From Neoalteromonas facilis (GTDB taxonomy: Bacteria > Pseudomonadota > Gammaproteobacteria > Enterobacterales > Alteromonadaceae), in contig NZ_PEAY01000001.1 in the NCBI RefSeq assembly GCF_002807665.1, positions 434,001-498,000 of the forward strand: DNA of 64,000 nt, in the 5' to 3' direction. This document shows, piece by piece, positions 1-64,000 of the stretch. Both the position numbers and the translations under genes were made by a program. The notes under the pieces were generated by a model, which ran no database searches, had not been told where the DNA came from, and saw nothing but the letters and a program-made list of their open reading frames with translations. Numbering within the stretch: the stretch's first letter is position 1; each line of letters opens with the position of its first letter.

Positions 1-19
1 ATGCCGCTGTAATTTATGT

Positions 20-169
20 TTATCTATCCATGCATTTATTACGATTTGACGCACACCGCTTTGAACAATACTTAACATTGTCCCAATCACGCGCCCACTT
101 TTTGCGCCAGCGAAAAGGTCTTTCACACACTGCGCAAATTTTCTCGGGTAATTCAGACTTTTTCATCAT
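20..169 (-). CDS. DUF2256 small zinc-ribbon protein
   Basis: A 49-residue protein read on the minus strand, starting at one of two adjacent ATG codons (169 or 166) and ending with TAA at 20-22. It carries two cysteine pairs, C12-x2-C15 and C35-x3-C39, around a Trp/Arg/Lys-rich core (PFRWRKKW, then YCSKRC). This is the signature of the DUF2256 family, a probable zinc ribbon of unknown function. Its 5' end overlaps the last 17 bp of the upstream Fe-S photolyase gene, so the two are translationally coupled. From general knowledge, DUF2256 genes are often found beside this photolyase type. A role in photolyase maturation or nucleic-acid binding is inference only. Confidence 0.85.
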
Positions 170-1691
170 CCTCTAATCGACACAAAAACACGTCTGCGTC
201 GTCACGCATCATTGACACGTTGTTAGGGTCCATTTTGGACAGCGTACTGTAAATCATGCTCATCCGCCTATTGCTACCCAGGCGCTCTTGATTGCGTGCT
301 ACAAAATCCCAATACAAATAATTAAACGGACACGCTTGTGGCCCGGTTTTCTCTTTAACATTGTATGCACAGGACTGGCAGTAATTAGACATCTTGTGAA
401 TATAACTTCCGCTTGCTGCATAAGGTTTACTGGCGAGTTTTCCACTATCCGCATATAAAATCATGCTCGACACATTGGGCATTTCGACCCACTCATAGGC
501 GTCTGCGTAAACAATCAAGAACCACTCATTCACATATTTCGGGTCAATACCCGCTAACAATGCGAAGTTACCGATTACCATCAATCGCTGAATGTGATGA
601 GCATAGGCATTATCACGCGTTTCACTGATGCATTGATGCAAACAATTCATGTCAGTGTCAGCTGTCCAAAAGAACGAAGGTAGTTTTCTGTAGGCTTCAA
701 GCTGATTGCGGTCAGCCAGCTCCGGCATGAAGTGCCAATAGAATCCTCGAATGTATTCTCGCCATCCTATGACCTGACGCACGAACCCTTCCACACTATT
801 CAGTGGCGCCTGACCTGCGTAATAGGCCTGAATGGCAGCATCGACGACTTCATTAACGTTTAGCATGCCACAATTTAGGTAAAAACTAATGTGCGAATGA
901 AACATCCAAGGCTCACCTGACACCATCGCGTCTTGATAGCGTCCGAAATCGGGCAAGCGCTCAGCAATAAAGGCATTCAAGACATCTAATGCTTGGTCAC
1001 GCGTAACCGCAAATGCGAAATTATCAAGCGAACCGAAGTGATCAGAGAAGTGTTTCTCGACCAGTGTTAGCACTTCTGCCGTTACGCGGTCTGATTGATG
1101 TAACGTGCGCTTCGGAACTTGCATATGCTGCGGCATCGCTTCACGATTTTGATGGTCATAATTCCATTTTCCGCCAACAGGTTTACCCTGCTCCATCAGG
1201 TATCCTGTTCTTTTGCGAACTTCTCGATAGAAGTACTCCATACGCAGCTCTTTCCGACCCTCAGCCCAGTTTGCAAAAAAGGACTGTGGCATCAAAAAGC
1301 GATTGTCTTCTGTGATTTCGACACCTATATCCCAATCAGACTGCCATGTTTTCATGTCTTCAAGTAAGCGATACTCGGCGGGCTGCGCAACAATTACTTT
1401 ATTTAAGTTATAGCGCTCTAGCATCCACTTAGTTTGGTCTTTTAAACTGCCTTGATTCTCTGGATGCTCATAATCGATATAGGTAACACGCAGACCTTCT
1501 TCTTGAAGCGAAGCCGCAAAATGCCGCATTGCCGAAAACAAGAAGGCTATTTTCTGCTTATGATGCTTTACATAGCTTGCTTCAGATCGAACCTCGGCAA
1601 TTAAGACATGGTCGTTTGCGACGTCGACATTGTCCAAGCTGCTCATATCACGAGACAGCTGGTCACCCAAAATCAGTCTAAGTGCCCCCAT
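153..1691 (-). CDS. Fe-S (6-4) photolyase, PhrB/CryPro type
   Basis: A 512-residue cryptochrome/photolyase-related flavoprotein of the FeS-BCP class, which uses FAD, light and a 4Fe-4S cluster to reverse (6-4) photoproducts. The N-terminal Rossmann-like part (about 1-130) starts [10 protein letters not shown]. The C-terminal half holds the FAD-binding helices and four cysteines at C350, C438, C441 and C454. These are the same numbers as the cluster ligands of Agrobacterium PhrB as I remember them, and the paired histidines H365-H366 also match its active site. AGGATAA precedes the ATG. The gene lies 2 bp after the CPD photolyase gene in the same direction and overlaps the DUF2256 gene downstream, suggesting one repair operon. 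Confidence 0.93.
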
Positions 1692-1693
1692 AT

Positions 1694-3121
1694 TTATCCT
1701 GCTTTTACTACGTCATAGGCTTGTAGTGCTTTTTGCCGTGATGCCTTAAGATCAACGATGGGTTTCGGATAATCCTTACCCAGCACAATACCCGCTGCAC
1801 GTAAAACCTCACTGGGTGCTTCCCAGGGTTTATGAATGTATTTTGCAGGTAGCTTCGACAATTCTGGGCAGTAGGTTTTGACATACTCGCCATGTTTATC
1901 GAACTTTTCGCCTTGTAGCACAGGGTTGAATATTCTGAAATACGGCGCAGCATCAGCTCCAGAACCGGCAACCCACTGCCAGCTTGCAGAATTACTTGCT
2001 AAATCTGCATCGAGTAGACAGTCCCAAAACCAGCGCTCGCCTTTGCGCCAATCGACTAACAAATTCTTTACTAAAAACGAACCTACAACCATGCGTACTC
2101 GATTATGCATATAACCGGTTTGCCATAGTTCGCGCATGCCAGCATCAACAAAAGGAATACCGGTTAGCCCCTTTTGCCAAGCTTTTAGATCAGCATCATT
2201 GTTATTCCATGGGAAACGATTAAATTTGTCATTAAAGTTTTCTGTCGGAATACTAGGCCAGTGATACAGCAGGTAGTAACTAAACTCGCGCCAACCCAAT
2301 TCAGACAAATAAGTATCAATGTGTTCATTATCGGCTCCACCGAATTGATCGAGCAATGCATACCAAATCTGGTTGGGTGAAATTTCCCCAAAGCGCAAAT
2401 GCGTTGATAGTTTGGATGTACCAACAACTGATGGAATATCGCGGTCTGACTTATAGGATAACGCTGCGTTAGCGATAAACGACTGTAATTTCTCTGCGGC
2501 CCCTTTCTCGCCGGGTGTCCAATGGGCATAGAAAGCCTCATCCCATTTAATACTGGGTAATAGCGCTAAATCATCAATTGATGTGCTGCCTGCTGGTGAG
2601 CTTGCGTACCGCATGTTGTCAGGCCTTGAAGTTGGATAACGTGGCGCAGTCGCATTTAGGCAGCCTTTCCTGTAATAGGGTGTAAAGACTTTATATACAC
2701 CGCCATCTTGCTTGGTGATCTTCATCGGCTCCCACAACAAAGAACCATTAAAGCTATGAACTTCTATTCCCGTAGACTTAATTTCAGATTTAATAGTCTC
2801 ATCTCGGCTTCGTTGCCAGGGTTGATAGCAACGATTCCATACGACAGCCTTAGCGCCAGTCTCTTGGATCAAGGACAGTAAAATCTTCTGTGGATCGCCC
2901 ACATAGATATGAAGACGTTTATCTAAACTTTTATTCAATGCCACTAACGAATGATGTAACCACCATTGTGATGCTCCACCCAACTCCACTCTATCTGGAG
3001 TAACGTTATCAACAATATACACAGGAATGATGTGACCCTGCTCTACTGCCCAAATCAATGCAGGATTATCGTTAAGGCGAAGATCTTGGCGAAACCAGAC
3101 AATTGTTTTGCCTGCTGACAT
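1694..3121 (-). CDS. phrB: Class I CPD photolyase
   Basis: A 475-residue deoxyribodipyrimidine photolyase that splits cyclobutane pyrimidine dimers with blue light through reduced FAD. The N-terminal antenna domain opens with TIVWFRQDLRLNDNPAL. The C-terminal FAD domain contains WREFSYYLLYHWP, the segment MHNRVRMVVGSFLVKNLLVDWRKGERWF, and SNSASWQWVAGSGADAAPYF. The last segment keeps the Asn facing flavin N5 and the proximal Trp of the electron-transfer triad (N378 and W382 in E. coli numbering). Length agrees with E. coli PhrB (472 aa). AGGA lies 8 bases before the ATG. It is the first gene of the leftward half of the photolyase island and faces the Cry-DASH gene across a divergent promoter region. 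Confidence 0.96.
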   Translation of the reverse strand: MSAGKTIVWFRQDLRLNDNPALIWAVEQGHIIPVYIVDNVTPDRVELGGASQWWLHHSLVALNKSLDKRLHIYVGDPQKILLSLIQETGAKAVVWNRCYQPWQRSRDETIKSEIKSTGIEVHSFNGSLLWEPMKITKQDGGVYKVFTPYYRKGCLNATAPRYPTSRPDNMRYASSPAGSTSIDDLALLPSIKWDEAFYAHWTPGEKGAAEKLQSFIANAALSYKSDRDIPSVVGTSKLSTHLRFGEISPNQIWYALLDQFGGADNEHIDTYLSELGWREFSYYLLYHWPSIPTENFNDKFNRFPWNNNDADLKAWQKGLTGIPFVDAGMRELWQTGYMHNRVRMVVGSFLVKNLLVDWRKGERWFWDCLLDADLASNSASWQWVAGSGADAAPYFRIFNPVLQGEKFDKHGEYVKTYCPELSKLPAKYIHKPWEAPSEVLRAAGIVLGKDYPKPIVDLKASRQKALQAYDVVKAG

Positions 3122-3234
3122 GACGAGTCCTTGATTACATTAAAACATCTATTCTTACTTATTTTCCCGTCATTTCGATCCATTTAAACGGAATAAAACT
3201 ATTAATCTCGAACTGATTGACTACTAAGTATGCG

Positions 3235-4533
3235 ATGAACGACATTCAATCCAATGGTCTGTATATTTTTCGTCATGATCTGCGCTTAGACGATAACCCC
3301 TGTTTAGAATATGTCTCAGCGCAGTGTGAGGCGTTGTTATGTGTTTATGTGATTGAAGACTGCTGGTTTCAGCCGACCCATTATCAAAGCAAACGTATGG
3401 GCGAGCATCGTTACCGTTTTTTACTTGAGTCGCTGGACGACCTGCACCACTCACTACAAAAGCATGGGCATGAATTGCTGGTCATAAAGGGCGATTTCGA
3501 CAAATGTATTGGGTCTATGATAGACGCTGTAAAACCGCGCATCATCGGCATGGCTAAACACTGTGGTAGCTATGAACTAGAGCAACAGCAACGAATACAA
3601 CAACTCGTCGATAATCTTGGTATTGAATATTGTGACACCAATGCCGAATGCCTTTTTAGCGAGCAGCAATTACCGTTTGATTTGGAAGACATGCCAAATG
3701 TTTTCTCTCCATTTCGTAAAAAAATTGAAAAAGCTATTTCGCCTCTCCCGCCTAAAGCAGAATCTTTTGAACTCCCGCCTCAGATCCAAATCAATAGCGC
3801 TGTATTTGATTCAGTAAATACGAGCTTCGAACTAAAACAGATCCAGCAAAAGTCGTTCGATGCCCGCCTAAGAGGTGGCTCTGCAGCAGCTAAAAAACAA
3901 TTAAACTACTATCTTGTTCAATCTCATCATATTCAACAATACAAGCAAACGAGAAACGGCTTAGAGGGGTGGTCTTTTTCGTCTAAATTATCAGCGTGGT
4001 TAGCACTGGGATGCATAAGCGTAAGGCAGGTCTACGATGCTATAAAACGTTATGAAACGGAAGTTTGTGCTAACGACTCAACGTATTGGTTGTATTTCGA
4101 ATTGTTATGGCGCGATTTCTTCCACTGGCAGGCATACAAACATAACAAGCAACTGTTTACGTTTTCCGGAATACAACAACGCGAACCCCAAACCCAATTT
4201 GACCAAGAATCGTTTACCCGTTGGTGTCATGGTGAAACCCGTTATGAAATAGTTGATGCATGCATGCGCCAGTTAAATCAAACCGGCTTTATGTCCAATC
4301 GTGGTCGTCAGTTGGTGGCCAGCTGTTTTGTTCACGAATTAGGACTAGATTGGCGCTATGGCGCGGCTTATTTTGAACAACAATTGATTGACTATGATGT
4401 CGCGAGCAATTGGGGAAACTGGCAGTACTTAGCGGGTGTAGGTAGTGATCCAAGAGGCCACAGACAATTCAATCTAGCCAAACAAACCCAGCAATACGAT
4501 GAGGATGGCTCATTTCGCGCACGATGGCTATGA
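3235..4533 (+). CDS. Cryptochrome DASH
   Basis: A 432-residue (from ATG 3235) Cry-DASH type flavoprotein; members repair CPDs in single-stranded DNA and may act in light signalling. It opens with [16 protein letters not shown], has a [16 protein letters not shown] segment typical of DASH proteins, and the FAD-domain run [22 protein letters not shown] followed by RQFNLAKQ, which distinguishes DASH from CPD photolyases (RIFNP). An in-frame TTG at 3217 would add six residues. Neither start has a clear Shine-Dalgarno, so the start is uncertain. The last codons overlap the next photolyase-like gene (ATGA), indicating translational coupling. Confidence 0.93.
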
Positions 4534-6050
4534 CAGAACAGACAACTTCAACACTTCTTTGGTTTAAGCGTGATCTACGCTTGCGCGATCATCAAGCCTT
4601 GGCGTATGCCTGTTCAACGGCATCGCCGTGTCGACTGATTTATATTCTTGAGCCCAGCTTGATTGAAGATAATCATTATGACATTCGCCATTGGCGCTTT
4701 GTATTTGAATCCATCAATGATCTTAATCAGCAACTCGCTTCGTACGGCTCCTCTATTGAGGTTTATATCGGTGAAGCTATACCGGTATTGAATAGCATAA
4801 ACGCGATTTCTCCTATTAGTTCAATTGTAAGCCATGAAGAAATTGGTATAAGTAAAACGTTCGCGCGCGATCGTGCGGTAACACATTGGTGCGAGCAACA
4901 TAAAGTAAACTGGATTGAATTTCCTGACGCAGGCATTGTTCGAGGGCTGAACAATAGAATATCCTGGCTCGAAGGCTATCATGAATTTGTAAAAGCCCCC
5001 GTTGCAGATCCCGAGCTTACACAACTACAGACCATAAACACACCGCTTGATTTGCCCTACACACAATACGGCCACACCCGCGTGATAAATATCACTCAAA
5101 CCAACCAGACATCGTTTATGGACCGTGCTGATGTGCCCGCCCCTCATTTTCAGCCTGGGGGTGAGAAACGAGCATGGCAAGCACTAAAAGACTTTTTTAA
5201 AGGTCGAGGTCAGCATTACCAAAAACACATTTCTAAACCCGCTTTAGCTCGCATTGCATGTTCTCGATTATCCCCCTATCTCGCATGGGGGAATATCAGT
5301 AGCCGGCAGGTCCACCAATACACGATTGCACAACAACTATCGAGCGAATGGAAAGGGGTTAAACGGGCTTTTTTATCCCGAATACAATGGCGAAGTCATT
5401 TTATGCAAAAGTTCGAAAGTGAATGCCGCATGGAACATGAACCCGTGAATGGTGCATATATACATTACCCCTACGCATGTAGTGAACAACTTTTAAATGC
5501 GTGGGAAAGTGGAAAGACGGGACTTCCGCTGATAGATGCCTGCATGAGAGCAGTTGTAGCGACCGGCTATTTAAATTTTCGTATGCGGGCCATGGTTGTT
5601 AGCTTTCTAACCCATCACCTCAATATAGATTGGCGATCCGGCGTTCATTTTCTAGCGCGACAATTTCTCGATTTTGAACCTGGCATTCACTACCCACAAA
5701 TTCAAATGCAAGCTGGGGTAACGGGAACCAATACTATTCGCCTGTATAACCCGATAAAGCAATCGATTGAGCACGATCCTCATGGGGAGTTTATTCGTCG
5801 TTGGTTACCTGAATTATCTAACCTGCCACACCCTATTATTCATACGCCATGGCTGTTGTCCCCGATGGAACAAGCGATGTTCAATATCGAACTGAATAAA
5901 GATTACCCAACGCCCATTATCGACGTTGAAAAAGCGTCAAATCAAGCTCGCGAGCGACTGTGGGCTTACCGAGAACGCGATGATGTTAAACATGAGGCTG
6001 AAAGGATATTGTGGCGACACACTAATCCTGGCTCATTACAAGCGCGTTAA
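4530..6050 (+). CDS. Atypical photolyase/cryptochrome paralogue
   Basis: A 506-residue FAD-domain protein of the photolyase/cryptochrome superfamily, function unknown. It has the antenna-domain start [20 protein letters not shown] and the FAD-domain blocks [15 protein letters not shown] and [20 protein letters not shown]. The block that in CPD photolyases reads N-x3-WQW is replaced here by [23 protein letters not shown]. By eye alignment the flavin-facing Asn becomes His (about H387) and the proximal triad Trp becomes Ile (about I391), whereas the middle Trp (about W368) is kept. The ATG at 4530 overlaps the Cry-DASH stop by four bases; an in-frame ATG at 4524 would add two residues. It could be a photoreceptor or a repair enzyme with different electron transfer. 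Confidence 0.85.
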
Positions 6051-6416
6051 TTACGACGCTTTTTTCACTTCAGTTTGTGTAAGAACCGCTTTGCTGTCGA
6101 TTTTTGGCTCTTCGGATTTCGCCTCATGTGCATTGTTCGGTGCTTCAGGCTCATGGTCCTTTAGCCACTTAGTTAACAGCCCAATCTGACCACATTTATA
6201 TGCGGCATAGGTCAGTCGCAAAGCATTTGACAACACTTCACTGTCACTCCAATTGGTGACATTGCTAATTTCTTTATAACTATTCATTGCTTGCGGAGTG
6301 ATGTATCCACGTACCAGCTTTTTACCCTGAGCTTTTTGCCTTTCGCGAAAACGCTTTTGCTTGAGTGCATTAGCTGAGGGGGATTTTTTTGTTTTAACTT
6401 TTGCCGAACCACTCAT
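6051..6416 (-). CDS. Hypothetical ribbon-helix-helix-like protein
   Basis: A 121-residue protein I cannot assign to a named family. The N-terminus is very basic (about 1-35, Lys/Arg/Gln-rich). It is followed by a short strand-like segment KKLVRGYITPQAM and two predicted helices, NSYKEISNVTN and SDSEVLSNALRLTYAAYKCG. That order is the pattern of a ribbon-helix-helix DNA-binding domain. The C-terminal 45 residues are acidic and low-complexity. It is convergent with the atypical photolyase gene with no spacer: the two stop codons abut at 6050/6051, leaving no room for a terminator between them. A role as regulator of the photolyase genes is only a guess from position. Confidence 0.6.
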   Translation of the reverse strand: MSGSAKVKTKKSPSANALKQKRFRERQKAQGKKLVRGYITPQAMNSYKEISNVTNWSDSEVLSNALRLTYAAYKCGQIGLLTKWLKDHEPEAPNNAHEAKSEEPKIDSKAVLTQTEVKKAS

Positions 6417-6517
6417 GAGGAATGCTCCAATGACTCATATTGTTTTGTTAGTCTAGCATAGCGAAATACAAATAGGGTTATGCGTTACCTTTTATTGATG
6501 AAAAACACTGTTCAGAG

Positions 6518-6546
6518 TTGTTTAGCTTACAAGTGTTCGCTAAATT
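6518..6546 (+). promoter_or_regulatory. fabA promoter
   Basis: A sigma-70-like promoter: -35 TTGTTT at 6518-6523, a 17-base spacer, and -10 TAAATT at 6541-6546. It would start the fabA transcript about 25 bases before the ATG. The spacer coincides with the FabR-like operator at 6524-6541. Confidence 0.5.
6524..6541. promoter_or_regulatory. FabR-like operator of fabA
   Basis: AGCTTACAAGTGTTCGCT is an imperfect inverted repeat resembling the AGCGTACA/TGTACGCT-type FabR site known upstream of enterobacterial fabA and fabB. It fills the spacer between the -35 and -10 hexamers of fabA, where a repressor would block RNA polymerase. This is inferred by resemblance; no fabR gene is in the window. 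Confidence 0.45.
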
Positions 6547-6577
6547 ACGCGCAATTTAATTAAAGTCATGAGTTGAT

Positions 6578-7099
6578 ATGTCACTAGTTAATCAAAATAG
6601 TTTTACCAAAGAAGAGTTATTAGCCTGTAGCCGTGGAGAATTATTCGGCCCAGGTAACAGCCAATTACCTGCCCCGAATATGTTAATGATGGACCGCATT
6701 GTGTCTATTACAGAAACCGGTGGTAGCGCAGATAAAGGACAAATTGTTGCGGAATTGGATATAACACCGGATCTGTGGTTCTTTGACTGTCATTTCCCGG
6801 GTGATCCTGTAATGCCTGGTTGCTTAGGCTTAGACGCGATGTGGCAACTAGTTGGCTTTTTCTTAGGCTGGAGTGGCGGTCCAGGTAAAGGTCGCGCATT
6901 AGGTGTTGGCGAAGTTAAGTTTACCGGTCAAATATTACCTACTGCGAAAAAAGTAACTTATCACATTGATATGAAACGCGTTGTTAAACGCAAATTATTT
7001 ATGGGCTTAGCCGATGGTGTGGTTAAAGTTGACGGTCGCGAAATTTATTCAGCCAAAGATTTAAAAGTTGGCTTGTTCCAAGATACCAGTAACTTTTAA
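6578..7099 (+). CDS. fabA: 3-hydroxydecanoyl-ACP dehydratase/isomerase
   Basis: A 173-residue FabA (E. coli: 172). It dehydrates 3-hydroxydecanoyl-ACP and isomerises the trans-2 to the cis-3 intermediate, committing carbon to unsaturated fatty acids in the cytoplasmic type II pathway. The hot-dog fold active-site run [25 protein letters not shown] contains the catalytic His (about H71) and Asp (about D85). The gene is monocistronic: its own promoter lies upstream and an intrinsic terminator starts 10 bp after the stop. A FabR-like site in the promoter suggests repression when unsaturated acyl chains are abundant. Its partner fabB is not in the window. Confidence 0.98.
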
Positions 7100-7108
7100 T
7101 GCATACTA

Positions 7109-7135
7109 AAAACCCCGCTTATGCGGGGTTTTTCC
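7109..7135 (+). terminator. fabA intrinsic terminator
   Basis: Perfect 10-bp stem AAAACCCCGC / GCGGGGTTTT with a four-base TTAT loop and a following T run, 10 bases after the fabA stop. Confidence 0.92.
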
Positions 7136-7154
7136 TCAATCATTGCAAATAAAA

Positions 7155-7328
7155 CTAGCGACTAAATCCTAAGTTTCTATCTTCAACGGCCTCTCTCCAT
7201 CCTCCTAACCATTGCGACCTGGCATCAGAGGTCTGGAATGGACATAACTCTTTCGAACGGCCTGTAATACCAGCTTGGTATCCTTTGGCATGTGCACGTG
7301 TCAACTTATCTCTTTTTTGTCTTTTCAT
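7155..7328 (-). CDS. rmf: Ribosome modulation factor
   Basis: A 57-residue RMF, which binds 30S subunits and drives 70S ribosomes into inactive 100S dimers in stationary phase. The sequence MKRQKRDKLTRAHAKGYQAG, then GRSKELCPFQT and SQWLGGWREA, is nearly identical to E. coli RMF along its whole length. The frame stays open 14 codons further upstream, but the family start and GAGGTAA seven bases before ATG 7328 fix the start there. The leader contains a large inverted repeat (7353-7414), described separately. It is convergent with fabA. Confidence 0.97.
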   Translation of the reverse strand: MKRQKRDKLTRAHAKGYQAGITGRSKELCPFQTSDARSQWLGGWREAVEDRNLGFSR

Positions 7329-7352
7329 TGAGTTACCTCGGTTGAATTGATC

Positions 7353-7414
7353 ATATGTCAGCAAACACAAATGTTAGGAGCTGTCGCATTGAGAAAATGT
7401 GTTTGCTCACATAT
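7353..7414 (-). promoter_or_regulatory. Long stem-loop in the rmf 5' leader
   Basis: Two 17-base arms, 7353-7369 (ATATGTCAGCAAACACA on the plus strand) and 7398-7414 (TGTGTTTGCTCACATAT), are reverse complements except for one position, with a 28-base loop. In the minus-strand transcript this is a 17-bp stem with one G-G mismatch. It ends 24 bases before the rmf start and lies close to the predicted 5' end. It could stabilise the mRNA or be a DNA operator. Confidence 0.75.
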
Positions 7415-7417
7415 ATA

Positions 7418-7446
7418 GAGATAGTGGATCACTCAATTTGGTTCAA
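7418..7446 (-). promoter_or_regulatory. Candidate rmf promoter
   Basis: On the minus strand, -35 TTGAAC (7446-7441), a 17-base spacer and a weak -10 TATCTC (7423-7418). It would place the transcript start near 7411, at the outer edge of the leader hairpin. The poor -10 fits a promoter needing an activator or a stationary-phase sigma factor, but this is inference. Confidence 0.35.
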
Positions 7447-7596
7447 GTTAATTTGCGACAGTCAGCACTTGACTTTCGTTAAATGAATGAAAGTTTTATG
7501 AATTTTTTATTACATTAAATCGTTATAAAAATATGCATTTTTACTGCTCTCAAATATAACGATTTAATACAATTAGTTAGTGATTTTTGACATAAG

Positions 7597-7620
7597 AAAA
7601 GCTGCTCAAAAGCAGCTTTT
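7597..7620 (-). terminator. DUF3466 gene terminator
   Basis: Perfect 10-bp stem AAAAGCTGCT / AGCAGCTTTT with a CAAA loop, 27 bases after the stop of the leftward DUF3466 gene. T runs flank both sides, so it could act in both directions. Confidence 0.75.
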
Positions 7621-7646
7621 TAAAATGATAATTTACGTACTAAGTC

Positions 7647-9356
7647 TTACAACTTAACGACTTTACGCCGAGACAGCCCGGCGATCACCAACAATAATGC
7701 GGTCGCAAAACCTAAGCCAGCGCCTTTACGCTCAACAGGTTCATCGATCAACTGACAATCATCGATTTCACCATTTGCGATTGGAACTAATTTAACTGAA
7801 TACACCATATCCTCGATAACAGGCTCACCGTTCTCATCCAGGAAAATTTCTCCAGTTACATCTTTTGCCTCAGCACGCAGACGCGCATTCGCGATAATTT
7901 CATTCTTGTCATTGATATCGACAGCATCAACCAACGTGTAAGGGCTGTCGCATGCGATGAGCGTGTTTAGATTGGTTAACGTGTCAGCTGAAATATCATA
8001 CATAAAAGCATTTTTTTCCCTGACTTGCTCTGCTGAAGCTTCAATTTCGCTTTCACCTACAACGACGTTATTCGAGTTAATTGCTCTTGGCGTAGTGCCT
8101 GCACTGGCAAAAAAACCTCTCGGATAGGTGGCTGTATCACTGTTCATATCGTAGACAAACATCGTTTCTCTTGATACGCCATTCGATTCACGGGTCACGG
8201 TTCCCACAATGTAGTCATCGTTGATCAACGTTGCACTGCTTAATTGGTTTTCGTCTCTTGGCAGTAATTCAGTTACAGCGCCATTACTATAAGTTACGGC
8301 GACTAGTTCAGCTTCTACTTGTCCAAAGGACGCACCAGGTCGTGTGATGGTAACTCCATCACCCGTCATTGAACTACCCACTGCCATACCCGCATCATTA
8401 ATATCAAACGCGCGACTGGTATAGCTAAATGAATCATCCGCATCAGGCTCAAAAACTAAGCCGTAAGTGGTCACATCAACAACTTGCCCAGATGCATCTA
8501 ATTGCCATATGTGAGGTCGGGTTTGGGCTGTGCGACGGAGCACATCCGCTAAACCACCGCCAGACTCTCTTAAATTACGTAGGCAAAGTTCAACTGGCAA
8601 ATCACCACGCGACTCATCATCAGCACAACTGTCAACAAACTCAACACTTGAGTCTGCAAGCGATGTTGCACCAAAACCGACAACCTGCATATTGTTGTTT
8701 ATGGCTACCGCTTCGCTATATCCACCCAGACGCGTCTCAACAGATAGCAACGGGGTCGTCTGTCCATTAACGTCTGCGAACGCACGATTAATATGCTCAT
8801 TCAACACATAGGTAATGGTATCACCAGATTCGTTGACGTAGTCCAATGTGCTATAAGGACCAACACCGCGTCCAACACTAATAGAGCCATCGATAGCATC
8901 GCGAACGATTGTGTTGGCACTTTGCGTGTAATCATTAAACGTATCGGTTACAACATCAAAGCCAGGGATTAAATCCATATCAACACCGTCAGTGCGATAG
9001 CTCCTGTATTGCGCCAATCTTTGCACTACAACGCTGTTCGCCGCACGAGCTTGAATAAGGATATTCACAATTGTCGTGAGATCTTCAGTATTGAAATTGC
9101 CTGCTTTTGCAGCATCAATATCAGTCAATGCATTGATTAACGTTTCGCTTTCAAAATCGAGCAAACTAATGTCTACAGGAGGATTAAACTCATCCTGAAC
9201 AGTGACATACATCATCCCGTCGTTGGTAAGTGCTTGAGCAAAATTATTGACTCCAATAGCATCTACGGGAAGCAATTCCACACGGTATTGTGCAGCTTGA
9301 GATAGGTTAGCTGACAGGGCCAACGCCGATGCAATGGCCAGTTTGGTTAACTTCAT
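7647..9356 (-). CDS. DUF3466 family exported protein
   Basis: A 569-residue exported protein of unknown function. An N-terminal signal peptide (MKLTKLAIASALALSANLSQAA) precedes a large domain with at least five spaced copies of an I-N-x(4,5)-V/I-V/I-G-like motif (INNNMQVVGFG, INDAGMAVGSS, INDDYIVGTV, INSNNVVVGES, INDKNEIIANA). This pattern suggests a beta-propeller of HAF-like repeats. The last 25 residues (KGAGLGFATALLLVIAGLSRRK) have the G-rich/hydrophobic/basic layout of a GlyGly-CTERM or similar membrane tail. AGGACA precedes the ATG. It sits downstream of uup and has its own terminator. In related genera it is regularly linked to uup and rmf, which does not reveal its role. Confidence 0.88.
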   Translation of the reverse strand: MKLTKLAIASALALSANLSQAAQYRVELLPVDAIGVNNFAQALTNDGMMYVTVQDEFNPPVDISLLDFESETLINALTDIDAAKAGNFNTEDLTTIVNILIQARAANSVVVQRLAQYRSYRTDGVDMDLIPGFDVVTDTFNDYTQSANTIVRDAIDGSISVGRGVGPYSTLDYVNESGDTITYVLNEHINRAFADVNGQTTPLLSVETRLGGYSEAVAINNNMQVVGFGATSLADSSVEFVDSCADDESRGDLPVELCLRNLRESGGGLADVLRRTAQTRPHIWQLDASGQVVDVTTYGLVFEPDADDSFSYTSRAFDINDAGMAVGSSMTGDGVTITRPGASFGQVEAELVAVTYSNGAVTELLPRDENQLSSATLINDDYIVGTVTRESNGVSRETMFVYDMNSDTATYPRGFFASAGTTPRAINSNNVVVGESEIEASAEQVREKNAFMYDISADTLTNLNTLIACDSPYTLVDAVDINDKNEIIANARLRAEAKDVTGEIFLDENGEPVIEDMVYSVKLVPIANGEIDDCQLIDEPVERKGAGLGFATALLLVIAGLSRRKVVKL

Positions 9357-9376
9357 TAATTGTCCTGTTATTGTGT

Positions 9377-11314
9377 TTATTCTAGCGCACTTTCTAGTTC
9401 GTCCCAGCGCAAATAAGCCCCTTCAAGCTGCTGCTCAACGTCAGCGAGCTGATTTAATATTGGGGTTGTCTGCTCTGCTGGCTGACTAAAGAACTCGGGA
9501 CTATTGATACTTTCTTGTAACTGCCCTTGTCGCTCTTCCAATTCTTGTATTAACGCAGGAAGTGAGTCGAGTTCCCGCTGATCCTTGTATGATAACTTTT
9601 TGTTTCGTTTGGGAGAAGCCTCACGTTTATTTCCGTCGTTATGACCGGCAGTAATCGTATTAGTTTCATCGATTTTGCTATTCTTGGCTTCTGAAACCGC
9701 TTTTTGTTTAGCAGAATTTTCCTCATACCACTGATTAACATCGGTGTACCCACCAATAAATTCGATGACTTCTCCGTTACCGGCAAAATATAGGCTACTC
9801 GTTACAACGTTATCGACGAACTCCCTATCGTGGCTAACCAACAGTAACGTACCCTGATAATCAACAAGGAGTGATTCTAATAACTCGAGCGTTTCCACAT
9901 CAAGGTCATTGGTTGGTTCGTCCAATATCAGCACATTGCTAGGTTTTAACATTAGGCGCGCTAACATCAAACGGTTCTTTTCACCTCCAGAGAGAGCCCT
10001 TACCGGCACGTTAGCGCGCTCAGGACTAAATAAATAATCCTGTAGATAGCTCATCACATGACGCGGCTGCCCATTAACCACCAAATCACGTTTACCATCG
10101 CCCACACTATCAATAACCGTTTTATCCAAATCCAACGCACTACGATGTTGGTCAAAGTAAGCAATTTCTAGGTTAACACCTTGCTGGACACTACCGCTTT
10201 TAGGCGCTAGCTCCCCTAGAAGTAACTTGATCAATGTGCTTTTACCGCAGCCATTCGGTCCAATAATGGCAACTTTGTCACCACGTTGAATGTTAACGTC
10301 TAAATGACTAACGATTGTCTTGTTATCAATATGATAGGTTAAGTCATGTGATTCAAATACGCGCTTTCCTGAGCGATTGCTGACATTGTGACTAATGCTA
10401 GCGTTCCCCACCACTTTGCGTCTGGCTTTAAACTCTTCACGCAATGCTTTTAACGCCCTAACACGGCCTTCATTGCGTGTACGTCTAGCTTTGATACCCT
10501 GGCGGATCCAAACTTCTTCTTTCGCTAATTTTTTATCAAACTCAGCTTGATGTCGTGCTTCGATCTCAAGATCTTCTGCCTTTTTAATCAAGTAGCCTGC
10601 GTAATCACCGGGATAACTGGTCAAATTGCCACGATCCAAGTCCACAATACGAGTGGCTAGATTACGTATAAATGCTCTGTCATGGCTGATGAATACAATT
10701 GATCCATTAAACGCCTTTAAGTGCTGCTCCAACCAGCGGATCATGTCGATATCAAGATGGTTTGTAGGTTCATCAAGTAATAGAACATCAGGCCCACCGA
10801 CTAACGCGCGCGCCAGAGCAGCCTTACGGCGCCATCCCCCGGATAACGTCGCCAATGATTGATTAGCATCTAAACCAAGCATTGTTAATACGTTGGCAAT
10901 TTGTTGTTCCAATTGCCATGCATCAAGTGTTTCTAATGTTTCCTGCAGATGCTGAAGCTTGTTAAGCGCCGCCTCCGATGGAGATTCACTGACAACTTGT
11001 ACTTGCTTAAAATACTCTCGCAATACATCACCTGCATCACTGAGGCCTTCTGCCACGTAATCGAACAAGGTAACGTCAACACTCTCAGGCGGGTCCTGAG
11101 GCAAGCGAGCAACCTTCACATCGTTTGAGACAACTCTAACACCATCATCAAGCGTTATTTCATTTGCTAACACACGCATTAGTGTCGACTTTCCGCTTCC
11201 ATTTCGGCCAACGATGCAAACGCGCTCTTTAGGCTGAAGCGTGAACTCTACATTATCAAGTAAAGGCGGCGTACCATATATGACGGATGCCTGCTTTAAT
11301 TGCATTAAACTCAT
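9377..11314 (-). CDS. uup: ABC-F ATPase Uup
   Basis: A 645-residue soluble ABC-F protein with two nucleotide-binding domains and no membrane segment. Walker A motifs are GRNGSGKST (about 37) and GPNGCGKST (about 352). Signatures LSGGWRRKAALARAL and LSGGEKNRLMLARLML are followed by LLLDEPTNHLDI and LILDEPTNDLDV. The region after about 540 is charged and ends in a predicted C-terminal coiled coil, the feature that sets Uup apart from other ABC-F proteins and binds DNA in E. coli Uup. The family acts on ribosomes or, for Uup, on branched-DNA stability and transposon excision. Its ATG overlaps the glutaredoxin-like gene by four bases, so it belongs to the rlmL operon. Confidence 0.96.
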   Translation of the reverse strand: MSLMQLKQASVIYGTPPLLDNVEFTLQPKERVCIVGRNGSGKSTLMRVLANEITLDDGVRVVSNDVKVARLPQDPPESVDVTLFDYVAEGLSDAGDVLREYFKQVQVVSESPSEAALNKLQHLQETLETLDAWQLEQQIANVLTMLGLDANQSLATLSGGWRRKAALARALVGGPDVLLLDEPTNHLDIDMIRWLEQHLKAFNGSIVFISHDRAFIRNLATRIVDLDRGNLTSYPGDYAGYLIKKAEDLEIEARHQAEFDKKLAKEEVWIRQGIKARRTRNEGRVRALKALREEFKARRKVVGNASISHNVSNRSGKRVFESHDLTYHIDNKTIVSHLDVNIQRGDKVAIIGPNGCGKSTLIKLLLGELAPKSGSVQQGVNLEIAYFDQHRSALDLDKTVIDSVGDGKRDLVVNGQPRHVMSYLQDYLFSPERANVPVRALSGGEKNRLMLARLMLKPSNVLILDEPTNDLDVETLELLESLLVDYQGTLLLVSHDREFVDNVVTSSLYFAGNGEVIEFIGGYTDVNQWYEENSAKQKAVSEAKNSKIDETNTITAGHNDGNKREASPKRNKKLSYKDQRELDSLPALIQELEERQGQLQESINSPEFFSQPAEQTTPILNQLADVEQQLEGAYLRWDELESALE

Positions 11315-11541
11315 AGTAAAAACTGCTCTACATCTTCTGTATTAAAAGGCCAGCGTAATTCGCTCCCGCTATCATCACGGCGCAGGACGGGGATCAACAC
11401 CGCATAGCGGTGATAAAGTTCATGATCGTCGCGGATATTTTTTGATTGGATGATCAGCTCGCGCCGCTCAAGTGAATTTATCACCTGCATTGCGTCATCA
11501 CACAGATGGCATCCTGGGCCAGTAAACAACGTTAGCTGCAT
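11311..11541 (-). CDS. Glutaredoxin-like (DUF836) thiol protein
   Basis: A small (76 aa from ATG 11541) thioredoxin-fold protein with the active-site motif C-H-L-C in LTLFTGPGCHLCDDAMQVI and the cis-Pro segment LIPVLRRDD. This is the glutaredoxin-like DUF836 family, probably a cytoplasmic thiol-disulfide protein with unknown partner. A GTG at 11559 would add six residues, but the fold starts at MQLTLF. The start lies inside the end of rlmL (10-bp overlap) and the stop overlaps the uup start (ATGA), so rlmL, this gene and uup are translationally coupled. Confidence 0.88.
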   Translation of the reverse strand: MQLTLFTGPGCHLCDDAMQVINSLERRELIIQSKNIRDDHELYHRYAVLIPVLRRDDSGSELRWPFNTEDVEQFLL

Positions 11542-13643
11542 AGCGTTAGCATCCAGCACTGATGTATCTTCGGATTTCGTTTAAAGTCTTCTGGTAATGT
11601 TTTTTGCGATAAATTTTCGATACGCAATCCTAAAGCGGTAAGTGCTTCTTGATCCAGTTTGAAACTACGCAAATTATTAGAAAAAATTATTTTACCTTGT
11701 TGATTTAATCGCTGAACCGCATTAGTCAATAACGCTACATGATCACGTTGTACATCCCAGGTATTTTCCATTCGTTTGGAATTGGAAAACGACGGTGGAT
11801 CAATGAAAATCACATCGTATTTTTTATTATGTGATTTTAACCAAGCAACACAATCAGCCTGAACAAACTCATATGCGCCTTGAAGTTTATTCAATCTGAA
11901 ATTGTCTTTAGCCCATTGTAGATAGGTTTTAGACATATCGACCGTCGTTACGGAACGCGCACCATGTAACGCACACATAACAGAGACACTTCCTGTATAG
12001 GCGAAAAGATTTAGCACATCCTTGCCTTTCGATTGCTGGGCTACGAGCTGACGAGTAATACGATGATCCAAGAACAGACCGCAATCTAGGTAATCAGTAG
12101 GATTAACGTAAAATTGGGCACCATTCTCTTCAACGATGATTCGGTTAGCTTGCGCATCAACCTTTTCATATTGCGCAGTGCCCTTTTGTTGAGCGCGTAC
12201 TTTTAGCGCAATCTTCTTTGGATCAACACCAGTAATACTGGGTAATTGAATGATAATATCAGTTAAACGTCGTTTAGCTTTTTCAGCAGGAATATTTTTG
12301 GGTGGGGCGTATTCTTGAACAATAAGCCAGTCATTATAAACATCAATCGCCACATTATAATCGGGTAAATCAGCATCATAAATGCGGTATGCGTTTGTAT
12401 TATTCTGCTTTAGGAAACGCTGTAATTGTTTAAGGTTTTTCTTGAGGCGATTGACAAATTCCTCACTGCCGCCACTACTCTTCGTTGTTAGGTTTGCTGG
12501 ATCAAGCTCAAAATTAACCAACTTACACTCTAATTTACCATTCATTATCGTGTATTCATTGCGAGCTCTTAGCTTTAACTGACGCAGCAGATCACGTTCC
12601 GAAGTCAGTAAACTGACGTGCCAATTGGCGAAATGTTGCTTTAAATGTTCCCCCCATTTATTAAACAGGGGTACTAGAGAAGCGAGATCACTCAATCTTT
12701 CTCCATACGGAGGATTTGAGACAATAAATCCTGCTTCAATATTCGATAACGCAAGTTGAGTCGCGTCTTTACGTGAGAATTGAATATTGCTAAAAACGCC
12801 AGCCTGATCCGCATTTTTCTTTGCAATACTAACGAGTGACTGCTGGGAATCATTGGCGATAATGGTGCCTTTATACTCGCAAATCGATGACTTAGCGTGC
12901 TCCACGATTGAAGTCCACAAACGCTCATCATGCATTTGCCATTGACTAAATCCCCACTGCTTGCGCAATAGACCCGGAGCGCGGTTAGTTGCCATTAAGG
13001 CCGCTTCAATTGCAATCGTACCTGAGCCACACATGGGATCAAAAAGACATTTTTCCATGTCTTTGCTCCAGCCAGAGCGCATAAGTATTGCACTTGCAAC
13101 ATGTTCCTTTAACGGCGCCTCTCCGGTTTCAGTGCGGTATCCACGCTGATGAAGACTTCCTCCGGACAGATCAATTCCCAGAGTCACTTTGTCTCGCCAC
13201 AAGCGTGCTTGTATGATCACAGACGGTGCAATTTTACTTACGTTGGGGCGAGCAAAACCACGTTCGGTAAAGCTATCCACAACCGCGTCTTTAACGCGTT
13301 GGGCTGCGAATTGACTGTTCTTTAATGCGCGATTAGTACCACTAAAATTAACTAAAAATGAATCGGCTGGTGCGAAGTGCGCTGGCCATTCAATGCTTGC
13401 AGCCGTATCGTATAACTGTTGCTCATTATCAGAATTGCCTTCGACGAGTACCCAAATCACGCGATTCGCTAATCTGGACCACAAACACAGTCTGTAGGCA
13501 TCCGCAAGAGAAGCTTGTACGATGACCTGACCAGGCTTGAGTTTAACCTCTATCCCTGGACAAATAGACTCTACTTCTTGTTTTAACAGCTCATCTAAGC
13601 CTCGGCTTGTGGTGATGATCACTGTGTTTGTGTTTACACTCAT
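11532..13643 (-). CDS. rlmL: 23S rRNA G2445/G2069 methyltransferase RlmKL
   Basis: A 703-residue fusion of two SAM-dependent rRNA methyltransferases (E. coli RlmKL: 702). The N-terminal RlmL half has a THUMP domain (about 50-160), then a Rossmann domain with DPMCGSGTIAIEAA and NPPYGERL (about 312), and makes m2G2445. The C-terminal RlmK half has NLFAYTGSVSVMCALHGA and DPPSFSNSKRM (about 615), and makes m7G2069. It acts on 23S rRNA during 50S assembly and leads the rlmL - glutaredoxin - uup operon, whose neighbours are all linked to ribosome or nucleic-acid work. Confidence 0.97.
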   Translation of the reverse strand: MSVNTNTVIITTSRGLDELLKQEVESICPGIEVKLKPGQVIVQASLADAYRLCLWSRLANRVIWVLVEGNSDNEQQLYDTAASIEWPAHFAPADSFLVNFSGTNRALKNSQFAAQRVKDAVVDSFTERGFARPNVSKIAPSVIIQARLWRDKVTLGIDLSGGSLHQRGYRTETGEAPLKEHVASAILMRSGWSKDMEKCLFDPMCGSGTIAIEAALMATNRAPGLLRKQWGFSQWQMHDERLWTSIVEHAKSSICEYKGTIIANDSQQSLVSIAKKNADQAGVFSNIQFSRKDATQLALSNIEAGFIVSNPPYGERLSDLASLVPLFNKWGEHLKQHFANWHVSLLTSERDLLRQLKLRARNEYTIMNGKLECKLVNFELDPANLTTKSSGGSEEFVNRLKKNLKQLQRFLKQNNTNAYRIYDADLPDYNVAIDVYNDWLIVQEYAPPKNIPAEKAKRRLTDIIIQLPSITGVDPKKIALKVRAQQKGTAQYEKVDAQANRIIVEENGAQFYVNPTDYLDCGLFLDHRITRQLVAQQSKGKDVLNLFAYTGSVSVMCALHGARSVTTVDMSKTYLQWAKDNFRLNKLQGAYEFVQADCVAWLKSHNKKYDVIFIDPPSFSNSKRMENTWDVQRDHVALLTNAVQRLNQQGKIIFSNNLRSFKLDQEALTALGLRIENLSQKTLPEDFKRNPKIHQCWMLTLCS

Positions 13644-13672
13644 AATATGGACGTTTTCTTTTGGTCAGTGGC

Positions 13673-14680
13673 TCAAAGAGAATCAATAATATTTTTGATT
13701 AACTTAGGTCCTTGATAAATCATAGCTGAATACACCTGAATCAAAGATGCTCCGGCGGCTAAGCGTTGTTTTGCGGCTTCAGGACTATCAATTCCCCCGA
13801 CACCAATAATCGGCATTTTCGCCTCTAATGCATCTGCCAACACTTTGGTTACATGCAAACTTTTGTCAGTCAAGACCGAACCAGATAGACCGCCTGCTTC
13901 GTTCGCAAACTCTATCCCTTCAACCTGACTTCTATCGAGTGTTGTATTGGTCGCGATTACACCATCTATTCCAGCATTGACAAGAGATTGGGCAATAGAG
14001 CGGATTTCCTCGTCGGTTAAATCAGGCGCAATCTTAACAAGTAGAGGTTTGTATGCACCGCTGGCCTCAGCCAGTTCTGATTGACGCTGTTTCAAACCAG
14101 TGAGCAGATGGTCTAAGGCCTCACCATACTGAAGGTTACGCAAGCCAGGTGTATTCGGTGATGAAATGTTGACCGTTATATAATCGGCTACATCGTAGGC
14201 TTTATTAATACCGATAATATAGTCAGACAATGCGTCTGCTTCCGGCGTTTGCTTATTTTTACCAATATTAATCCCGACTATGCCGTCGAAAGAAGCGCGT
14301 TTTACCCGATCAACTAAATAATCGATTCCCTTATTATTAAAGCCCATACGATTGATTATCGCCGACTTTTCCGGCAAACGAAACAGCCGCGGCTTTTCAT
14401 TACCGGCTTGCGCTAGCGGTGTTGCGGTTCCGACTTCGACAAAACCAAATCCCATTGCACCAAAGGCATCTACACATTCACCGTTTTTATCTAAACCCGC
14501 GGCCAAGCCCACTGGGTTTTTAAACTTCATACCCAAAACAGTCACGGGCTTTTCCGCGACACGTTGAGAATATGTGCACTTAAGTAAATTAGATTGAGAA
14601 TATTTCAGCCAATTAATCGTTAAATCATGGGCTTTTTCAGGTTCGCAATTTAATAGCGCATTTTGCACGAGTCCGTACAT
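13673..14680 (-). CDS. pyrD: Dihydroorotate dehydrogenase (quinone), class 2
   Basis: A 335-residue class 2 DHODH (E. coli: 336). It oxidises dihydroorotate to orotate with FMN and passes electrons to membrane quinone, the fourth step of pyrimidine synthesis. It has the N-terminal helical membrane-associated extension typical of class 2 ([21 protein letters not shown]), then [13 protein letters not shown], the active-site segment [12 protein letters not shown] with the class 2 catalytic Ser, and FMN-phosphate-binding IGVGGI and [11 protein letters not shown]. It lies 29 bp upstream of rlmL in the same direction. Its own leader is short (69 bp) and shared with the terminator of the preceding GDH gene. 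Confidence 0.98.
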
Positions 14681-14702
14681 AAAATTAGGTATCCCCTAAC
14701 AA

Positions 14703-14727
14703 AAACGCCCCGCATTGCGGGGCGTTT
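14703..14727 (-). terminator. NAD-GDH gene terminator
   Basis: Perfect 11-bp GC-rich stem AAACGCCCCGC / GCGGGGCGTTT with an ATT loop. On the minus strand it is followed by a T run, 22 bases after the GDH stop, and it also insulates pyrD. Confidence 0.9.
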
Positions 14728-14749
14728 ACTTTTCGCAATGAGCGCTATT

Positions 14750-17700
14750 TTAATGGTTTGCCTTCACGCTTAACAGCATCAATTCGCGTAAAGCGACAGA
14801 AAACTTGGCAAAATCGTGAGTTGTACTGGTTTTAAACTCAGACATCATGTGATACCAGCGTTGCAATAGGACTTCATTTGCATCCATCCACTGTTGCAAA
14901 ATAACCTCAGCTTTTTTCTCATTCGGTGCGTTCATTAATAAAGAGTTGGTAATCGAACGTTGTTGCCAATCCAACTCTTCACGATATGAAGCTCTTGCGA
15001 GTGCCTGCCAATGGTTGCTCACTGACTGATTATTGATTTGTTCCAAGAACCAGTGCAGTTCCAATTCAGAGCCAAGCTGATAGTACAACTTCGCCGCAAT
15101 AGCATTACCACGTTTGTCGGTTTGCGCAATCTGTGCCAAATCAAGTGCACAAAACATGTTACTGAAACTCGCCACAGAACGCGCGATATCTTCAGGAACA
15201 CCCTGCCCAATCAATTTCTCAGCAGCGTGCTCTACTTGTTTATATTCTTCTGGTACTAAGTACTCTGGTAGATTTTCACGCAAGTCTTTATACACATCAC
15301 TGTATTGCGCAATAGCTTCTTCAATACCAAGGCCCATGTTACCGTGACGTAAATACCAACGAGATGCACGACGTATAGTTCTGCGTGCTTGTTCAAGCAT
15401 GCCGAGTTGTACATCTGCCGGGACTTTGTTATCCAGCTGTTCTATCGCTTGCCACAGATCACCAATACCGAATATCGATTTAACAATAGAATATGCAATC
15501 GCCACTTCCGCTACGGTTGCACCAGTTTCCTCCTGGATCCTAAACATGTAGTTAAGGCCCATGTCATTGACTATCTCATTGGTGAGCTTAGTCGCAATAA
15601 TTTCCCTGCGTAGCGGGTGGTTCTGCATCTGCTTAGCAAATTTCTTGCGCAACACCAGTGGGAATGCGTTGACCAGAAGACGGTCATAGTATGGATTTTC
15701 AGTGATGTCAGGCGTATTCAACTGGTCTTTTAAAACCATTTTGCCGTACGCGATAAGCACCGAAAGCTCTGGGCGCGTGAAGCCTCGATCTTGCGCTAAA
15801 CGATCAGACACCTCTTCGTCATTTGGAATAAACTCCAATTCACGATTCAAGGCACCTTCTCGTTCAAGACCATGAATAAAGCGCAACTGCTCTTTAATTA
15901 AACTGCCGCCTGCGCGCTCTGTAATCGATATCGAAAGCGTTTGGCGATAACAATCCTGCAGTACAATGCTCGCGACATCATCGGTCATATCGTAAAGCAA
16001 CTTATTACGCTGTTTAACCGTCAGTTCACCATCGTTGACCAACGCATTAAGTAAAATCTTAATGTTAACTTCGTTATCTGAACAGTCAACGCCGCCGACG
16101 TTATCGATAAAGTCAGTATTGACGCGTCCACCATTCGACGCAAATTCAATACGGCCTAATTGCGTTAAACCCAGGTTTCCCCCCTCGCCGACAATTTTAG
16201 CTCGCAGATCTTTACCGTTCACGCGTAACGAATCATTAGCACGATCACCTACGTCACTGTGACTTTCTTTACTGCCCTTAACGTAAGTTCCAATACCACC
16301 ATTCCAGAGTAAATCGACTTCCATTTTCAAGATATTGTGGATCAACTCATTCGGTGGCATGGCTACTTGGCGAGTACCTAACCACTTTTTCATTTCAGGC
16401 GTCAGCTTAATTGACTTAGCTGAACGTTCAAAAATACCGCCGCCTTTAGAAATTAAACTGCGATCATAGTCATCCCATGACAGACTTGGATTTTCAAACA
16501 ATCGCTTACGCTCTTTATAACTAGATGCAGCATCTGGGTCTGGATCGAAGAAGATGTGCATGTGGTTAAATGCAGCAATGATCCGCGTATGTTCAGATAA
16601 CAACATGCCGTTTCCGAACACATCACCAGCCATGTCACCGACACCGATACAGGTAAAGTCTGTCGTTTGGCAATCAATCCCGATCTCACGGAAGTGACGC
16701 TTCACTGATTCCCAGCCACCGCGTGCAGTAATACCCATTTTCTTGTGGTCGTAACCGATGCTGCCACCTGATGCAAACGCATCACCTAGCCAGAAGTTGT
16801 ATTCCTCTGATATCCCATTCGCGATATCTGAAAATGTTGCGGTGCCTTTATCGGCTGCGACCACCAAGTAAGGGTCGTCTTCATCGAGGCGTACCACATC
16901 TTTCGGGTGCACAATATTCCCATCAACAATGTTATCGGTGATATCCAATAAACTGCGAATGAAGGTTCTATAACAATCCTGACCCGCTTCGAAAATAGCT
17001 TGTCGACCTTGATCCGTTGGCAAGTTTTTACAAACAAAACCACCTTTTGCACCGACAGGGACGATAACGGTATTTTTAACCTGCTGTGCTTTAACCAAAC
17101 CTAAAATTTCAGTCCTAAAATCTTCTTGACGGTCAGACCAACGCAAGCCACCACGAGCGACCTTACCGCCGCGTAAATGAACACCTTCAACTTTAGGTGA
17201 ATAAACAAAGATCTCGAACTTCGGCAATGGAAGCGGCATGTCTGGGATCATTTCTGGCAGCATTTTGAACGACACATAGGATTTTGGTTTGCCCTGTTCG
17301 TCACTCTGGAAGAAATTAGTCCGCAAGGTTGCTTTTATCAAATCTAAATAGCGTCGGATAATACGATCATCATCAAGGTTAGAAACCTTGTCCAAGTGCG
17401 TTTCAATATCCGCTAACAATGATTCTGATTTTTTCGCGTTGCGCTTAATGGCCGGATTGAACTGTAAATCAAAATAATTAACCAGACATTCAGCAATCGT
17501 TGGATACGCTGCCAATGTACTCGCAATATAGTCATGACTAAAGGACGTCCCTATTTGCTTCATGTATTTTGCATAAGCACGCAAAATCGTTACTTTACGG
17601 CCCGTTAGATTCGCGCCCAGAATTAGGCGGTTAAAGCCATCATCCTCTAACTGATTACTCCACACTTGAGAAAATGCAGTTTGGAATAATGATTGTGCTG

Positions 17701-19597
17701 TTTCCATGTCAAAATCTTGCACGCGTTTATGCAACATTTTGAAATCCATAATCCAGTTAACGTTACCTTCAGCACACGTCACACGATAGGGGCTTTCATC
17801 AATAACACGAAGACCGAAGTTTTCTAGCATCGGTAATACGTCAGACAAGTGGATAGGCTCATCCTTATGGAAAAGCTTTAATTTAACCACATCGCTGTTT
17901 GATGGCTCTTCTTGAGGTCGATAGAACAACATATCGAGCTTGTTGTCATCGCCTAACAATTCGAGTCGCTCAATATCAACAAGTGCAGCACTAGGTAAGT
18001 TTGATTCTGTGTAGCTACGCGAGAAAGCGTTTGCATAACGTTGCTGTAACGCTTTACCTGCCGCCTCTCCATGGGCAGATACAATTGCGCTTGCTAGACG
18101 ATCATTCCAGGTTTTCGTCAGTTCTATAATATTATTTTCAATTTCCTTCACATCGTATTCCACGTTGTTATCTTTTACTCGCGTAATGTAATGCGTACGC
18201 GCATAAACTGACTCAGAGAAATACGTAGTGAATTCCACGTCTTCCTCGCTACCAAACGCTAGTTTCAATAGTGCCTGTGTTTCCTTACGCAATGCCGTGT
18301 TGTACTTTTCTCTCGGTACAAACACCATACAAGAAATAAAGCGGCCGAAACTTTCTTTGCGCATAAACAAACGCGTAATACCGCGTTCCTGCATTTGGAA
18401 AATGCCCAGGATAATACTGGTTAATTCAGCGTCCGTACTCTGTAGGATTTCATCGCGCGGGTAGGTCTCGATAATATTAACGAACGCTTTATATGCGTGG
18501 GTACCCGGCTCAAGACCAGACAAGCTGCATACGCGTTGGATCTTTTCTCTTAGTACCGGAATTTGAGTGGCACTTGCATTGTAGAAAGATGCCGAATAGA
18601 GACCGATAAAACGGTGCTCGCCTACCACCTCACCTTTATCGTTAAATTCTTTTACGCCTACATAGTCCATATGAGCAGGACGGTGAACGCGCGAACGTGT
18701 ATTGGTTTTGGTCAGAATAAAAGGGTCCTGACTCAATGCAGCACGTTGTGCACTAGAAGCCATTTTTGAAATCAAACGCTCACGCTCTGTCTTAGAGTTT
18801 TTCATTAACCCTAAACTGGTGTCGTTCTCTGGCACCCAGCGATGATCACCTTTAATCGCTTTAACTTGGTAATAGCGATACCCCATCAAAGTAAAGTTGT
18901 GATCGCCTAACCACTCAAGGAACGTTAACGCTTGTTTCTTTACTTCCGTGTTACTAATTCCCGCCTTACCATTCGCTATCAAGTCTATGACGGTATCAAT
19001 CTTATCGCGCATAGGTTGCCAATCGGTTACGGCTAAGAAAACCTCATCAACAACAGAGTGCAATTCGTTAGTTAATGCTTTAACGGCCTGTTGAGAATTT
19101 TGCCTATCGATTTCAATCAGTAAAACGGTTTGCTTAACAGCGCTGTCTTTTTTAGCCTTGGGCGGATTGTCAAAGAATTCTGTAACACAGTTATTCGCAT
19201 CTCTTCGCAATGAGATTGGGCTGTGTAATAGCAAGTGCGCAGAAATTTCCATTCGATTTAATGCCATCCGCACTGAATCAACTAGAAATGGCATGTCATT
19301 GACAATGATTTCAACAATCGTGTGGCTGCTATGCCAACCGTGTTTTGAAATCTCAGGATTAAATACTCGGATAGTAGGCTTCACAGCGTCGTAGCGCTCA
19401 AATTGGTGCCAAAGGCTAAGTGCAGCACCATATAAATCACTATCGTTGCGGTCTTCTAGGTCGTCGGCCGCCATATTTGAGTACAAGCGCTGCGCGAATT
19501 GCTTGACCAATTTAGAAAACGCAGCGTCGACGTTTTTGTCGATTAATTTATAAACATTTTCGAGGAGTACAGAGTGAGGCTTTGTGGCGAATGTCAT
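14750..19597 (-). CDS. gdhB: Large NAD-specific glutamate dehydrogenase
   Basis: A 1615-residue enzyme of the 180-kDa NAD-GDH class, which oxidises glutamate to 2-oxoglutarate and ammonia and serves catabolism. The long N-terminal half is regulatory (ACT-like segments in this family). The catalytic core begins near residue 800 with LRGGKVARGGLRWSDR, QQVKNTVIVPVGAKGGFV containing the substrate Lys, and the Rossmann part with CIGVGDMAGDVFGNGML and KIVGEGGNLGLTQLGR. The C-terminal tail of several hundred residues is usual for the class. AAAGG precedes the ATG. It stands alone, with a 16-bp palindrome in its leader and a strong terminator. Confidence 0.95.
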   Translation of the reverse strand: MTFATKPHSVLLENVYKLIDKNVDAAFSKLVKQFAQRLYSNMAADDLEDRNDSDLYGAALSLWHQFERYDAVKPTIRVFNPEISKHGWHSSHTIVEIIVNDMPFLVDSVRMALNRMEISAHLLLHSPISLRRDANNCVTEFFDNPPKAKKDSAVKQTVLLIEIDRQNSQQAVKALTNELHSVVDEVFLAVTDWQPMRDKIDTVIDLIANGKAGISNTEVKKQALTFLEWLGDHNFTLMGYRYYQVKAIKGDHRWVPENDTSLGLMKNSKTERERLISKMASSAQRAALSQDPFILTKTNTRSRVHRPAHMDYVGVKEFNDKGEVVGEHRFIGLYSASFYNASATQIPVLREKIQRVCSLSGLEPGTHAYKAFVNIIETYPRDEILQSTDAELTSIILGIFQMQERGITRLFMRKESFGRFISCMVFVPREKYNTALRKETQALLKLAFGSEEDVEFTTYFSESVYARTHYITRVKDNNVEYDVKEIENNIIELTKTWNDRLASAIVSAHGEAAGKALQQRYANAFSRSYTESNLPSAALVDIERLELLGDDNKLDMLFYRPQEEPSNSDVVKLKLFHKDEPIHLSDVLPMLENFGLRVIDESPYRVTCAEGNVNWIMDFKMLHKRVQDFDMETAQSLFQTAFSQVWSNQLEDDGFNRLILGANLTGRKVTILRAYAKYMKQIGTSFSHDYIASTLAAYPTIAECLVNYFDLQFNPAIKRNAKKSESLLADIETHLDKVSNLDDDRIIRRYLDLIKATLRTNFFQSDEQGKPKSYVSFKMLPEMIPDMPLPLPKFEIFVYSPKVEGVHLRGGKVARGGLRWSDRQEDFRTEILGLVKAQQVKNTVIVPVGAKGGFVCKNLPTDQGRQAIFEAGQDCYRTFIRSLLDITDNIVDGNIVHPKDVVRLDEDDPYLVVAADKGTATFSDIANGISEEYNFWLGDAFASGGSIGYDHKKMGITARGGWESVKRHFREIGIDCQTTDFTCIGVGDMAGDVFGNGMLLSEHTRIIAAFNHMHIFFDPDPDAASSYKERKRLFENPSLSWDDYDRSLISKGGGIFERSAKSIKLTPEMKKWLGTRQVAMPPNELIHNILKMEVDLLWNGGIGTYVKGSKESHSDVGDRANDSLRVNGKDLRAKIVGEGGNLGLTQLGRIEFASNGGRVNTDFIDNVGGVDCSDNEVNIKILLNALVNDGELTVKQRNKLLYDMTDDVASIVLQDCYRQTLSISITERAGGSLIKEQLRFIHGLEREGALNRELEFIPNDEEVSDRLAQDRGFTRPELSVLIAYGKMVLKDQLNTPDITENPYYDRLLVNAFPLVLRKKFAKQMQNHPLRREIIATKLTNEIVNDMGLNYMFRIQEETGATVAEVAIAYSIVKSIFGIGDLWQAIEQLDNKVPADVQLGMLEQARRTIRRASRWYLRHGNMGLGIEEAIAQYSDVYKDLRENLPEYLVPEEYKQVEHAAEKLIGQGVPEDIARSVASFSNMFCALDLAQIAQTDKRGNAIAAKLYYQLGSELELHWFLEQINNQSVSNHWQALARASYREELDWQQRSITNSLLMNAPNEKKAEVILQQWMDANEVLLQRWYHMMSEFKTSTTHDFAKFSVALRELMLLSVKANH

Positions 19598-19616
19598 TCG
19601 TTAACCTTTATTATTG

Positions 19617-19632
19617 TCTCGCTAGCGCGAGA
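19617..19632. promoter_or_regulatory. Palindrome in the NAD-GDH leader
   Basis: TCTCGCTAGCGCGAGA: 6-base arms TCTCGC / GCGAGA around TAGC, 20-35 bases before the GDH start. It could be an operator or a small leader hairpin near the ribosome-binding site. No regulator can be assigned. Confidence 0.35.
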
Positions 19633-19746
19633 TCATGTTTAAATACAACGCATTAGGCGCCTATTTTCACTAAATCTCGACGCTTTGAAAAGCGATAATT
19701 TAACGATTAATTTACACTTTAGATAACTATGCAAATTAAGCAATAA

Positions 19747-19769
19747 AAAAGGGCATATTATGCCCTTTT
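19747..19769 (-). terminator. Terminator of the RND transporter gene
   Basis: 10-bp stem AAAAGGGCAT / ATGCCCTTTT with an ATT loop, followed on the minus strand by a T run, 29 bases after the stop of the MMPL/RND gene. Confidence 0.88.
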
Positions 19770-19797
19770 CTTATCTATTTATGCTTAAAAAACTGGT

Positions 19798-22134
19798 CTA
19801 TCCATTGGTATCGCACTCTTTGCTGCGACTAAACCACAGTAAGCGAGCAATGGCAGGGAGTACCACAATAGCCCCAAGCATATTCACGACAAACATGAAG
19901 GTTAACAATATTCCCATATCCATCTGGAATTTAAGCGCTGAGAACACCCATGTACTAACGCCAACCGCTAACGTAATACCGGTGAACAAAACGGCACTGC
20001 CGCGCTCTTTCAATGCATCTAAATACGCATCTTCCACTGAAGCGCCCTGCTTCAATCGTGCACTCATGGTAGACAATATGTAGATGCCATAATCGACACC
20101 AATACCCACACCTAATGCGATGACTGGCAAAGTCGAAACCGTTAGGCCAATTTCAAGCAATGTCATTAACGCTTGCGCAAGAACCGACACAACGTACAAC
20201 GGAATTACCACTGAAAGTGTTGACCTCAATGACCTAAAGCTCAACAGACACAGGAAAATAACCGCGCCAAACACATAAATCATCATAGGATCTTGTGCCG
20301 CATCAACCGCTTCATTCGTTGCCGCCATTACACCGACTGGGCCTGATGCCAACTTAAATTTAAGCTCATCGGTTTCAAATTCTTGGCCATAGGCTTTAAC
20401 CGCATCTACAACACGAGAAATCGTTTCGGCTTTGTGATCTTCCATAAATAGGATGACAGGCATCACCGAGCAATCACCATTAAGTAAGCCAGATGACGTT
20501 GGTACACGGCTAATAGCCTGAACCAAGGTTTGTTGGTTACGCGGTAATGTTTGCCACTTAATATTACCTTCGTTATAACCAGAGTTTACTATTTTCGCTA
20601 CTGACGCCAAAGATACTGTCGACTGAACACCATTAACGTTTTCCATTCGCCATTGGAAGTCATCAATGGCTGACATTACCTCATAAGAGGTACAGGCTTC
20701 AGGATTGGTCTCTACAATAACGGAAATATAATCGACCGTGATTTCGTAGCGGTCGGTAATTAAAAATGTGTCCTGATTGTATCGACTGTACTCATGCAGG
20801 GCTGGAGCACCGGCATGTAGGTCGCCAATTTTCATATTTTGCGACTGAACATAACCCAATACAAATAACAGCGCTGTCACTAACACAATCGAAATTGCCG
20901 TGCCTTTACGAGAACAAGATGCAACAGCATTCCAAAAACGATCGGCTCTATTTTCTTTCCCAGCAAATTTTTGCTTGTACTTATCACCTAGTGTTAAATA
21001 CGACATCAATACCGGCAACAATAACAAGTTAGTGAAGATAATAACGGCTACGCCCATACTGGCCGTAATCGCGAGCTCTCGAATAATACCGATATCAATG
21101 ACTAACAAAGTCATAAACCCAACGGTATCTGATAACAGAGCAATACCACCAGGAATAAGCAATACTCTGAATGCGTCTTTTGCGGCTTGGAACACAGACA
21201 AACCAGCAACAACATCCTTACCCACAGAGTTAATCATTTGTACGCCGTGAGAAACACCGATCGCGAATACCAGGAATGGTACTAAAATCGACATTGGATC
21301 TAGGCCAAACCCAAGCACCGTTAGCAATCCTAATTGCCATATCACGGCAATGATTGAACACAGCAATGGTAAAAATGTCAGCATTAGTGATTTACAGAAG
21401 AAATAAACCATAAACGCAGTAATGACGATAGCGATAGCAAAGAACAACAATACATCTTTTGCGCCCTCCGCTACGTCTCCAATCATCTTCGCAAAGCCGA
21501 TGATATGAATAGAAATCTTATCATTCTCATATTGCCCTCTGAGCTTTTCTTCTAGCTCTCCTGCAATTGCGAGTGTATCCAGTGGCTCCCCTGTTTCAGG
21601 GTCAAGATCTAATAGTTGAGCCGTCACCATGGCACAACTGTAATCATCAGATACCTGACGGCCTACAATTTTTGCTTTCTCAATATTTGCAGCAACGAGA
21701 TCCAAAGCAGATTGATTCTTAGAGTTAAAATCCGCGGGAATCACTGGGCCGCCCGCAAAACCACCTTCGACTATTTCAGTGAAACGCGTAGAGGGCGCAA
21801 ATAGGGAAACCACCAATGAGCGATCAACGCCATTGATGAAAAACAGTTGGTCATGGACATTTTTAAGTGTGTCGAAAAAGTTTGTATTAAAAATGTTGCC
21901 GTTTTTATCACACACAGAAACCAATATGTTATTGGCACCACCGAAATCCTTTCGATGTTCCATATAGGTTTTCATGTACTCATGATTTAACGGAATATTT
22001 TTTTCGAATCCAGCATCCAATTTTAACTGGGTTGCGCTGTACAGGAGCCCTACCGTTATCAATGAGAAAATGGCAATAACTACGCCTCGATTATTAAAAA
22101 CCAGGCGCTCAAGGAAGTGACTAATTGCTGACAT
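19798..22134 (-). CDS. MMPL/RND-type inner-membrane transporter
   Basis: A 778-residue member of the MMPL/HpnN branch of the RND superfamily. A first transmembrane helix (about 15-35) is followed by a large periplasmic loop, then a helix bundle with AIVITAFMVYFFCKSLMLTFLPLLCS. A second copy of this plan begins about residue 410, with a loop and five helices including ALGVGIGVDYGIYIL and VNMLGAIVVLPAIARLLWF. About 12 helices in all, the usual proton-driven design. Family members move lipids and other hydrophobic compounds. It is the last gene of the DUF1302-DUF1329-YCF48-RND cluster, 8 bp after the YCF48 gene. No membrane-fusion or TolC partner is present, so the barrel and YCF48 proteins may fill those roles. 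Confidence 0.9.
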   Translation of the reverse strand: MSAISHFLERLVFNNRGVVIAIFSLITVGLLYSATQLKLDAGFEKNIPLNHEYMKTYMEHRKDFGGANNILVSVCDKNGNIFNTNFFDTLKNVHDQLFFINGVDRSLVVSLFAPSTRFTEIVEGGFAGGPVIPADFNSKNQSALDLVAANIEKAKIVGRQVSDDYSCAMVTAQLLDLDPETGEPLDTLAIAGELEEKLRGQYENDKISIHIIGFAKMIGDVAEGAKDVLLFFAIAIVITAFMVYFFCKSLMLTFLPLLCSIIAVIWQLGLLTVLGFGLDPMSILVPFLVFAIGVSHGVQMINSVGKDVVAGLSVFQAAKDAFRVLLIPGGIALLSDTVGFMTLLVIDIGIIRELAITASMGVAVIIFTNLLLLPVLMSYLTLGDKYKQKFAGKENRADRFWNAVASCSRKGTAISIVLVTALLFVLGYVQSQNMKIGDLHAGAPALHEYSRYNQDTFLITDRYEITVDYISVIVETNPEACTSYEVMSAIDDFQWRMENVNGVQSTVSLASVAKIVNSGYNEGNIKWQTLPRNQQTLVQAISRVPTSSGLLNGDCSVMPVILFMEDHKAETISRVVDAVKAYGQEFETDELKFKLASGPVGVMAATNEAVDAAQDPMMIYVFGAVIFLCLLSFRSLRSTLSVVIPLYVVSVLAQALMTLLEIGLTVSTLPVIALGVGIGVDYGIYILSTMSARLKQGASVEDAYLDALKERGSAVLFTGITLAVGVSTWVFSALKFQMDMGILLTFMFVVNMLGAIVVLPAIARLLWFSRSKECDTNG

Positions 22135-22142
22135 AAGGCTTC

Positions 22143-23168
22143 CTACTTCAGAGTTAACGGATACAACCCATCTGCAGTGACTGCAGTGGCTGATTCATTT
22201 TTGGAAATCACAGTTGCTATGGCGCTTTTGCTAGGGATCTGCTGATATTTAACACCGTTTTCTCCGCAAGCACCGGAACTATTCGCTTGAAGTCTAGCAA
22301 TATCAACGGTTAAAACGGCACCATTATTCCCAACAATGAGAACATTGCCATCATCTGTCGGTATTATTGAGTTCAATGTAGCTGTGGTACAACTATCAAC
22401 CGCTGTCCACGCGTTATCACCATTGTGAACATACACCGCACCGCGTAGCCCTGCCGCTATCAATAAATCATCAGAAAGCTGACGAATATCAAAAAATGAG
22501 CCAGCATAATCTAATTCATATCTCTGCCATGAACGGCCTTGATCATCACTGTACGCTAGCAGGCCTGTCTCCCCTGCGGCGTAGAGTCTACCGTTATTTA
22601 AATACACACGATTAATGTGTGGCAGGATCGAGTTTAATTCTTGCTCATAAAAACTCTCGTCTTCCGCTTTAATTTCTTCTAAGTACTCAATGTCCAGTGG
22701 GTTCAAAAGCGACGCATGCAGTTCACTTGTCCATGTATCACCACCGTCTTCAGTACGGTAAAATAAGCCATAGGCACCGACAGATATGCCATGTGCTTCA
22801 TCAAAAAACAAAATATCAAGAAACGGACGTTCTAACTCAGGCTGATTTAACTGAACCTTCCAAGACTGCCCTTTGTCAGCACTAAACATTATTGTGGCAT
22901 CATGACCAGCCACGTAAACACTGTCGCCAATCGTATCCACTGCGGTCAATGTTGTCGTCAAAGGCATGTTAACTTGCTGAAAAGGAACCGTTGGAGACGA
23001 AGCAATTAATACGTGGCCTCGTTCGCCCACCACAACTGCAAAGTCCTTAGAAGAAGCATCCAGTAAAAGCGATTGCTCTACTAGAGGTGCTTGAAATGTA
23101 TCTGCCTGTGTAAAGGCGCTGAATTGGAGTAATATTCCGGCCCAAATTACCGAACGTTTCTTTATCAT
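22143..23168 (-). CDS. YCF48-like periplasmic beta-propeller protein
   Basis: A 341-residue exported protein. A signal peptide (IWAGILLQFSAFTQA) precedes repeated propeller blades with the YCF48/BNR-like pattern of a G-x-G turn followed by S-x-D-x-G-x-x-W: VGERGHVLIAS, AGHDATIMFSADKGQSW, VGAYGLFYRTEDGGDTW, AGETGLLAYSDDQGRSW, AGLRGAVYVHN, VGNNGAVLTVD. YCF48 (HCF136) itself is a photosystem II assembly factor. The related proteins found beside RND/DUF1329/DUF1302 genes are uncharacterised and may scaffold the complex in the periplasm. It is followed by the RND gene after 8 bp. A strong terminator hairpin lies just upstream of its start. Confidence 0.87.
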   Translation of the reverse strand: MIKKRSVIWAGILLQFSAFTQADTFQAPLVEQSLLLDASSKDFAVVVGERGHVLIASSPTVPFQQVNMPLTTTLTAVDTIGDSVYVAGHDATIMFSADKGQSWKVQLNQPELERPFLDILFFDEAHGISVGAYGLFYRTEDGGDTWTSELHASLLNPLDIEYLEEIKAEDESFYEQELNSILPHINRVYLNNGRLYAAGETGLLAYSDDQGRSWQRYELDYAGSFFDIRQLSDDLLIAAGLRGAVYVHNGDNAWTAVDSCTTATLNSIIPTDDGNVLIVGNNGAVLTVDIARLQANSSGACGENGVKYQQIPSKSAIATVISKNESATAVTADGLYPLTLK

Positions 23169-23182
23169 AATTTACCACTTAT

Positions 23183-23220
23183 AAAAAAACGGTTGGTGCT
23201 GCTCTCACAACACCAACCGT
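23183..23220 (-). terminator. Intercistronic terminator or attenuator (DUF1329 / YCF48)
   Basis: A perfect 10-bp stem ACGGTTGGTG / CACCAACCGT with a 12-base loop. On the minus strand it is followed directly by seven T residues. It lies between the DUF1329 stop (23238) and the YCF48 start (23168), inside an otherwise same-direction gene cluster. It should lower transcription of the YCF48 and RND genes relative to the two upstream genes. Confidence 0.85.
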
Positions 23221-23237
23221 CTTAAATGAAACGACTA

Positions 23238-24608
23238 TTAACGCTTGCCTTCGCGACGTAATGCAGAAGCTGTAAACTCTTTCTCGTCAGGACGAATTGT
23301 AAAGTCATACATACGCTCTTCATTATCTAGTCCAATTGCCAAATAACGGCGAGAGTTAAGGTCATGATATACATCAAGCGTAGACCAATGTGTTGGAACA
23401 TCATAATAATTTACACCATATGCTAACCCGACACGATAAAGTTCGCCACGGTTATCATACATATCAGCCACATGGATTTGCCAGCTGTCTTCATCAATGT
23501 AGAAAACGCGTTTTTGATAAACATGTCTAAACTCGTCTTTTAACGTCGCTTCAACTACCCAAACGCGGTGTTTTTCAAAGCGAGTCAAATCAGGGTTAAC
23601 GTGATTTGGCGAAAGAATATCAGCGTAGCTGACCTTATCGCTATGCAACTTATAGTTGTTGTATGCGATAAACAGCTCCTGCTTGCCTTTTAATTCCCAA
23701 TTGTAACGGTTAGGTGAACCATTAAACATATCGAAGTCATCAGTGGTTCTTAGGCCATCGGCTGCAGTTCCCGGCGTGTCATAAGCAATATTAGGCGCCA
23801 AACGTACACGACGTTGCCCAGTATTGTAGGTCCATGCTTTACGCGGTTCTTTTATTTGGTCAACCGTTTCGTGAACTAACAATGCAGTACCGGCCAGACG
23901 AGCTGGTTTGGTAACCTGTTGTTTAAACATAAACAAAATATTTTGTTCAAGTAACTGTTCAGGCGTAATGCCCGGTTTTGAATAGTTGATCAATAACTCT
24001 TCGTCAAAACCAATAACGTTGTAATCACCGCTTGCAGTTACCGCTGCCTGACCACCAAAACGTGCTACCGCTTCACCACGATAACGCAAAATATGGTTCC
24101 AAATGGCTTCCAAACCATCCTGAGGAATTGGGAATGGAATACCGATAGCAGCACCTGTAAGACCGTTACCACCGTCTAAAAGCTCTGCGCGAGTCGCATT
24201 GGCCTTAGTTGCATCGTAAATCGATTGAGGGTTAGAAGCCGTTCGACGTGTTTGATAAACAGGCATCCTGTAGGTATCAGGATACGTTTCAAACATTTTC
24301 TTTTGACCATCACTCAGCATGCTGCTGTATTCTTGATAGTTAGCTGCCGTTATTTCAAATAAGGGCTTATCTTCCGGAAACGGATCAATGTGAAAACCGC
24401 CCGGTACAAAGCCTGCCGGTGGAGTCGTTATACCACCAGTCCAAGCTGGGATAGAACCATCAGCGTTACCTGCTTTTTCTGCACCTAGCGGCGTTAATGA
24501 ATCGCCAAGTTTGGCAGCTTCATCTGCACTGACTTTGGCTAGCGTTGCGTGGCTGGACAGAGTTAGTGCCACTGCCGCTGCTAGCATTCCAAATTTTTTC
24601 ATCATCAT
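23238..24608 (-). CDS. DUF1329 periplasmic/outer-membrane protein
   Basis: A 456-residue DUF1329 protein with signal peptide MMMKKFGMLAAAVALTLSSHATLA and no lipobox cysteine. The mature N-terminus (VSADEAAKLGDSLTPLGAEKAGNADGSIPAWTGG) and the C-terminal block (VYQKRVFYIDEDSWQI, DMYDNRGELYRV) are characteristic of the family. From general knowledge the fold is LolB-like, suggesting that it binds lipid or another hydrophobic ligand. AGGAAGAAG precedes three consecutive ATG codons; the first is used here. It follows the DUF1302 gene by 8 bp, so the pair should be co-transcribed. Genes of this pair are common beside RND pumps in marine and soil proteobacteria, but their substrate is not established. 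Confidence 0.93.
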   Translation of the reverse strand: MMMKKFGMLAAAVALTLSSHATLAKVSADEAAKLGDSLTPLGAEKAGNADGSIPAWTGGITTPPAGFVPGGFHIDPFPEDKPLFEITAANYQEYSSMLSDGQKKMFETYPDTYRMPVYQTRRTASNPQSIYDATKANATRAELLDGGNGLTGAAIGIPFPIPQDGLEAIWNHILRYRGEAVARFGGQAAVTASGDYNVIGFDEELLINYSKPGITPEQLLEQNILFMFKQQVTKPARLAGTALLVHETVDQIKEPRKAWTYNTGQRRVRLAPNIAYDTPGTAADGLRTTDDFDMFNGSPNRYNWELKGKQELFIAYNNYKLHSDKVSYADILSPNHVNPDLTRFEKHRVWVVEATLKDEFRHVYQKRVFYIDEDSWQIHVADMYDNRGELYRVGLAYGVNYYDVPTHWSTLDVYHDLNSRRYLAIGLDNEERMYDFTIRPDEKEFTASALRREGKR

Positions 24609-24616
24609 ACTTCTTC

Positions 24617-26713
24617 CTAGATTGCGTACTTAATATTGAAAGACACGAAGTCACGGTCCGATAGCGGGTTCGCAGTACCTGAACCGTCCCAGAACGCATT
24701 GTAAGCTGCGCTAAATGACCAGCGATTTAGATAATCAAAGGTAAAGGTCACATTGGCCGATTTAACATCTTCAGTGAATAAGAATAATGGATTCGGCGTA
24801 GTACCATTTACATCGTGAGAGAACGTAACGCGCGTACGCAGGTTAACACCTGAGAAAATATTATTATGGTCAGCTACCGCTAATAATCGGTAACCCCAAG
24901 CAGTAGATGTTGCGAACTCATTCGTCTCAGGACCATTAGAAAGACCAATGTGCAAACCTTCACGATAGTTTAGAGAACCATCAGGATAAAAAGTAGGCTC
25001 TAGTGAAGGGGTACGCGCTGTTCCAGGCGTTTCTAAACGAATAACGTTTTGGTCAGGCATATCCAAAATGCTCACAACACCCACTTCACCCAAAAGAATG
25101 AAGTTGTCTGTACCCAGCACTGGGCCGAATACATGTGAAGCCGTCATCTGCGCCTGTACAGTGTCTGAATATAAAACAGCATCTACAATGCCACCAGGTG
25201 CGACTGTGCGACCAGTATTGGCGTATTGTGAAATGCCTGCCAAGTCAGGGCGTGCCACCTGAGATGGAACACCAGCAGCCGCTAATTGCTCAGGCATTGC
25301 AGCATACAACAACTCTACATCGTCCATCTGCAAAGGCTCATCCTGACGATAAGCAATCTCACCCGCCAACGCTGTTGTGCCTACGTTAGTATTGAAACTA
25401 AAACCGTATAATTTAATGTCTTCAGGATACACGAACACTGCTTCTGCAAATGTGTTCAAGTTTGTGACGTTATGGCGGTTGATTTCAGGCGTCGATGCTA
25501 AATAAGCTAGATCTCGCTGAATTCCTGCAGCGGTAAAGTCAGAAGCAATACCGTTAATCAGAGGACGTTGGCTATGGTAATTAATGTGGTATAAACCTAA
25601 TTCAGTACCATTAAGCTCTTCAGCAAAATAGCCAATTTTTATACCGTATTGGCCTTGATCATCTGCGTCCTGATGCGCATCGTCACTCCAGCCTCGAAGC
25701 CCCACTTTGGTACTATAAGACAACAAAGCACCAGTTAATTCTGCAGGGTTAACACCTGATCTCAACGCGTCACCTAAACGATTCATTTCGGTCAGTAAGT
25801 GGTCTAGATCGATGTCTGGGTTACCAGTAAAGCCCAACTGAATATTATTTTTCTGGCCACCCTCGCCGGCAAAGTCAGTCGTAGCAAAATAACTTCCAGC
25901 AACAGGCAGTAAGCTCTTTTCCCACTCGTATTGATAGTAGGCCGACAAACTTAGATTGTCCGTCACACCCAAAGATGCAAACACCATCCCTACCGGAATA
26001 AATACTTCTTTTAACTCAGCACCTGGTGCACGTGCGCGTGTAACGTCAACAGGGTTAGTCGTATTAATACCATGTTGGATAAATGTACTTTCACCCCAGC
26101 TTACAACCTGGTCACCAATACGAAGAGATAAAGGCATGTCACCAACCCAAATATCGGCATAGGCGAATGCATCTAACAAACGAATGTCTGCACATAATTC
26201 ATTACGCGCTTCTGGGTCACCACATAAATCAACTTCTTTACCCGTGATTGGGTTTGACCATGAACGACTACCGTTCAGTAGTTCGAAATCATAAAAATAG
26301 AAACCACGCGCAAAGAAACCGTAATCGCCGTTTCTAATATCGAGTTCGTGTAGGCCGCTTACCTGAGTAGAGAATGCATCGCCTTGGTCAAACGCTAAGT
26401 TACCCAAATCACCGTTGGTGCTGTACGACCCCATGCCATTGGAAATCGCCCATACGTCAGCAGATGGATATATTACGTTAGTGGCTGCGTTGTATCCGCT
26501 CCAATCAAACATAGGTAAATTACTATTACCAATAAGTGAGCGGTCTCGCTTCTCAGCACGAATACTGGTTGCTAACGTAAAGTTTGAATCAAGATTGATT
26601 TCAAAGTCACCTAACTCCCATGTTTTCGCACTTACCGTGCTGGAACCCGCTATAAGAGCAGCGATACCAATGGCGAGAGGTGTTCTTTTGAATGCACTAG
26701 GCCTGTTTGTCAT
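24617..26713 (-). CDS. DUF1302 outer-membrane barrel protein
   Basis: A 698-residue DUF1302 protein, first gene of the envelope cluster. A signal peptide (about 1-29, ending SSTVSA) is followed by WELGDFEINLDSNFTLATSIR, the family's opening strand. The rest alternates polar and hydrophobic residues with many aromatic girdle positions, as in a large outer-membrane beta-barrel. A conserved LRIGDQVVSWGESTF block lies at about residue 200. The end (DFVSFNIKYAI) looks like a terminal barrel strand. Presumed role: porin-like passage or insertion of a hydrophobic substrate working with DUF1329 and the RND pump; the substrate is unknown. The 168 bp upstream hold repeated half-sites that may bind a regulator. 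Confidence 0.9.
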   Translation of the reverse strand: MTNRPSAFKRTPLAIGIAALIAGSSTVSAKTWELGDFEINLDSNFTLATSIRAEKRDRSLIGNSNLPMFDWSGYNAATNVIYPSADVWAISNGMGSYSTNGDLGNLAFDQGDAFSTQVSGLHELDIRNGDYGFFARGFYFYDFELLNGSRSWSNPITGKEVDLCGDPEARNELCADIRLLDAFAYADIWVGDMPLSLRIGDQVVSWGESTFIQHGINTTNPVDVTRARAPGAELKEVFIPVGMVFASLGVTDNLSLSAYYQYEWEKSLLPVAGSYFATTDFAGEGGQKNNIQLGFTGNPDIDLDHLLTEMNRLGDALRSGVNPAELTGALLSYSTKVGLRGWSDDAHQDADDQGQYGIKIGYFAEELNGTELGLYHINYHSQRPLINGIASDFTAAGIQRDLAYLASTPEINRHNVTNLNTFAEAVFVYPEDIKLYGFSFNTNVGTTALAGEIAYRQDEPLQMDDVELLYAAMPEQLAAAGVPSQVARPDLAGISQYANTGRTVAPGGIVDAVLYSDTVQAQMTASHVFGPVLGTDNFILLGEVGVVSILDMPDQNVIRLETPGTARTPSLEPTFYPDGSLNYREGLHIGLSNGPETNEFATSTAWGYRLLAVADHNNIFSGVNLRTRVTFSHDVNGTTPNPLFLFTEDVKSANVTFTFDYLNRWSFSAAYNAFWDGSGTANPLSDRDFVSFNIKYAI

Positions 26714-26792
26714 CGTTTTTATTCTCCTGAGCCTTTAACAAAAGTTAACGGCATTAAGACCATATGTAGACTGATTAACAAAATGATTACAT

Positions 26793-26844
26793 CATTTGTA
26801 CGCAATCGCAAGGACAAATCGTACCAGTTGGAGCACATTTGTAC
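26793..26844. promoter_or_regulatory. Repeated half-sites upstream of the DUF1302 gene
   Basis: The nonamer CATTTGTAC occurs twice on the plus strand, at 26793-26801 and 26836-26844 (43 bases apart, about four helical turns). Between them, ACAAAT at 26814-26819 is the inverted half-site. They lie 80-131 bp upstream of the DUF1302 start, a sensible place for an activator. The regulator is unknown. Confidence 0.4.
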
Positions 26845-26881
26845 TGTCGTTTCTAATTCCGTCTAAATTATAGACAAACGA

Positions 26882-27121
26882 CTAGTGTTGGTGAGTTGAA
26901 ATTTGAGTAAGACTGATTATTTTATTTTGCGCCGACGTTACTAAGCGAAACCGGGCATGAATGCCATTAGTACTAACGAATGGCCGCAAATTCTTAGCGG
27001 GTAGACTAATTCTAACCCCTGTTGTACTCAACACCACAACAGAGTTGTTTCCTTGCATGTATAGCTGCTCACACTGCTTGTAGGAAACACATAACGAAAA
27101 TTCATATTCATTATTGGCCAT
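26882..27121 (-). CDS. DUF2835 family protein
   Basis: A 79-residue cytoplasmic protein of the DUF2835 family. The hallmark is the motif VRISLPAKNLRPFVSTNGIHARFRL, preceded by YEFSLCVSYKQCEQLYMQG. Function unknown; the length and compact predicted beta structure suggest a small RNA- or protein-binding domain, which is speculation. It starts 4 bp after the pepN stop, so it is co-transcribed with pepN, an association also seen in other gammaproteobacteria. Confidence 0.92.
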   Translation of the reverse strand: MANNEYEFSLCVSYKQCEQLYMQGNNSVVVLSTTGVRISLPAKNLRPFVSTNGIHARFRLVTSAQNKIISLTQISTHQH

Positions 27122-27125
27122 AATG

Positions 27126-29675
27126 TTATTGGGATAGGCTTTTACTTACCTTCTCGTACAAATCTGCGCTCACATTTGGATTGTCCAGAATACGTATTAA
27201 ATTTCTCTGGATCAGTGTTTGACGACTTTCATCAAATTTACGCCAACTGATCAGCGGTGTCACTATGCGAGCGGCTACCTGAGGATTTACCGCATCAATA
27301 CTAAGAAGGTGGTCGACCAAAAATTTATAGCCGGAGCCATCAGCATTGTGGAGTCCAGCAGTATTGTAAAAAGCAAAGCTACCTAAAATTGAGCGTATAC
27401 GATTGGGATTTTTAACGCTGAACTGTTTGTGTTCCATTAACAATTGAATGCGTGCGAGTATGTCCTTACGTTCAGTTGTGGCATGTAGTGCAAACCACTT
27501 ATCAAGGACGAGTGGATCATCACACCAGCGTTCTTCAAAATGTTGCATAAGGCGCTCAAACAACGACGCATCAGCTGCCTGTGCGCACTGCAACGCAGTT
27601 AAGGTGTCAGTCATGTTATCTGCACAATCATATACAGATTGAATGCGCGATAGATCCATATTGCAATACGCGCATAATCGCATTACTGAGTTCAAACATT
27701 TGCGCTGTATTATCTGCTCTTCGGTATAAGCATATTCTGGTCGAGGCGTCAGCTGCGTTATCAATACGTCTAGCACTGCTGAACTGCTTTTGGCTATCGC
27801 CTCAATTACAGCGCGATATGCTGGCAAAAGCCTATTCAAATCAACACTTTCTAGTTCTGCGATAACCGATTCTATGCTTGGCAGTGCAATAACTTCACTC
27901 AGTAGTTCAATATTATTGGTATTGTTCTCAATGAAGGATGCAAATAACTTGGCTGTTTGAGTTAACTGCTCGGTATTGCCTGCGGCATAATCATTGACAC
28001 TTCTTTTAAACAGTTTTTGGCTTGCTTCCCAGCGATCAAAATCGGTAGATGCACTCTGCAATATAGTCGTTAACTCGTCTAACGAATACCTGTAGTCCAC
28101 GGCCACCGGGGCTCTAAAATGACTATTGACCACAATAGCTGAACAATCTTCTAAGCGAATATCGGTTGTTAACGACTCTTCATTCAACCAAATTATTTGT
28201 TCGCCTTGATGTTTGCCAGCCTCTTTACCAATAACTTCAATGGCAAGCGGGATCAATAATGGTTGTTTGTCTGCTTGATCGGCGGTAGGTGGTGTCTGTT
28301 GCTTAAACACTACCAAACCATTATCGGTTTGTGACATTGACACACGAGGCGTTCCCGATTGTGCATACCAACGCTTGAACAGCGACAGATCAACTTCATT
28401 GGCATCTTGCATCGCATTGACAAAGTCATCACAGGTCACGGCCTGTCCGTCATGCCGTTTAAAATACAATTTCATTCCCTTCTTAAAACCCTGTTCGCCA
28501 AGCAAGGTCCACAGCATCCTGATAACTTCAGCCCCCTTATCGTAAACCGTTACCGTGTAAAAATTATTCATTTCGATAACTTCTTGCGGTCGTATAGGGT
28601 GACTCATGGGGCTCGCATCTTCTGCAAATTGATGCTCCCTGATCACATTTACCTGCTTAATACGGGTTGCCAATGCTGCGTTGTAGGTTTCACTGAAGTA
28701 TTGATCTCGGAAAACGGTTAAGCCTTCCTTGAGCGACAACTGAAACCAATCTCGACAAGTGACGCGATTACCTGTCCAGTTATGGAAGTATTCATGTGCA
28801 ATTACCGATTCGATATTAAAGTAATCATCATCGGTTGCGGTCTCTTCGTTAGCGAGTACAAATTTGCTATTGAATACGTTTAGACCCTTGTTCTCCATCG
28901 CGCCCATATTGAAGAAATCAACAGCTACGACCATGTAAACGTCTAGGTCGTATTCGAGGTTAAACGTCTCTTCATCCCATTTCATCGCTCGTTTTAATGA
29001 TTCGATAGCATGAGAACCGCGCGCCCCCATACCTTTATCAACATACAATTCGATCGAAACTTCTTTCCCACCACTAGTTGTGTAGGTATCTCTGATGCAC
29101 TCTAGATCCCCTGCTACCAACGCAAACAAGTAACACGGTTTTGGGAAGGGGTCATGCCACCGAACCCAGTGTGAACCATCGTTATTGACACCGCTACCCA
29201 CTTTATTGCCATTGGATAGTAGTTGAGGATACTTTTTAATGTCGCCGGTGATGGTTACATCATAAACAGCCAATACATCAGGTCTGTCCATAAAATAGGT
29301 TATCTTACGAAACCCCTCTGCTTCGCACTGCGTGCAAAACGCGCCATTTGATAAATATAGTCCTTCTAGGGATGTGTTTTGGCTCGGATTAATGGTTGTT
29401 TCTATGCGAAGAGAGAATTGTTGTGGAACATTATGAATGACTAAAGCGGTTTCACTAACATCATAGTCAGACCACATTTCACCATTGATGGATAATGAAA
29501 GAAGCGCCAGATTTTCACCATCCAGCTTTAGATCTAACGCGTTATCATTTTCCCGTTGCACAGTGCTAGTAGCGATAACGCGTGTGGTTACTTCATCAAG
29601 TACAATATCCAACGTTAGGGTTTTAACACTAAACGCAGGTGGTAGATAATCACATAAACGTTTCGCTACTTTCAT
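27126..29675 (-). CDS. pepN: Aminopeptidase N
   Basis: An 849-residue M1 zinc aminopeptidase (E. coli PepN: 870) that removes N-terminal residues in cytoplasmic protein turnover. The exopeptidase motif is GAMENKGLNVFNS. The zinc site is HEYFHNWTGNRVTCRDWF followed by LKEGLTVFRDQ, giving H-E-x2-H and the downstream Glu. The N-terminal beta saddle, catalytic domain and C-terminal helical superhelix are all present, and the protein looks complete. It lies 9 bp after nhaC and 4 bp before the DUF2835 gene, in line with an NSS-nhaC-pepN-DUF2835 transcription unit. Confidence 0.97.
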   Translation of the reverse strand: MKVAKRLCDYLPPAFSVKTLTLDIVLDEVTTRVIATSTVQRENDNALDLKLDGENLALLSLSINGEMWSDYDVSETALVIHNVPQQFSLRIETTINPSQNTSLEGLYLSNGAFCTQCEAEGFRKITYFMDRPDVLAVYDVTITGDIKKYPQLLSNGNKVGSGVNNDGSHWVRWHDPFPKPCYLFALVAGDLECIRDTYTTSGGKEVSIELYVDKGMGARGSHAIESLKRAMKWDEETFNLEYDLDVYMVVAVDFFNMGAMENKGLNVFNSKFVLANEETATDDDYFNIESVIAHEYFHNWTGNRVTCRDWFQLSLKEGLTVFRDQYFSETYNAALATRIKQVNVIREHQFAEDASPMSHPIRPQEVIEMNNFYTVTVYDKGAEVIRMLWTLLGEQGFKKGMKLYFKRHDGQAVTCDDFVNAMQDANEVDLSLFKRWYAQSGTPRVSMSQTDNGLVVFKQQTPPTADQADKQPLLIPLAIEVIGKEAGKHQGEQIIWLNEESLTTDIRLEDCSAIVVNSHFRAPVAVDYRYSLDELTTILQSASTDFDRWEASQKLFKRSVNDYAAGNTEQLTQTAKLFASFIENNTNNIELLSEVIALPSIESVIAELESVDLNRLLPAYRAVIEAIAKSSSAVLDVLITQLTPRPEYAYTEEQIIQRKCLNSVMRLCAYCNMDLSRIQSVYDCADNMTDTLTALQCAQAADASLFERLMQHFEERWCDDPLVLDKWFALHATTERKDILARIQLLMEHKQFSVKNPNRIRSILGSFAFYNTAGLHNADGSGYKFLVDHLLSIDAVNPQVAARIVTPLISWRKFDESRQTLIQRNLIRILDNPNVSADLYEKVSKSLSQ

Positions 29676-29684
29676 AAATCTACT

Positions 29685-31169
29685 TTAATTTTTGGATTGT
29701 TCTGTTGCCAAAAGCTCATCCATATTAGGCGGTGTTATGCGTAGAATCTTTATGCCGAGATACGCATAAATAACCGCTAAGATCGGACTTAGCCAATTGA
29801 AAAAAGCATAAGCAAAATAAGTAAAGGGGTGAACGCCTAATACACCGTGCATATAGGCGCCGCACGTGTTCCAAGGAATTAACGGAGAAGTTAAAGTACC
29901 GCCATCTTCAAGACTCCGTGAGAGGTTTAATTGATCGAGCCCACGATGCTCAAACTCTTCTTTATACATACGACCTGGCATAACTATCGCCATATACTGA
30001 TCAGCAGTCACCAAATTTGTGCCAATACAGGTCAAAATCGTACGCGATACCATATCTCCTGCACTCTTTGCGCCTTTAAGGATTGTACTTACAACTCGTT
30101 TCAGTAATCCTATTTTCTCTAAAACAGCTCCGAATGACATTGCACATATAATCAGCCAAATGGTATTGAGCATACTCTCCATACCACCTCGACTGAGTAA
30201 ATCATTCAGGTTTGAATCTGGCGTTTCAAATGTCACGCCTGCAAACAACGCAGTCCACACAACAGTAATATTACCGAGTAAACCATCGAAAGCAGATGTA
30301 TTCATCGAAGCCACGACATCTGGTTGAAATAGCAGTGCCCAAACACCTCCTAAAAGTGCACCGATTGAAACCGCAGGAAATGCTGGGACTTTTTTGACCG
30401 CTAATACAAGCAGCACAATGAGAGGTACTAACAGGTGCCATCCCATCTCAAAAGAACCTTCAAGCAAGGTTTGCATTTGCTGAATGCGTTCAGAAGAGGC
30501 GTTTAAGTCCTGATTAAATCCAAGAATTAAAAATAAAATCAAGGCCAACACAAAACTTGGGATCGTAGTCCAAAGCATATAACGAATATGATCAAACAGC
30601 TGTGTTCCAGCAACAGCAGGAGCCAAATTAGTTGTTTCGCTTAATGGCGAGATCTTGTCACCAAAGTAAGCACCTGAAATAACCGCACCGGCTGTAATTG
30701 CAGCTGACATCTCCATGCCAGCAGACACGCCCATTAAGGCCACCCCTACGGTAGCGGCTGTGGTCCAGGAACTGCCGATACTCATGGCCACTACAGCACA
30801 AATAACACAAGCAGCCACATAAAAAATTGCCGGGTTTAACAGTTCTAAGCCGAAATAAATCAGTGTAGGAACGGTTCCTGCCAACATCCAAGTACCGATA
30901 AGCGCACCAACGGCTAAAAGGATAAGTACCGCACCCAACGCCATAGAAATGCCGTTAACTATTCCCTCTTCAATGGCCTGCCACGTATAGCCATTTTTAA
31001 GACCGATAATGCCTGCAATACCTGTAGCAATAAGCAGCGCTACCTGATTGGGACCATATGACGATCCATCACCAAAAATATAGACAGCAGCGCCCATCAT
31101 AACGACAAGCAAAACGACCGGAATAAGTGCATCCAACAAAGATGGCTGTTTTACATGAGTCTGAGTCAT
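29685..31169 (-). CDS. nhaC: NhaC-type Na+/H+ antiporter
   Basis: A 494-residue polytopic membrane protein of the NhaC family, expected to exchange cytoplasmic Na+ for H+. It has about 11-12 hydrophobic segments. Family marks include MSIGSSWTTAATVGVALMG, ISGAYFGDKISPLSETTNLA and, near the C-terminus, LEDGGTLTSPLIPWNTCGAYMHGVLGV. It lies 12 bp after an NSS sodium symporter gene, so sodium export and sodium-driven uptake are encoded together, fitting a marine lifestyle. Confidence 0.94.
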   Translation of the reverse strand: MTQTHVKQPSLLDALIPVVLLVVMMGAAVYIFGDGSSYGPNQVALLIATGIAGIIGLKNGYTWQAIEEGIVNGISMALGAVLILLAVGALIGTWMLAGTVPTLIYFGLELLNPAIFYVAACVICAVVAMSIGSSWTTAATVGVALMGVSAGMEMSAAITAGAVISGAYFGDKISPLSETTNLAPAVAGTQLFDHIRYMLWTTIPSFVLALILFLILGFNQDLNASSERIQQMQTLLEGSFEMGWHLLVPLIVLLVLAVKKVPAFPAVSIGALLGGVWALLFQPDVVASMNTSAFDGLLGNITVVWTALFAGVTFETPDSNLNDLLSRGGMESMLNTIWLIICAMSFGAVLEKIGLLKRVVSTILKGAKSAGDMVSRTILTCIGTNLVTADQYMAIVMPGRMYKEEFEHRGLDQLNLSRSLEDGGTLTSPLIPWNTCGAYMHGVLGVHPFTYFAYAFFNWLSPILAVIYAYLGIKILRITPPNMDELLATEQSKN

Positions 31170-31181
31170 CTAAAAACTTCC

Positions 31182-32516
31182 CTACAGCACAGAACGAATA
31201 AACATAAAGAAAATCACCACCGGACAAATGAACTTCACATACAGTGGCCAAATCTTCCAAAACATAGTGCTTTCAATTTCTGGTGAGCCTTCAGTCAATT
31301 CTTTTAGCAACCCATTTCGGTTCCAAACCCAACCAGCAAATATACACAACACCATACCCAACAGAGGCTGGCTATATTGGGTTGTTGCCGCGATAACTAG
31401 CCCAAACAACGAAGAGAAATTAAAAATGATAATTGCGCTCAACACAAAAATTGATACGGCCAAAATCCACACTGCTTTGGTACGCGATACATTATGACTT
31501 TCAACAAGGTAGGCAACTGGTACTTCTAACATCGAAATTGATGACGTCAGGGAAGCGATTACCATTAGGGCAAAAAAGGCAAAGGCTATAAACGGCCCAA
31601 CGCCTCCAATCGAATCGAACAAAGCAGGTAATACGGTGAAAATCAATTGGTCTTCCCCAATTAACGCGCCCGCTTCAGTGAATATTTCTACACCATTATG
31701 AAGTGCCACGTACATCGCAGGAATAATCAACATACCAGCTAAGATAGCAACACCTATATCCACTAATGCTACGGATACACCTAACGTCGGCAAGTTTTCT
31801 TTTTTACTGACATAAGAGCCATATACCAACATCGTACCCACACCTAAAGACATGCTAAAGAATGCCTGCCCCATGGCACTGATCAATAAATCCGGATGGA
31901 ATACTTTTGAAAAGTCGGGTACGAGGTAAACCTTCCAACCTTCAATTGCGCCTGGTTGAGTACTTACATAGACAATCAATAGCAATATGATGATGATCAA
32001 GGTTGGCATGAGTCGGACAGACCAGCGCTCAATACCCTGACTGACCCCACCCGTTACGATCATAGCCGTCAATCCGAAAAACATCGCAGCAAACAGTAAG
32101 TTGCGTTCCAACGAAAACCCTATCATCCAATCAGCGGTACTCGTTGCCCCAGCGAAACGTGTTAATGACTCGGCAAAATAGGCGATCATCCAACCACCGA
32201 CAATGGCGTAAAAGGCAAGGATCAACGACACGGTAACACAACCCCATAGGCCGACCATGCGCCCTACTCTATTACCGGAAATCTTACCCAATGCATCAAC
32301 CATATTGGCGCGTTTAGCACGACCAATGACCAATTCAGCCATCAATACAGGGTAAGCTAGGACAAACGCTAATAGTAGATAAACCAATACGAAGGCTGCG
32401 CCCCCGTTTTCTGCAACTTGGTTGGGAAAGCCCCAAATATTGCCCAAACCAACAGCCGATCCTGCGGCCGCTAATATAAAGCCAAAGCGAGACGAAAATT
32501 CTCCGCGAGCACTCAT
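31182..32516 (-). CDS. Sodium-dependent NSS/SNF family transporter
   Basis: A 444-residue neurotransmitter:sodium symporter family protein of the LeuT/MhsT type, expected to import an amino acid or similar solute with Na+. The first helix carries GFILAAAGSAVGLGNIWGFP, including the unwound sodium- and substrate-binding stretch, and about 11 further hydrophobic segments follow. AGAGG lies before ATG 32516. The substrate cannot be predicted. It leads the NSS-nhaC-pepN-DUF2835 run and is separated from prc by a terminator. Confidence 0.93.
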   Translation of the reverse strand: MSARGEFSSRFGFILAAAGSAVGLGNIWGFPNQVAENGGAAFVLVYLLLAFVLAYPVLMAELVIGRAKRANMVDALGKISGNRVGRMVGLWGCVTVSLILAFYAIVGGWMIAYFAESLTRFAGATSTADWMIGFSLERNLLFAAMFFGLTAMIVTGGVSQGIERWSVRLMPTLIIIILLLIVYVSTQPGAIEGWKVYLVPDFSKVFHPDLLISAMGQAFFSMSLGVGTMLVYGSYVSKKENLPTLGVSVALVDIGVAILAGMLIIPAMYVALHNGVEIFTEAGALIGEDQLIFTVLPALFDSIGGVGPFIAFAFFALMVIASLTSSISMLEVPVAYLVESHNVSRTKAVWILAVSIFVLSAIIIFNFSSLFGLVIAATTQYSQPLLGMVLCIFAGWVWNRNGLLKELTEGSPEIESTMFWKIWPLYVKFICPVVIFFMFIRSVL

Positions 32517-32565
32517 GCATATTCCTCTTAGTTATTATTGTTATGCATTCGCCTAAAGACGAGAA

Positions 32566-32587
32566 AACGGGCTTGTATAAGCCCGTT
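32566..32587 (-). terminator. prc terminator
   Basis: 9-bp stem AACGGGCTT / AAGCCCGTT with a GTAT loop. On the minus strand it ends in CGTTTTC, 42 bases after the prc stop. Confidence 0.78.
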
Positions 32588-32628
32588 CAATGTGTGAAAG
32601 ATATCACTTTTTAACCTACTGTGTAGGA

Positions 32629-34665
32629 TTAATTTGTTCTTATCGCGTAACGTCCTGTTTCTATCATATCAACAGTAATGTTCGCGGCTTCCATCAAGAA
32701 AGGGTCGTCGAATTCGATGTCTTCAGGCACATCGTCAATTGATGTAACTGGATCCATACCCAAACGCGATAAACGTTCGTTCATACGAGCCAATCGTTTT
32801 GCATCTGCTTCTTCCTTCTTAGCAAGACGTTCTGACTCGACCAAAGATACAAATTTCTCATCTTTAGATTCTTTATATTCGGCGATATCTTCGTATAGAT
32901 ACTGGAACTCAGGATCTTGCAGCACGCGCTTTTTATGCTTTGCAGTCAAAATGTCGATTGCTTGCTGACTATCACCAAAAGTCATGTAGTTTGCACGGCT
33001 GATGCTATCCCAAGGAAGCGCATTTTCTTCTTGGCTTTCACCCCACTCTTCCGGCTCTACTGCACTTGGATAAGCGATATCAGGCACGACACCTTTGTGT
33101 TGAGTACTACCGCCATTAATCCGATAGAATTTGGCAATGGTGAACTGAACACTGCCAAGCGGATTGTCGTATAGGTCATAGACTCGTCCTAACGGTCTAT
33201 GCTGTTGCACTGTTCCTTTACCAAATGTTTGCTCACCAATGATCAAGGCACGATTATAGTCTTGCATAGCGGCGGCAAAGATTTCAGACGCTGAAGCGCT
33301 ATAGCGGTCAACCAACACAGTCAACGGACCATCGTAAAACACCTTACCATCAGTGTCTTTGTCAACTTTGACACGGCCTTCACCGTATCGTATTTGCACA
33401 ACAGGCCCTTTATCGATAAACAGACCCGATAACATGATTGCTTCAGGCAATGACCCACCGCCATTGCCACGCAAATCAACGATCATGGCTTTAACGTCTT
33501 GCTCAAGTAATTCCGTGATCTCGCGTTCAACGTCTTCATGTAACGCGTTATAGAATGAGGGAATTTCAATAACACCGACTTTTTCGCCCTCGTTAGGGCC
33601 TGAGTCAGGAACAATCACTTTTGATTTGGCTTCGCGATCTTCAAGCTTGATTTTGTCGCGCACCAATTCAATTGATTCAAGCGATTTACTATCACCACTG
33701 CCCTTCATGACCTGAAGGCGAACCGTACTGCCTTTAGGACCTTTTATCAGATCCACAACTTCATCTAAGCGCCAGCCCACAACGTCAACTAACGGCTCGT
33801 CGTTCTGACCCACTGCAACGATTTTATCTTCGGGCTTGAGTTTTTTAGACGAATCAGCAGGGCCGCCAGCCACGATACTCTTAATCACCGTGTAATCATC
33901 TTCACTCTGCAAGACCGCACCAATACCCTCAAACGACAAATTCATTTCCATTTGGAATCGTTCGGCATTGCGCGGAGAAAGATAGCTTGTGTGGGCTTCG
34001 ATGCTTCTGGCAAACGCATTCATAACCGTCTGAAATACGTCTTCACTACTGGTTTGTTGCAAGCGTTTAATCGCTCGAGAATAACGCTTTTCAAGTAGTG
34101 ATTTAGTCTCTTCTGGCGTTTTATCAGCCATTTTCAGATTCAACGCATCGTATTTAACGCGCTGACGCCATAATTCATCGAGTTCGGCTGTGGTAACAGG
34201 CCAATCCGCTTCATCGCGTCGATAGTGAAACTTGTCACCCTCGACAGTAAAATCAAATGGCTTATCCAACAGTGTTAACGCATATTCGAATCGCTCAATA
34301 CGCTTTTCCAGCATCAGGGTATACATATCGTATGCCATGCCGAGATCGCCGAGTTTGATAGCCTCGTCAAAGCGTGTTTTATTCGCCTCAAAGGCATCAA
34401 CATCCTGTTTGAGCAGAATGTTTTTATTGCTGTCTAATATGCGCAGGAATCGATCGAATATCTTGGCTGACAATGCATCGTCTAGTACTACCTCTGAGTA
34501 ATGCGCCCGAGTGAACATTCGTGACACTCGTTTGGCAGCGGCTTCATGTTGTGATTCTTGTTTGAGAATGGGTAATGAATCAACAGTTTCTGTTGTCGGT
34601 GCCGCATTGGCTAAGGCAACGGTAACAAAAGTTGATAGTACAGATAGACGAAGCATTTTATTCAT
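32629..34665 (-). CDS. prc: Tail-specific protease Prc (Tsp)
   Basis: A 678-residue S41 C-terminal processing protease acting in the periplasm. E. coli Prc trims FtsI and degrades MepS and SsrA-tagged proteins. The signal peptide is MNKMLRLSVLSTFVTVALANAA. A PDZ domain (FEGIGAVLQSEDDYTVIKSIV, GGPAD) precedes the peptidase domain with the catalytic Ser in DRYSASASEIFAAAMQDY and the catalytic Lys in TFGKGTVQ. The frame stays open 15 codons upstream, but ATG 34665 follows AGAGG and gives a proper signal peptide. It starts 1 bp after the proQ stop, the same gene order as E. coli. Confidence 0.97.
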   Translation of the reverse strand: MNKMLRLSVLSTFVTVALANAAPTTETVDSLPILKQESQHEAAAKRVSRMFTRAHYSEVVLDDALSAKIFDRFLRILDSNKNILLKQDVDAFEANKTRFDEAIKLGDLGMAYDMYTLMLEKRIERFEYALTLLDKPFDFTVEGDKFHYRRDEADWPVTTAELDELWRQRVKYDALNLKMADKTPEETKSLLEKRYSRAIKRLQQTSSEDVFQTVMNAFARSIEAHTSYLSPRNAERFQMEMNLSFEGIGAVLQSEDDYTVIKSIVAGGPADSSKKLKPEDKIVAVGQNDEPLVDVVGWRLDEVVDLIKGPKGSTVRLQVMKGSGDSKSLESIELVRDKIKLEDREAKSKVIVPDSGPNEGEKVGVIEIPSFYNALHEDVEREITELLEQDVKAMIVDLRGNGGGSLPEAIMLSGLFIDKGPVVQIRYGEGRVKVDKDTDGKVFYDGPLTVLVDRYSASASEIFAAAMQDYNRALIIGEQTFGKGTVQQHRPLGRVYDLYDNPLGSVQFTIAKFYRINGGSTQHKGVVPDIAYPSAVEPEEWGESQEENALPWDSISRANYMTFGDSQQAIDILTAKHKKRVLQDPEFQYLYEDIAEYKESKDEKFVSLVESERLAKKEEADAKRLARMNERLSRLGMDPVTSIDDVPEDIEFDDPFLMEAANITVDMIETGRYAIRTN

Positions 34666-34666
34666 A

Positions 34667-35320
34667 TTACGACCTCTTCGGACTCGCCAAACGTAATGCA
34701 TCCTGAGCAACTTTGACCACCATTCCGGTGTCTAGCTGAACATGAATGCCGTCTTTCGCCACCTCTGTAATAACGGCAGGCATTGGGACTTTACCCAATT
34801 TAACCGTCACTCTTGTACCTTCAGAGATATCTTCAGACGTTAATTTCTGCGGTGCAGGTTGTTTAGAGCGAGCATTGTTAGGATTAGTTCCGTGCTTTTT
34901 ACTACTAGGTCCCTTATCCGTTTTCGCTTGACGTGGCTTATCACCGCGTCGCTTGTTTTGAGTTTTCTTTTGTTCTTTACGTTTTTCTGCTGCAGCCGCT
35001 TTACTTTCTGACAACTGTTGTTGTGCATGTTCTGCGTGTTCAGCCTCAATTACGGCGTCTTGCTCACCCTGAAGGTTTACACGGTGTGCACCCTCTGTGA
35101 TGGATTCAAGATAGCGCCAGCTGTTGGTGTAGTGTCTTAATGATGAACGTAACAAGGTTTTACTGAGGCGGCTTTCTTCTTTTAGAGCCTCTGCGAGATC
35201 TTGAAATATCCCAATTTTAAGCGGCTTGGCTGCTCCCGAAACTGTGAAACAATCCGGGAATGTTTGAGCTAAAAAGGCAATGACTTCTTTGCTGTTTGCG
35301 AACTTTTCAGTACTTTCCAT
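34667..35320 (-). CDS. proQ: RNA chaperone ProQ
   Basis: A 217-residue ProQ/FinO family RNA chaperone that binds structured sRNAs and mRNA 3' ends. An N-terminal FinO domain (about 1-115; AFLAQTFPDCF, PLKIGIFQDL, LRHYTNSWRYL) is followed by a Lys/Arg/Gln-rich linker (about 115-160) and a C-terminal Tudor/KOW-like domain (TRVTVKLGKVPMPAVITEV and VKVAQDALRLA). It is followed directly by prc and preceded by a 95-residue gene and msrC. Its presence is relevant to the candidate structured RNA near 39.6 kb. Confidence 0.97.
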   Translation of the reverse strand: MESTEKFANSKEVIAFLAQTFPDCFTVSGAAKPLKIGIFQDLAEALKEESRLSKTLLRSSLRHYTNSWRYLESITEGAHRVNLQGEQDAVIEAEHAEHAQQQLSESKAAAAEKRKEQKKTQNKRRGDKPRQAKTDKGPSSKKHGTNPNNARSKQPAPQKLTSEDISEGTRVTVKLGKVPMPAVITEVAKDGIHVQLDTGMVVKVAQDALRLASPKRS

Positions 35321-35340
35321 TTAAGTTGAGTTGCTTTGTA

Positions 35341-35628
35341 TTAATCGTCTTCGTGATCCGAATCATCCCAAGTTGCTAGCATTTGGTCAACCCAATCCGT
35401 CAAATCATCGTCGTCAATATCGACGAGTTGCGGTTCATTTACCCAAAATTCCCAAGTGTACTGCAACATTTTCTCTAATCGATATAGCGGAATTTCATCT
35501 TCTGTTTTCAAGTAAACCGCGTGCAGCAAGAGATTTAAACTATCACTGGCTTGCTCCGCATCATCATGAAAATCATCGAGATCTTCTGGCGTTGATAACA
35601 CAGTATGGATATCAATAAGTTCTTTCAT
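35341..35628 (-). CDS. Hypothetical acidic protein (msrC-proQ interval)
   Basis: A 95-residue very acidic cytoplasmic protein with no signal peptide and a C-terminal run rich in Asp (LVDIDDDDLTDWVDQML). I do not recognise a named family. The predicted structure is mostly helical. It overlaps the msrC stop by four bases (ATGA) and ends 20 bp before proQ, so it is almost certainly translated with them. The tight packing argues that it is a real gene. Confidence 0.8.
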   Translation of the reverse strand: MKELIDIHTVLSTPEDLDDFHDDAEQASDSLNLLLHAVYLKTEDEIPLYRLEKMLQYTWEFWVNEPQLVDIDDDDLTDWVDQMLATWDDSDHEDD

Positions 35629-36077
35629 TTTATTGAATCCACCAACGCATCCACAATTCCTTGTAGGCCTTTTGCATCTTTTTGGTTAAAACGAGAAAAA
35701 ACAGGGCTATCAATGTCCAATACACCAATAACCGCTTCATTAAGAATAATTGGGATAACGATTTCTGAATTAGAGGCTGCGTCGCACGCGATATGACCAT
35801 CAAATTGATGCACGTCTTCAACAACCATTGTTTCTCGTCTCAACGCAGCCGTTCCACATACACCTTTACCCATACCAATGCGAATACAGGCTGGTTGACC
35901 TTGAAATGGCCCTAATACTAGCTCGTTGTTTACTACGCGGTAAAAACCAGCCCAGTTAAGGTCAGTCATGTTGTTGAACAACAATGCGCTGATGTTGGCC
36001 ATATTGGCGATTAGATCAGTTTCGCCCTCTACTAATGATTTGGCTTGAGCGTTCAGAATATCGTAATTGGTTGTCAT
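35625..36077 (-). CDS. msrC: Free methionine-(R)-sulfoxide reductase (GAF)
   Basis: A 150-residue single-GAF-domain enzyme (fRMsr, MsrC/YebR) that reduces free methionine-R-sulfoxide using thioredoxin. All three redox cysteines are present in family spacing: PACIRIG, GKGVCGTA and GHIACDAAS (C84, C94 and C118 in E. coli numbering). The frame extends to a TTG at 36098, but ATG 36077 is preceded by AAGGTAA and matches the family start. It overlaps the downstream 95-residue gene by four bases. Confidence 0.95.
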   Translation of the reverse strand: MTTNYDILNAQAKSLVEGETDLIANMANISALLFNNMTDLNWAGFYRVVNNELVLGPFQGQPACIRIGMGKGVCGTAALRRETMVVEDVHQFDGHIACDAASNSEIVIPIILNEAVIGVLDIDSPVFSRFNQKDAKGLQGIVDALVDSIK

Positions 36078-36084
36078 ATTTACC

Positions 36085-36762
36085 TTATTGAATGGCAAAA
36101 GTTACAGAAATTTGTGCCGTTATCGATTCAGTGCCTGGCAGCGCCGTACTGGTATCTGCCTCGGCCATCATCATTTTGCTATAGTTAATACGCGGATTTA
36201 TAGAATGTTCATTCACTGAAATCAAGGGGCCAAGCTCAGCACCTGCTGGTTTTAACATTAACGTCGCTTTCATTTTGGCATCTTTTACCGCTGCAACAAG
36301 CGCTTGTTCATACAATTCACTTTGATTAGTTACGACAAAATCAAATTGCTCAATTCGATTAGCCCCAGCTCGCAACACCCCATCAATAATCTTGTCATAA
36401 CTATCCAGTTCACTATGACTAATTTTAATAGAGCGACTCAGAACAAAGCCATTTTGCTCTCGCTGACCATTGTTAAAACGTTCATAGTTTGGTGAAAGCC
36501 GTATTTGCATGGTTTGAATATTCTGCTCATCCACAGATTGACCGCGCAAAAAACTAATAATTTGTTGGGTTGCTTGGCGTACTTCAGCGTTCAATTTTGA
36601 AACAGTTTCACCTTTAGCTTCGACCAAAAACGTAATCGAAAACGCATCAGGTACAGCCACTACATGCCCGTTCCCTTGAACTGATATAGATGGTGTTGTT
36701 GCTTCTTGCGCCCATAAAGGCAGACTTAACACCGAAAGAAGTAAAAGGTTATAAAATTTCAT
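36085..36762 (-). CDS. SIMPL domain (DUF541) periplasmic protein
   Basis: A 225-residue exported protein with signal peptide MKFYNLLLLSVLSLPLWAQ followed by a SIMPL domain: ISVQGNGHVVAVPDAFSITFLVEA, the segment LRGQSVDEQNIQTMQIRLSPNY and a C-terminal TAQISVTFAIQ strand. Bacterial members (such as E. coli YggE and Brucella BP26) form oligomeric periplasmic assemblies linked to oxidative stress tolerance, but the biochemical role is unclear. It stops 7 bp before the msrC start, in keeping with a shared oxidative-stress theme. Confidence 0.92.
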   Translation of the reverse strand: MKFYNLLLLSVLSLPLWAQEATTPSISVQGNGHVVAVPDAFSITFLVEAKGETVSKLNAEVRQATQQIISFLRGQSVDEQNIQTMQIRLSPNYERFNNGQREQNGFVLSRSIKISHSELDSYDKIIDGVLRAGANRIEQFDFVVTNQSELYEQALVAAVKDAKMKATLMLKPAGAELGPLISVNEHSINPRINYSKMMMAEADTSTALPGTESITAQISVTFAIQ

Positions 36763-36853
36763 GTTTTAACTCTCTATTGAAAATATGGCTGCAGTGTAGC
36801 GAATCGTTCATTAATGAAGTCTGAACAGTAATAAACCATTCATTAAGAATGTT

Positions 36854-38083
36854 TCATCCGAAAAACCAATAACTAACGCCAATGGCAGTTAATATCCCGG
36901 CACCATCGGCGGCCAAACAGCACCCAACGGCATAACGGCTATGTTTAACACCAACAGCCCCTAGATATACGGCTAGCACGTAAAACGTCGTTTCTGTGGA
37001 TCCTTGCATGACCGACGCTAAACGCCCAACGAAAGAATCGGCTCCATGGAACTGCATGGTTTCAATCATAAGCGCTCTTGCGCCTGAACCACTCAGAGGT
37101 TTCATCAAGGCTGTAGGAAGTGCCTCAACGAAGCGAGTATCAAACCCCATGGCGGCTATGCCTGATGCTATGAAATCAGCGGTCATATTTAACACGCCAC
37201 TGGCTCTAAGCATGCCAATAGCAAACAGCATTGCCAATAGAAAAGGAATGATAGAAATCGCAACCTCAAATCCTTTTTTGGCACCCTCTACGAATAATTC
37301 GTATGTGTTGTGCCCTTTTCGCCAACCGGCTAATAACACAACAACAATAAAAACAAGTAAGGCAAAATTCGCGACAATTGACGACTGTTGAGCTAATTGC
37401 TCTGAGGCTAATTTTGAAAAATACAAAATCACCGCAAATAGCAGACTGAAGATACCTACAAGGTAAATCAATACAACCTTATTAAATAGATTGATCCGTT
37501 GTATTGCACAGGTAACCAATAAGCCTACAAGCGTAGAAGCACTGGTCGCTAGTAAAATGGGAATAAACACGTCCGTTGGTTGCGCTGCCCCCTGCTCTGC
37601 TCGGTATAAAAATACTGCAATGGGAAACAAGGTAACGGACGAAGTATTTAACACCAGAAACAATATTTGGCTATTGGTGAGCGTATCTTTTACTTGCGTT
37701 AAGCTTTGCATATCTTGCATCGCTTTTATCCCAAAGGGAGTTGCCGCGTTATCGAGGCCTAACACGTTAGCAGACATATTCATGGTTATACTGCCTATAG
37801 CGGGGTGACCGCGCGGAATATCAGGCATTAACCGGCATAATAATGGTTCTAAAACCTTTGAGAATTTAGCAATCAGACCTGAATGCTCAGCGACTTTAAA
37901 TATCCCTAACCAAAAAGCCAGCAGACCTATTAAGCCAATTGCAATATCAACACTAAGGCGTGCCATCGCCGTGATAGACGACATGGTATTTTCAAACGCA
38001 GCGAGATCACCGGCAATCAGAACTTGCCAAGTTGTTGCGAGGAAAGCCGCAACAATAAAGAACAACCAAATGCGGTGTAACAT
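36854..38083 (-). CDS. SpmAB-like nucleoside-recognition domain membrane protein
   Basis: A 409-residue membrane protein that joins what are two genes (spmA and spmB) in spore formers. It carries two copies of the gate/nucleoside-recognition domain: an SpmA-like N-terminal half (IGLIGLLAFWLGIFKVAEHSG, NMSANVLGLDNAATPFGIKAM) and an SpmB-like C-terminal half (GAKKGFEVAISIIPFLLAMLFAIGML, GSTETTFYVLAVYLGAVGVK). About ten hydrophobic segments. The substrate and role outside sporulation are unknown. ATG 38083 has AGGA eight bases upstream and is preferred to the TTG at 38086. Confidence 0.88.
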   Translation of the reverse strand: MLHRIWLFFIVAAFLATTWQVLIAGDLAAFENTMSSITAMARLSVDIAIGLIGLLAFWLGIFKVAEHSGLIAKFSKVLEPLLCRLMPDIPRGHPAIGSITMNMSANVLGLDNAATPFGIKAMQDMQSLTQVKDTLTNSQILFLVLNTSSVTLFPIAVFLYRAEQGAAQPTDVFIPILLATSASTLVGLLVTCAIQRINLFNKVVLIYLVGIFSLLFAVILYFSKLASEQLAQQSSIVANFALLVFIVVVLLAGWRKGHNTYELFVEGAKKGFEVAISIIPFLLAMLFAIGMLRASGVLNMTADFIASGIAAMGFDTRFVEALPTALMKPLSGSGARALMIETMQFHGADSFVGRLASVMQGSTETTFYVLAVYLGAVGVKHSRYAVGCCLAADGAGILTAIGVSYWFFG

Positions 38084-38146
38084 CAAACCATTCCTGTTCC
38101 CTTAATGGCAATAATGTTACACCAAATTCACGTTAATACATTGATT

Positions 38147-39280
38147 TTATTGATTCAATACTGAGTCCAAAGCAGCAACACAATGCTGAACGTTCTTTTC
38201 TGTACAGGCAGAACCCATAAGACCTATGCGCCATACTTTGCCTGCAAACGCGCCCAAACCCGCGCCTATTTCGAGCCCGAAACGACTGAGTAATTGTGTA
38301 CGAACCTTGGCATCGTCGACACCTTCAGGGATTTTAACAACATTCAATTGTGGCAAACGATACTTGGCGTCAACGGCAAACTCTATGCCGATGCTATTCA
38401 GCCCTTTAACTAACAGTTGATGCATATGCTGATGACGCTGCCAAGCGTTCTCAATGCCTTCCTCGTGCACCATAAGCAATGATTCATGCAAGGCGTACAA
38501 ACTATTGACGGGTGCAGTATGGTGGTAGGCGCGTTTTGTTCCTTCTCCCCAATATCCGAGGATCAAATTAATATCTAAGAACCAACTTTGAACTGGCGTT
38601 TTACGCCCACGTATAACATCCAATGCTTTTTCACTAAAGGTCACTGGCGACAGGCCAGGCACACAGCTTAAACATTTTTGAGAGCCTGAGTATGCTGCAT
38701 CAATATCCCATTCATCTATTTCTAATGGTATTCCTGCCAGCGAAGTAACCGTATCAACGATAGTCAAGCAACCATGTTTTTTCGCTATGGCACACAACGT
38801 TTTAGCGTCGTTTTCAACACCGGTGCTGGTTTCCGCATGCACAAATGCAACAACCTTTGTATCGGGATTGTCCAACAAGGCTTGCTCAAGTGCAGTAGGA
38901 TCGGTTTGTTCACCCCATGGGCTTTCAACAATGATCGCCTCAGCACCACAGCGTACGACATTCTCTTTCATGCGACCGCCGAAAACACCGTTAACACATA
39001 CGACAACTTTATCTCCGCTCTCAACAAGATTCGCAAAGCATGCTTCCATGCCGGCGGAACCTGGCGCAGATATCGGCATCGTCAATTTATTTTGCGTTCT
39101 AAATGTATACCGTAGCAGATCACCAATCTCATCCATCAAACCGACAAATTGGGGATCCAGGTGTCCGAGTGTAGGCCGCGCTAATGCGTTTAATACCCTA
39201 GCACTGACATCAGATGGGCCCGGCCCCATCAACGTACGTTGATGAGGAATAAAAGTAGAGTAATGTGATTGGCTGGCCAT
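38147..39280 (-). CDS. Class V PLP aminotransferase (Ser/Ala-glyoxylate type)
   Basis: A 377-residue fold type I PLP enzyme of class V, matching alanine-glyoxylate/serine-glyoxylate aminotransferases. It opens with LMGPGPSDVSARVLNA. The PLP-binding region has APGSAGMEACFANL and VDTVTSLAGIPLEIDEWDIDAA. The Schiff-base Lys is in SGSQKCLSCVPGLSPV. Likely role: transamination between glyoxylate and an amino acid, giving glycine. The specific donor cannot be read from sequence. It is monocistronic; the 399 bp upstream hold a candidate small RNA on the opposite strand. Confidence 0.92.
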   Translation of the reverse strand: MASQSHYSTFIPHQRTLMGPGPSDVSARVLNALARPTLGHLDPQFVGLMDEIGDLLRYTFRTQNKLTMPISAPGSAGMEACFANLVESGDKVVVCVNGVFGGRMKENVVRCGAEAIIVESPWGEQTDPTALEQALLDNPDTKVVAFVHAETSTGVENDAKTLCAIAKKHGCLTIVDTVTSLAGIPLEIDEWDIDAAYSGSQKCLSCVPGLSPVTFSEKALDVIRGRKTPVQSWFLDINLILGYWGEGTKRAYHHTAPVNSLYALHESLLMVHEEGIENAWQRHQHMHQLLVKGLNSIGIEFAVDAKYRLPQLNVVKIPEGVDDAKVRTQLLSRFGLEIGAGLGAFAGKVWRIGLMGSACTEKNVQHCVAALDSVLNQ

Positions 39281-39679
39281 AGTTAAACGCTCTTAATTAA
39301 CAGACTTCTATTGTTTCATACATTCATGTGAATTCAATTGAGTATGATAAACATTCACAACTTTTATGAGATGAACGACATATACCCAAATAGACTGGTC
39401 TAAAGAGTAAAATTTTACTCAGTGATTGCAAAGTTAGATGGTAATATCGCGCCCGGTTTCCCTTTGAATATAGGCATTTAGTACATTAATACAAAGTCTG
39501 ATCCGCATGTTAAAAAAATATTTTCAAAAAAATGTTTATAATTTAATCAATACTGTTCTATTATTAACGTTCGGACTTTTGTAGTACATTTCTCCCTTAA
39601 AGGAAAAGTTAGCGCACGGCTCAGCAATGAGCCATTCCCCTAGGCCCGGAATTAGAGATAATTCTGGGCATTTTTTATT
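39281..39679. other. Intergenic region with structured RNA
   Basis: A 399-bp gap between the aminotransferase start and the end of the carbonic anhydrase gene. The first ~250 bp are AT-rich without a credible ORF and presumably contain the aminotransferase promoter. The last ~110 bp form the candidate structured RNA on the plus strand (39571-39680), described separately. Confidence 0.7.
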
Positions 39680-39680
39680 T
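39571..39680 (+). ncRNA. Candidate structured small RNA
   Basis: Two hairpins capped by GNRA tetraloops are followed by a T run. Hairpin 1 is GGCTCA-GCAA-TGAGCC at 39618-39633. Hairpin 2 is an 11-bp stem at 39644-39669 (GCCCGGAATTA / TAATTCTGGGC, including one G-U pair) with a GAGA loop, then ATTTTTTATTTT. GGAA (39602-39605) and TTCC (39635-39638) could close hairpin 1 in a larger domain. TATTAT at 39559-39564 is a possible -10. No plus-strand gene precedes or follows, so it is not a leader or terminator of a coding gene. I do not recognise a known RNA family. The 5' end is an estimate. Confidence 0.6.
39643..39680 (+). terminator. Rho-independent terminator of the candidate sRNA
   Basis: 11-bp stem 39644-39654 / 39659-39669 with a GAGA loop, followed by ATTTTTTATTTT. 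The T run exists only on the plus strand, so it cannot serve the leftward carbonic anhydrase or aminotransferase genes. Confidence 0.85.
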
Positions 39681-40204
39681 TAGTCACCCAATTTTATGAG
39701 TGATGTTTTGAAATTCTTTGCGTTTTTCACGTAATGTTGCGCTGATGCTTCGAGTTTCTTTTCCATCTCTGTAGGGACCTGTTTCACCACACGCGCAGGC
39801 GATCCCATCACCACTGAGTGATCGGGGATTTCCATTCCTTCTGTCACCAACGCATTCGCGCCGATAACACAATATTTGCCTATCTTCGCATTGTTGAGTA
39901 TCACCGCATTTATCCCGATTAGGCTATAGTCCCCAATGTGGCATCCGTGTAGCATCACTTTATGTCCAACCGTAACACCTTTACCAATTGTTAACGGAAT
40001 ATCGTAATCCGTATGCAACACGCTACCATCTTGGATATTACTATTTTGACCAATCGTTATAGTATCGCAGTCACCGCGAACAACCGCATTGAACCAAACA
40101 CTAGCGCCACTTTTAAGCTCAACATCACCGATTACATGTGAGCCGGGGGCTATATATGCGTCGTCAGCGACTACCGGTTGTTTGTCGTTTAACTGATAAA
40201 TCAC
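39680..40204 (-). CDS. Gamma-class carbonic anhydrase family protein
   Basis: A 174-residue left-handed beta-helix protein of the YrdA/PaaY/CaiE group. Hexapeptide repeats run through most of its length ([53 protein letters not shown]). The three metal-binding His positions are in [15 protein letters not shown] and nearby, as in gamma carbonic anhydrases. Members may hydrate CO2 or act as thioesterases. It overlaps tesB by four bases (ATGA), so the two are coupled. PaaY is a thioesterase, which makes the pairing with an acyl-CoA thioesterase suggestive. Confidence 0.92.
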
Positions 40205-41067
40205 TTCTTTTCTCCAATCAAACGCACCAATCCTTCTTGTGCGGTGCTAGCGACTAACTGACCCTGTTTATTATAAATCTTCCCGTTTACCAGCCCTCGC
40301 GCATTCCCTGTGACTGGGCATTCCATATCGTATAAGTGCCATTCATTCATATTGAATTTGCGATGAAACCAAATCGAATGATCAATAGTAGCTATACGTA
40401 ATTGGGGGTTGTTCACAGCAACGCCGTGCGGTTGCAATGCCGTACCTAAAAAGTGAAAGTCCGAAGCATAGGACAGTACTGCTTGTTGCATTAGAATTGA
40501 ATCTGGCATTGACTCTGATGCACGCAACCAAACCTGTTTTTTAGGCTCTGTTACTTCGGTATTGTAAGGTTTCATGGCCTCAACGGTGCGCAGTTCGATT
40601 GCTTTGTGAAATTCAATCGCATCTCTCACTCCTCGCCCAACTAAGTGAGGGTTTTGCTCATAAAACTCCACATCACTGATTGTTTCATGTTCACTCGGTA
40701 CTGTCGGCATTTCAGCATATTGATGTGTGAGATTTTGCTCTTCCACCTGGAATGAAGCCGTCATATAAAAGATGTTTTTACCGTTTTGAATGGCCTTAAC
40801 ACGACGCGTTGAAAAACTTCCCCCATCCCGGACGCTTTCAACATCATAAATGACAGGTTTACTGGCATCCCCCGGCAATAAGAAATAAGAATGATAACTA
40901 TGACAAAATCTATCATCAGGCACTGTGGCAGTCGCTGCGGCCAACGACTGGCCTAATACCTGACCGCCAAATAACGCCCTAAACCCTAAATCCCAACTTT
41001 GTCCGCGGTACAATGATGCGTCTAAAGTTTCTAATGTCATTAGCTCTGTTAAAGAAGCATTTATCAT
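40201..41067 (-). CDS. tesB: Acyl-CoA thioesterase II
   Basis: A 288-residue double hot-dog acyl-CoA thioesterase (E. coli TesB: 286) that hydrolyses medium and long acyl-CoAs. The N-terminal half has [24 protein letters not shown]; the C-terminal half has the catalytic Asp in [19 protein letters not shown] and the active-site region [12 protein letters not shown]. The frame is open 21 codons further upstream into the kinase gene, but [13 protein letters not shown] at 41067 matches the family start. It overlaps the carbonic anhydrase gene downstream. Confidence 0.95.
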
Positions 41068-41080
41068 AGTTGTCGTAAGC

Positions 41081-42901
41081 CTATTGTTTACTTGGATAAT
41101 AATACGTTTTTGCAGTTGCTTGATGCTCAAAGAAACGCGTGTCTTTGTATGGCAATTTCATAAAGCCAGAAATACCAATACCTTCAATCGTAGGGATCAG
41201 CTCAATGACTTGATTTAATAAAGCAGTAAAGCGCGATTCTTGTGCATGATCCAATAACTTATAGTAATTGTGGATCTTAAGGTGAGTCGGTAGTGATTCA
41301 AAAATTATACAACCCGTATGGTGGATTTGATTAAGTTCGGTGATCACTGACAGCAACGCAGCCGGTAACTTTAAAAGCTCATCAGGGTCTTCACCGTCCT
41401 CAAAATAAGAATGCATACGGCTCTCATCTTCAAACACTGACAATTTACTTTTCTCAAATGGAATTCTCAGATGAGGCTCAGGCGTAAACGGCTCGTCTTC
41501 AGATGTCCGCTCAATATGCAAGGTATCTTTTGCATTGAACATACAGCTTTTAAAGATGCCCTCGCGGTGAATGGCGCGAGCTAGTGTAACAACCACATTC
41601 ACTGCCATATCAAATGCATATTTAAGCTCAGCTTCGAACAAATTAAGGCTGGAATCGATGTACACGCCTTCCGCCTGCCAACGCACCACAAGTCCACCAA
41701 CTACAGGGTATTTACCTAGTCGTGAAACCGCTGCGATAAAGGCTTTTTCAGTCTCCCCCATCCCCTGCATGTAGTTTTTGTAATAGCGTTCAAACTGCGC
41801 ATCGTTGATATATTTCAGCTCGCATTCAGTAAGATCCGCCTGTTGCCTTAGATATGACTTTCGTGAACTGTACACAACAGTTTCTATTTCTTTTTCGTGT
41901 GCACTTGACCAACTGGGTATCATCGCGGGCATTGGCCCATGATGATGTTCGGATAACTTAATATTCTTAAGTAAATATAAGTTACTGAAGAACGCATCAC
42001 CGGCTGCTCTCCGTGTCTTGTCATCGTCACTTAACATCCCTGTTAAAATATCTGAAAACACCTTGGGAAGCCCAAGCGAGGATGGTGGTATGACATGGCG
42101 TCCAAAACGACATGATTGGCCAGAAGCCAGCGCATATAAAGTGCTTGCTAAGCCCTGCTCATCAAAACGCGGTGACGATAATGCGCCGTTTAACTGATCA
42201 TCACCGATAAAGTACACATCACCTAAGCGTGCGTTGGTTTGTTGTAAGTCGCCTGACATCAAATCCATCACATTTTGGTTGATATGCTGTCCTTTCTCAT
42301 CAAGTTGAGCGTACACACTAGAGCCCCAATCAATAAGCCCTATCGTTTGTGATTCTTCATCCCAAACAACGTTTGATGGTTTAATGTCACCATGCACAAT
42401 AGGTTTAAGATCATCACCGTGAACATTCGTGCGTAGAGCGATCAATATTTCTGCGATCTGAACAGCAATACGCAATACGATTTCAGCACCAAGCGGCCCC
42501 TCTCTCAATGAAACGCGCTCTAGATCATCCCCCTTAGCTCTTTCCATCACCAGTATGGATTGACGTCTAATTTGTTGGAATTCAATGAGACTTGGAACAT
42601 AGCGGTGTTTAACCTGTCCCAACATAAAAGCCTCTTCTTCAAGACGATCTTGTACATGTTGCGGCAAATTGATGCGAGAAAACTTAAACACATGCTCCTG
42701 ACCAAAAGGGTTTATACCTGCAAATGCAAATCCAAAAGCCCCTTTTCCGATCATTTCCACATCGGTATAGCCCAACTGCGTCAGTTGCTGTGAGCACAGT
42801 GCAAACCAGTCCTTTAGCTTTTTAGCATCGGCGTGAGAGAGCAAATAAATGCTTTGCTCTTCAGGAATGTAGAAATGCTTTAGTTGCTTGCCTTCACTCA
42901 T
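41081..42901 (-). CDS. Ser/Thr-type protein kinase with unknown C-terminal region
   Basis: A 606-residue cytoplasmic protein. Residues about 45-300 form a eukaryotic-like kinase domain: glycine loop IGKGAFGFAF, probable ATP Lys in VFKFSR (about K73), catalytic loop VHGDIKPSNV (D172, N177) and metal-binding LIDWGSS, where DWG replaces the usual DFG (D191). All catalytic residues are present, so it should be active. The C-terminal 300 residues have no domain I recognise, no membrane helix and no sensor repeats. ATG 42901 lies 2 bp after the rlmJ stop and is preferred to an in-frame start 8 codons upstream. It is followed by tesB after 13 bp. Substrate and signal unknown. Confidence 0.88.
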   Translation of the reverse strand: MSEGKQLKHFYIPEEQSIYLLSHADAKKLKDWFALCSQQLTQLGYTDVEMIGKGAFGFAFAGINPFGQEHVFKFSRINLPQHVQDRLEEEAFMLGQVKHRYVPSLIEFQQIRRQSILVMERAKGDDLERVSLREGPLGAEIVLRIAVQIAEILIALRTNVHGDDLKPIVHGDIKPSNVVWDEESQTIGLIDWGSSVYAQLDEKGQHINQNVMDLMSGDLQQTNARLGDVYFIGDDQLNGALSSPRFDEQGLASTLYALASGQSCRFGRHVIPPSSLGLPKVFSDILTGMLSDDDKTRRAAGDAFFSNLYLLKNIKLSEHHHGPMPAMIPSWSSAHEKEIETVVYSSRKSYLRQQADLTECELKYINDAQFERYYKNYMQGMGETEKAFIAAVSRLGKYPVVGGLVVRWQAEGVYIDSSLNLFEAELKYAFDMAVNVVVTLARAIHREGIFKSCMFNAKDTLHIERTSEDEPFTPEPHLRIPFEKSKLSVFEDESRMHSYFEDGEDPDELLKLPAALLSVITELNQIHHTGCIIFESLPTHLKIHNYYKLLDHAQESRFTALLNQVIELIPTIEGIGISGFMKLPYKDTRFFEHQATAKTYYYPSKQ

Positions 42902-42903
42902 AG

Positions 42904-43746
42904 TCAGTCTGGCTGAATGAGCCACTCCACCGTATGCTCACACGCGTTTAATTGTTGTGATAATTCTGCAGTGATATCTCTTGCCGTTTCAAACAACTGC
43001 CACGGAGGGTTTAGCGCTAAAATACCTGAACCGTACATTCCAGTATCAGACGTTTTGGTATCCACTAGTAACTGTGCATAAAAAGCACCGCTGGTTGCGT
43101 TGTCAGCTAATTTTTGGAGCATCTTCTCAGAACGGCCAGATTTAGCTTTAGCCCTCGCTGATAACAATGGATACCATAACAACACACATACGTTTGGCCA
43201 ACGTGTTAGCAGTGCGCTAATACATTCCTCAACCTTTTGATACTCTTCCAACTGCTCGTATGGAGGGTCAATTAACACGATACCGCGTCGTATTCGCGGT
43301 GGAGTTATTGCAAGCAAACCTTCGAATCCGTCACGGTTGTGAATATGAGCAGACGCTAGCCGTTTTGTTTTCTTGAGCTTTTCATACTCATTAGGATGAA
43401 GCTCCATTAGCGTCAATTCATCCTGTTCTCTCAGAACATCAGCCGCAATAACAGGAGAACCAGGTAACAAACCTTGTTGTTTATAAGTGCTGATTATCTC
43501 CACATATTGCTTGATGTCATGAAGCTGTGATGAATAGTCTGACACTTTTGCGATGCCCGACTCGTACTCTTTGTTTAATTGCACTTGCTCATCAGACATA
43601 GCATACAACCCGGCACCAGCATGAGTATCAATCACGCAAAAGGGTTTTGCTTTTTGAGAAAACTTGTTGATGGTAGAGAGCAAGATAACGTGTTTAAGCA
43701 CGTCTGCATGATTACCGCTGTGAAAGGCGTGTTTATAACTTAACAA
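42904..43746 (-). CDS. rlmJ: 23S rRNA A2030 N6-methyltransferase
   Basis: A 280-residue SAM-dependent methyltransferase (E. coli RlmJ: 280) that makes m6A2030 in 23S rRNA. The start MLSYKHAFHSGNHADVLKH and the catalytic DPPYEQLEEYQ motif are diagnostic, together with VIDTHAGAGLY at the SAM site. It is followed after 2 bp by the kinase gene, so rlmJ, kinase, tesB and carbonic anhydrase probably form one operon. Confidence 0.97.
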   Translation of the reverse strand: MLSYKHAFHSGNHADVLKHVILLSTINKFSQKAKPFCVIDTHAGAGLYAMSDEQVQLNKEYESGIAKVSDYSSQLHDIKQYVEIISTYKQQGLLPGSPVIAADVLREQDELTLMELHPNEYEKLKKTKRLASAHIHNRDGFEGLLAITPPRIRRGIVLIDPPYEQLEEYQKVEECISALLTRWPNVCVLLWYPLLSARAKAKSGRSEKMLQKLADNATSGAFYAQLLVDTKTSDTGMYGSGILALNPPWQLFETARDITAELSQQLNACEHTVEWLIQPD

Positions 43747-43810
43747 GGGTTATTCCGACCACTGATTTGTGGGCATTTAACCATGTCGCGGTGGCCGCGT
43801 AAATAGTGAG

Positions 43811-43838
43811 AGCAGCTGCACCTTTTGATGCAGCTGCT
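43811..43838 (-). terminator. bkd operon terminator
   Basis: Perfect 10-bp stem AGCAGCTGCA / TGCAGCTGCT with an 8-base loop, 11 bp after the E2 stop. The T run on the minus strand is poor, so it may be an imperfect terminator or an mRNA-stabilising hairpin. Confidence 0.55.
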
Positions 43839-43848
43839 TATTCTGATT

Positions 43849-45444
43849 TTAGCGCAGGTTTAACAACATCAATGATGGATTTTGCAGCAATTCCATAAAT
43901 CTATTGTTGAACTTGACCATGGTTGCACCGTCGATTACGCGGTGATCACCAGACCAGTTCACCTGCATGATGTTTGCGGCATAAACATTACCGTTATCAT
44001 CAAACCGTGGTAACTTTTGCGTCTTACCTAATGCAACAATTGCCACTTCAGGTTTGTTAATAACGGGAGTGGCGATTGTGCCGCCAATAGCGCCAATGTT
44101 CGATATAGAAATCGTGCCACCACTGAGGTCTTGACTAGTAAGTCTTCCTTCACGCGCTTTATCAATAATCGAGTTCAGCTCAATCGCGATTTGCTCAATT
44201 GATTTATCCTGAACACACTTGATGTTAGGCACCAACAGACCAATTCTACTGTCAACCGCAAGACCTATGTTATGGTCTGCTACATACGTCAACTCACTAC
44301 CGTCAGCTGACAAACGACTATTGATAATCGGGAATTCAGACAATGCCATTGACATCGCTTTGATGAAAAATGGCATAAACGACAATTTGATCTCTTTTTT
44401 AGCCAGCAATGGCTTCAATTGACTACGCAGCTCAATGAGTGCGCCCATGTCCAAATCATCACTCACAGTAAAGTGCGGGATAGTGCTAACAGATTCTGTC
44501 ATCTGCTTCGCCATCGCCGCTAGTATTCCTTTAACCTTTATTGTTTTGTCAGAGCGTGATGATTCAACAATGTGCTTTGCTTTGTTGCTCTGTGTCACTG
44601 TCGCCGAAGTCGATGAGGAAGGAGCAGTCATAGTCAAAACATCTTGCTTTAAAATACGACCTTTTTTACCACTGCCTGTTACCGACAATAGGTCAATATT
44701 CTTTTCTCGCGCAACCCTGCGAACAGCCGGACTTGCCAGCACTTTCCCAGGGATAGCGACAGGAGCTTCAAACTCTCCCCCCTGTTGTTTGCCTGATGCA
44801 GTACTGGGGGTTACTGCTGCGGTATTATTTTGTATGGTTTTCTCAACCTGAGTAGGTGCAGAAGCAGAGACAGCATTGGAGCTAACGTCTGCGCCCTCAA
44901 CTTGCAGCGCGAACAATGGCGCATGTACTTTCGCAATCTCGCCTTCTTTGTGATACTGCTTGACGATAACCCCACCTGTTTTAGCGGGGATCTCGACTAC
45001 AGCCTTGTCAGTCATCACTTCTACGATAGCCTGATCTTCTTCAACCGCCTCACCTTCAGCAACTAGCCACTTAACTATTTCACATTCAACTATGCCTTCG
45101 CCAATATCAGGTAGGATAAAGTCTTCAGTCGAAGTTGACGCTTCGCCAGCGCTATCAGTGGTTTGCACGTCCTGCTCAGGTGTAGCTTCAACAACCACAT
45201 TATCGTCAGCATAGCTCATAGCAAATAATGGAGCATGAACCTTTGCTATCTCACCGACTTGATAGTAAAGCTTTTCAACTTTACCGGAGTGCATAGCTGG
45301 GATCTGCACGGTTGCTTTATCAGTCATTACTTCAGCAACTGGCTGATCTTCTTCGATCAGGTCACCTTCTTTTACTAGCCACTCAAGCAATTCGCATTCA
45401 ACAATACCTTCACCGATATCGGGTAAAATAAAATCATTACTCAT
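43849..45444 (-). CDS. bkdB: Branched-chain 2-oxoacid dehydrogenase E2
   Basis: A 531-residue lipoamide acyltransferase. It has two N-terminal lipoyl domains with near-identical VMTDKA lipoylation sites (about K43 and K147), Ser/Thr/Ala-rich linkers, a peripheral subunit-binding domain (SPAVRRVAREKNIDL, GKKGRILKQDV) and a C-terminal catalytic domain ending in the active-site WSGDHRVIDGA. It transfers branched acyl groups from E1 to CoA in Val/Leu/Ile breakdown. ATG 45444 is 7 bases after GAGGG; a GTG at 45447 is possible. It is the last gene of the bkd operon, and no E3 (lpd) follows, so the shared cellular E3 is presumably used. Confidence 0.94.
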   Translation of the reverse strand: MSNDFILPDIGEGIVECELLEWLVKEGDLIEEDQPVAEVMTDKATVQIPAMHSGKVEKLYYQVGEIAKVHAPLFAMSYADDNVVVEATPEQDVQTTDSAGEASTSTEDFILPDIGEGIVECEIVKWLVAEGEAVEEDQAIVEVMTDKAVVEIPAKTGGVIVKQYHKEGEIAKVHAPLFALQVEGADVSSNAVSASAPTQVEKTIQNNTAAVTPSTASGKQQGGEFEAPVAIPGKVLASPAVRRVAREKNIDLLSVTGSGKKGRILKQDVLTMTAPSSSTSATVTQSNKAKHIVESSRSDKTIKVKGILAAMAKQMTESVSTIPHFTVSDDLDMGALIELRSQLKPLLAKKEIKLSFMPFFIKAMSMALSEFPIINSRLSADGSELTYVADHNIGLAVDSRIGLLVPNIKCVQDKSIEQIAIELNSIIDKAREGRLTSQDLSGGTISISNIGAIGGTIATPVINKPEVAIVALGKTQKLPRFDDNGNVYAANIMQVNWSGDHRVIDGATMVKFNNRFMELLQNPSLMLLNLR

Positions 45445-45454
45445 CACATTACCC

Positions 45455-46432
45455 TCAGTAGTTCATTGTACGCTTAATAGCTTCATAGGTTTTCAAGTGA
45501 TCCGGCATGTATTCTTTCTCATGCGCTAACGGATATGGCGTATCTAAACCGCACACTCGCGCAATAGGAGCTTCAAGATATAAGAAACACTTGTCTTGGA
45601 TCGTTGCCGCTATTTCACTGGCAAAACCACCTGTAATAGGTGCTTCGTGGTTTATCAACAAACGACCGGTTTTCATCACTGATTGTGCTACCGTTTCGGC
45701 ATCCCAAGGCAAAATACTGCGTAAATCGATGATTTCACAACTTATACCGTCTTCACGTGCCATTTCAGCAGCTTGTTGAACCGCTTCCATCTGCGCGCCC
45801 CAGGCTAAAAGAGTAATATCCGTTCCTTCTTCAACCACGTCAGCTTTACCCAATGGTAACGTATAATCCTCTTCAGGCACTTCGCTAACCGATGCACGAT
45901 ATAAGCGCTTGGGCTCCATAAATAATACAGGGTTATCGTCACGTATCGCCGCCAATAACAAGCCTTTTGCTTGATATGGGTTTCTTGGAACGACAATCTT
46001 AATTCCTGGTGTATGTGCAAAATACGCTTCTGGTGATTGAGAATGGTATAACCCGCCCGCTATACCGCCACCATAAGGTGTGCGGATAGTTAACGAGCCA
46101 CAAGTAAATTGACCACCAGAGCGATAACGAAATTTAGCCGTCTCATTTACGATTTGGTCGAAGGCTGGGAAAATGTAATCAGCAAACTGAATTTCAGCAA
46201 CAGGGAATGAACCTTGAGATGCGAGGCCGTTCGCAAAGCCTATAATTCCCTGCTCCGTCAACGGTGAATTGAAGCAACGCTGTTTACCGAATTTTTCTTG
46301 TAGGTTGCTGGTTGCCCTAAATACGCCACCGAAATGCCCAACGTCTTCACCGAACACTACAACTTTATCATTGCGTTCCATTTCCAAGATCAACGCATTG
46401 TTGATGGCTTGCAGCAAATTCATCTTAGCCAT
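45455..46432 (-). CDS. bkdA2: Branched-chain 2-oxoacid dehydrogenase E1 beta
   Basis: A 325-residue transketolase-like beta subunit. It has [35 protein letters not shown] with the TPP-contacting Glu, the segment [15 protein letters not shown] and the C-terminal [10 protein letters not shown] and VCGLDTPYP. It pairs with E1 alpha to decarboxylate branched 2-oxoacids with thiamine diphosphate. Its ATG shares one base with the E1 alpha stop (TAATG), so translation is coupled and yields equal subunits. Confidence 0.96.
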
Positions 46433-47619
46433 TATTTAATCTCCTTCGCAGTCTTGGGATACGCTTCTGGGTACTTAGAAATATGAGATTTAAGCGAGTC
46501 TAATTGCTCTTGCAAATGCCAAGGAACCGTGTCGTAAACATCATTAACCATGTCATCTAGCGGGCATACCGGCACTTTTTCTGCCACTTTTACGGCAGCT
46601 AGAATTTCTTGACGACAATCCGCAATGTAGGCTTCGTGTAATTTTTCATCAAACCAACCTTGCGCTATTACCCATTGTTTGAAGCGATTGATTGGATCGC
46701 GTTCGCGCCATTTAGCCTCTTCATCTTTAGAGCGGTAACCCGTTGGGTCATCAGATGTACTGTGCGCAGCTAATCGATATGTCATCGCTTCAACTAATAC
46801 AGGGCATTGTTCACTTAACGCTATTTCTCTGGCTTTTTGGGTCGCTGTGTATACCGCAAGTACATCATTACCATCTACACGAATCGTTTTAATGCCATAA
46901 CCGATACCTCTGGAGGCGATACCGTCACCAGCAAACTGCTCTTCAGCCGGCGTTGATATGGCATAGCCATTATTACGACAGAAGAACACGACTGGACAAT
47001 TCAAAACGGCAGCCATGTTGAGACCCGCATGAAAATCACCTTCAGACGCTGCACCTTCACCAAAATAACAAATAGTCACTGCGTCTAAACCGTGTAAGCG
47101 CTGACCGTATGCATAGCCTGCCGCTTGAGGTATTTGTGTACCCAACGGTGAAGATATCGTCATAAAGTTAAGTTCTTTATCGCCATAGTGGATTGGCATT
47201 TGACGACCTTTATTAGGGTCTAGTCGGTTACTGAACATCTGATTCATAAATTGCTCAGTTTTATACCCTCTGTAGGCTAATGCAGCCTGTTCTCTGTACT
47301 GCGACATGATCATGTCTTGGGGTTTAAGTGCAGCAGCACTAGCCGCAGTTGCAGCCTCTTCGCCTGTACAGGCTAAATAGAAACTGATTCTGCCTTGACG
47401 CTGCGCCGCAATCATTCGCTCATCGAGTAAACGAATGTATTCCATAGTACGCAATATCTTGGTTGATTCAGCCTCATCAAGCTGAGGTGCTTCGGCATCA
47501 GCAATCAATTTGCCTTGCTCATCTAATAGCTGAAGCATGGGAATATCGACGATTCCGTTTGCTATAACATTGACGGTTTGCGTCGAGCCAACCTTTGACA
47601 AGTGGTTACGGTCGTTCAT
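46432..47619 (-). CDS. bkdA1: Branched-chain 2-oxoacid dehydrogenase E1 alpha
   Basis: A 395-residue alpha subunit with the thiamine diphosphate motif as [22 protein letters not shown] followed by [10 protein letters not shown], and the regulatory-loop region [47 protein letters not shown] is the typical family opening after a 50-residue extension. It is the first gene of bkdA1-A2-B. Its promoter must lie in the 423-bp gap shared with the divergent protease gene. Confidence 0.95.
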
Positions 47620-48042
47620 AAAAACTCCGCGTTGTATTTGTAGGGTTTAATTATGTGGCAAAAGTCTACGCCAATATTTAAATCTTAGCGTTGCTTTTTA
47701 TTTGTAATACATATGTTAGAAAAGTGTGATTGTTTCAAAAATGTAAACATAAACAGGATAATCATCCTATGAAGTCGCCATCACGAAAACATAATTGTGA
47801 AAATCCTTAAGATTTGAATAAATCTATTTTTTTACGTTAATTAATGATCTTTTCAATCCTCTACTCAGTTGTAAATTTAAACCCAAATTTACATGACAGG
47901 AGTGATTTTTTTGTGCTACTACTATGTAATCGCCATTTTTTTGGCGCGACCTTGAGCTATTAAACCTAACTGCTCAAAAATTATAAAAATAACCATTAAT
48001 CCAGGGACTTATTTCCCATACCAGGAAGACGGAGGTTAACCT
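47620..48042. other. Divergent intergenic region bkdA1 / subtilase
   Basis: This 423-bp AT-rich gap must contain the leftward bkd and the rightward protease promoters. It holds an inverted repeat at 47870-47893. TTGAGC (47952) and GCTCAA (47971 region) could form a small leader hairpin. GGAGG lies just before the protease GTG start. I see no ORF in it. Confidence 0.65.
47870..47893. promoter_or_regulatory. Inverted repeat, candidate operator
   Basis: Perfect 9-base arms TGTAAATTT and AAATTTACA separated by six bases (AAACCC), about 150 bp before the protease start and 250 bp before bkdA1. It has the size of a dimeric repressor or activator site. The half-site resembles TyrR boxes, but the spacing is wrong for TyrR, so the regulator is unassigned. 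Confidence 0.5.
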
Positions 48043-51000
48043 GTGAACCATAAAGTGACATTAGCTGTCTCAGCAGCGTTGATGTCGATGTCAGTTCATT
48101 CTGCTAGCGAGCTAGGTAACGCTAACAGTGAATTTGGCCTCAACACCAACGAACTGCGTGCAGTTCAAGCCATTTCCGTGAATAAAGGGCTAGACAAAAG
48201 CTCTTTCGCAAACAAACGCGGATTTGTTGTAGAAAAAGGCTTAGAAAATAAACCTTACATCTACATCGTTCATCTAGAGAATGACCCTGTTGCTATCTAC
48301 AACGGCGGAATAGAAGGACTAGAAGCAACAAATCCTAATCAAAAGGCTCGTACCCTTACTGAAGCAAAAACATCTACAAAGCTAGATGTAAATGCTCCTG
48401 AGGTAGTGGCGTACGCTTCATTTTTGGAGAATAGACAAGCCGAAACCATTTCTAAGGTAAAACAGGTTGCAGGAAGCGCAAAAGTTTTAGCTCAATATAA
48501 ATACGCGCTCAATGGTATGGCGATAAAAGTGATGCCAAGCGAAGCAGAAGCTATTTCAAAACTTCCTGGCGTTAAGTATGTCGAGCGCGATCAACTGTTT
48601 ACTGTTGATACTGACACAGGCCCAGGTCTGATTGGTGCACCGTCAGTATGGAACGGGTCTGCTAATAATGGTAACGAGGCAGCTGGTGAAGGTGTTGTTG
48701 TAGGCATCATCGACAGTGGTATCAACACAGATCATGATTCATTTGCAGATGTTTCGGGCGATGGATATGACCACACTAACCCATTGGGTGAAGGTGTATA
48801 TTTAGGTGATTGTGCGGGGGATTTCCCTGAACTGTGTAATGACAAACTTATTGGTGTATACAGCTACCCAGTCATCACTGACAACTATGATGATACTGAC
48901 GTGTTCCCTCCAGGTCTTCCAAAAAACGGTGAAGATTACGGCGGTCACGGTACTCACGTAGCTAGTACTGCTGCAGGTAACATTTTATATGATGTGCCTG
49001 AATCACTACCTGAATTAGGCTCGGATGATAGTTCTGGTGTAGAGACCGGCTTCGTATTTGATCGCATTTCTGGTGTTGCACCACGTGCAAATATTGTTTC
49101 GTACCAAGTTTGTTTCGGCGGCAGAAGCTCTGCAGGCGATACTTATGGTGACTGTCCTGGAGCGGCAATTGCTGCGGGCATTGAATCTGCAATCGCTGAT
49201 GGCGTTGATGTTATCAACTATTCAATCAGCGGCGGTGGCTTTTCTTGGAACAGCTCAACAGAATTAGCATATCTATCAGCCAGAAATGCAGGTATTTTCG
49301 TGGCAACGTCTGCCGGTAACGGCGGCCCGGGCGCTGCGACTACTCCGAAGCATGCTCCTTGGTATACAGCTGTTGCGGCTGCTGAGCATGGTCGTTCAGT
49401 AGAATATCCAAAACAAATTGGTGATTTCACTGGTGGTGATTCTGAACTTGCAGATATTACCGGTGTAAGCAATTCTGGAGCTATCACTGCCTCTATCGTT
49501 TACGCGGGCGATTTTGAAAACCCAAATGATCCTGATAACGATCCTGCACAATGTTTAGAGCCTTTCCCAGCAGGCACTTTTAACGGCGAAATCGTAGTTT
49601 GTGATCGTGGCTCTATTGCACGTGTCCAAAAAGCCATTAACGTTGCTGATGGTGGTGCAGGTGGTTATGTTCTAGCGAATGTAGCAGGTGGTTCAAATAC
49701 ACTTAACAGTGATATATATGTTATCCCAGGTATCCACGTTGACATAGATCAAGGTGCCCTACTTCGTGATTGGCTAGCGTCGGGCGAAGGCCACATGGCT
49801 ACGATTACAGCATCTGAAGGTACTTTAGTGATTGATGATAGTCGTGTAGACGTGCTGGCAGGCTTCTCGTCTAAAGGCCCTAACACATCATTCTCTACAC
49901 TGACACCAACCATCACTGGCCCAGGTGTCAATATCTATGCAGCATATGCCGATCAGCAGTTTGGCCATGATGGTCATGATCCTGCAGCGAGCGATTTTGA
50001 TTACTTATCAGGTACATCAATGAGTTCACCGCACATAGCGGGTTCTGCTGCGCTTGTTAAGAGTGCTAAGCCTAGCTGGACACCAGACAACATTCGATCT
50101 GCTCTAGCGATGACTGCTACTCCGACAGTTATCAAAGAAGATGGAACAACTGCAGGTGACTGGTTTGATATGGGTTCAGGTCGTGTTCAAGTTGACAAAG
50201 CCGTGCAAACTGGCCTAGTCATGGACGAATCGGCTCAAAACTACATTGACGCCAACCCTAACATTGGTGGTGAGCCAAGAACGCTTAACCTACCCAGTAT
50301 CACAGACGATAACTGTGTCGGTACCTGTTCATGGACTCGTACAGTAACTGCGACTAAAGCAGGTACGTGGAGTGCATCTGGTGCTTCAATCGCAGGGGAT
50401 CTAGGCATCACAGTTTCACCAGCTGAATTTACGTTGGCTGAAGGTGAATCTCAGGAAGTAACAGTCACTATTGACGCATTCAACTCGCCAAGCGATGTTT
50501 GGTCATTTGGTATTGTTAACTTTACGTCAGACGCTTCACCTGACCTTCACTGGCCAGTGTCCGTAGTCGCGTCGAACGGTAACCTTCCAAGTGAGCTAAG
50601 CTTCGAAGCTAATCGTAATCAAGATTCATTCTTGGTTGAAGATTTGTTAGCTGTTGAAATCACTGATTTCACTGCAACGTCTTACGGCTTAACCAAAGCA
50701 ACTGTTGTAAATGGTGAAGTAGCTCAAGACAGCGACAACTCAGACTTCCTTGACGATTTAACAGATGGTTTATCTATCACTACGGTAGATGTACCTGAAG
50801 GAGCTAAACGTCTTGTTGCGATGACAACGAACTCAACGTCTCCTGATCTTGATCTATGGGTAGTTATCGACAGAAATGCCGATGGTGTCCCTACTCCAGA
50901 CGAAATCGTTGGCTTTAGTGCAACTGGTAGTGCAGATGAAACCGTTGACCTTGAAATGCCGGAAGCTGGCTTCTATTGGTTAATCGTTCAAAACTGGGCT

Positions 51001-52914
51001 GCTTCTGCTGAAGATGCAACAGACACGTTTGATTTGTCATATGCAGTAGTAGATGGTGACGCAGGCGACAACCTAATGGTTGAAGGCCCTGATTCAGTCG
51101 CTCAGTTAACACCATTTGAAGTACGTTTCACTTGGGACTTAGCAGACGGCGCAGAGGGTGATATGTACTTCGGTGCAGTTGACCTTGGTACATCTGCTGA
51201 AGACGCAGGAAACCTTGGCTTGATCCCAGTGAATGTTGAAAGAGGTCAAGATGATGTATACGTAGTAGCACCATCAAATGATCGCTTAAACCCAGGCGAC
51301 ACACTCACCTTCTCTGTTGCAGTTGATGCAAACTTCACAAGTGAAGACAGAGGCTATGAGGTTAACTTAACGCTTCCAGAGGGTGTTACGTTGGATCCTG
51401 CAAGCACAAGTGCTGAAGTAGATGGTGACACACTCACATGGACTTTGACACAACCTTCTCTATTAGGTGTTGAACCCACATATTCGGTTACAAGCAATGC
51501 GGTAGATGCAAGTTGTGCAATTCCATTTGGTGACGGCAGTTACATCAACCTGTCAGATTTCGGTATTGGAATTAACTCAAATATCGATGGCGATACTACT
51601 ACGGGTGTATTCGGTAATAGAATCCAATTCTTAGGTGAAGAATATAACGGCTTCACAGTTACAGATGATGGCTTCATTACTTTGGGCACAGACGTTAGCT
51701 CTACGCCTTGGGTCAACCAATTGTTCCCTGACAGCGATGCGCCGAATGCGGTTATCGCACCATACTGGAGAGACATGTTGTTTGACGTTGCCAATGGCAG
51801 TGGTGTAACAGTGGCTTCAACTGGTGGTGATGGTTTGGTTATCATTGAGTGGGAAGACATGTTGACATGGTACGGTGTGCCGGACATTGCTGACTTCCAG
51901 ATCGTTGTAAATAATGACGCAGCGCCTGGTACGCCAAACATTATATTTGCATACGATAATGTTGAGCATTACAACGCAAATGCGATTCCGACAACCATCG
52001 GCTTCGAGAATGCGACGGGTACAGCGGGTGTTAACACTCATTTTGTATCATACACTGGAAGCGAAGCGCCAATAGGTGACATCGGCGCTGATGCAGTTTC
52101 AGGTGCTCAAATCTGTTTCTGGCTACAAGACGTTGCTGACGAACCTACTTTATTGTCATTCGACGTAACAGTTGATGCAGACAATGCTGGTGGTCCTATC
52201 CAGATGGTTGCAATGTCTCAGGTATTCGTACCTGGTACAGACGAAGCATTCCCTGGAACAGCGTCTGTTGCATCAGAAGTCTTCTCTGACGTTCAAGTCG
52301 AAGGCCCACCGGTTGCGCTTATCGATGGTATGACGGTTGCTGACCTAGAAGTAGTTGAGTTAACTGAACTTGACCTTCCTGCAACGGTTACTGAGCCAAA
52401 CGGTGACGAAGTAGAAGTATTGTGGAAGCAAGTATCTGGTCCTGCTGCGGTAATCGCAGGCAACGGTCTTGTTGAAGCGATTCTAATGGCACCAGAAGTA
52501 GACGAAGACTCTATGATTGTTCTAGAGATGACGGCAACTGACAGTAATGGAAATGCAGTAACTGCTACGGCAAACGTAATGGTTAAGAACAACATGCCAC
52601 CAGTTGTATCTGTTTCAGCTCCATCATCTGTTGTTGAAGGTGACACTATCCGTGTGACTGTTTCGACTTCAGACAATGAAGGTGACGCTGTATCAGTAAC
52701 AATCAATGGTGTAGAAGGCACTTCTTATACTACTGTTGCACCAGCCACCAATGCTGATACTTCAGTGTCTTTTGAAGTTGTTGCTACGGACGGTTTAAAT
52801 ACAACGACTGAAGTTGTAACTGTTCGAGTGACGAATAAGAAAGCAGGTAGCCTTGGCTGGTTAGCATTATTGCTAGTTCCAGTTGTATGGTTACGTAGAA
52901 GAAAACTTCACTAA
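48043..52914 (+). CDS. Secreted S8 subtilisin-like protease, multidomain
   Basis: A 1623-residue exported subtilase starting at GTG behind GGAGG. Order: signal peptide (about 1-20), inhibitor I9-like propeptide (about 70-188), and a catalytic domain with Asp224 (VGIIDSGINTDHD), His302 (GGHGTHVAS), Asn426 (ATSAGN) and Ser659 (GTSMSSPHIAG). A protease-associated domain is inserted at about 500-590. Then come a fibronectin-like domain, a pre-peptidase-like segment (DLDLWVVIDRNADG), several beta-sandwich repeats and Ig/cadherin-like domains rich in Asp. The last 25 residues (AGSLGWLALLLVPVVWLRRRK) are a GlyGly-CTERM-like sorting tail. Expected role: surface or extracellular protein degradation. 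Monocistronic with a strong terminator. Confidence 0.95.
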   Translation: MNHKVTLAVSAALMSMSVHSASELGNANSEFGLNTNELRAVQAISVNKGLDKSSFANKRGFVVEKGLENKPYIYIVHLENDPVAIYNGGIEGLEATNPNQKARTLTEAKTSTKLDVNAPEVVAYASFLENRQAETISKVKQVAGSAKVLAQYKYALNGMAIKVMPSEAEAISKLPGVKYVERDQLFTVDTDTGPGLIGAPSVWNGSANNGNEAAGEGVVVGIIDSGINTDHDSFADVSGDGYDHTNPLGEGVYLGDCAGDFPELCNDKLIGVYSYPVITDNYDDTDVFPPGLPKNGEDYGGHGTHVASTAAGNILYDVPESLPELGSDDSSGVETGFVFDRISGVAPRANIVSYQVCFGGRSSAGDTYGDCPGAAIAAGIESAIADGVDVINYSISGGGFSWNSSTELAYLSARNAGIFVATSAGNGGPGAATTPKHAPWYTAVAAAEHGRSVEYPKQIGDFTGGDSELADITGVSNSGAITASIVYAGDFENPNDPDNDPAQCLEPFPAGTFNGEIVVCDRGSIARVQKAINVADGGAGGYVLANVAGGSNTLNSDIYVIPGIHVDIDQGALLRDWLASGEGHMATITASEGTLVIDDSRVDVLAGFSSKGPNTSFSTLTPTITGPGVNIYAAYADQQFGHDGHDPAASDFDYLSGTSMSSPHIAGSAALVKSAKPSWTPDNIRSALAMTATPTVIKEDGTTAGDWFDMGSGRVQVDKAVQTGLVMDESAQNYIDANPNIGGEPRTLNLPSITDDNCVGTCSWTRTVTATKAGTWSASGASIAGDLGITVSPAEFTLAEGESQEVTVTIDAFNSPSDVWSFGIVNFTSDASPDLHWPVSVVASNGNLPSELSFEANRNQDSFLVEDLLAVEITDFTATSYGLTKATVVNGEVAQDSDNSDFLDDLTDGLSITTVDVPEGAKRLVAMTTNSTSPDLDLWVVIDRNADGVPTPDEIVGFSATGSADETVDLEMPEAGFYWLIVQNWAASAEDATDTFDLSYAVVDGDAGDNLMVEGPDSVAQLTPFEVRFTWDLADGAEGDMYFGAVDLGTSAEDAGNLGLIPVNVERGQDDVYVVAPSNDRLNPGDTLTFSVAVDANFTSEDRGYEVNLTLPEGVTLDPASTSAEVDGDTLTWTLTQPSLLGVEPTYSVTSNAVDASCAIPFGDGSYINLSDFGIGINSNIDGDTTTGVFGNRIQFLGEEYNGFTVTDDGFITLGTDVSSTPWVNQLFPDSDAPNAVIAPYWRDMLFDVANGSGVTVASTGGDGLVIIEWEDMLTWYGVPDIADFQIVVNNDAAPGTPNIIFAYDNVEHYNANAIPTTIGFENATGTAGVNTHFVSYTGSEAPIGDIGADAVSGAQICFWLQDVADEPTLLSFDVTVDADNAGGPIQMVAMSQVFVPGTDEAFPGTASVASEVFSDVQVEGPPVALIDGMTVADLEVVELTELDLPATVTEPNGDEVEVLWKQVSGPAAVIAGNGLVEAILMAPEVDEDSMIVLEMTATDSNGNAVTATANVMVKNNMPPVVSVSAPSSVVEGDTIRVTVSTSDNEGDAVSVTINGVEGTSYTTVAPATNADTSVSFEVVATDGLNTTTEVVTVRVTNKKAGSLGWLALLLVPVVWLRRRKLH

Positions 52915-52932
52915 GTTTTAACGACTTAATTT

Positions 52933-52964
52933 AAAGGGCCACTTTTGTGGCCCTTTTTGTTTTT
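52933..52964 (+). terminator. Subtilase gene terminator
   Basis: Perfect 10-bp stem AAAGGGCCAC / GTGGCCCTTT with a TTTT loop, followed by TTGTTTTT, 18 bases after the protease stop. Confidence 0.93.
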
Positions 52965-53423
52965 ACGTTATGAGTGAATAGCGGATTGAGAAAAGTGAGC
53001 TATTAGACGCAGAAATAGTATTAGCTTTTGATGCTTCTTTTCATGTACTGAATTGCTATTCATTTACCAATTATTCGCTTGTTGGTATTACCTGTCGAAA
53101 AATGATTTAAGAGTATCTCGGTGGTTCATATCTTTAAAATACGTTAATTCAGGTAACCAATCTTTTATTTCTCCTAATTATTGTCAAAGCAAACTCGGTT
53201 AAAGTTACGCTTGATTAATTTAAGAATTCTAGACCTCTCTACTCGCCGAAGTATCGCTCTGAGTTTATTCAATATAGGTTCGAGGCTTATACTGCCTGAC
53301 AGAGAAGATTATTTAGTGCCTATATCCAAATGGTATAAAAATTTATACCAACGTATCAAACCTGCCATTTATTGAACTATCACTTAGAGGTTGAATACTG
53401 ACATCCGTATAAAGGAATTTGTC
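52965..53423. other. AT-rich intergenic region
   Basis: About 460 bp between the protease terminator and the small secreted protein. A 65-codon frame from TTG 53181 to 53375 lacks a ribosome-binding site and family resemblance, and I do not call it a gene. A 20-bp palindrome lies at 53331-53350. AAAGGA at about 53411 is the ribosome-binding site of the next gene. Otherwise nothing recognisable. Confidence 0.6.
53331..53350. promoter_or_regulatory. 20-bp palindrome, candidate operator
   Basis: TGGTATAAA and TTTATACCA are perfect 9-base arms around two central A residues. The site lies 74 bp before the small secreted protein, in a position suited to a promoter-overlapping regulator. It contains TATAAA, so it could also overlap a -10 element. 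Confidence 0.45.
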
Positions 53424-53765
53424 ATGTTGAAATCAGCCAAATATTTATTAGCGATACTGTGTTGTTCTGCCACCCTTGTACCCTACGTACATGCTAATTC
53501 AAATCAAATACAAGATGGTGCTTGTTCTTACACTTATGCTGAGCAAACCGTTTTGCGTAAAAAAGATAAGGCTGTTAACAACTCTGTATTTACCAGTGTT
53601 ACTAGCAATGCAACCGAAAACGGTTGTGGAAACGAACTGTCCACCCGTTCAAACGAATTAAACAGTTCTATAGTGGCTGGAACTTTATTGGTCAGAAAGA
53701 TGCCACAAGGACATTGGGCTGAAGGGAATGTAGAAAGAGTAAATACATCTGCGTTCGGTCATTAA
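53424..53765 (+). CDS. Small exported orphan protein
   Basis: A 113-residue protein from ATG 53424, preceded by AAAGGA. A signal peptide (MLKSAKYLLAILCCSATLVPYVHA) is followed by a mature part of about 89 residues with two cysteines (DGACSYT and NGCGNEL) that may form one disulfide. Many Asn, Ser and Thr residues. I recognise no family. It has its own terminator and is monocistronic. The frame is open 11 codons further upstream, but the signal peptide fixes the start. Confidence 0.7.
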   Translation: MLKSAKYLLAILCCSATLVPYVHANSNQIQDGACSYTYAEQTVLRKKDKAVNNSVFTSVTSNATENGCGNELSTRSNELNSSIVAGTLLVRKMPQGHWAEGNVERVNTSAFGH

Positions 53766-53798
53766 ATGCGACCATTGACTTTATAAACAATAGATTGC

Positions 53799-53825
53799 AA
53801 AAAAGGCTCGTGACGAGCCTTTTTT
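53799..53825. terminator. Bidirectional terminator
   Basis: Stem AAAAAAGGCTCG / CGAGCCTTTTTT with a TGA loop, placed between two converging genes. A and T runs flank both sides, so it serves the small exported protein and, overlapping its stop, the VOC gene. Confidence 0.85.
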
Positions 53826-54189
53826 ATTTGGTGTCTGGCACTATATCCGACCACACAGCTAACTCATTGCCACTGGGCTCGGTAAAATGAAAGCGGCAGC
53901 CTCCCGGAAATTCAAAAACATCTTTGGTAACAACACCACCGTTTGATTTGACCTTGCGAAGCGTTGAATTAATGTCAGCCGTATATAACACCACAAGTGC
54001 CGCTCCATGGCTTACTAGAGACGCCATATCAGCTTTAAAAAAGCCGCCATTTAATCGCCCATCAATAAAAGCTGTATAGTCTGGCCCATAGTCAGTGAAT
54101 TGCCAGTCAAAGGTCGATTGAAAAAAGGTCTTCGTTTCCTGCAAATTACAAGCAGGAAACTCTATGTAATCAATTGTATTTTCCGTCAC
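53824..54189 (-). CDS. VOC superfamily (glyoxalase-like) protein
   Basis: A 121-residue single-domain VOC protein: IDYIEFPACNLQETKTFFQSTFDWQFTDYGPDYTAF in the first beta-alpha-beta-beta module and FPGGCRFHFTEPSGNELAVW in the second. Members bind a metal ion and act as isomerases, dioxygenases or resistance proteins. The activity cannot be predicted here. The start is GTG 54189, with AAGGGAG eight bases upstream. It follows add by 21 bp and may be co-transcribed with it. Confidence 0.88.
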   Translation of the reverse strand: MTENTIDYIEFPACNLQETKTFFQSTFDWQFTDYGPDYTAFIDGRLNGGFFKADMASLVSHGAALVVLYTADINSTLRKVKSNGGVVTKDVFEFPGGCRFHFTEPSGNELAVWSDIVPDTK

Positions 54190-54210
54190 AGAACTTGCTC
54201 CCTTATGTTG

Positions 54211-55209
54211 CTACTTGGCTTTCTTGGCTAACAGCTCTCGCTTCGAATTCTCTGATAAAAAAGCCGCTTTTACCGCATTTAGTTGGATCGTATTTAATTC
54301 GTCTTCAGATAGGCCAATAACATCTTTCGCCACCGCATACTCGTTAGCTAAATCGATCGCGGAAACGCCAGGGTCGTCAGTATTCAAGGTAACCAGCATA
54401 CCGTGCTCTATAAATGTTTTAAGAGGGTGATGCGTTAAATCACCGACCGTCGCCGTTTGATAATTTGAGGTAGGGCAAGACTCTATCGGGATAGCCTTTT
54501 GAGCTAACTCCGCCATCAACTTTTCATCTTGTACCGCTGCCACACCATGCCCTATCCTACTGGCCCCTAATAGGTCGATTGCACGGCGTATACTGCTAGG
54601 ACCATCGGCTTCACCGGCATGCACCGTAATATACCAATCGGCTTGTCGCGCCTTTTTAAAGTGAGTTTCAAATAATTCAGCAGGGTATCCCAATTCATCA
54701 CCGGCTAAATCAAGTGCAGTTATGTGCTGCTTGTGTGCCAATAAACCATCTAATTCTGCTTCACAACAAGCCTGACCAAATGTACGGCTCAAAATGCCAA
54801 TAAGATTTGCATCAACACCAGTCTCTTTTTTGCCATCTTTAACGCCTTGAATAACCGCCTCTACAACATCACCCACGGCTAGCTTATGATTCATCCCCAT
54901 GTAATAAGGCGAGAATCGAAGCTCAACATAATCAATCCCCTCGTTTTGGGCATCTAACATATTTTCATACGCCACGCGGTAACACGCATCAAGGTCAGCT
55001 AAAACAGACACCCCATAATCTAGCTTTTGTAAAAAGGCCAACAAATCACTGGTTTTATCGATGATTTGCACATGCGGGGTCAAGCCTTCAACCGAATCGG
55101 CCGGAAGCGCGATCCCATGTTGTGAGCCAAGCTCAAGTATAGTCGCAGGGCGAATGTTGCCGTCTAAGTGTCGGTGAAGATCGATAACAGGTAACGCAGG
55201 ATTAAACAT
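54211..55209 (-). CDS. add: Adenosine deaminase
   Basis: A 332-residue zinc amidohydrolase converting adenosine and deoxyadenosine to inosine forms (E. coli Add: 333). Metal and substrate residues are visible: DLHRHLDG (H-x-H), TVHAGEADG (His and catalytic Glu), RIGHGVAA and NTDDPGVS (Asp pair). The sequence follows E. coli Add closely from end to end. It is divergent from cmoA across 120 bp. Confidence 0.97.
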
Positions 55210-55272
55210 AGAAAGACTCGGGTATATTCACGATATAACTAAACTACCAGAGCTTGTTTATAAATGCATGCT

Positions 55273-55300
55273 TTGGAAGACGCATAATTTGGCGTAAAAT
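55273..55300 (+). promoter_or_regulatory. Candidate cmoA promoter
   Basis: -35 TTGGAA (55273-55278), 16-base spacer, -10 TAAAAT (55295-55300), giving a start about 23 bases before the cmoA ATG. By eye only. Confidence 0.35.
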
Positions 55301-55329
55301 AAACGTTTTGACACTCACTAAAGCCGATA

Positions 55330-56058
55330 ATGGAAAAAACCGATAAGCTGTTTTCTCAACCGTTAAACAAAGTTGAAGACTTTCGATTTGATGATCAGGT
55401 CGCTGATGTATTCCCTGATATGATTTCGCGTTCAGTGCCAGGATATGACCGCATTTTAAAAACCATTGAACAGCTAAGTGAGCGTTATGCACAACCAGAC
55501 ACTCGAATTTATGATTTGGGCTGCTCTTTAGGCGCTGCCAGTCTAGCAGCGGCGCATGGCAGCCAACATGCCAATCCCATTTTTGCCATAGACAACTCAG
55601 CCGCTATGTTGCAAAGATGTCAGCGCTATATTCGCCAATTTTCTCATGCCGCCCACATTTCATTGTTTGAAAATGACATAACACAAATCGAAATCGAAGA
55701 TGCTAGCGTCGTGATCATGAATTTTACGCTGCAATTTGTTGAACGAGAAAAAAGACAGGCCCTGATCCAACGAATTGCTGATGGTTTAGTACCCGGTGGG
55801 ATTCTAATTTTGAGCGAAAAGATCAGGCACCCTGATGCTCAAGCCAATGAATTGTTAGTCGACTTACACCATCAATTCAAACGAGACAACGGCTACAGTG
55901 AACTCGAAATTAGTCAGAAAAGAGCGGCATTGGAAAATGTTATGCAGCTCAATACGTTCTCTGAGCATGAGTCTCGTCTATTGGGGGCCGGCTTTCATTC
56001 TGTTGTGATTACACAGCAGCAATTTAACTTCTGTTCAATGGTAGCGATCAAAGCATGA
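55330..56058 (+). CDS. cmoA: Carboxy-SAM synthase
   Basis: A 242-residue SAM-binding enzyme that converts SAM and prephenate into carboxy-SAM. It has YDLGCSLGAASLAAAHG at the SAM site and VVIMNFTLQFVER typical of CmoA. The product feeds CmoB in the synthesis of cmo5U34 in tRNA. It overlaps cmoB by four bases (ATGA), as expected for consecutive pathway enzymes. Confidence 0.97.
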   Translation: MEKTDKLFSQPLNKVEDFRFDDQVADVFPDMISRSVPGYDRILKTIEQLSERYAQPDTRIYDLGCSLGAASLAAAHGSQHANPIFAIDNSAAMLQRCQRYIRQFSHAAHISLFENDITQIEIEDASVVIMNFTLQFVEREKRQALIQRIADGLVPGGILILSEKIRHPDAQANELLVDLHHQFKRDNGYSELEISQKRAALENVMQLNTFSEHESRLLGAGFHSVVITQQQFNFCSMVAIKA

Positions 56059-57035
56059 GTCATCCTCAACAATGGTTTAAACAATGCTATTACGACCTAA
56101 TAGACTCTTCTGTTAGTCATTGGTTAAACACTCTTCCTCACCAGTTAGATGAATGGCTTGATTCTCATCATAGTCAAGAGGCTATTAAACTGGGGCGTTT
56201 GATCGAACAACTTCCTGTATTAACACCTTCAAATATTGACTTAAAACATACTGTTAATATAGGTGAAAAAGGAGACTTGGCTGAAAATGATGAAGCCCGA
56301 ACGCGTTCGCTGCTTAAAAAATTCATGCCGTGGCGCAAGGGACCATTTTCTCTTTTTGGCATCGATATTGACACAGAGTGGCGCTCAGACTGGAAATGGG
56401 AACGTGTAGTTCCGCATATTGACTCCTTAAAAGATAAAACTGTATTGGACGTTGGCTGTGGCAGCGGTTACCACATGTGGCGTATGCTCGGCGAAGAAGC
56501 CAAATTGGTTATCGGTATTGACCCTACCCCCCTGTTTAATGCTCAGTTTTATGCCATTAAACACTTTCACGGCAAAGCACCAATACACATGCTCCCGTTG
56601 GGTATAGAGCAAATGCCGATTCTCAATGGGTTTGACTGTGTGTTCTCTATGGGCGTGTTATACCATCGACGCGATCCGATTGCGTTTTTAACGGAATTAA
56701 AAAGCCAACTTAAATCAGGCGGACAATTAGTACTTGAAACACTCATTGTTGAAGGGGATGCGCAAACGGTATTGATGCCGACTGACCGCTACGCGCAAAT
56801 GCGCAATGTGTGGTTTTTGCCCAGCAATGAAGCATTAGTGTTGTGGTTATCACGGTTAGGTTTCACCGACATCAAGGTCGTTGATACGTGCACTACAACC
56901 ATAGAAGAACAAAGACCCACTGAATGGATGCAAAATCAATCACTGCAAGACTTTCTTGACCCATCGGATCCCAGCAAAACGATTGAAGGATACGCTGCAC
57001 CATTACGTTCAGTGATCACTGCGGTTAAACGATAA
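56055..57035 (+). CDS. cmoB: tRNA U34 carboxymethyltransferase
   Basis: A 326-residue enzyme (E. coli CmoB: 323) that transfers the carboxymethyl group from carboxy-SAM to ho5U34 in tRNAs. It has FMPWRKGPFSLFGIDIDTEWRSDWKW, the Rossmann motif LDVGCGSGYHMWRML and VFSMGVLYHRRDP, all characteristic. Translation is coupled to cmoA. No obvious terminator separates it from the glucosylglycerate operon 120 bp downstream. Confidence 0.97.
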   Translation: MSHPQQWFKQCYYDLIDSSVSHWLNTLPHQLDEWLDSHHSQEAIKLGRLIEQLPVLTPSNIDLKHTVNIGEKGDLAENDEARTRSLLKKFMPWRKGPFSLFGIDIDTEWRSDWKWERVVPHIDSLKDKTVLDVGCGSGYHMWRMLGEEAKLVIGIDPTPLFNAQFYAIKHFHGKAPIHMLPLGIEQMPILNGFDCVFSMGVLYHRRDPIAFLTELKSQLKSGGQLVLETLIVEGDAQTVLMPTDRYAQMRNVWFLPSNEALVLWLSRLGFTDIKVVDTCTTTIEEQRPTEWMQNQSLQDFLDPSDPSKTIEGYAAPLRSVITAVKR

Positions 57036-57085
57036 TAAGCTCTTCAGCGCTGTTTAATGCTTCATAACCATGTAACGCCGTCCAA

Positions 57086-57115
57086 TTGGCACACTAGTTG
57101 TTTACCTTCTATAAG
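57086..57115 (+). promoter_or_regulatory. Promoter of the glucosylglycerate operon
   Basis: -35 TTGGCA (57086-57091), 18-base spacer, -10 TATAAG (57110-57115); both hexamers match five of six consensus bases. It would start the transcript about 33 bases before the kinase ATG, separating the operon from cmoAB. Confidence 0.5.
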
Positions 57116-57154
57116 TAAAGCAACAGCCATTGGCTCGGTAAACGTGGAAGATAT

Positions 57155-58036
57155 ATGGACTACAGCGCTTTTCTGGAATCTAACTTACTCACGCCTGACT
57201 ATTTAGTGCATGCACAAAAATGGTTCAACCCGTTAGGTGACGCAATCGCGATGCACCAAAAGGGTGCGCAGCGACCATTTTACGTTGGCATAAACGGCGC
57301 GCAGGGCTCTGGGAAATCGACGTTATCACAATATTTGGTGGAGTATTTAAGCCAAGAAAAACAATTATCCGTCGTCGCCTTATCACTGGATGACTTTTAT
57401 TTGTCCAAATCTGACCGTCTGGCTATGTCAGTAAAAATCCACCCGCTGCTAAAAACACGAGGTGTTCCTGGCACTCATGATGTATCGCTATTGCAAAAAA
57501 CGCTTAAACAACTGGGTGAATATGGCACTGTTTCATTGCCAAAATTTGACAAGTCTACGGATGATCCTTATTCCGTGCTTGAATGGCCGGTCGTTAATGC
57601 CCCTGTAGATGTTGTCATATTCGAGGGTTGGTGTTGGGGTGCAGAGCCGCAACCCTCTACCGCACTGGCTTATGCTGTAAATTCATTAGAAAAAGAGCAC
57701 GATGGCCTCGGTGTTTGGCGTGAATATGTAAATTCAGCGCTACGTCAGCAATATGTGCCTTTACAAAATATGATGAATTATTGGGTAATGTTGAAAGCCC
57801 CTGATTTTGACTGCGTGTCTACGTGGCGCTTAGAACAAGAAAATAAGTTGCGTCAAAAAGTCTCGCCGGAGAAAGCCACTACGCTGATGGATGAAACTCA
57901 AGTTAAAGCGTTTGTAAGTTATTTTGAGAGGCTTACTCGACACATCTTAGATACCTTACCTGAACGAGCCAATTGCGTGTTCGAATTAGATAATAAACGT
58001 CACATCACCGGTGTCGTCGCGGAGTATATGAAGTGA
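57155..58036 (+). CDS. Probable glycerate kinase (P-loop, GLYK-like)
   Basis: A 293-residue P-loop kinase of the D-glycerate 3-kinase/phosphoribulokinase-like group. Walker A is GINGAQGSGKST (about 50-60), followed by LSLDDFYLSKSDR, RGVPGTHDV, LPKFDKSTDDPY and IFEGWCWGAEP, the sequence marks of plant/yeast-type glycerate kinases. Expected reaction: D-glycerate + ATP to phosphoglycerate. As first gene of the glucosylglycerate operon it would salvage glycerate released by the phosphorylase encoded three genes downstream. GTGA overlap with the next gene. Confidence 0.87.
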   Translation: MDYSAFLESNLLTPDYLVHAQKWFNPLGDAIAMHQKGAQRPFYVGINGAQGSGKSTLSQYLVEYLSQEKQLSVVALSLDDFYLSKSDRLAMSVKIHPLLKTRGVPGTHDVSLLQKTLKQLGEYGTVSLPKFDKSTDDPYSVLEWPVVNAPVDVVIFEGWCWGAEPQPSTALAYAVNSLEKEHDGLGVWREYVNSALRQQYVPLQNMMNYWVMLKAPDFDCVSTWRLEQENKLRQKVSPEKATTLMDETQVKAFVSYFERLTRHILDTLPERANCVFELDNKRHITGVVAEYMK

Positions 58037-58866
58037 ATAGTCATTATCTCGTGTTTACCGATCTAGATGGCACTTTACTTGACCATTACACCTACTCAAC
58101 TGCGCCAGCAGAGAAAACGATAAGGCAATTAAAAGCCTTGTCGTTCCCCATTATCATTAATACCAGCAAAACATTCCACGAAGTAAAAGATATTGCCGAC
58201 ACACTGGCTCTTAACACGCCATTAATTACCGAAAATGGCGCTGCCTGCTACTTCCCTAAAGGGGTTTCCGATTCTTTTAATTGCAATGACATCATGCCAT
58301 CGCCTCATGCCGGATACGACCGCAAAACATTTACTCAGCCACATTTTCATTGGCTAGATATACTTAATTCATTATCGGATACATTTGGTGGTTTTTATAA
58401 AAGTTTTACTGAATTAGGCGTTACAGGCATTCAAGAACTTACGGGCTTGTCAGCAGAGCAAGCCGAAAAGGCGTCCATGCGGGAATTTGGTGAGCCCGTC
58501 GCATGGAAAGGAAACGATGAACAAAAACAGGCCTTTTTACAGGCACTTAAAGATGCTGGTGCAGATCCCGTTGAAGGTGGTCGCTTTATCCACGTTTGCG
58601 GTGCTTGTAACAAAGGCCTTGCCATGCAATGGCTCGCTGCGCAATACAATGGAATGTTGGCTTCGTCTCAACAAACCAAAACCATCGCATTAGGTGACGG
58701 TAAAAATGATATCGCAATGTTAGAAGTTGCGGATATATCAGTGAGAGTACTGTCACCCGTTCATTCACCCCCTACACTGAATAAAAATAATAACGTATAT
58801 ACCACGACAAAATTCGGCCCAGAAGGCTGGGCTGAAGCTTTGTCGTCAATCTTATTGCTTGAATAA
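58033..58866 (+). CDS. HAD phosphatase, mannosyl/glucosyl-3-phosphoglycerate type
   Basis: A 277-residue HAD-IIB phosphatase of the mannosyl-3-phosphoglycerate phosphatase family (MpgP/YedP). Motif I is FTDLDGTLLDHYTY with the nucleophile Asp. A cap region follows, and motif IV is LGDGKNDIAML. The neighbouring glucosyltransferase makes glucosyl-3-phosphoglycerate the likely substrate, giving glucosylglycerate and phosphate. The GTG start overlaps the stop of the kinase gene (GTGA). Confidence 0.9.
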   Translation: MNSHYLVFTDLDGTLLDHYTYSTAPAEKTIRQLKALSFPIIINTSKTFHEVKDIADTLALNTPLITENGAACYFPKGVSDSFNCNDIMPSPHAGYDRKTFTQPHFHWLDILNSLSDTFGGFYKSFTELGVTGIQELTGLSAEQAEKASMREFGEPVAWKGNDEQKQAFLQALKDAGADPVEGGRFIHVCGACNKGLAMQWLAAQYNGMLASSQQTKTIALGDGKNDIAMLEVADISVRVLSPVHSPPTLNKNNNVYTTTKFGPEGWAEALSSILLLE

Positions 58867-58878
58867 TCTGGAGTTACT

Positions 58879-60102
58879 ATGGCTGACTTTTATCAAAATG
58901 GGATAGTCACGACACTGCACAATCTATCAGAACGTCCCATTGAAGAGCTAGAAGCAGAGCTCATCAAGTTCAGTAAACAACGTCCCATGGCGCTGATCCT
59001 GCCTTCATTGTTTTCAGAATTAGAAGGGGAAGCATTACCTAATATCATCAATCATCTTTGTGATGTCCCTTACCTCAATGAGGTCGTTATAGGACTCGAC
59101 AGAGCCGATAAAGCGCAATATGAACACGCACTTAAGTTCTTCAGCAAACTACCTCAGCACCACCGTATATTGTGGAATGACGGTCCTCGTCTAAAAGCAC
59201 TAGATGAAGAATTGCAGAAACTCGAACTAGCACCAAAAGAAATGGGCAAAGGCCGCAATGTTTGGTATTGCATGGGGTACATTTTAGCGTCAGGTAAATC
59301 GGAAAGTGTCGCCTTGCACGATTGCGATATCCTAACCTACGATCGAGCCCTTTTAGCACGACTGATATACCCTGTTGCCCACCCGCAATTTAACTACGAA
59401 TTTTGTAAGGGCTACTACGCGCGAGTTGCTAAAGGGAAAATTAACGGGCGCGTGTCTCGGCTACTTGTAACACCGCTCATTCGTGCGCTACAACGCACCT
59501 GTGGATACAACGAATATCTACAATTTATGGATAGTTTTCGTTATCCGTTAGCAGGCGAATTCTCTTTCCGTCGAGATGTACTCAATGATATTCGAATTCC
59601 CAGCGATTGGGGTCTCGAAATTGGCGTTCTGTCTGAAATGCACCGAAACTACAATCACAATAGGCTGTGTCAGGCAGACATTGCACGAGTTTATGATCAC
59701 AAACACCAAGATCTGAGTTTAAACAATGATGCTGGTGGGCTGTCTAAAATGTCCATCGACATCACTAAGGCACTTTTCAGAAAATTAGCGACCCAAGGGC
59801 ATACCTTTAGTACTGAAATGTTCCGCTCAATCAAAGCGACCTATTTCAGGATTGCACTGGATTTTATTGAAACGTATCACAATGATGCGGTTATGAATGG
59901 CCTTAAATTAGACATCCATAACGAGGAAAAAGCGGTCGAAATGTTTGCACAAAACATTATGAAAGCTGGGCAAAGTTTTCTTGAGAACCCGATGGAGACA
60001 CCATTTATTCCTAGTTGGAACCGGGTAAATAGTGCAATGCCCGATATATTCCCGCGTTTACTGGAAGCCGTAGAGAAGGACGCACAAGAATTTGGAGCCT
60101 AG
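58879..60102 (+). CDS. gpgS: Glucosyl-3-phosphoglycerate synthase
   Basis: A 407-residue GT81-family retaining glycosyltransferase with a GT-A fold. [22 protein letters not shown] and [20 protein letters not shown] form the nucleotide-sugar part. The metal-binding triad is DCD in [18 protein letters not shown]. The acceptor region has [11 protein letters not shown] and [12 protein letters not shown]. Expected reaction: NDP-glucose + 3-phospho-D-glycerate to glucosyl-3-phosphoglycerate. Long relative to mycobacterial GpgS (about 325 aa), closer to the form described from Methanococcoides and Persephonella. 12 bp after the phosphatase gene and 2 bp before the phosphorylase gene. Confidence 0.9.
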
Positions 60103-60104
60103 CG

Positions 60105-61877
60105 ATGCAAACGACATATGAGGCATTAAAAGAGAAAGTTACTCATCATTTGTGCTGTATATATGAACAAGTTGATAGCGTTCACAATTACGATGAGTTA
60201 GCTGATGCGTTGATTTCTGAGATAGGGATCAGCGCTGATAACCCACCGCTACAGCCAGAAGCCTATCGCAATCTGTGGGACGAAAGTGATGTTATGATGA
60301 TCACTTATGGTGACAGCATCATTGAGGAAGATCATAAGCCTCTGGATACACTGAATAAATTCTTAAAAACATACTGTGTCAACACGATCAATAAAGTCCA
60401 TATTCTACCCTTTTACCCCTACAGTTCTGATGATGGTTTCTCCGTTATTGATTACTCCACGGTTAATCAATCCTTAGGCGATTGGTCAGACATCAATACG
60501 CTAGCTGAAGACTATGGGCTCATGTTTGATCTTGTGATCAATCACTGCTCAGCACGCAGTATCTGGTTTGAAAATTTCGTTCGTGGCGAAGGACCCGGTC
60601 ACGACTTCTTTTTTACCGCAGGCTTAGAAGATGACCTCTCTCAGGTTGTGCGACCGCGAACATCCCCCTTATTGCGTGAAACGGAAACACCGGATGGTAT
60701 TTCTCACGTTTGGTGCACATTTTCTCACGATCAGGTCGATTTCGATTTTAGGAATCCCAAAGTATTACTGACTTTTGTTCGGATTATTCGTGACTATTTA
60801 ACCCAAGGTGCAACACTTTTTCGTCTCGATGCCGTCGCTTTTCTCTGGAAAGTGATTGGGAGTAGCTGTATTAATTTACCGCAAACCCATGAAGTGATCC
60901 GCTTACTGCGTACATTGATTGAAAATGTGGCTCCTGACGCCATCATCATCACCGAAACGAATATTCCAAACCGAGAAAACCTGACCTATTTCGGCAATGC
61001 GAATGAGGCACATGCCATTTATAATTTCTCTTTACCCCCTTTGTTAGTCAACACACTGGTTACCGGTGATTGTCGCTATTTAAAAGGATGGTTGATGACG
61101 ATGCCGCCGGCACAAAACGGCACGACGTACTTTAACTTTATCGCATCACATGACGGTATCGGTTTAAGGCCAGCTGAAGGATTGCTAACTGACATGGAAA
61201 TCGCTTCGCTAGTGCAAACCATGCAGAACTTTGGTGGGCGAGTGAGTTGGCGTACTTCGGATCTAGGCCAACAAAAACCTTATGAGATCAATATAACGCT
61301 GTTTGACGCGCTACAAGGCACGATAAAAGGCCCTGATCGCTACCAGATCGATCGTTTCATTTGTGCACATGCCATTATGCTTGGCCTAGAAGGAATACCC
61401 GGTATCTATGTGCATAGCTTGCTCGCCACCTCTAACGACTATGAAAAGGTCGAAAACACCGGGCAGAATCGTTCTATTAATCGTCGTCGTTGGCAATTCA
61501 ATGAGTTAAAAGCTTTGTTAGATGACCCAATGACACAACATCACAAAGTATTAACTCGCCTGTCTCAGTTAATTCGTATTCGCAAAGCGCAACCGGCATT
61601 TCACCCGAATGCAACACAATTTACTTTACAGTTAGGTGATGGAATATTTGGCTATTGGCGACAAAGCATTAAGCGCCATCAAAGCATATTCTGTATTTCC
61701 AATATCATGGACAAACCTCAGACGGTGACGCTTTCAGATATTAACCTGATTGGCACTGACACCTGGATTGATTTGATCACCGGCGACGCCATAAATTTAA
61801 CCGATGTAGTATTAACGCTTGCCCCTTATCAAACTGTATGGATTAGCAACCGAGATGAGATCCGAGTAAACGTATAG
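60105..61877 (+). CDS. GH13_18 glucosylglycerate phosphorylase
   Basis: A 590-residue member of the sucrose phosphorylase family. The TIM barrel shows [19 protein letters not shown], nucleophile Asp242 ([11 protein letters not shown]), acid/base Glu284 (IITETNIPN) and transition-state Asp350 ([14 protein letters not shown]). Sucrose phosphorylases and glucosylglycerate phosphorylases (E. coli YcjM type) share these. The position directly behind gpgS and beside a glycerate kinase points to glucosylglycerate + Pi giving glucose 1-phosphate and glycerate. Substrate choice is inferred from context. It is the last gene of the four-gene operon. Confidence 0.9.
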
Positions 61878-61954
61878 AATAATAACATCCATCGACCTAA
61901 CCTAGTGATTCAGATAGACTTGCGCGCATATTACTGATTGCGCGAGCCGGAATA

Positions 61955-63316
61955 TTGTTACAGCAACGTACGTTAACAACAGAATTGCGTCAGGTGATCC
62001 AACTCGCCTGGCCTTTGCTGATCGCGCAATTAACACAAATGTTGATGGGTGTGTCAGATACCATTATGGCAGGTCGCTATTCAGCAAATGATATGGCGGC
62101 CGTTGCTATCGGGTTTAGTATTACAACCCCAATTTTGATGTTTATTCAAGGGATTGCTCTAGCGATACCACCGATCATCTCGCGCCTCAACGGCGCTAAC
62201 AAACACCATCAGATCGCCTTTGCGACGCAACAAGCCATGTGGTGTGTTCTTCTGATCAGCCTATTCGCTTATGTTTTGCTTTATTTTATTGAGCCGCTGC
62301 TGCACTTGTTTCCGATGGCAGATGGTTTACGCACAATCACCACTGAATACGTAACCTATGTACTATGGTCAGCCCCTGCCTTTGCACTATATCAGGGCGC
62401 ACGAAATTTCTGTGAAGGACTTAGTCAAACCCGCCCGACAATGATCATTACCTTGCTGGGCTTATTAGTAAATATTCCAGCAAACTATGTATTAATTTAT
62501 GGCGAGTTTGGCGTACCGGCGATGGGCGGCGCTGGCTGTGGTCTTGCAACGTCATTGGTGTTTGTGTGCATGATGATTGCAACGCTAACATATGCCAATG
62601 TTAGTCGTACCCTGCGCTTTGCGAAACTTTTTGACGTACTGTACTTCCCCAAAATGGCAGAGTTAAAAACAACGATTAAACTCGGCCTTCCAATTGCAAT
62701 GACAATTCTGTTTGAAGTAACCCTTTTCTCGGTAGTGGCATTATTGTTAGCCCCATTTGGTGCTGTCACTGTCGCGGCCCATCAAATTGCCCTGAATTTT
62801 TCCTCACTTATGTTTATGTTCCCGCTCAGTATTGGTATGGCAGTATCAATCCGTGTTGCCTATTTGATTGGGCACGACCACCCCAAAGACGCGCGTTTGG
62901 CACTGAAATCAGCGGTATTATTAGGACTATGCATTGCGATATTCACCGCCTCATTAACTGTTCTACTGCGTTACTTCATTCCGACTTTATATACATCGGA
63001 TATATCCGTTATTGACTATGCCGCCCCCCTCCTCCTGTTAGCCGCATTATTTCAATTTTCAGATGCGATCCAGGCGATCTCTGCAAATGCATTACGAGGC
63101 TACAAAGACACCACCGCAATGTTTTTAATTACGTTTACGGCCTACTGGTTAATTGGCTTACCGATGGGGTTAATCCTGGCTTTAACTGACTGGATAGTAC
63201 CGGCACTACAAGCACGCGGCTTCTGGATGGGATTCATTATTGGGCTAAGCACAGCTGCTGTGATGCTCGGTTTTCGGGTCAAAGTTATTCAGCGTCGGAT
63301 CCAAGCCCAATCATAG
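61955..63316 (+). CDS. norM: MATE family efflux transporter
   Basis: A 453-residue, 12-helix MATE protein of the NorM type, expected to export cationic drugs or dyes using Na+ or H+. The N-terminal half has LAWPLLIAQLTQMLMGVSDTIMAGRYS and the second half the pseudo-repeat LGLPIAMTILFEVTLFSVVALLLAPFG, with the conserved VTVAAHQIALN. Translation appears to start at TTG 61955, the first in-frame start codon that gives the full first helix. No strong ribosome-binding site is visible. Whether it is expressed with the upstream operon (77 bp away, no terminator seen) is unclear. Confidence 0.9.
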   Translation: MLQQRTLTTELRQVIQLAWPLLIAQLTQMLMGVSDTIMAGRYSANDMAAVAIGFSITTPILMFIQGIALAIPPIISRLNGANKHHQIAFATQQAMWCVLLISLFAYVLLYFIEPLLHLFPMADGLRTITTEYVTYVLWSAPAFALYQGARNFCEGLSQTRPTMIITLLGLLVNIPANYVLIYGEFGVPAMGGAGCGLATSLVFVCMMIATLTYANVSRTLRFAKLFDVLYFPKMAELKTTIKLGLPIAMTILFEVTLFSVVALLLAPFGAVTVAAHQIALNFSSLMFMFPLSIGMAVSIRVAYLIGHDHPKDARLALKSAVLLGLCIAIFTASLTVLLRYFIPTLYTSDISVIDYAAPLLLLAALFQFSDAIQAISANALRGYKDTTAMFLITFTAYWLIGLPMGLILALTDWIVPALQARGFWMGFIIGLSTAAVMLGFRVKVIQRRIQAQS

Positions 63317-63336
63317 ATTTAACCCAAGCCGTTTAC

Positions 63337-64000
63337 CTATTGCGCTACCTTAGATGAACTCTCAACCGCTTTTTGCAGCACCGATAACTCGTCTTCAGTT
63401 AGATGACGCCACTGCCCGACTGCCAAGCCCTTGAGGTTGATGTGCATAATACGCTTGCGCACTAATCGCGTAACGTCATAGCCCAAATACTCGCACATCC
63501 GCCGGATTTGGCGATTCAGCCCTTGGGTTAATACGATTTCAAAGCTTTGTTGGCCAACCGCAGTGACTTTACATGGCTTGGTAACAGTGTTCAGAATCGG
63601 TACACCACGTGACATGCGCGCGATAAAGCGAGGGTTTATCGGTTTGTTAACCGTGACTCGGTATACTTTATCGTGCGCATTTTCAGCGCGCAGGATCTTA
63701 TTCACGATATCGCCGTCACTGGTCAGCAATATCAGACCTTCTGATGGCTTGTCTAAACGTCCAATTGGAAAAATGCGTGGTTTCTTGATACCCACTGCAT
63801 CAATAATATTCCCTTTAACATTTTTCTCAGTCGTGCATATTACACCGACAGGTTTATGGTAGGCGATGTAAACCCTATCGCTCTTGTCCTTTTTCACCGC
63901 ATGGATTGGTTTGCCATCAACGCTGACAACATCGCCTTCAACGACCTTGGTGCCTAATTCAGGTACTTTGTTGTTGATCTTCACTCGACCTGCAGATATC
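63337..64000 (-). CDS. rluF: 23S rRNA pseudouridine synthase RluF-type (partial)
   Basis: The 3' 221 codons of an RsuA/RluB/E/F family pseudouridine synthase. The frame stays open to the window edge (ISAGRVKINNKVPELGTKV at the S4-like domain), so the true start lies beyond 64000. The catalytic Asp is in PIGRLDKPSEGLILLTSDGD. The segment VYRVTVNKPINPRFIARMSRGVPI and the C-terminal GLNRQIRRMCEYLGYDVTRLVR match RluF, which modifies U2604 of 23S rRNA. It converges with the MATE gene. Confidence 0.9.
   Translation of the reverse strand, partial: ISAGRVKINNKVPELGTKVVEGDVVSVDGKPIHAVKKDKSDRVYIAYHKPVGVICTTEKNVKGNIIDAVGIKKPRIFPIGRLDKPSEGLILLTSDGDIVNKILRAENAHDKVYRVTVNKPINPRFIARMSRGVPILNTVTKPCKVTAVGQQSFEIVLTQGLNRQIRRMCEYLGYDVTRLVRKRIMHINLKGLAVGQWRHLTEDELSVLQKAVESSSKVAQ

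Follow-up and report, generated by a model that had tools for sequence, protein, structure and literature searches.

A conserved block of four photolyase/cryptochrome genes in Neoalteromonas facilis and its untyped fourth member

Gene content of the block

Four cryptochrome/photolyase (CPF) genes of Neoalteromonas facilis, all intact, share a 6.4-kb stretch of the 3.9-Mb genome, a packing that is not chance. Taken as a whole, the block is best explained (with a probability of about 0.7) as a conserved photoreactivation island in which at least one arm is most likely under RpoE-ChrR control and the fourth paralogue, P4, is a DNA-acting flavoprotein. The island would hold the known cryptochrome/photolyase set of the cell: profile searches of the genome matched PF03441 three times and PF04244 once, always inside the block, and these two models found no further CPF genes outside it. 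An earlier, sequence-only reading of the window (the whole 64,000-nucleotide stretch of DNA that was analysed) had proposed four such paralogues in an island of about 6 kb, organized as two divergent, tightly spaced arms with a DUF2256 gene at one end. All of these features were confirmed, and the gene order is kept in other genera.

The two arms are separated by a divergent intergenic region (3122–3234). The gene leading the minus-strand arm encodes a class III CPD photolyase of the PhrA type (1694–3121, 475 aa) and is followed, after a gap of 2 bp, by the gene for a 4Fe-4S bacterial (6-4) photolyase of the FeS-BCP/PhrB type (153–1691, 512 aa). The 3' end of the latter is overlapped by 17 bp by the gene (20–169, also on the minus strand) for a small zinc-finger-like DUF2256 protein of 49 aa, or 48 aa if translation starts at the second ATG, which the PF10013 model recognized with 77.4 bits (cut-off, 25). 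This arm would yield the two photolyases together with the DUF2256 protein. On the plus strand, a Cry-DASH gene (3235–4533, 432 aa), whose start at ATG 3235 was preferred over TTG 3217, overlaps the P4 gene (4524–6050, 508 aa) by 10 bp, or by 4 bp if P4 begins at the second ATG, 4530 (506 aa).

The protein at 153–1691 is, by its domain and residues, an FeS-BCP (6-4) photolyase with predicted repair activity. It has the DPRP domain (PF04244, 273.9 bits), and its closest solved structure is PhrB of A. fabrum (4dja), matched over residues 2–507 with 588 bits. Furthermore, C350, C438, C441 and C454, which we take to be the ligands of the 4Fe-4S cluster, are invariant in 13/13 aligned sequences. 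The full-length match and the four cysteines liken it to the (6-4) photolyases A. fabrum PhrB and R. sphaeroides CryB; unlike in those systems, the gene adjoins those for a class III enzyme and DUF2256.

The CPD photolyase (1694–3121) had been labelled class I, which is wrong. It belongs to class III because Agrobacterium PhrA (4u63) outscores E. coli photolyase (1dnp) as its match among solved structures (516 versus 305 bits) and because the protein and ten homologues form one branch, with 100% support, separate from the class I rows. That tree included four class I rows, which formed their own branch (99%) with the protein outside it, and did not contain 4u63 itself. The equivalents of W382/W359/W306, E274, N341, M345 and W384 are conserved in 11/11 members of the class III branch. 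The likeness to A. tumefaciens PhrA (4u63) thus extends over nearly the full length and includes the Trp triad and CPD-contact residues, with no notable difference found.

The protein at 3235–4533 passes the NCBIfam DASH model (TIGR02765; 528.5 bits, cut-off 317.05) and has Q at lesion position 1 and Y at position 2 (numbered after Table 1 of PMC7560933), like 25/25 DASH rows. In both respects it resembles the Cry-DASH proteins of Synechocystis (1np7, its closest solved structure) and V. cholerae (VcCry1). In the alignment with 1np7, which has 489 residues, the protein ends at residue 432 of that structure.

P4 abuts, tail to tail, a minus-strand gene (6051–6416) that encodes a small basic protein and adjoins fabA. 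This gene had been taken for a ribbon-helix-helix-like end member of the module, a label that finds no support in the libraries: no Pfam family scored above its cut-off (the best was TetR_C_8, with 15.2 bits against 26.1), and NCBIfam UrfF gave 20.1 bits against a cut-off of 100. We regard the gene as a family-wide neighbor outside the module because 20 of the 40 relatives that have it (among 78) lack P4. Its occurrence without P4 also led us to reject it as a module regulator.

Conservation of the block among relatives

The block recurs in related genomes, which supports a conserved light-repair module. The gene order is identical in 9 of 78 related genomes, N. facilis included (9/29 P4 loci), and rearranged in one more, whose four types still fit within 7 kb, in counts taken without ancestry correction; four more named genomes (L056, L061, L105 and L127) were counted for block synteny. 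In the Flavobacteriaceae, two genomes (L100 and L123) carry CPD photolyase, DUF2256, DASH, FeS-BCP and P4 genes in this order and in a single direction. Four types in one block are less singular than the earlier reading claimed because relatives share the block. The usual scattering that would have spoken against the module was not observed inside this subclade; in the four Vibrionaceae genomes examined, by contrast, P4 is apart from an adjacent DASH/FeS-BCP pair, and 4/29 P4 loci have no partner nearby. In the literature searched, no paper turned up on a photolyase/cryptochrome operon in Alteromonas.

P4 and FeS-BCP also occur together across genomes. All 29 P4-bearing relatives have FeS-BCP, which is present in 40/78 relatives overall, and 28/29 have DUF2256. 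In 16 other genomes whose P4 locus has no FeS-BCP nearby, FeS-BCP is found elsewhere in the genome (16/16). These counts ignore ancestry and cover the 29 relatives and the 16 other genomes, with Deinococcus genomes left out. FeS-BCP was also found in 86 plasmid records, for which the ten genera listed do not include Deinococcus; these records say nothing on that genus.

The block could instead be inherited genome order only, with both the clustering and the co-occurrence of P4 functionally meaningless. Indeed, the nine full blocks all belong to one family and occupy the same chromosomal site next to fabA-rmf, so they may descend from a single event. We nevertheless find this explanation quite unlikely, for the gene order persists even between genera whose amino-acid identity with the window is down to ~45–65%, the same genes appear in different arrangements in other genera, in other families and in Bacteroidota, and FeS-BCP accompanies P4 in the genome even when it is missing from the locus.

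Candidate control of the block

The genome of N. facilis contains chrR, preceded by an ECF-sigma-like frame and by the published sigmaE promoter. This is like the V. cholerae RpoE-ChrR regulon as described in passages of PMC5241685, where chrR and a sigma factor are preceded by the motif TGATC-N16-18-CGTAW. Upstream of the sigma-factor gene adjacent to chrR, the promoter is present in 7/9 genomes; it is absent from 2/9 rpoE upstream regions. After inspection of the rpoE promoters and the first matches, we narrowed the motif spacing to 16/17. Matches with at most one mismatch then preceded 13/45 block-leading genes of relatives (11/41 without four named loci added by hand), compared with a mean of 0.60 (maximum 4) in 300 shuffle runs and with 3/245 other genes. 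The best motif had three or more mismatches in 17/45 block leaders.

In the window, no exact sigmaE promoter was found. For the minus-strand arm, the candidate is an RpoE(sigmaE)-type promoter at 3155–3181 (minus strand; GGATC-N17-AGTAA) with two mismatches, a weak match by itself given that 14% of shuffled regions reach a best of two. Similar sites are present in three congeners: L026 (two mismatches), L029 (three) and L027 (read off the sequence). Upstream of the DASH-P4 arm, no motif was better than three mismatches. Joint light regulation of the module, as the sequence-only reading proposed, is partly supported, by the motif enrichment in relatives and by chrR, but weakened by the degenerate site of the window and by the poor match before the DASH-P4 arm. 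Most likely, singlet oxygen or other reactive oxygen species (ROS) generated by light would inactivate ChrR, and RpoE would then switch on at least the minus-strand arm, with co-expression of its genes predicted in N. facilis.

In other bacteria, LitR/CarH-type B12 sensors and LexA govern genes that respond to light or UV, and one of them could regulate the block in place of RpoE-ChrR. This appears highly improbable. No candidate B12 regulator was found; the genome gave only one B12-binding match, in an 878-aa frame, and a LitR/CarH site in 3122–3234, for which the sequence-only reading had suggested a check, is unsupported. Nor does that region contain a LexA-like box; LexA-like matches in the window (25 versus 22.0 expected) are at chance level.

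The proposed RpoE-ChrR control has a parallel in the CPF operons of V. cholerae, which are blue-light induced according to passages of PMC5241685; in the window, the site of the photolyase arm is degenerate. Photolyases of different classes are also co-transcribed in the UV-B-inducible operon of Synechococcus PCC 7335, which, as described in parts of PMC9649867, has two genes only: one encodes a photolyase, the other a bifunctional enzyme whose clade is placed next to class II.

The fourth paralogue, P4

P4 represents a separate clade in which the lesion pocket and electron-transfer path were rebuilt, and it probably binds FAD. Its membership in the CPF superfamily is indicated by both photolyase domains (PF03441, 221.9 bits; PF00875, 73.1 bits), a photolyase fold in the AlphaFold2 model (pLDDT 90.5) and the FAD-contact residues, with Y222, S238, R344 and D372 of the FAD site conserved in 32/32 rows. 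P4 scores under the cut-offs of all five matched NCBIfam photolyase/cryptochrome models. Its clade has 100% support in one tree (DASH, 99%) and 100/100 in a second (DASH, 100/99). In E. coli numbering, E274 is replaced by R, N341 by F, W384 by M and M345 by A or S in 32/32 rows, and N378 by H in 31/32. The Trp triad keeps W359 (32/32) and loses W382 (32/32), and of the 32 rows, 16 have Y and only one has W at the W306 position. The lesion positions are A/M in the window; in 32/32 members of the clade, position 1 is A or S and position 2 is M. Since these are neither M/W (CPD) nor H/W (6-4), W382 is lost and the clade is separate, we rejected P4 as a CPD or (6-4) photolyase.

A link to DNA comes from sister members. 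Deinococcus P4 is fused to uracil-DNA glycosylase (UDG), and some C-terminal tails carry a motif that, from its consensus, is presumably beta-clamp-like. Both the UDG fusions and the clamp-like tails are confined to a P4 sub-branch that excludes the P4 of the window. The tail motif was rejected as a family feature, as it occurs in only 5/119 P4 C-termini, all in the UDG-fusion sub-branch; it is absent from the P4 of the window and from the C-termini of FeS-BCP (0/60), PhrA-like (0/23) and DASH (0/54) proteins. Literature passages on photolyase, UDG and Deinococcus make no mention of a photolyase-UDG fusion, which does not establish that the fusion is novel.

P4 is probably the family of V. cholerae VC1392 (VcCry2), by elimination in Photobacterium SKA34 only. 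This strain is reported in passages of PMC4019646 to have orthologues of all three V. cholerae CPF genes, and its three PF03441 genes are one class I, one DASH and one P4. The V. cholerae cry1 primer had no match in 227 Vibrio genomes. In excerpts of PMC5241685 and PMC11976125, VC1392 is described as a CRY-DASH or ssDNA photolyase, and P4 could likewise be a second Cry-DASH, with CPD photolyase activity specific to ssDNA. Consistent with this, its best profile match among solved structures is the Cry-DASH 1np7 (246.8 bits), with the top two, 1np7 and 6kii, both DASH-type. Furthermore, the 574-protein tree described in parts of PMC9178010 has a 'DASH-like' CPF group apart from DASH, class I and class III, to which P4 can be likened by description. 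Yet P4 lies outside the DASH clade in both trees, reaches 179.3 bits on the DASH model (cut-off, 317.05) and lacks the Q/Y positions; the E274, N341, Q345 and Y384 pattern is present in 25/25 DASH rows and 0/32 P4 rows. We therefore rejected P4 as a Cry-DASH and, with its identity to VC1392 itself only probable, consider an ssDNA photolyase improbable.

P4 might also be a bacterial cryptochrome that senses light or regulates genes but repairs nothing; its place among repair genes would then reflect its control over them or their timing. The replaced lesion-contact residues would fit such a role, as would its probable counterpart VC1392, which is induced by blue light (passages of PMC5241685) and of unknown function according to parts of PMC4019646. 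In excerpts of PMC11976125 and PMC5241685, however, a V. cholerae triple CPF knockout left blue-light regulation unchanged. This result, like the lack of blue-light sensitivity in the cry2 (VC1392) mutant reported there, also counts against our main reading of the block. Pfam found two photolyase domains only and no signalling domain in P4, and the Deinococcus UDG fusion and clamp-like tails of sister members point to DNA work. A sensory role is hence possible, if rather unlikely. We interpret P4 as a flavoprotein that acts on DNA, most likely in repair or in an accessory role, on damage left unhandled by the three classical types, and it would share a pathway with the (6-4) photolyase.

More tentatively, and with considerable doubt, P4 may be a new DNA-repair flavoenzyme of sunlit bacteria whose substrate is not CPDs, (6-4) photoproducts or ssDNA CPDs. 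One candidate substrate is the Dewar isomer, which would have to be reverted before FeS-BCP could take over; the alternative is deaminated, uracil-containing photoproducts, after which uracil removal would be needed. Such an enzyme would explain the presence of FeS-BCP in every P4 genome checked, the rebuilt lesion pocket and the Deinococcus UDG fusion, and the reported assignment of VcCry2, to cryptochromes or ssDNA photolyases, would be wrong. Bacterial cryptochromes without an assigned role have long been a loose end; together, the block, the FeS-BCP co-occurrence, the invariant residue changes and the Deinococcus fusion provide a short list of assayable lesions and a partner enzyme for P4.

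A search of phage records returned eight, probably other CPF members (26–28% identity in the five best of the eight), and phage-borne P4 was rejected. The P4 clade is widespread, with at least 590 confirmed matches in a family scan. It is hidden because of assorted annotations, such as the labels seen in plasmid records: deoxyribodipyrimidine photo-lyase, FAD-binding domain protein and uracil-DNA glycosylase.

Gene content of the island

The divergent arms occupy the first 6.1 kb of the window (bases 434001–498000 of contig C1, in a genome of 3.9 Mb). The minus arm encodes a 475-aa photolyase (3121–1694), a 512-aa protein of the DPRP family (1691–153) and a DUF2256 protein (169–20). The plus arm encodes a 432-aa Cry-DASH (3235–4533) and the fourth paralogue, P4 (4524–6050; 508 aa), whose start overlaps the DASH stop. 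P4 is followed by a small gene, fabA, rmf and a DUF3466 gene. At the other end, upstream of the window, DUF2256 is flanked by a YjdM-like zinc-ribbon gene, a GntR regulator and PrpF, aconitase, citrate synthase and PEP mutase-ICL family genes (L004:4989–11956), the last four presumably of the 2-methylcitrate-cycle type. All three PF03441 matches and the single PF04244 match of the genome fall inside the block.

Similarity to A. fabrum PhrB spans the whole DPRP protein (588 bits), and all 13 aligned rows share four cysteines that we take to be the ligands of a 4Fe-4S cluster. The protein is hereafter FeS-BCP, after the bacterial (6-4) photolyase type. The 475-aa protein had been read as a class I CPD photolyase. 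Its nearest relative is the class III enzyme PhrA of A. tumefaciens (516 bits, versus 305 bits for the E. coli photolyase), and in a 72-row tree it forms one branch with ten homologues (100%), separate from the four class I rows. We therefore reassign it to class III. The DASH protein exceeds the NCBIfam DASH cut-off, and P4 falls below the cut-offs of all five NCBIfam models that it matched. The window DASH terminates at RARWL, equivalent to position 432 in the Synechocystis DASH, which has 489 residues, and several relatives' DASH proteins adjoining P4 end at the same place.

Conservation and partners of the island

A search of 78 relatives (N. facilis included) found P4 in 29 genomes at E ≤7.5e-87, clearly separated from the next match at 1.2e-43. 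We examined 17 kb around each P4 (15 kb where one locus met a contig end, 19 kb in our own genome), using tblastn with the window proteins to seek partner genes. DASH and DUF2256 were each near P4 in 21 loci, FeS-BCP in 20 and the class III photolyase in 11. Nine loci (our own, L026–L030, L034, L039 and L046) have the same order, DUF2256-FeS-BCP-class III/DASH-P4, beside the small gene and fabA. All four types lie rearranged within 7 kb in L031, and four loci (L033, L037, L047 and L053) have none of these partners near P4. The block is real and conserved, and is best read as a photoreactivation island; because relatives share it, it is less singular than first thought. In one congener (L026:9158–10264), P4 has an in-frame stop after 368 aa with similarity continuing to 10678, reflecting either a real pseudogene or a sequencing error.

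A wider scan of 84,980 species' genomes gave at least 590 confirmed P4 matches. We retained the 80 best loci, with Gammaproteobacteria and Bacteroidota represented. Among these 80, some incomplete and at least three from genomes already represented among the relatives, DUF2256 was near P4 in 44, FeS-BCP in 43 and DASH in 32. Two Flavobacteriaceae loci (L100:1020–7736 and L123:1047–7760) carry CPD photolyase, DUF2256, DASH, FeS-BCP and P4 genes in one direction, preceded by an SDR gene and followed by a DUF2805 gene, with gene ends mostly overlapping or almost touching. A family scan of L100 alone identified the DUF2805 gene as TIGR03643 and gave the CPD enzyme nearly the same score against class III and class I structures (282 and 277 bits). 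The same four types are found here in a single direction and in a different phylum.

FeS-BCP is present in 29 of 29 P4 genomes versus 40 of 78 relatives overall, and DUF2256 in 28 of 29 versus 37 of 78 (Fisher p ~1e-12 each, ancestry ignored); 11 of the 78 genomes have FeS-BCP without P4. All 16 further P4 genomes chosen because their P4 locus showed no FeS-BCP encode it elsewhere, a count that leaves aside Deinococcus and other plasmid-borne P4. The small gene (6051–6416, minus strand), proposed as a ribbon-helix-helix-like end of the module, is present in 40 of the 78 relatives, including 20 that lack P4, and so is not counted as a member. P4-DUF2256 pairs also reside on large plasmids of Salinivibrio kushneri (L162:5986–7675; typed mobilizable) and Tritonibacter mobilis (L163:5995–7648).

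Candidate sigmaE sites

The N. facilis genome encodes ChrR (168 bits versus a cut-off of 124.5), directly preceded by an ECF-sigma-like frame that we name rpoE by position and sequence and that has TGATC-N17-CGTAT at -56. The sigmaE motif is taken from PMC5241685. It occurs with at most one mismatch at -56 to -64 in seven of nine rpoE upstream regions and is absent from the other two. For 45 block-leading genes we scanned the preceding 130 bp, with start codons set by homology and a spacing of 16 or 17 that was fixed after viewing earlier hits and the rpoE promoters. At most one mismatch was found before 13 of 45 leaders (11 of 41 without four added by hand), versus a shuffle mean of 0.60 (maximum 4 in 300 runs) and 3 of 245 other genes. 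At most two were found before 28 of 45, versus a mean of 6.85 (maximum 14) and 40 of 245; the remaining 17 leaders had three or more.

In front of the window's class III gene, GGATC-N17-AGTAA (two mismatches) lies at -60. Similar congener sites were scanned in L026 (two mismatches) and L029 (three) and read off the sequence in L027, where the scan itself chose another two-mismatch site. The 130-bp scan of the window's DASH arm found no sigmaE-type site with fewer than three mismatches. The earlier suggestion of a co-regulated light module is partly supported by the enrichment before block leaders but not by the DASH arm.

P4, a widespread clade with misleading annotations

P4 is the less ordinary content of the block. 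Its 32 rows form one side of a branch of length 2.0 in the 72-row tree (SH-aLRT 100%) and stay together (100/100) in a 41-row tree with Bacteroidota and Deinococcus added. The latter was flagged for long branches, leaving the exact position relative to DASH unsure; both trees were built without (6-4)/animal or plant types. A predicted P4 model (pLDDT 90.5, from a 28-row alignment) adopts the photolyase fold, and the top Foldseek matches among the 50 listed are scattered over class III, DASH, (6-4) and plant types at 18–26% identity.

We compared P4 residues in E. coli numbering (letters verified), with the roles of some positions presumed. The Trp triad and lesion positions 1 and 2 follow PMC13274461 and PMC7560933, respectively. 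All 32 rows replace E274 with R, N341 with F, W384 with M and M345 with A or S, and lack W at 382; 31 of 32 replace N378 with H. Y222, S238, W277, R344, W359 and D372 are retained in all 32. This pattern makes FAD binding likely and canonical CPD, (6-4) or DASH chemistry unlikely.

All seven P4 matches on Deinococcus plasmids are annotated as uracil-DNA glycosylase (UDG). The four that we opened, with UDG as sole annotation, are P4 fusions to a C-terminal UDG: three single ORFs of 757–760 aa (L165:4989–7262, L166:3989–6271 and L167:3956–6238) and one annotated shorter (L164:5622–7256). By Pfam, each of the four has PF03441 and UDG, and the three long ORFs have PF00875 as well; three scanned with NCBIfam ung (TIGR00628) score 262–268 bits (cut-off 185.75). 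A nine-row alignment that includes three fusions shows no variation in the P4 signature residues. Five P4 proteins (L050, L051, L052, L053 and L168) end in QLSLF, QLDLF or QMRLF, which we take to resemble a sliding-clamp-binding motif, with looser versions in the Deinococcus linkers and L163. The four fusions, L163 and these five members form one sub-branch (98/98) of the 41-row tree. Because the window P4 falls outside it, action on DNA would be attributed by family rather than from the window protein. Together, pocket, partner gene and Deinococcus fusion suggest a repair role.

The clade may be the 'DASH-like' group of PMC9178010; if so, it would already be known. PMC4019646 gives Photobacterium SKA34 orthologues of VCA0057, VC1814 and VC1392, the last with function stated as unknown. 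The three PF03441 genes of SKA34 belong to class I, DASH and P4, one each, so VC1392 would by elimination be P4. According to PMC5241685 and PMC11976125, all three V. cholerae CPF genes are blue-light induced, a triple knockout leaves blue-light regulation unaltered, and a cry2 mutant is without blue-light sensitivity. Both papers class Cry2 (VC1392) as DASH or as an ssDNA photolyase, a label that conflicts with the P4 clade if the elimination holds. In the four Vibrionaceae searched, DASH adjoins FeS-BCP and P4 lies elsewhere.
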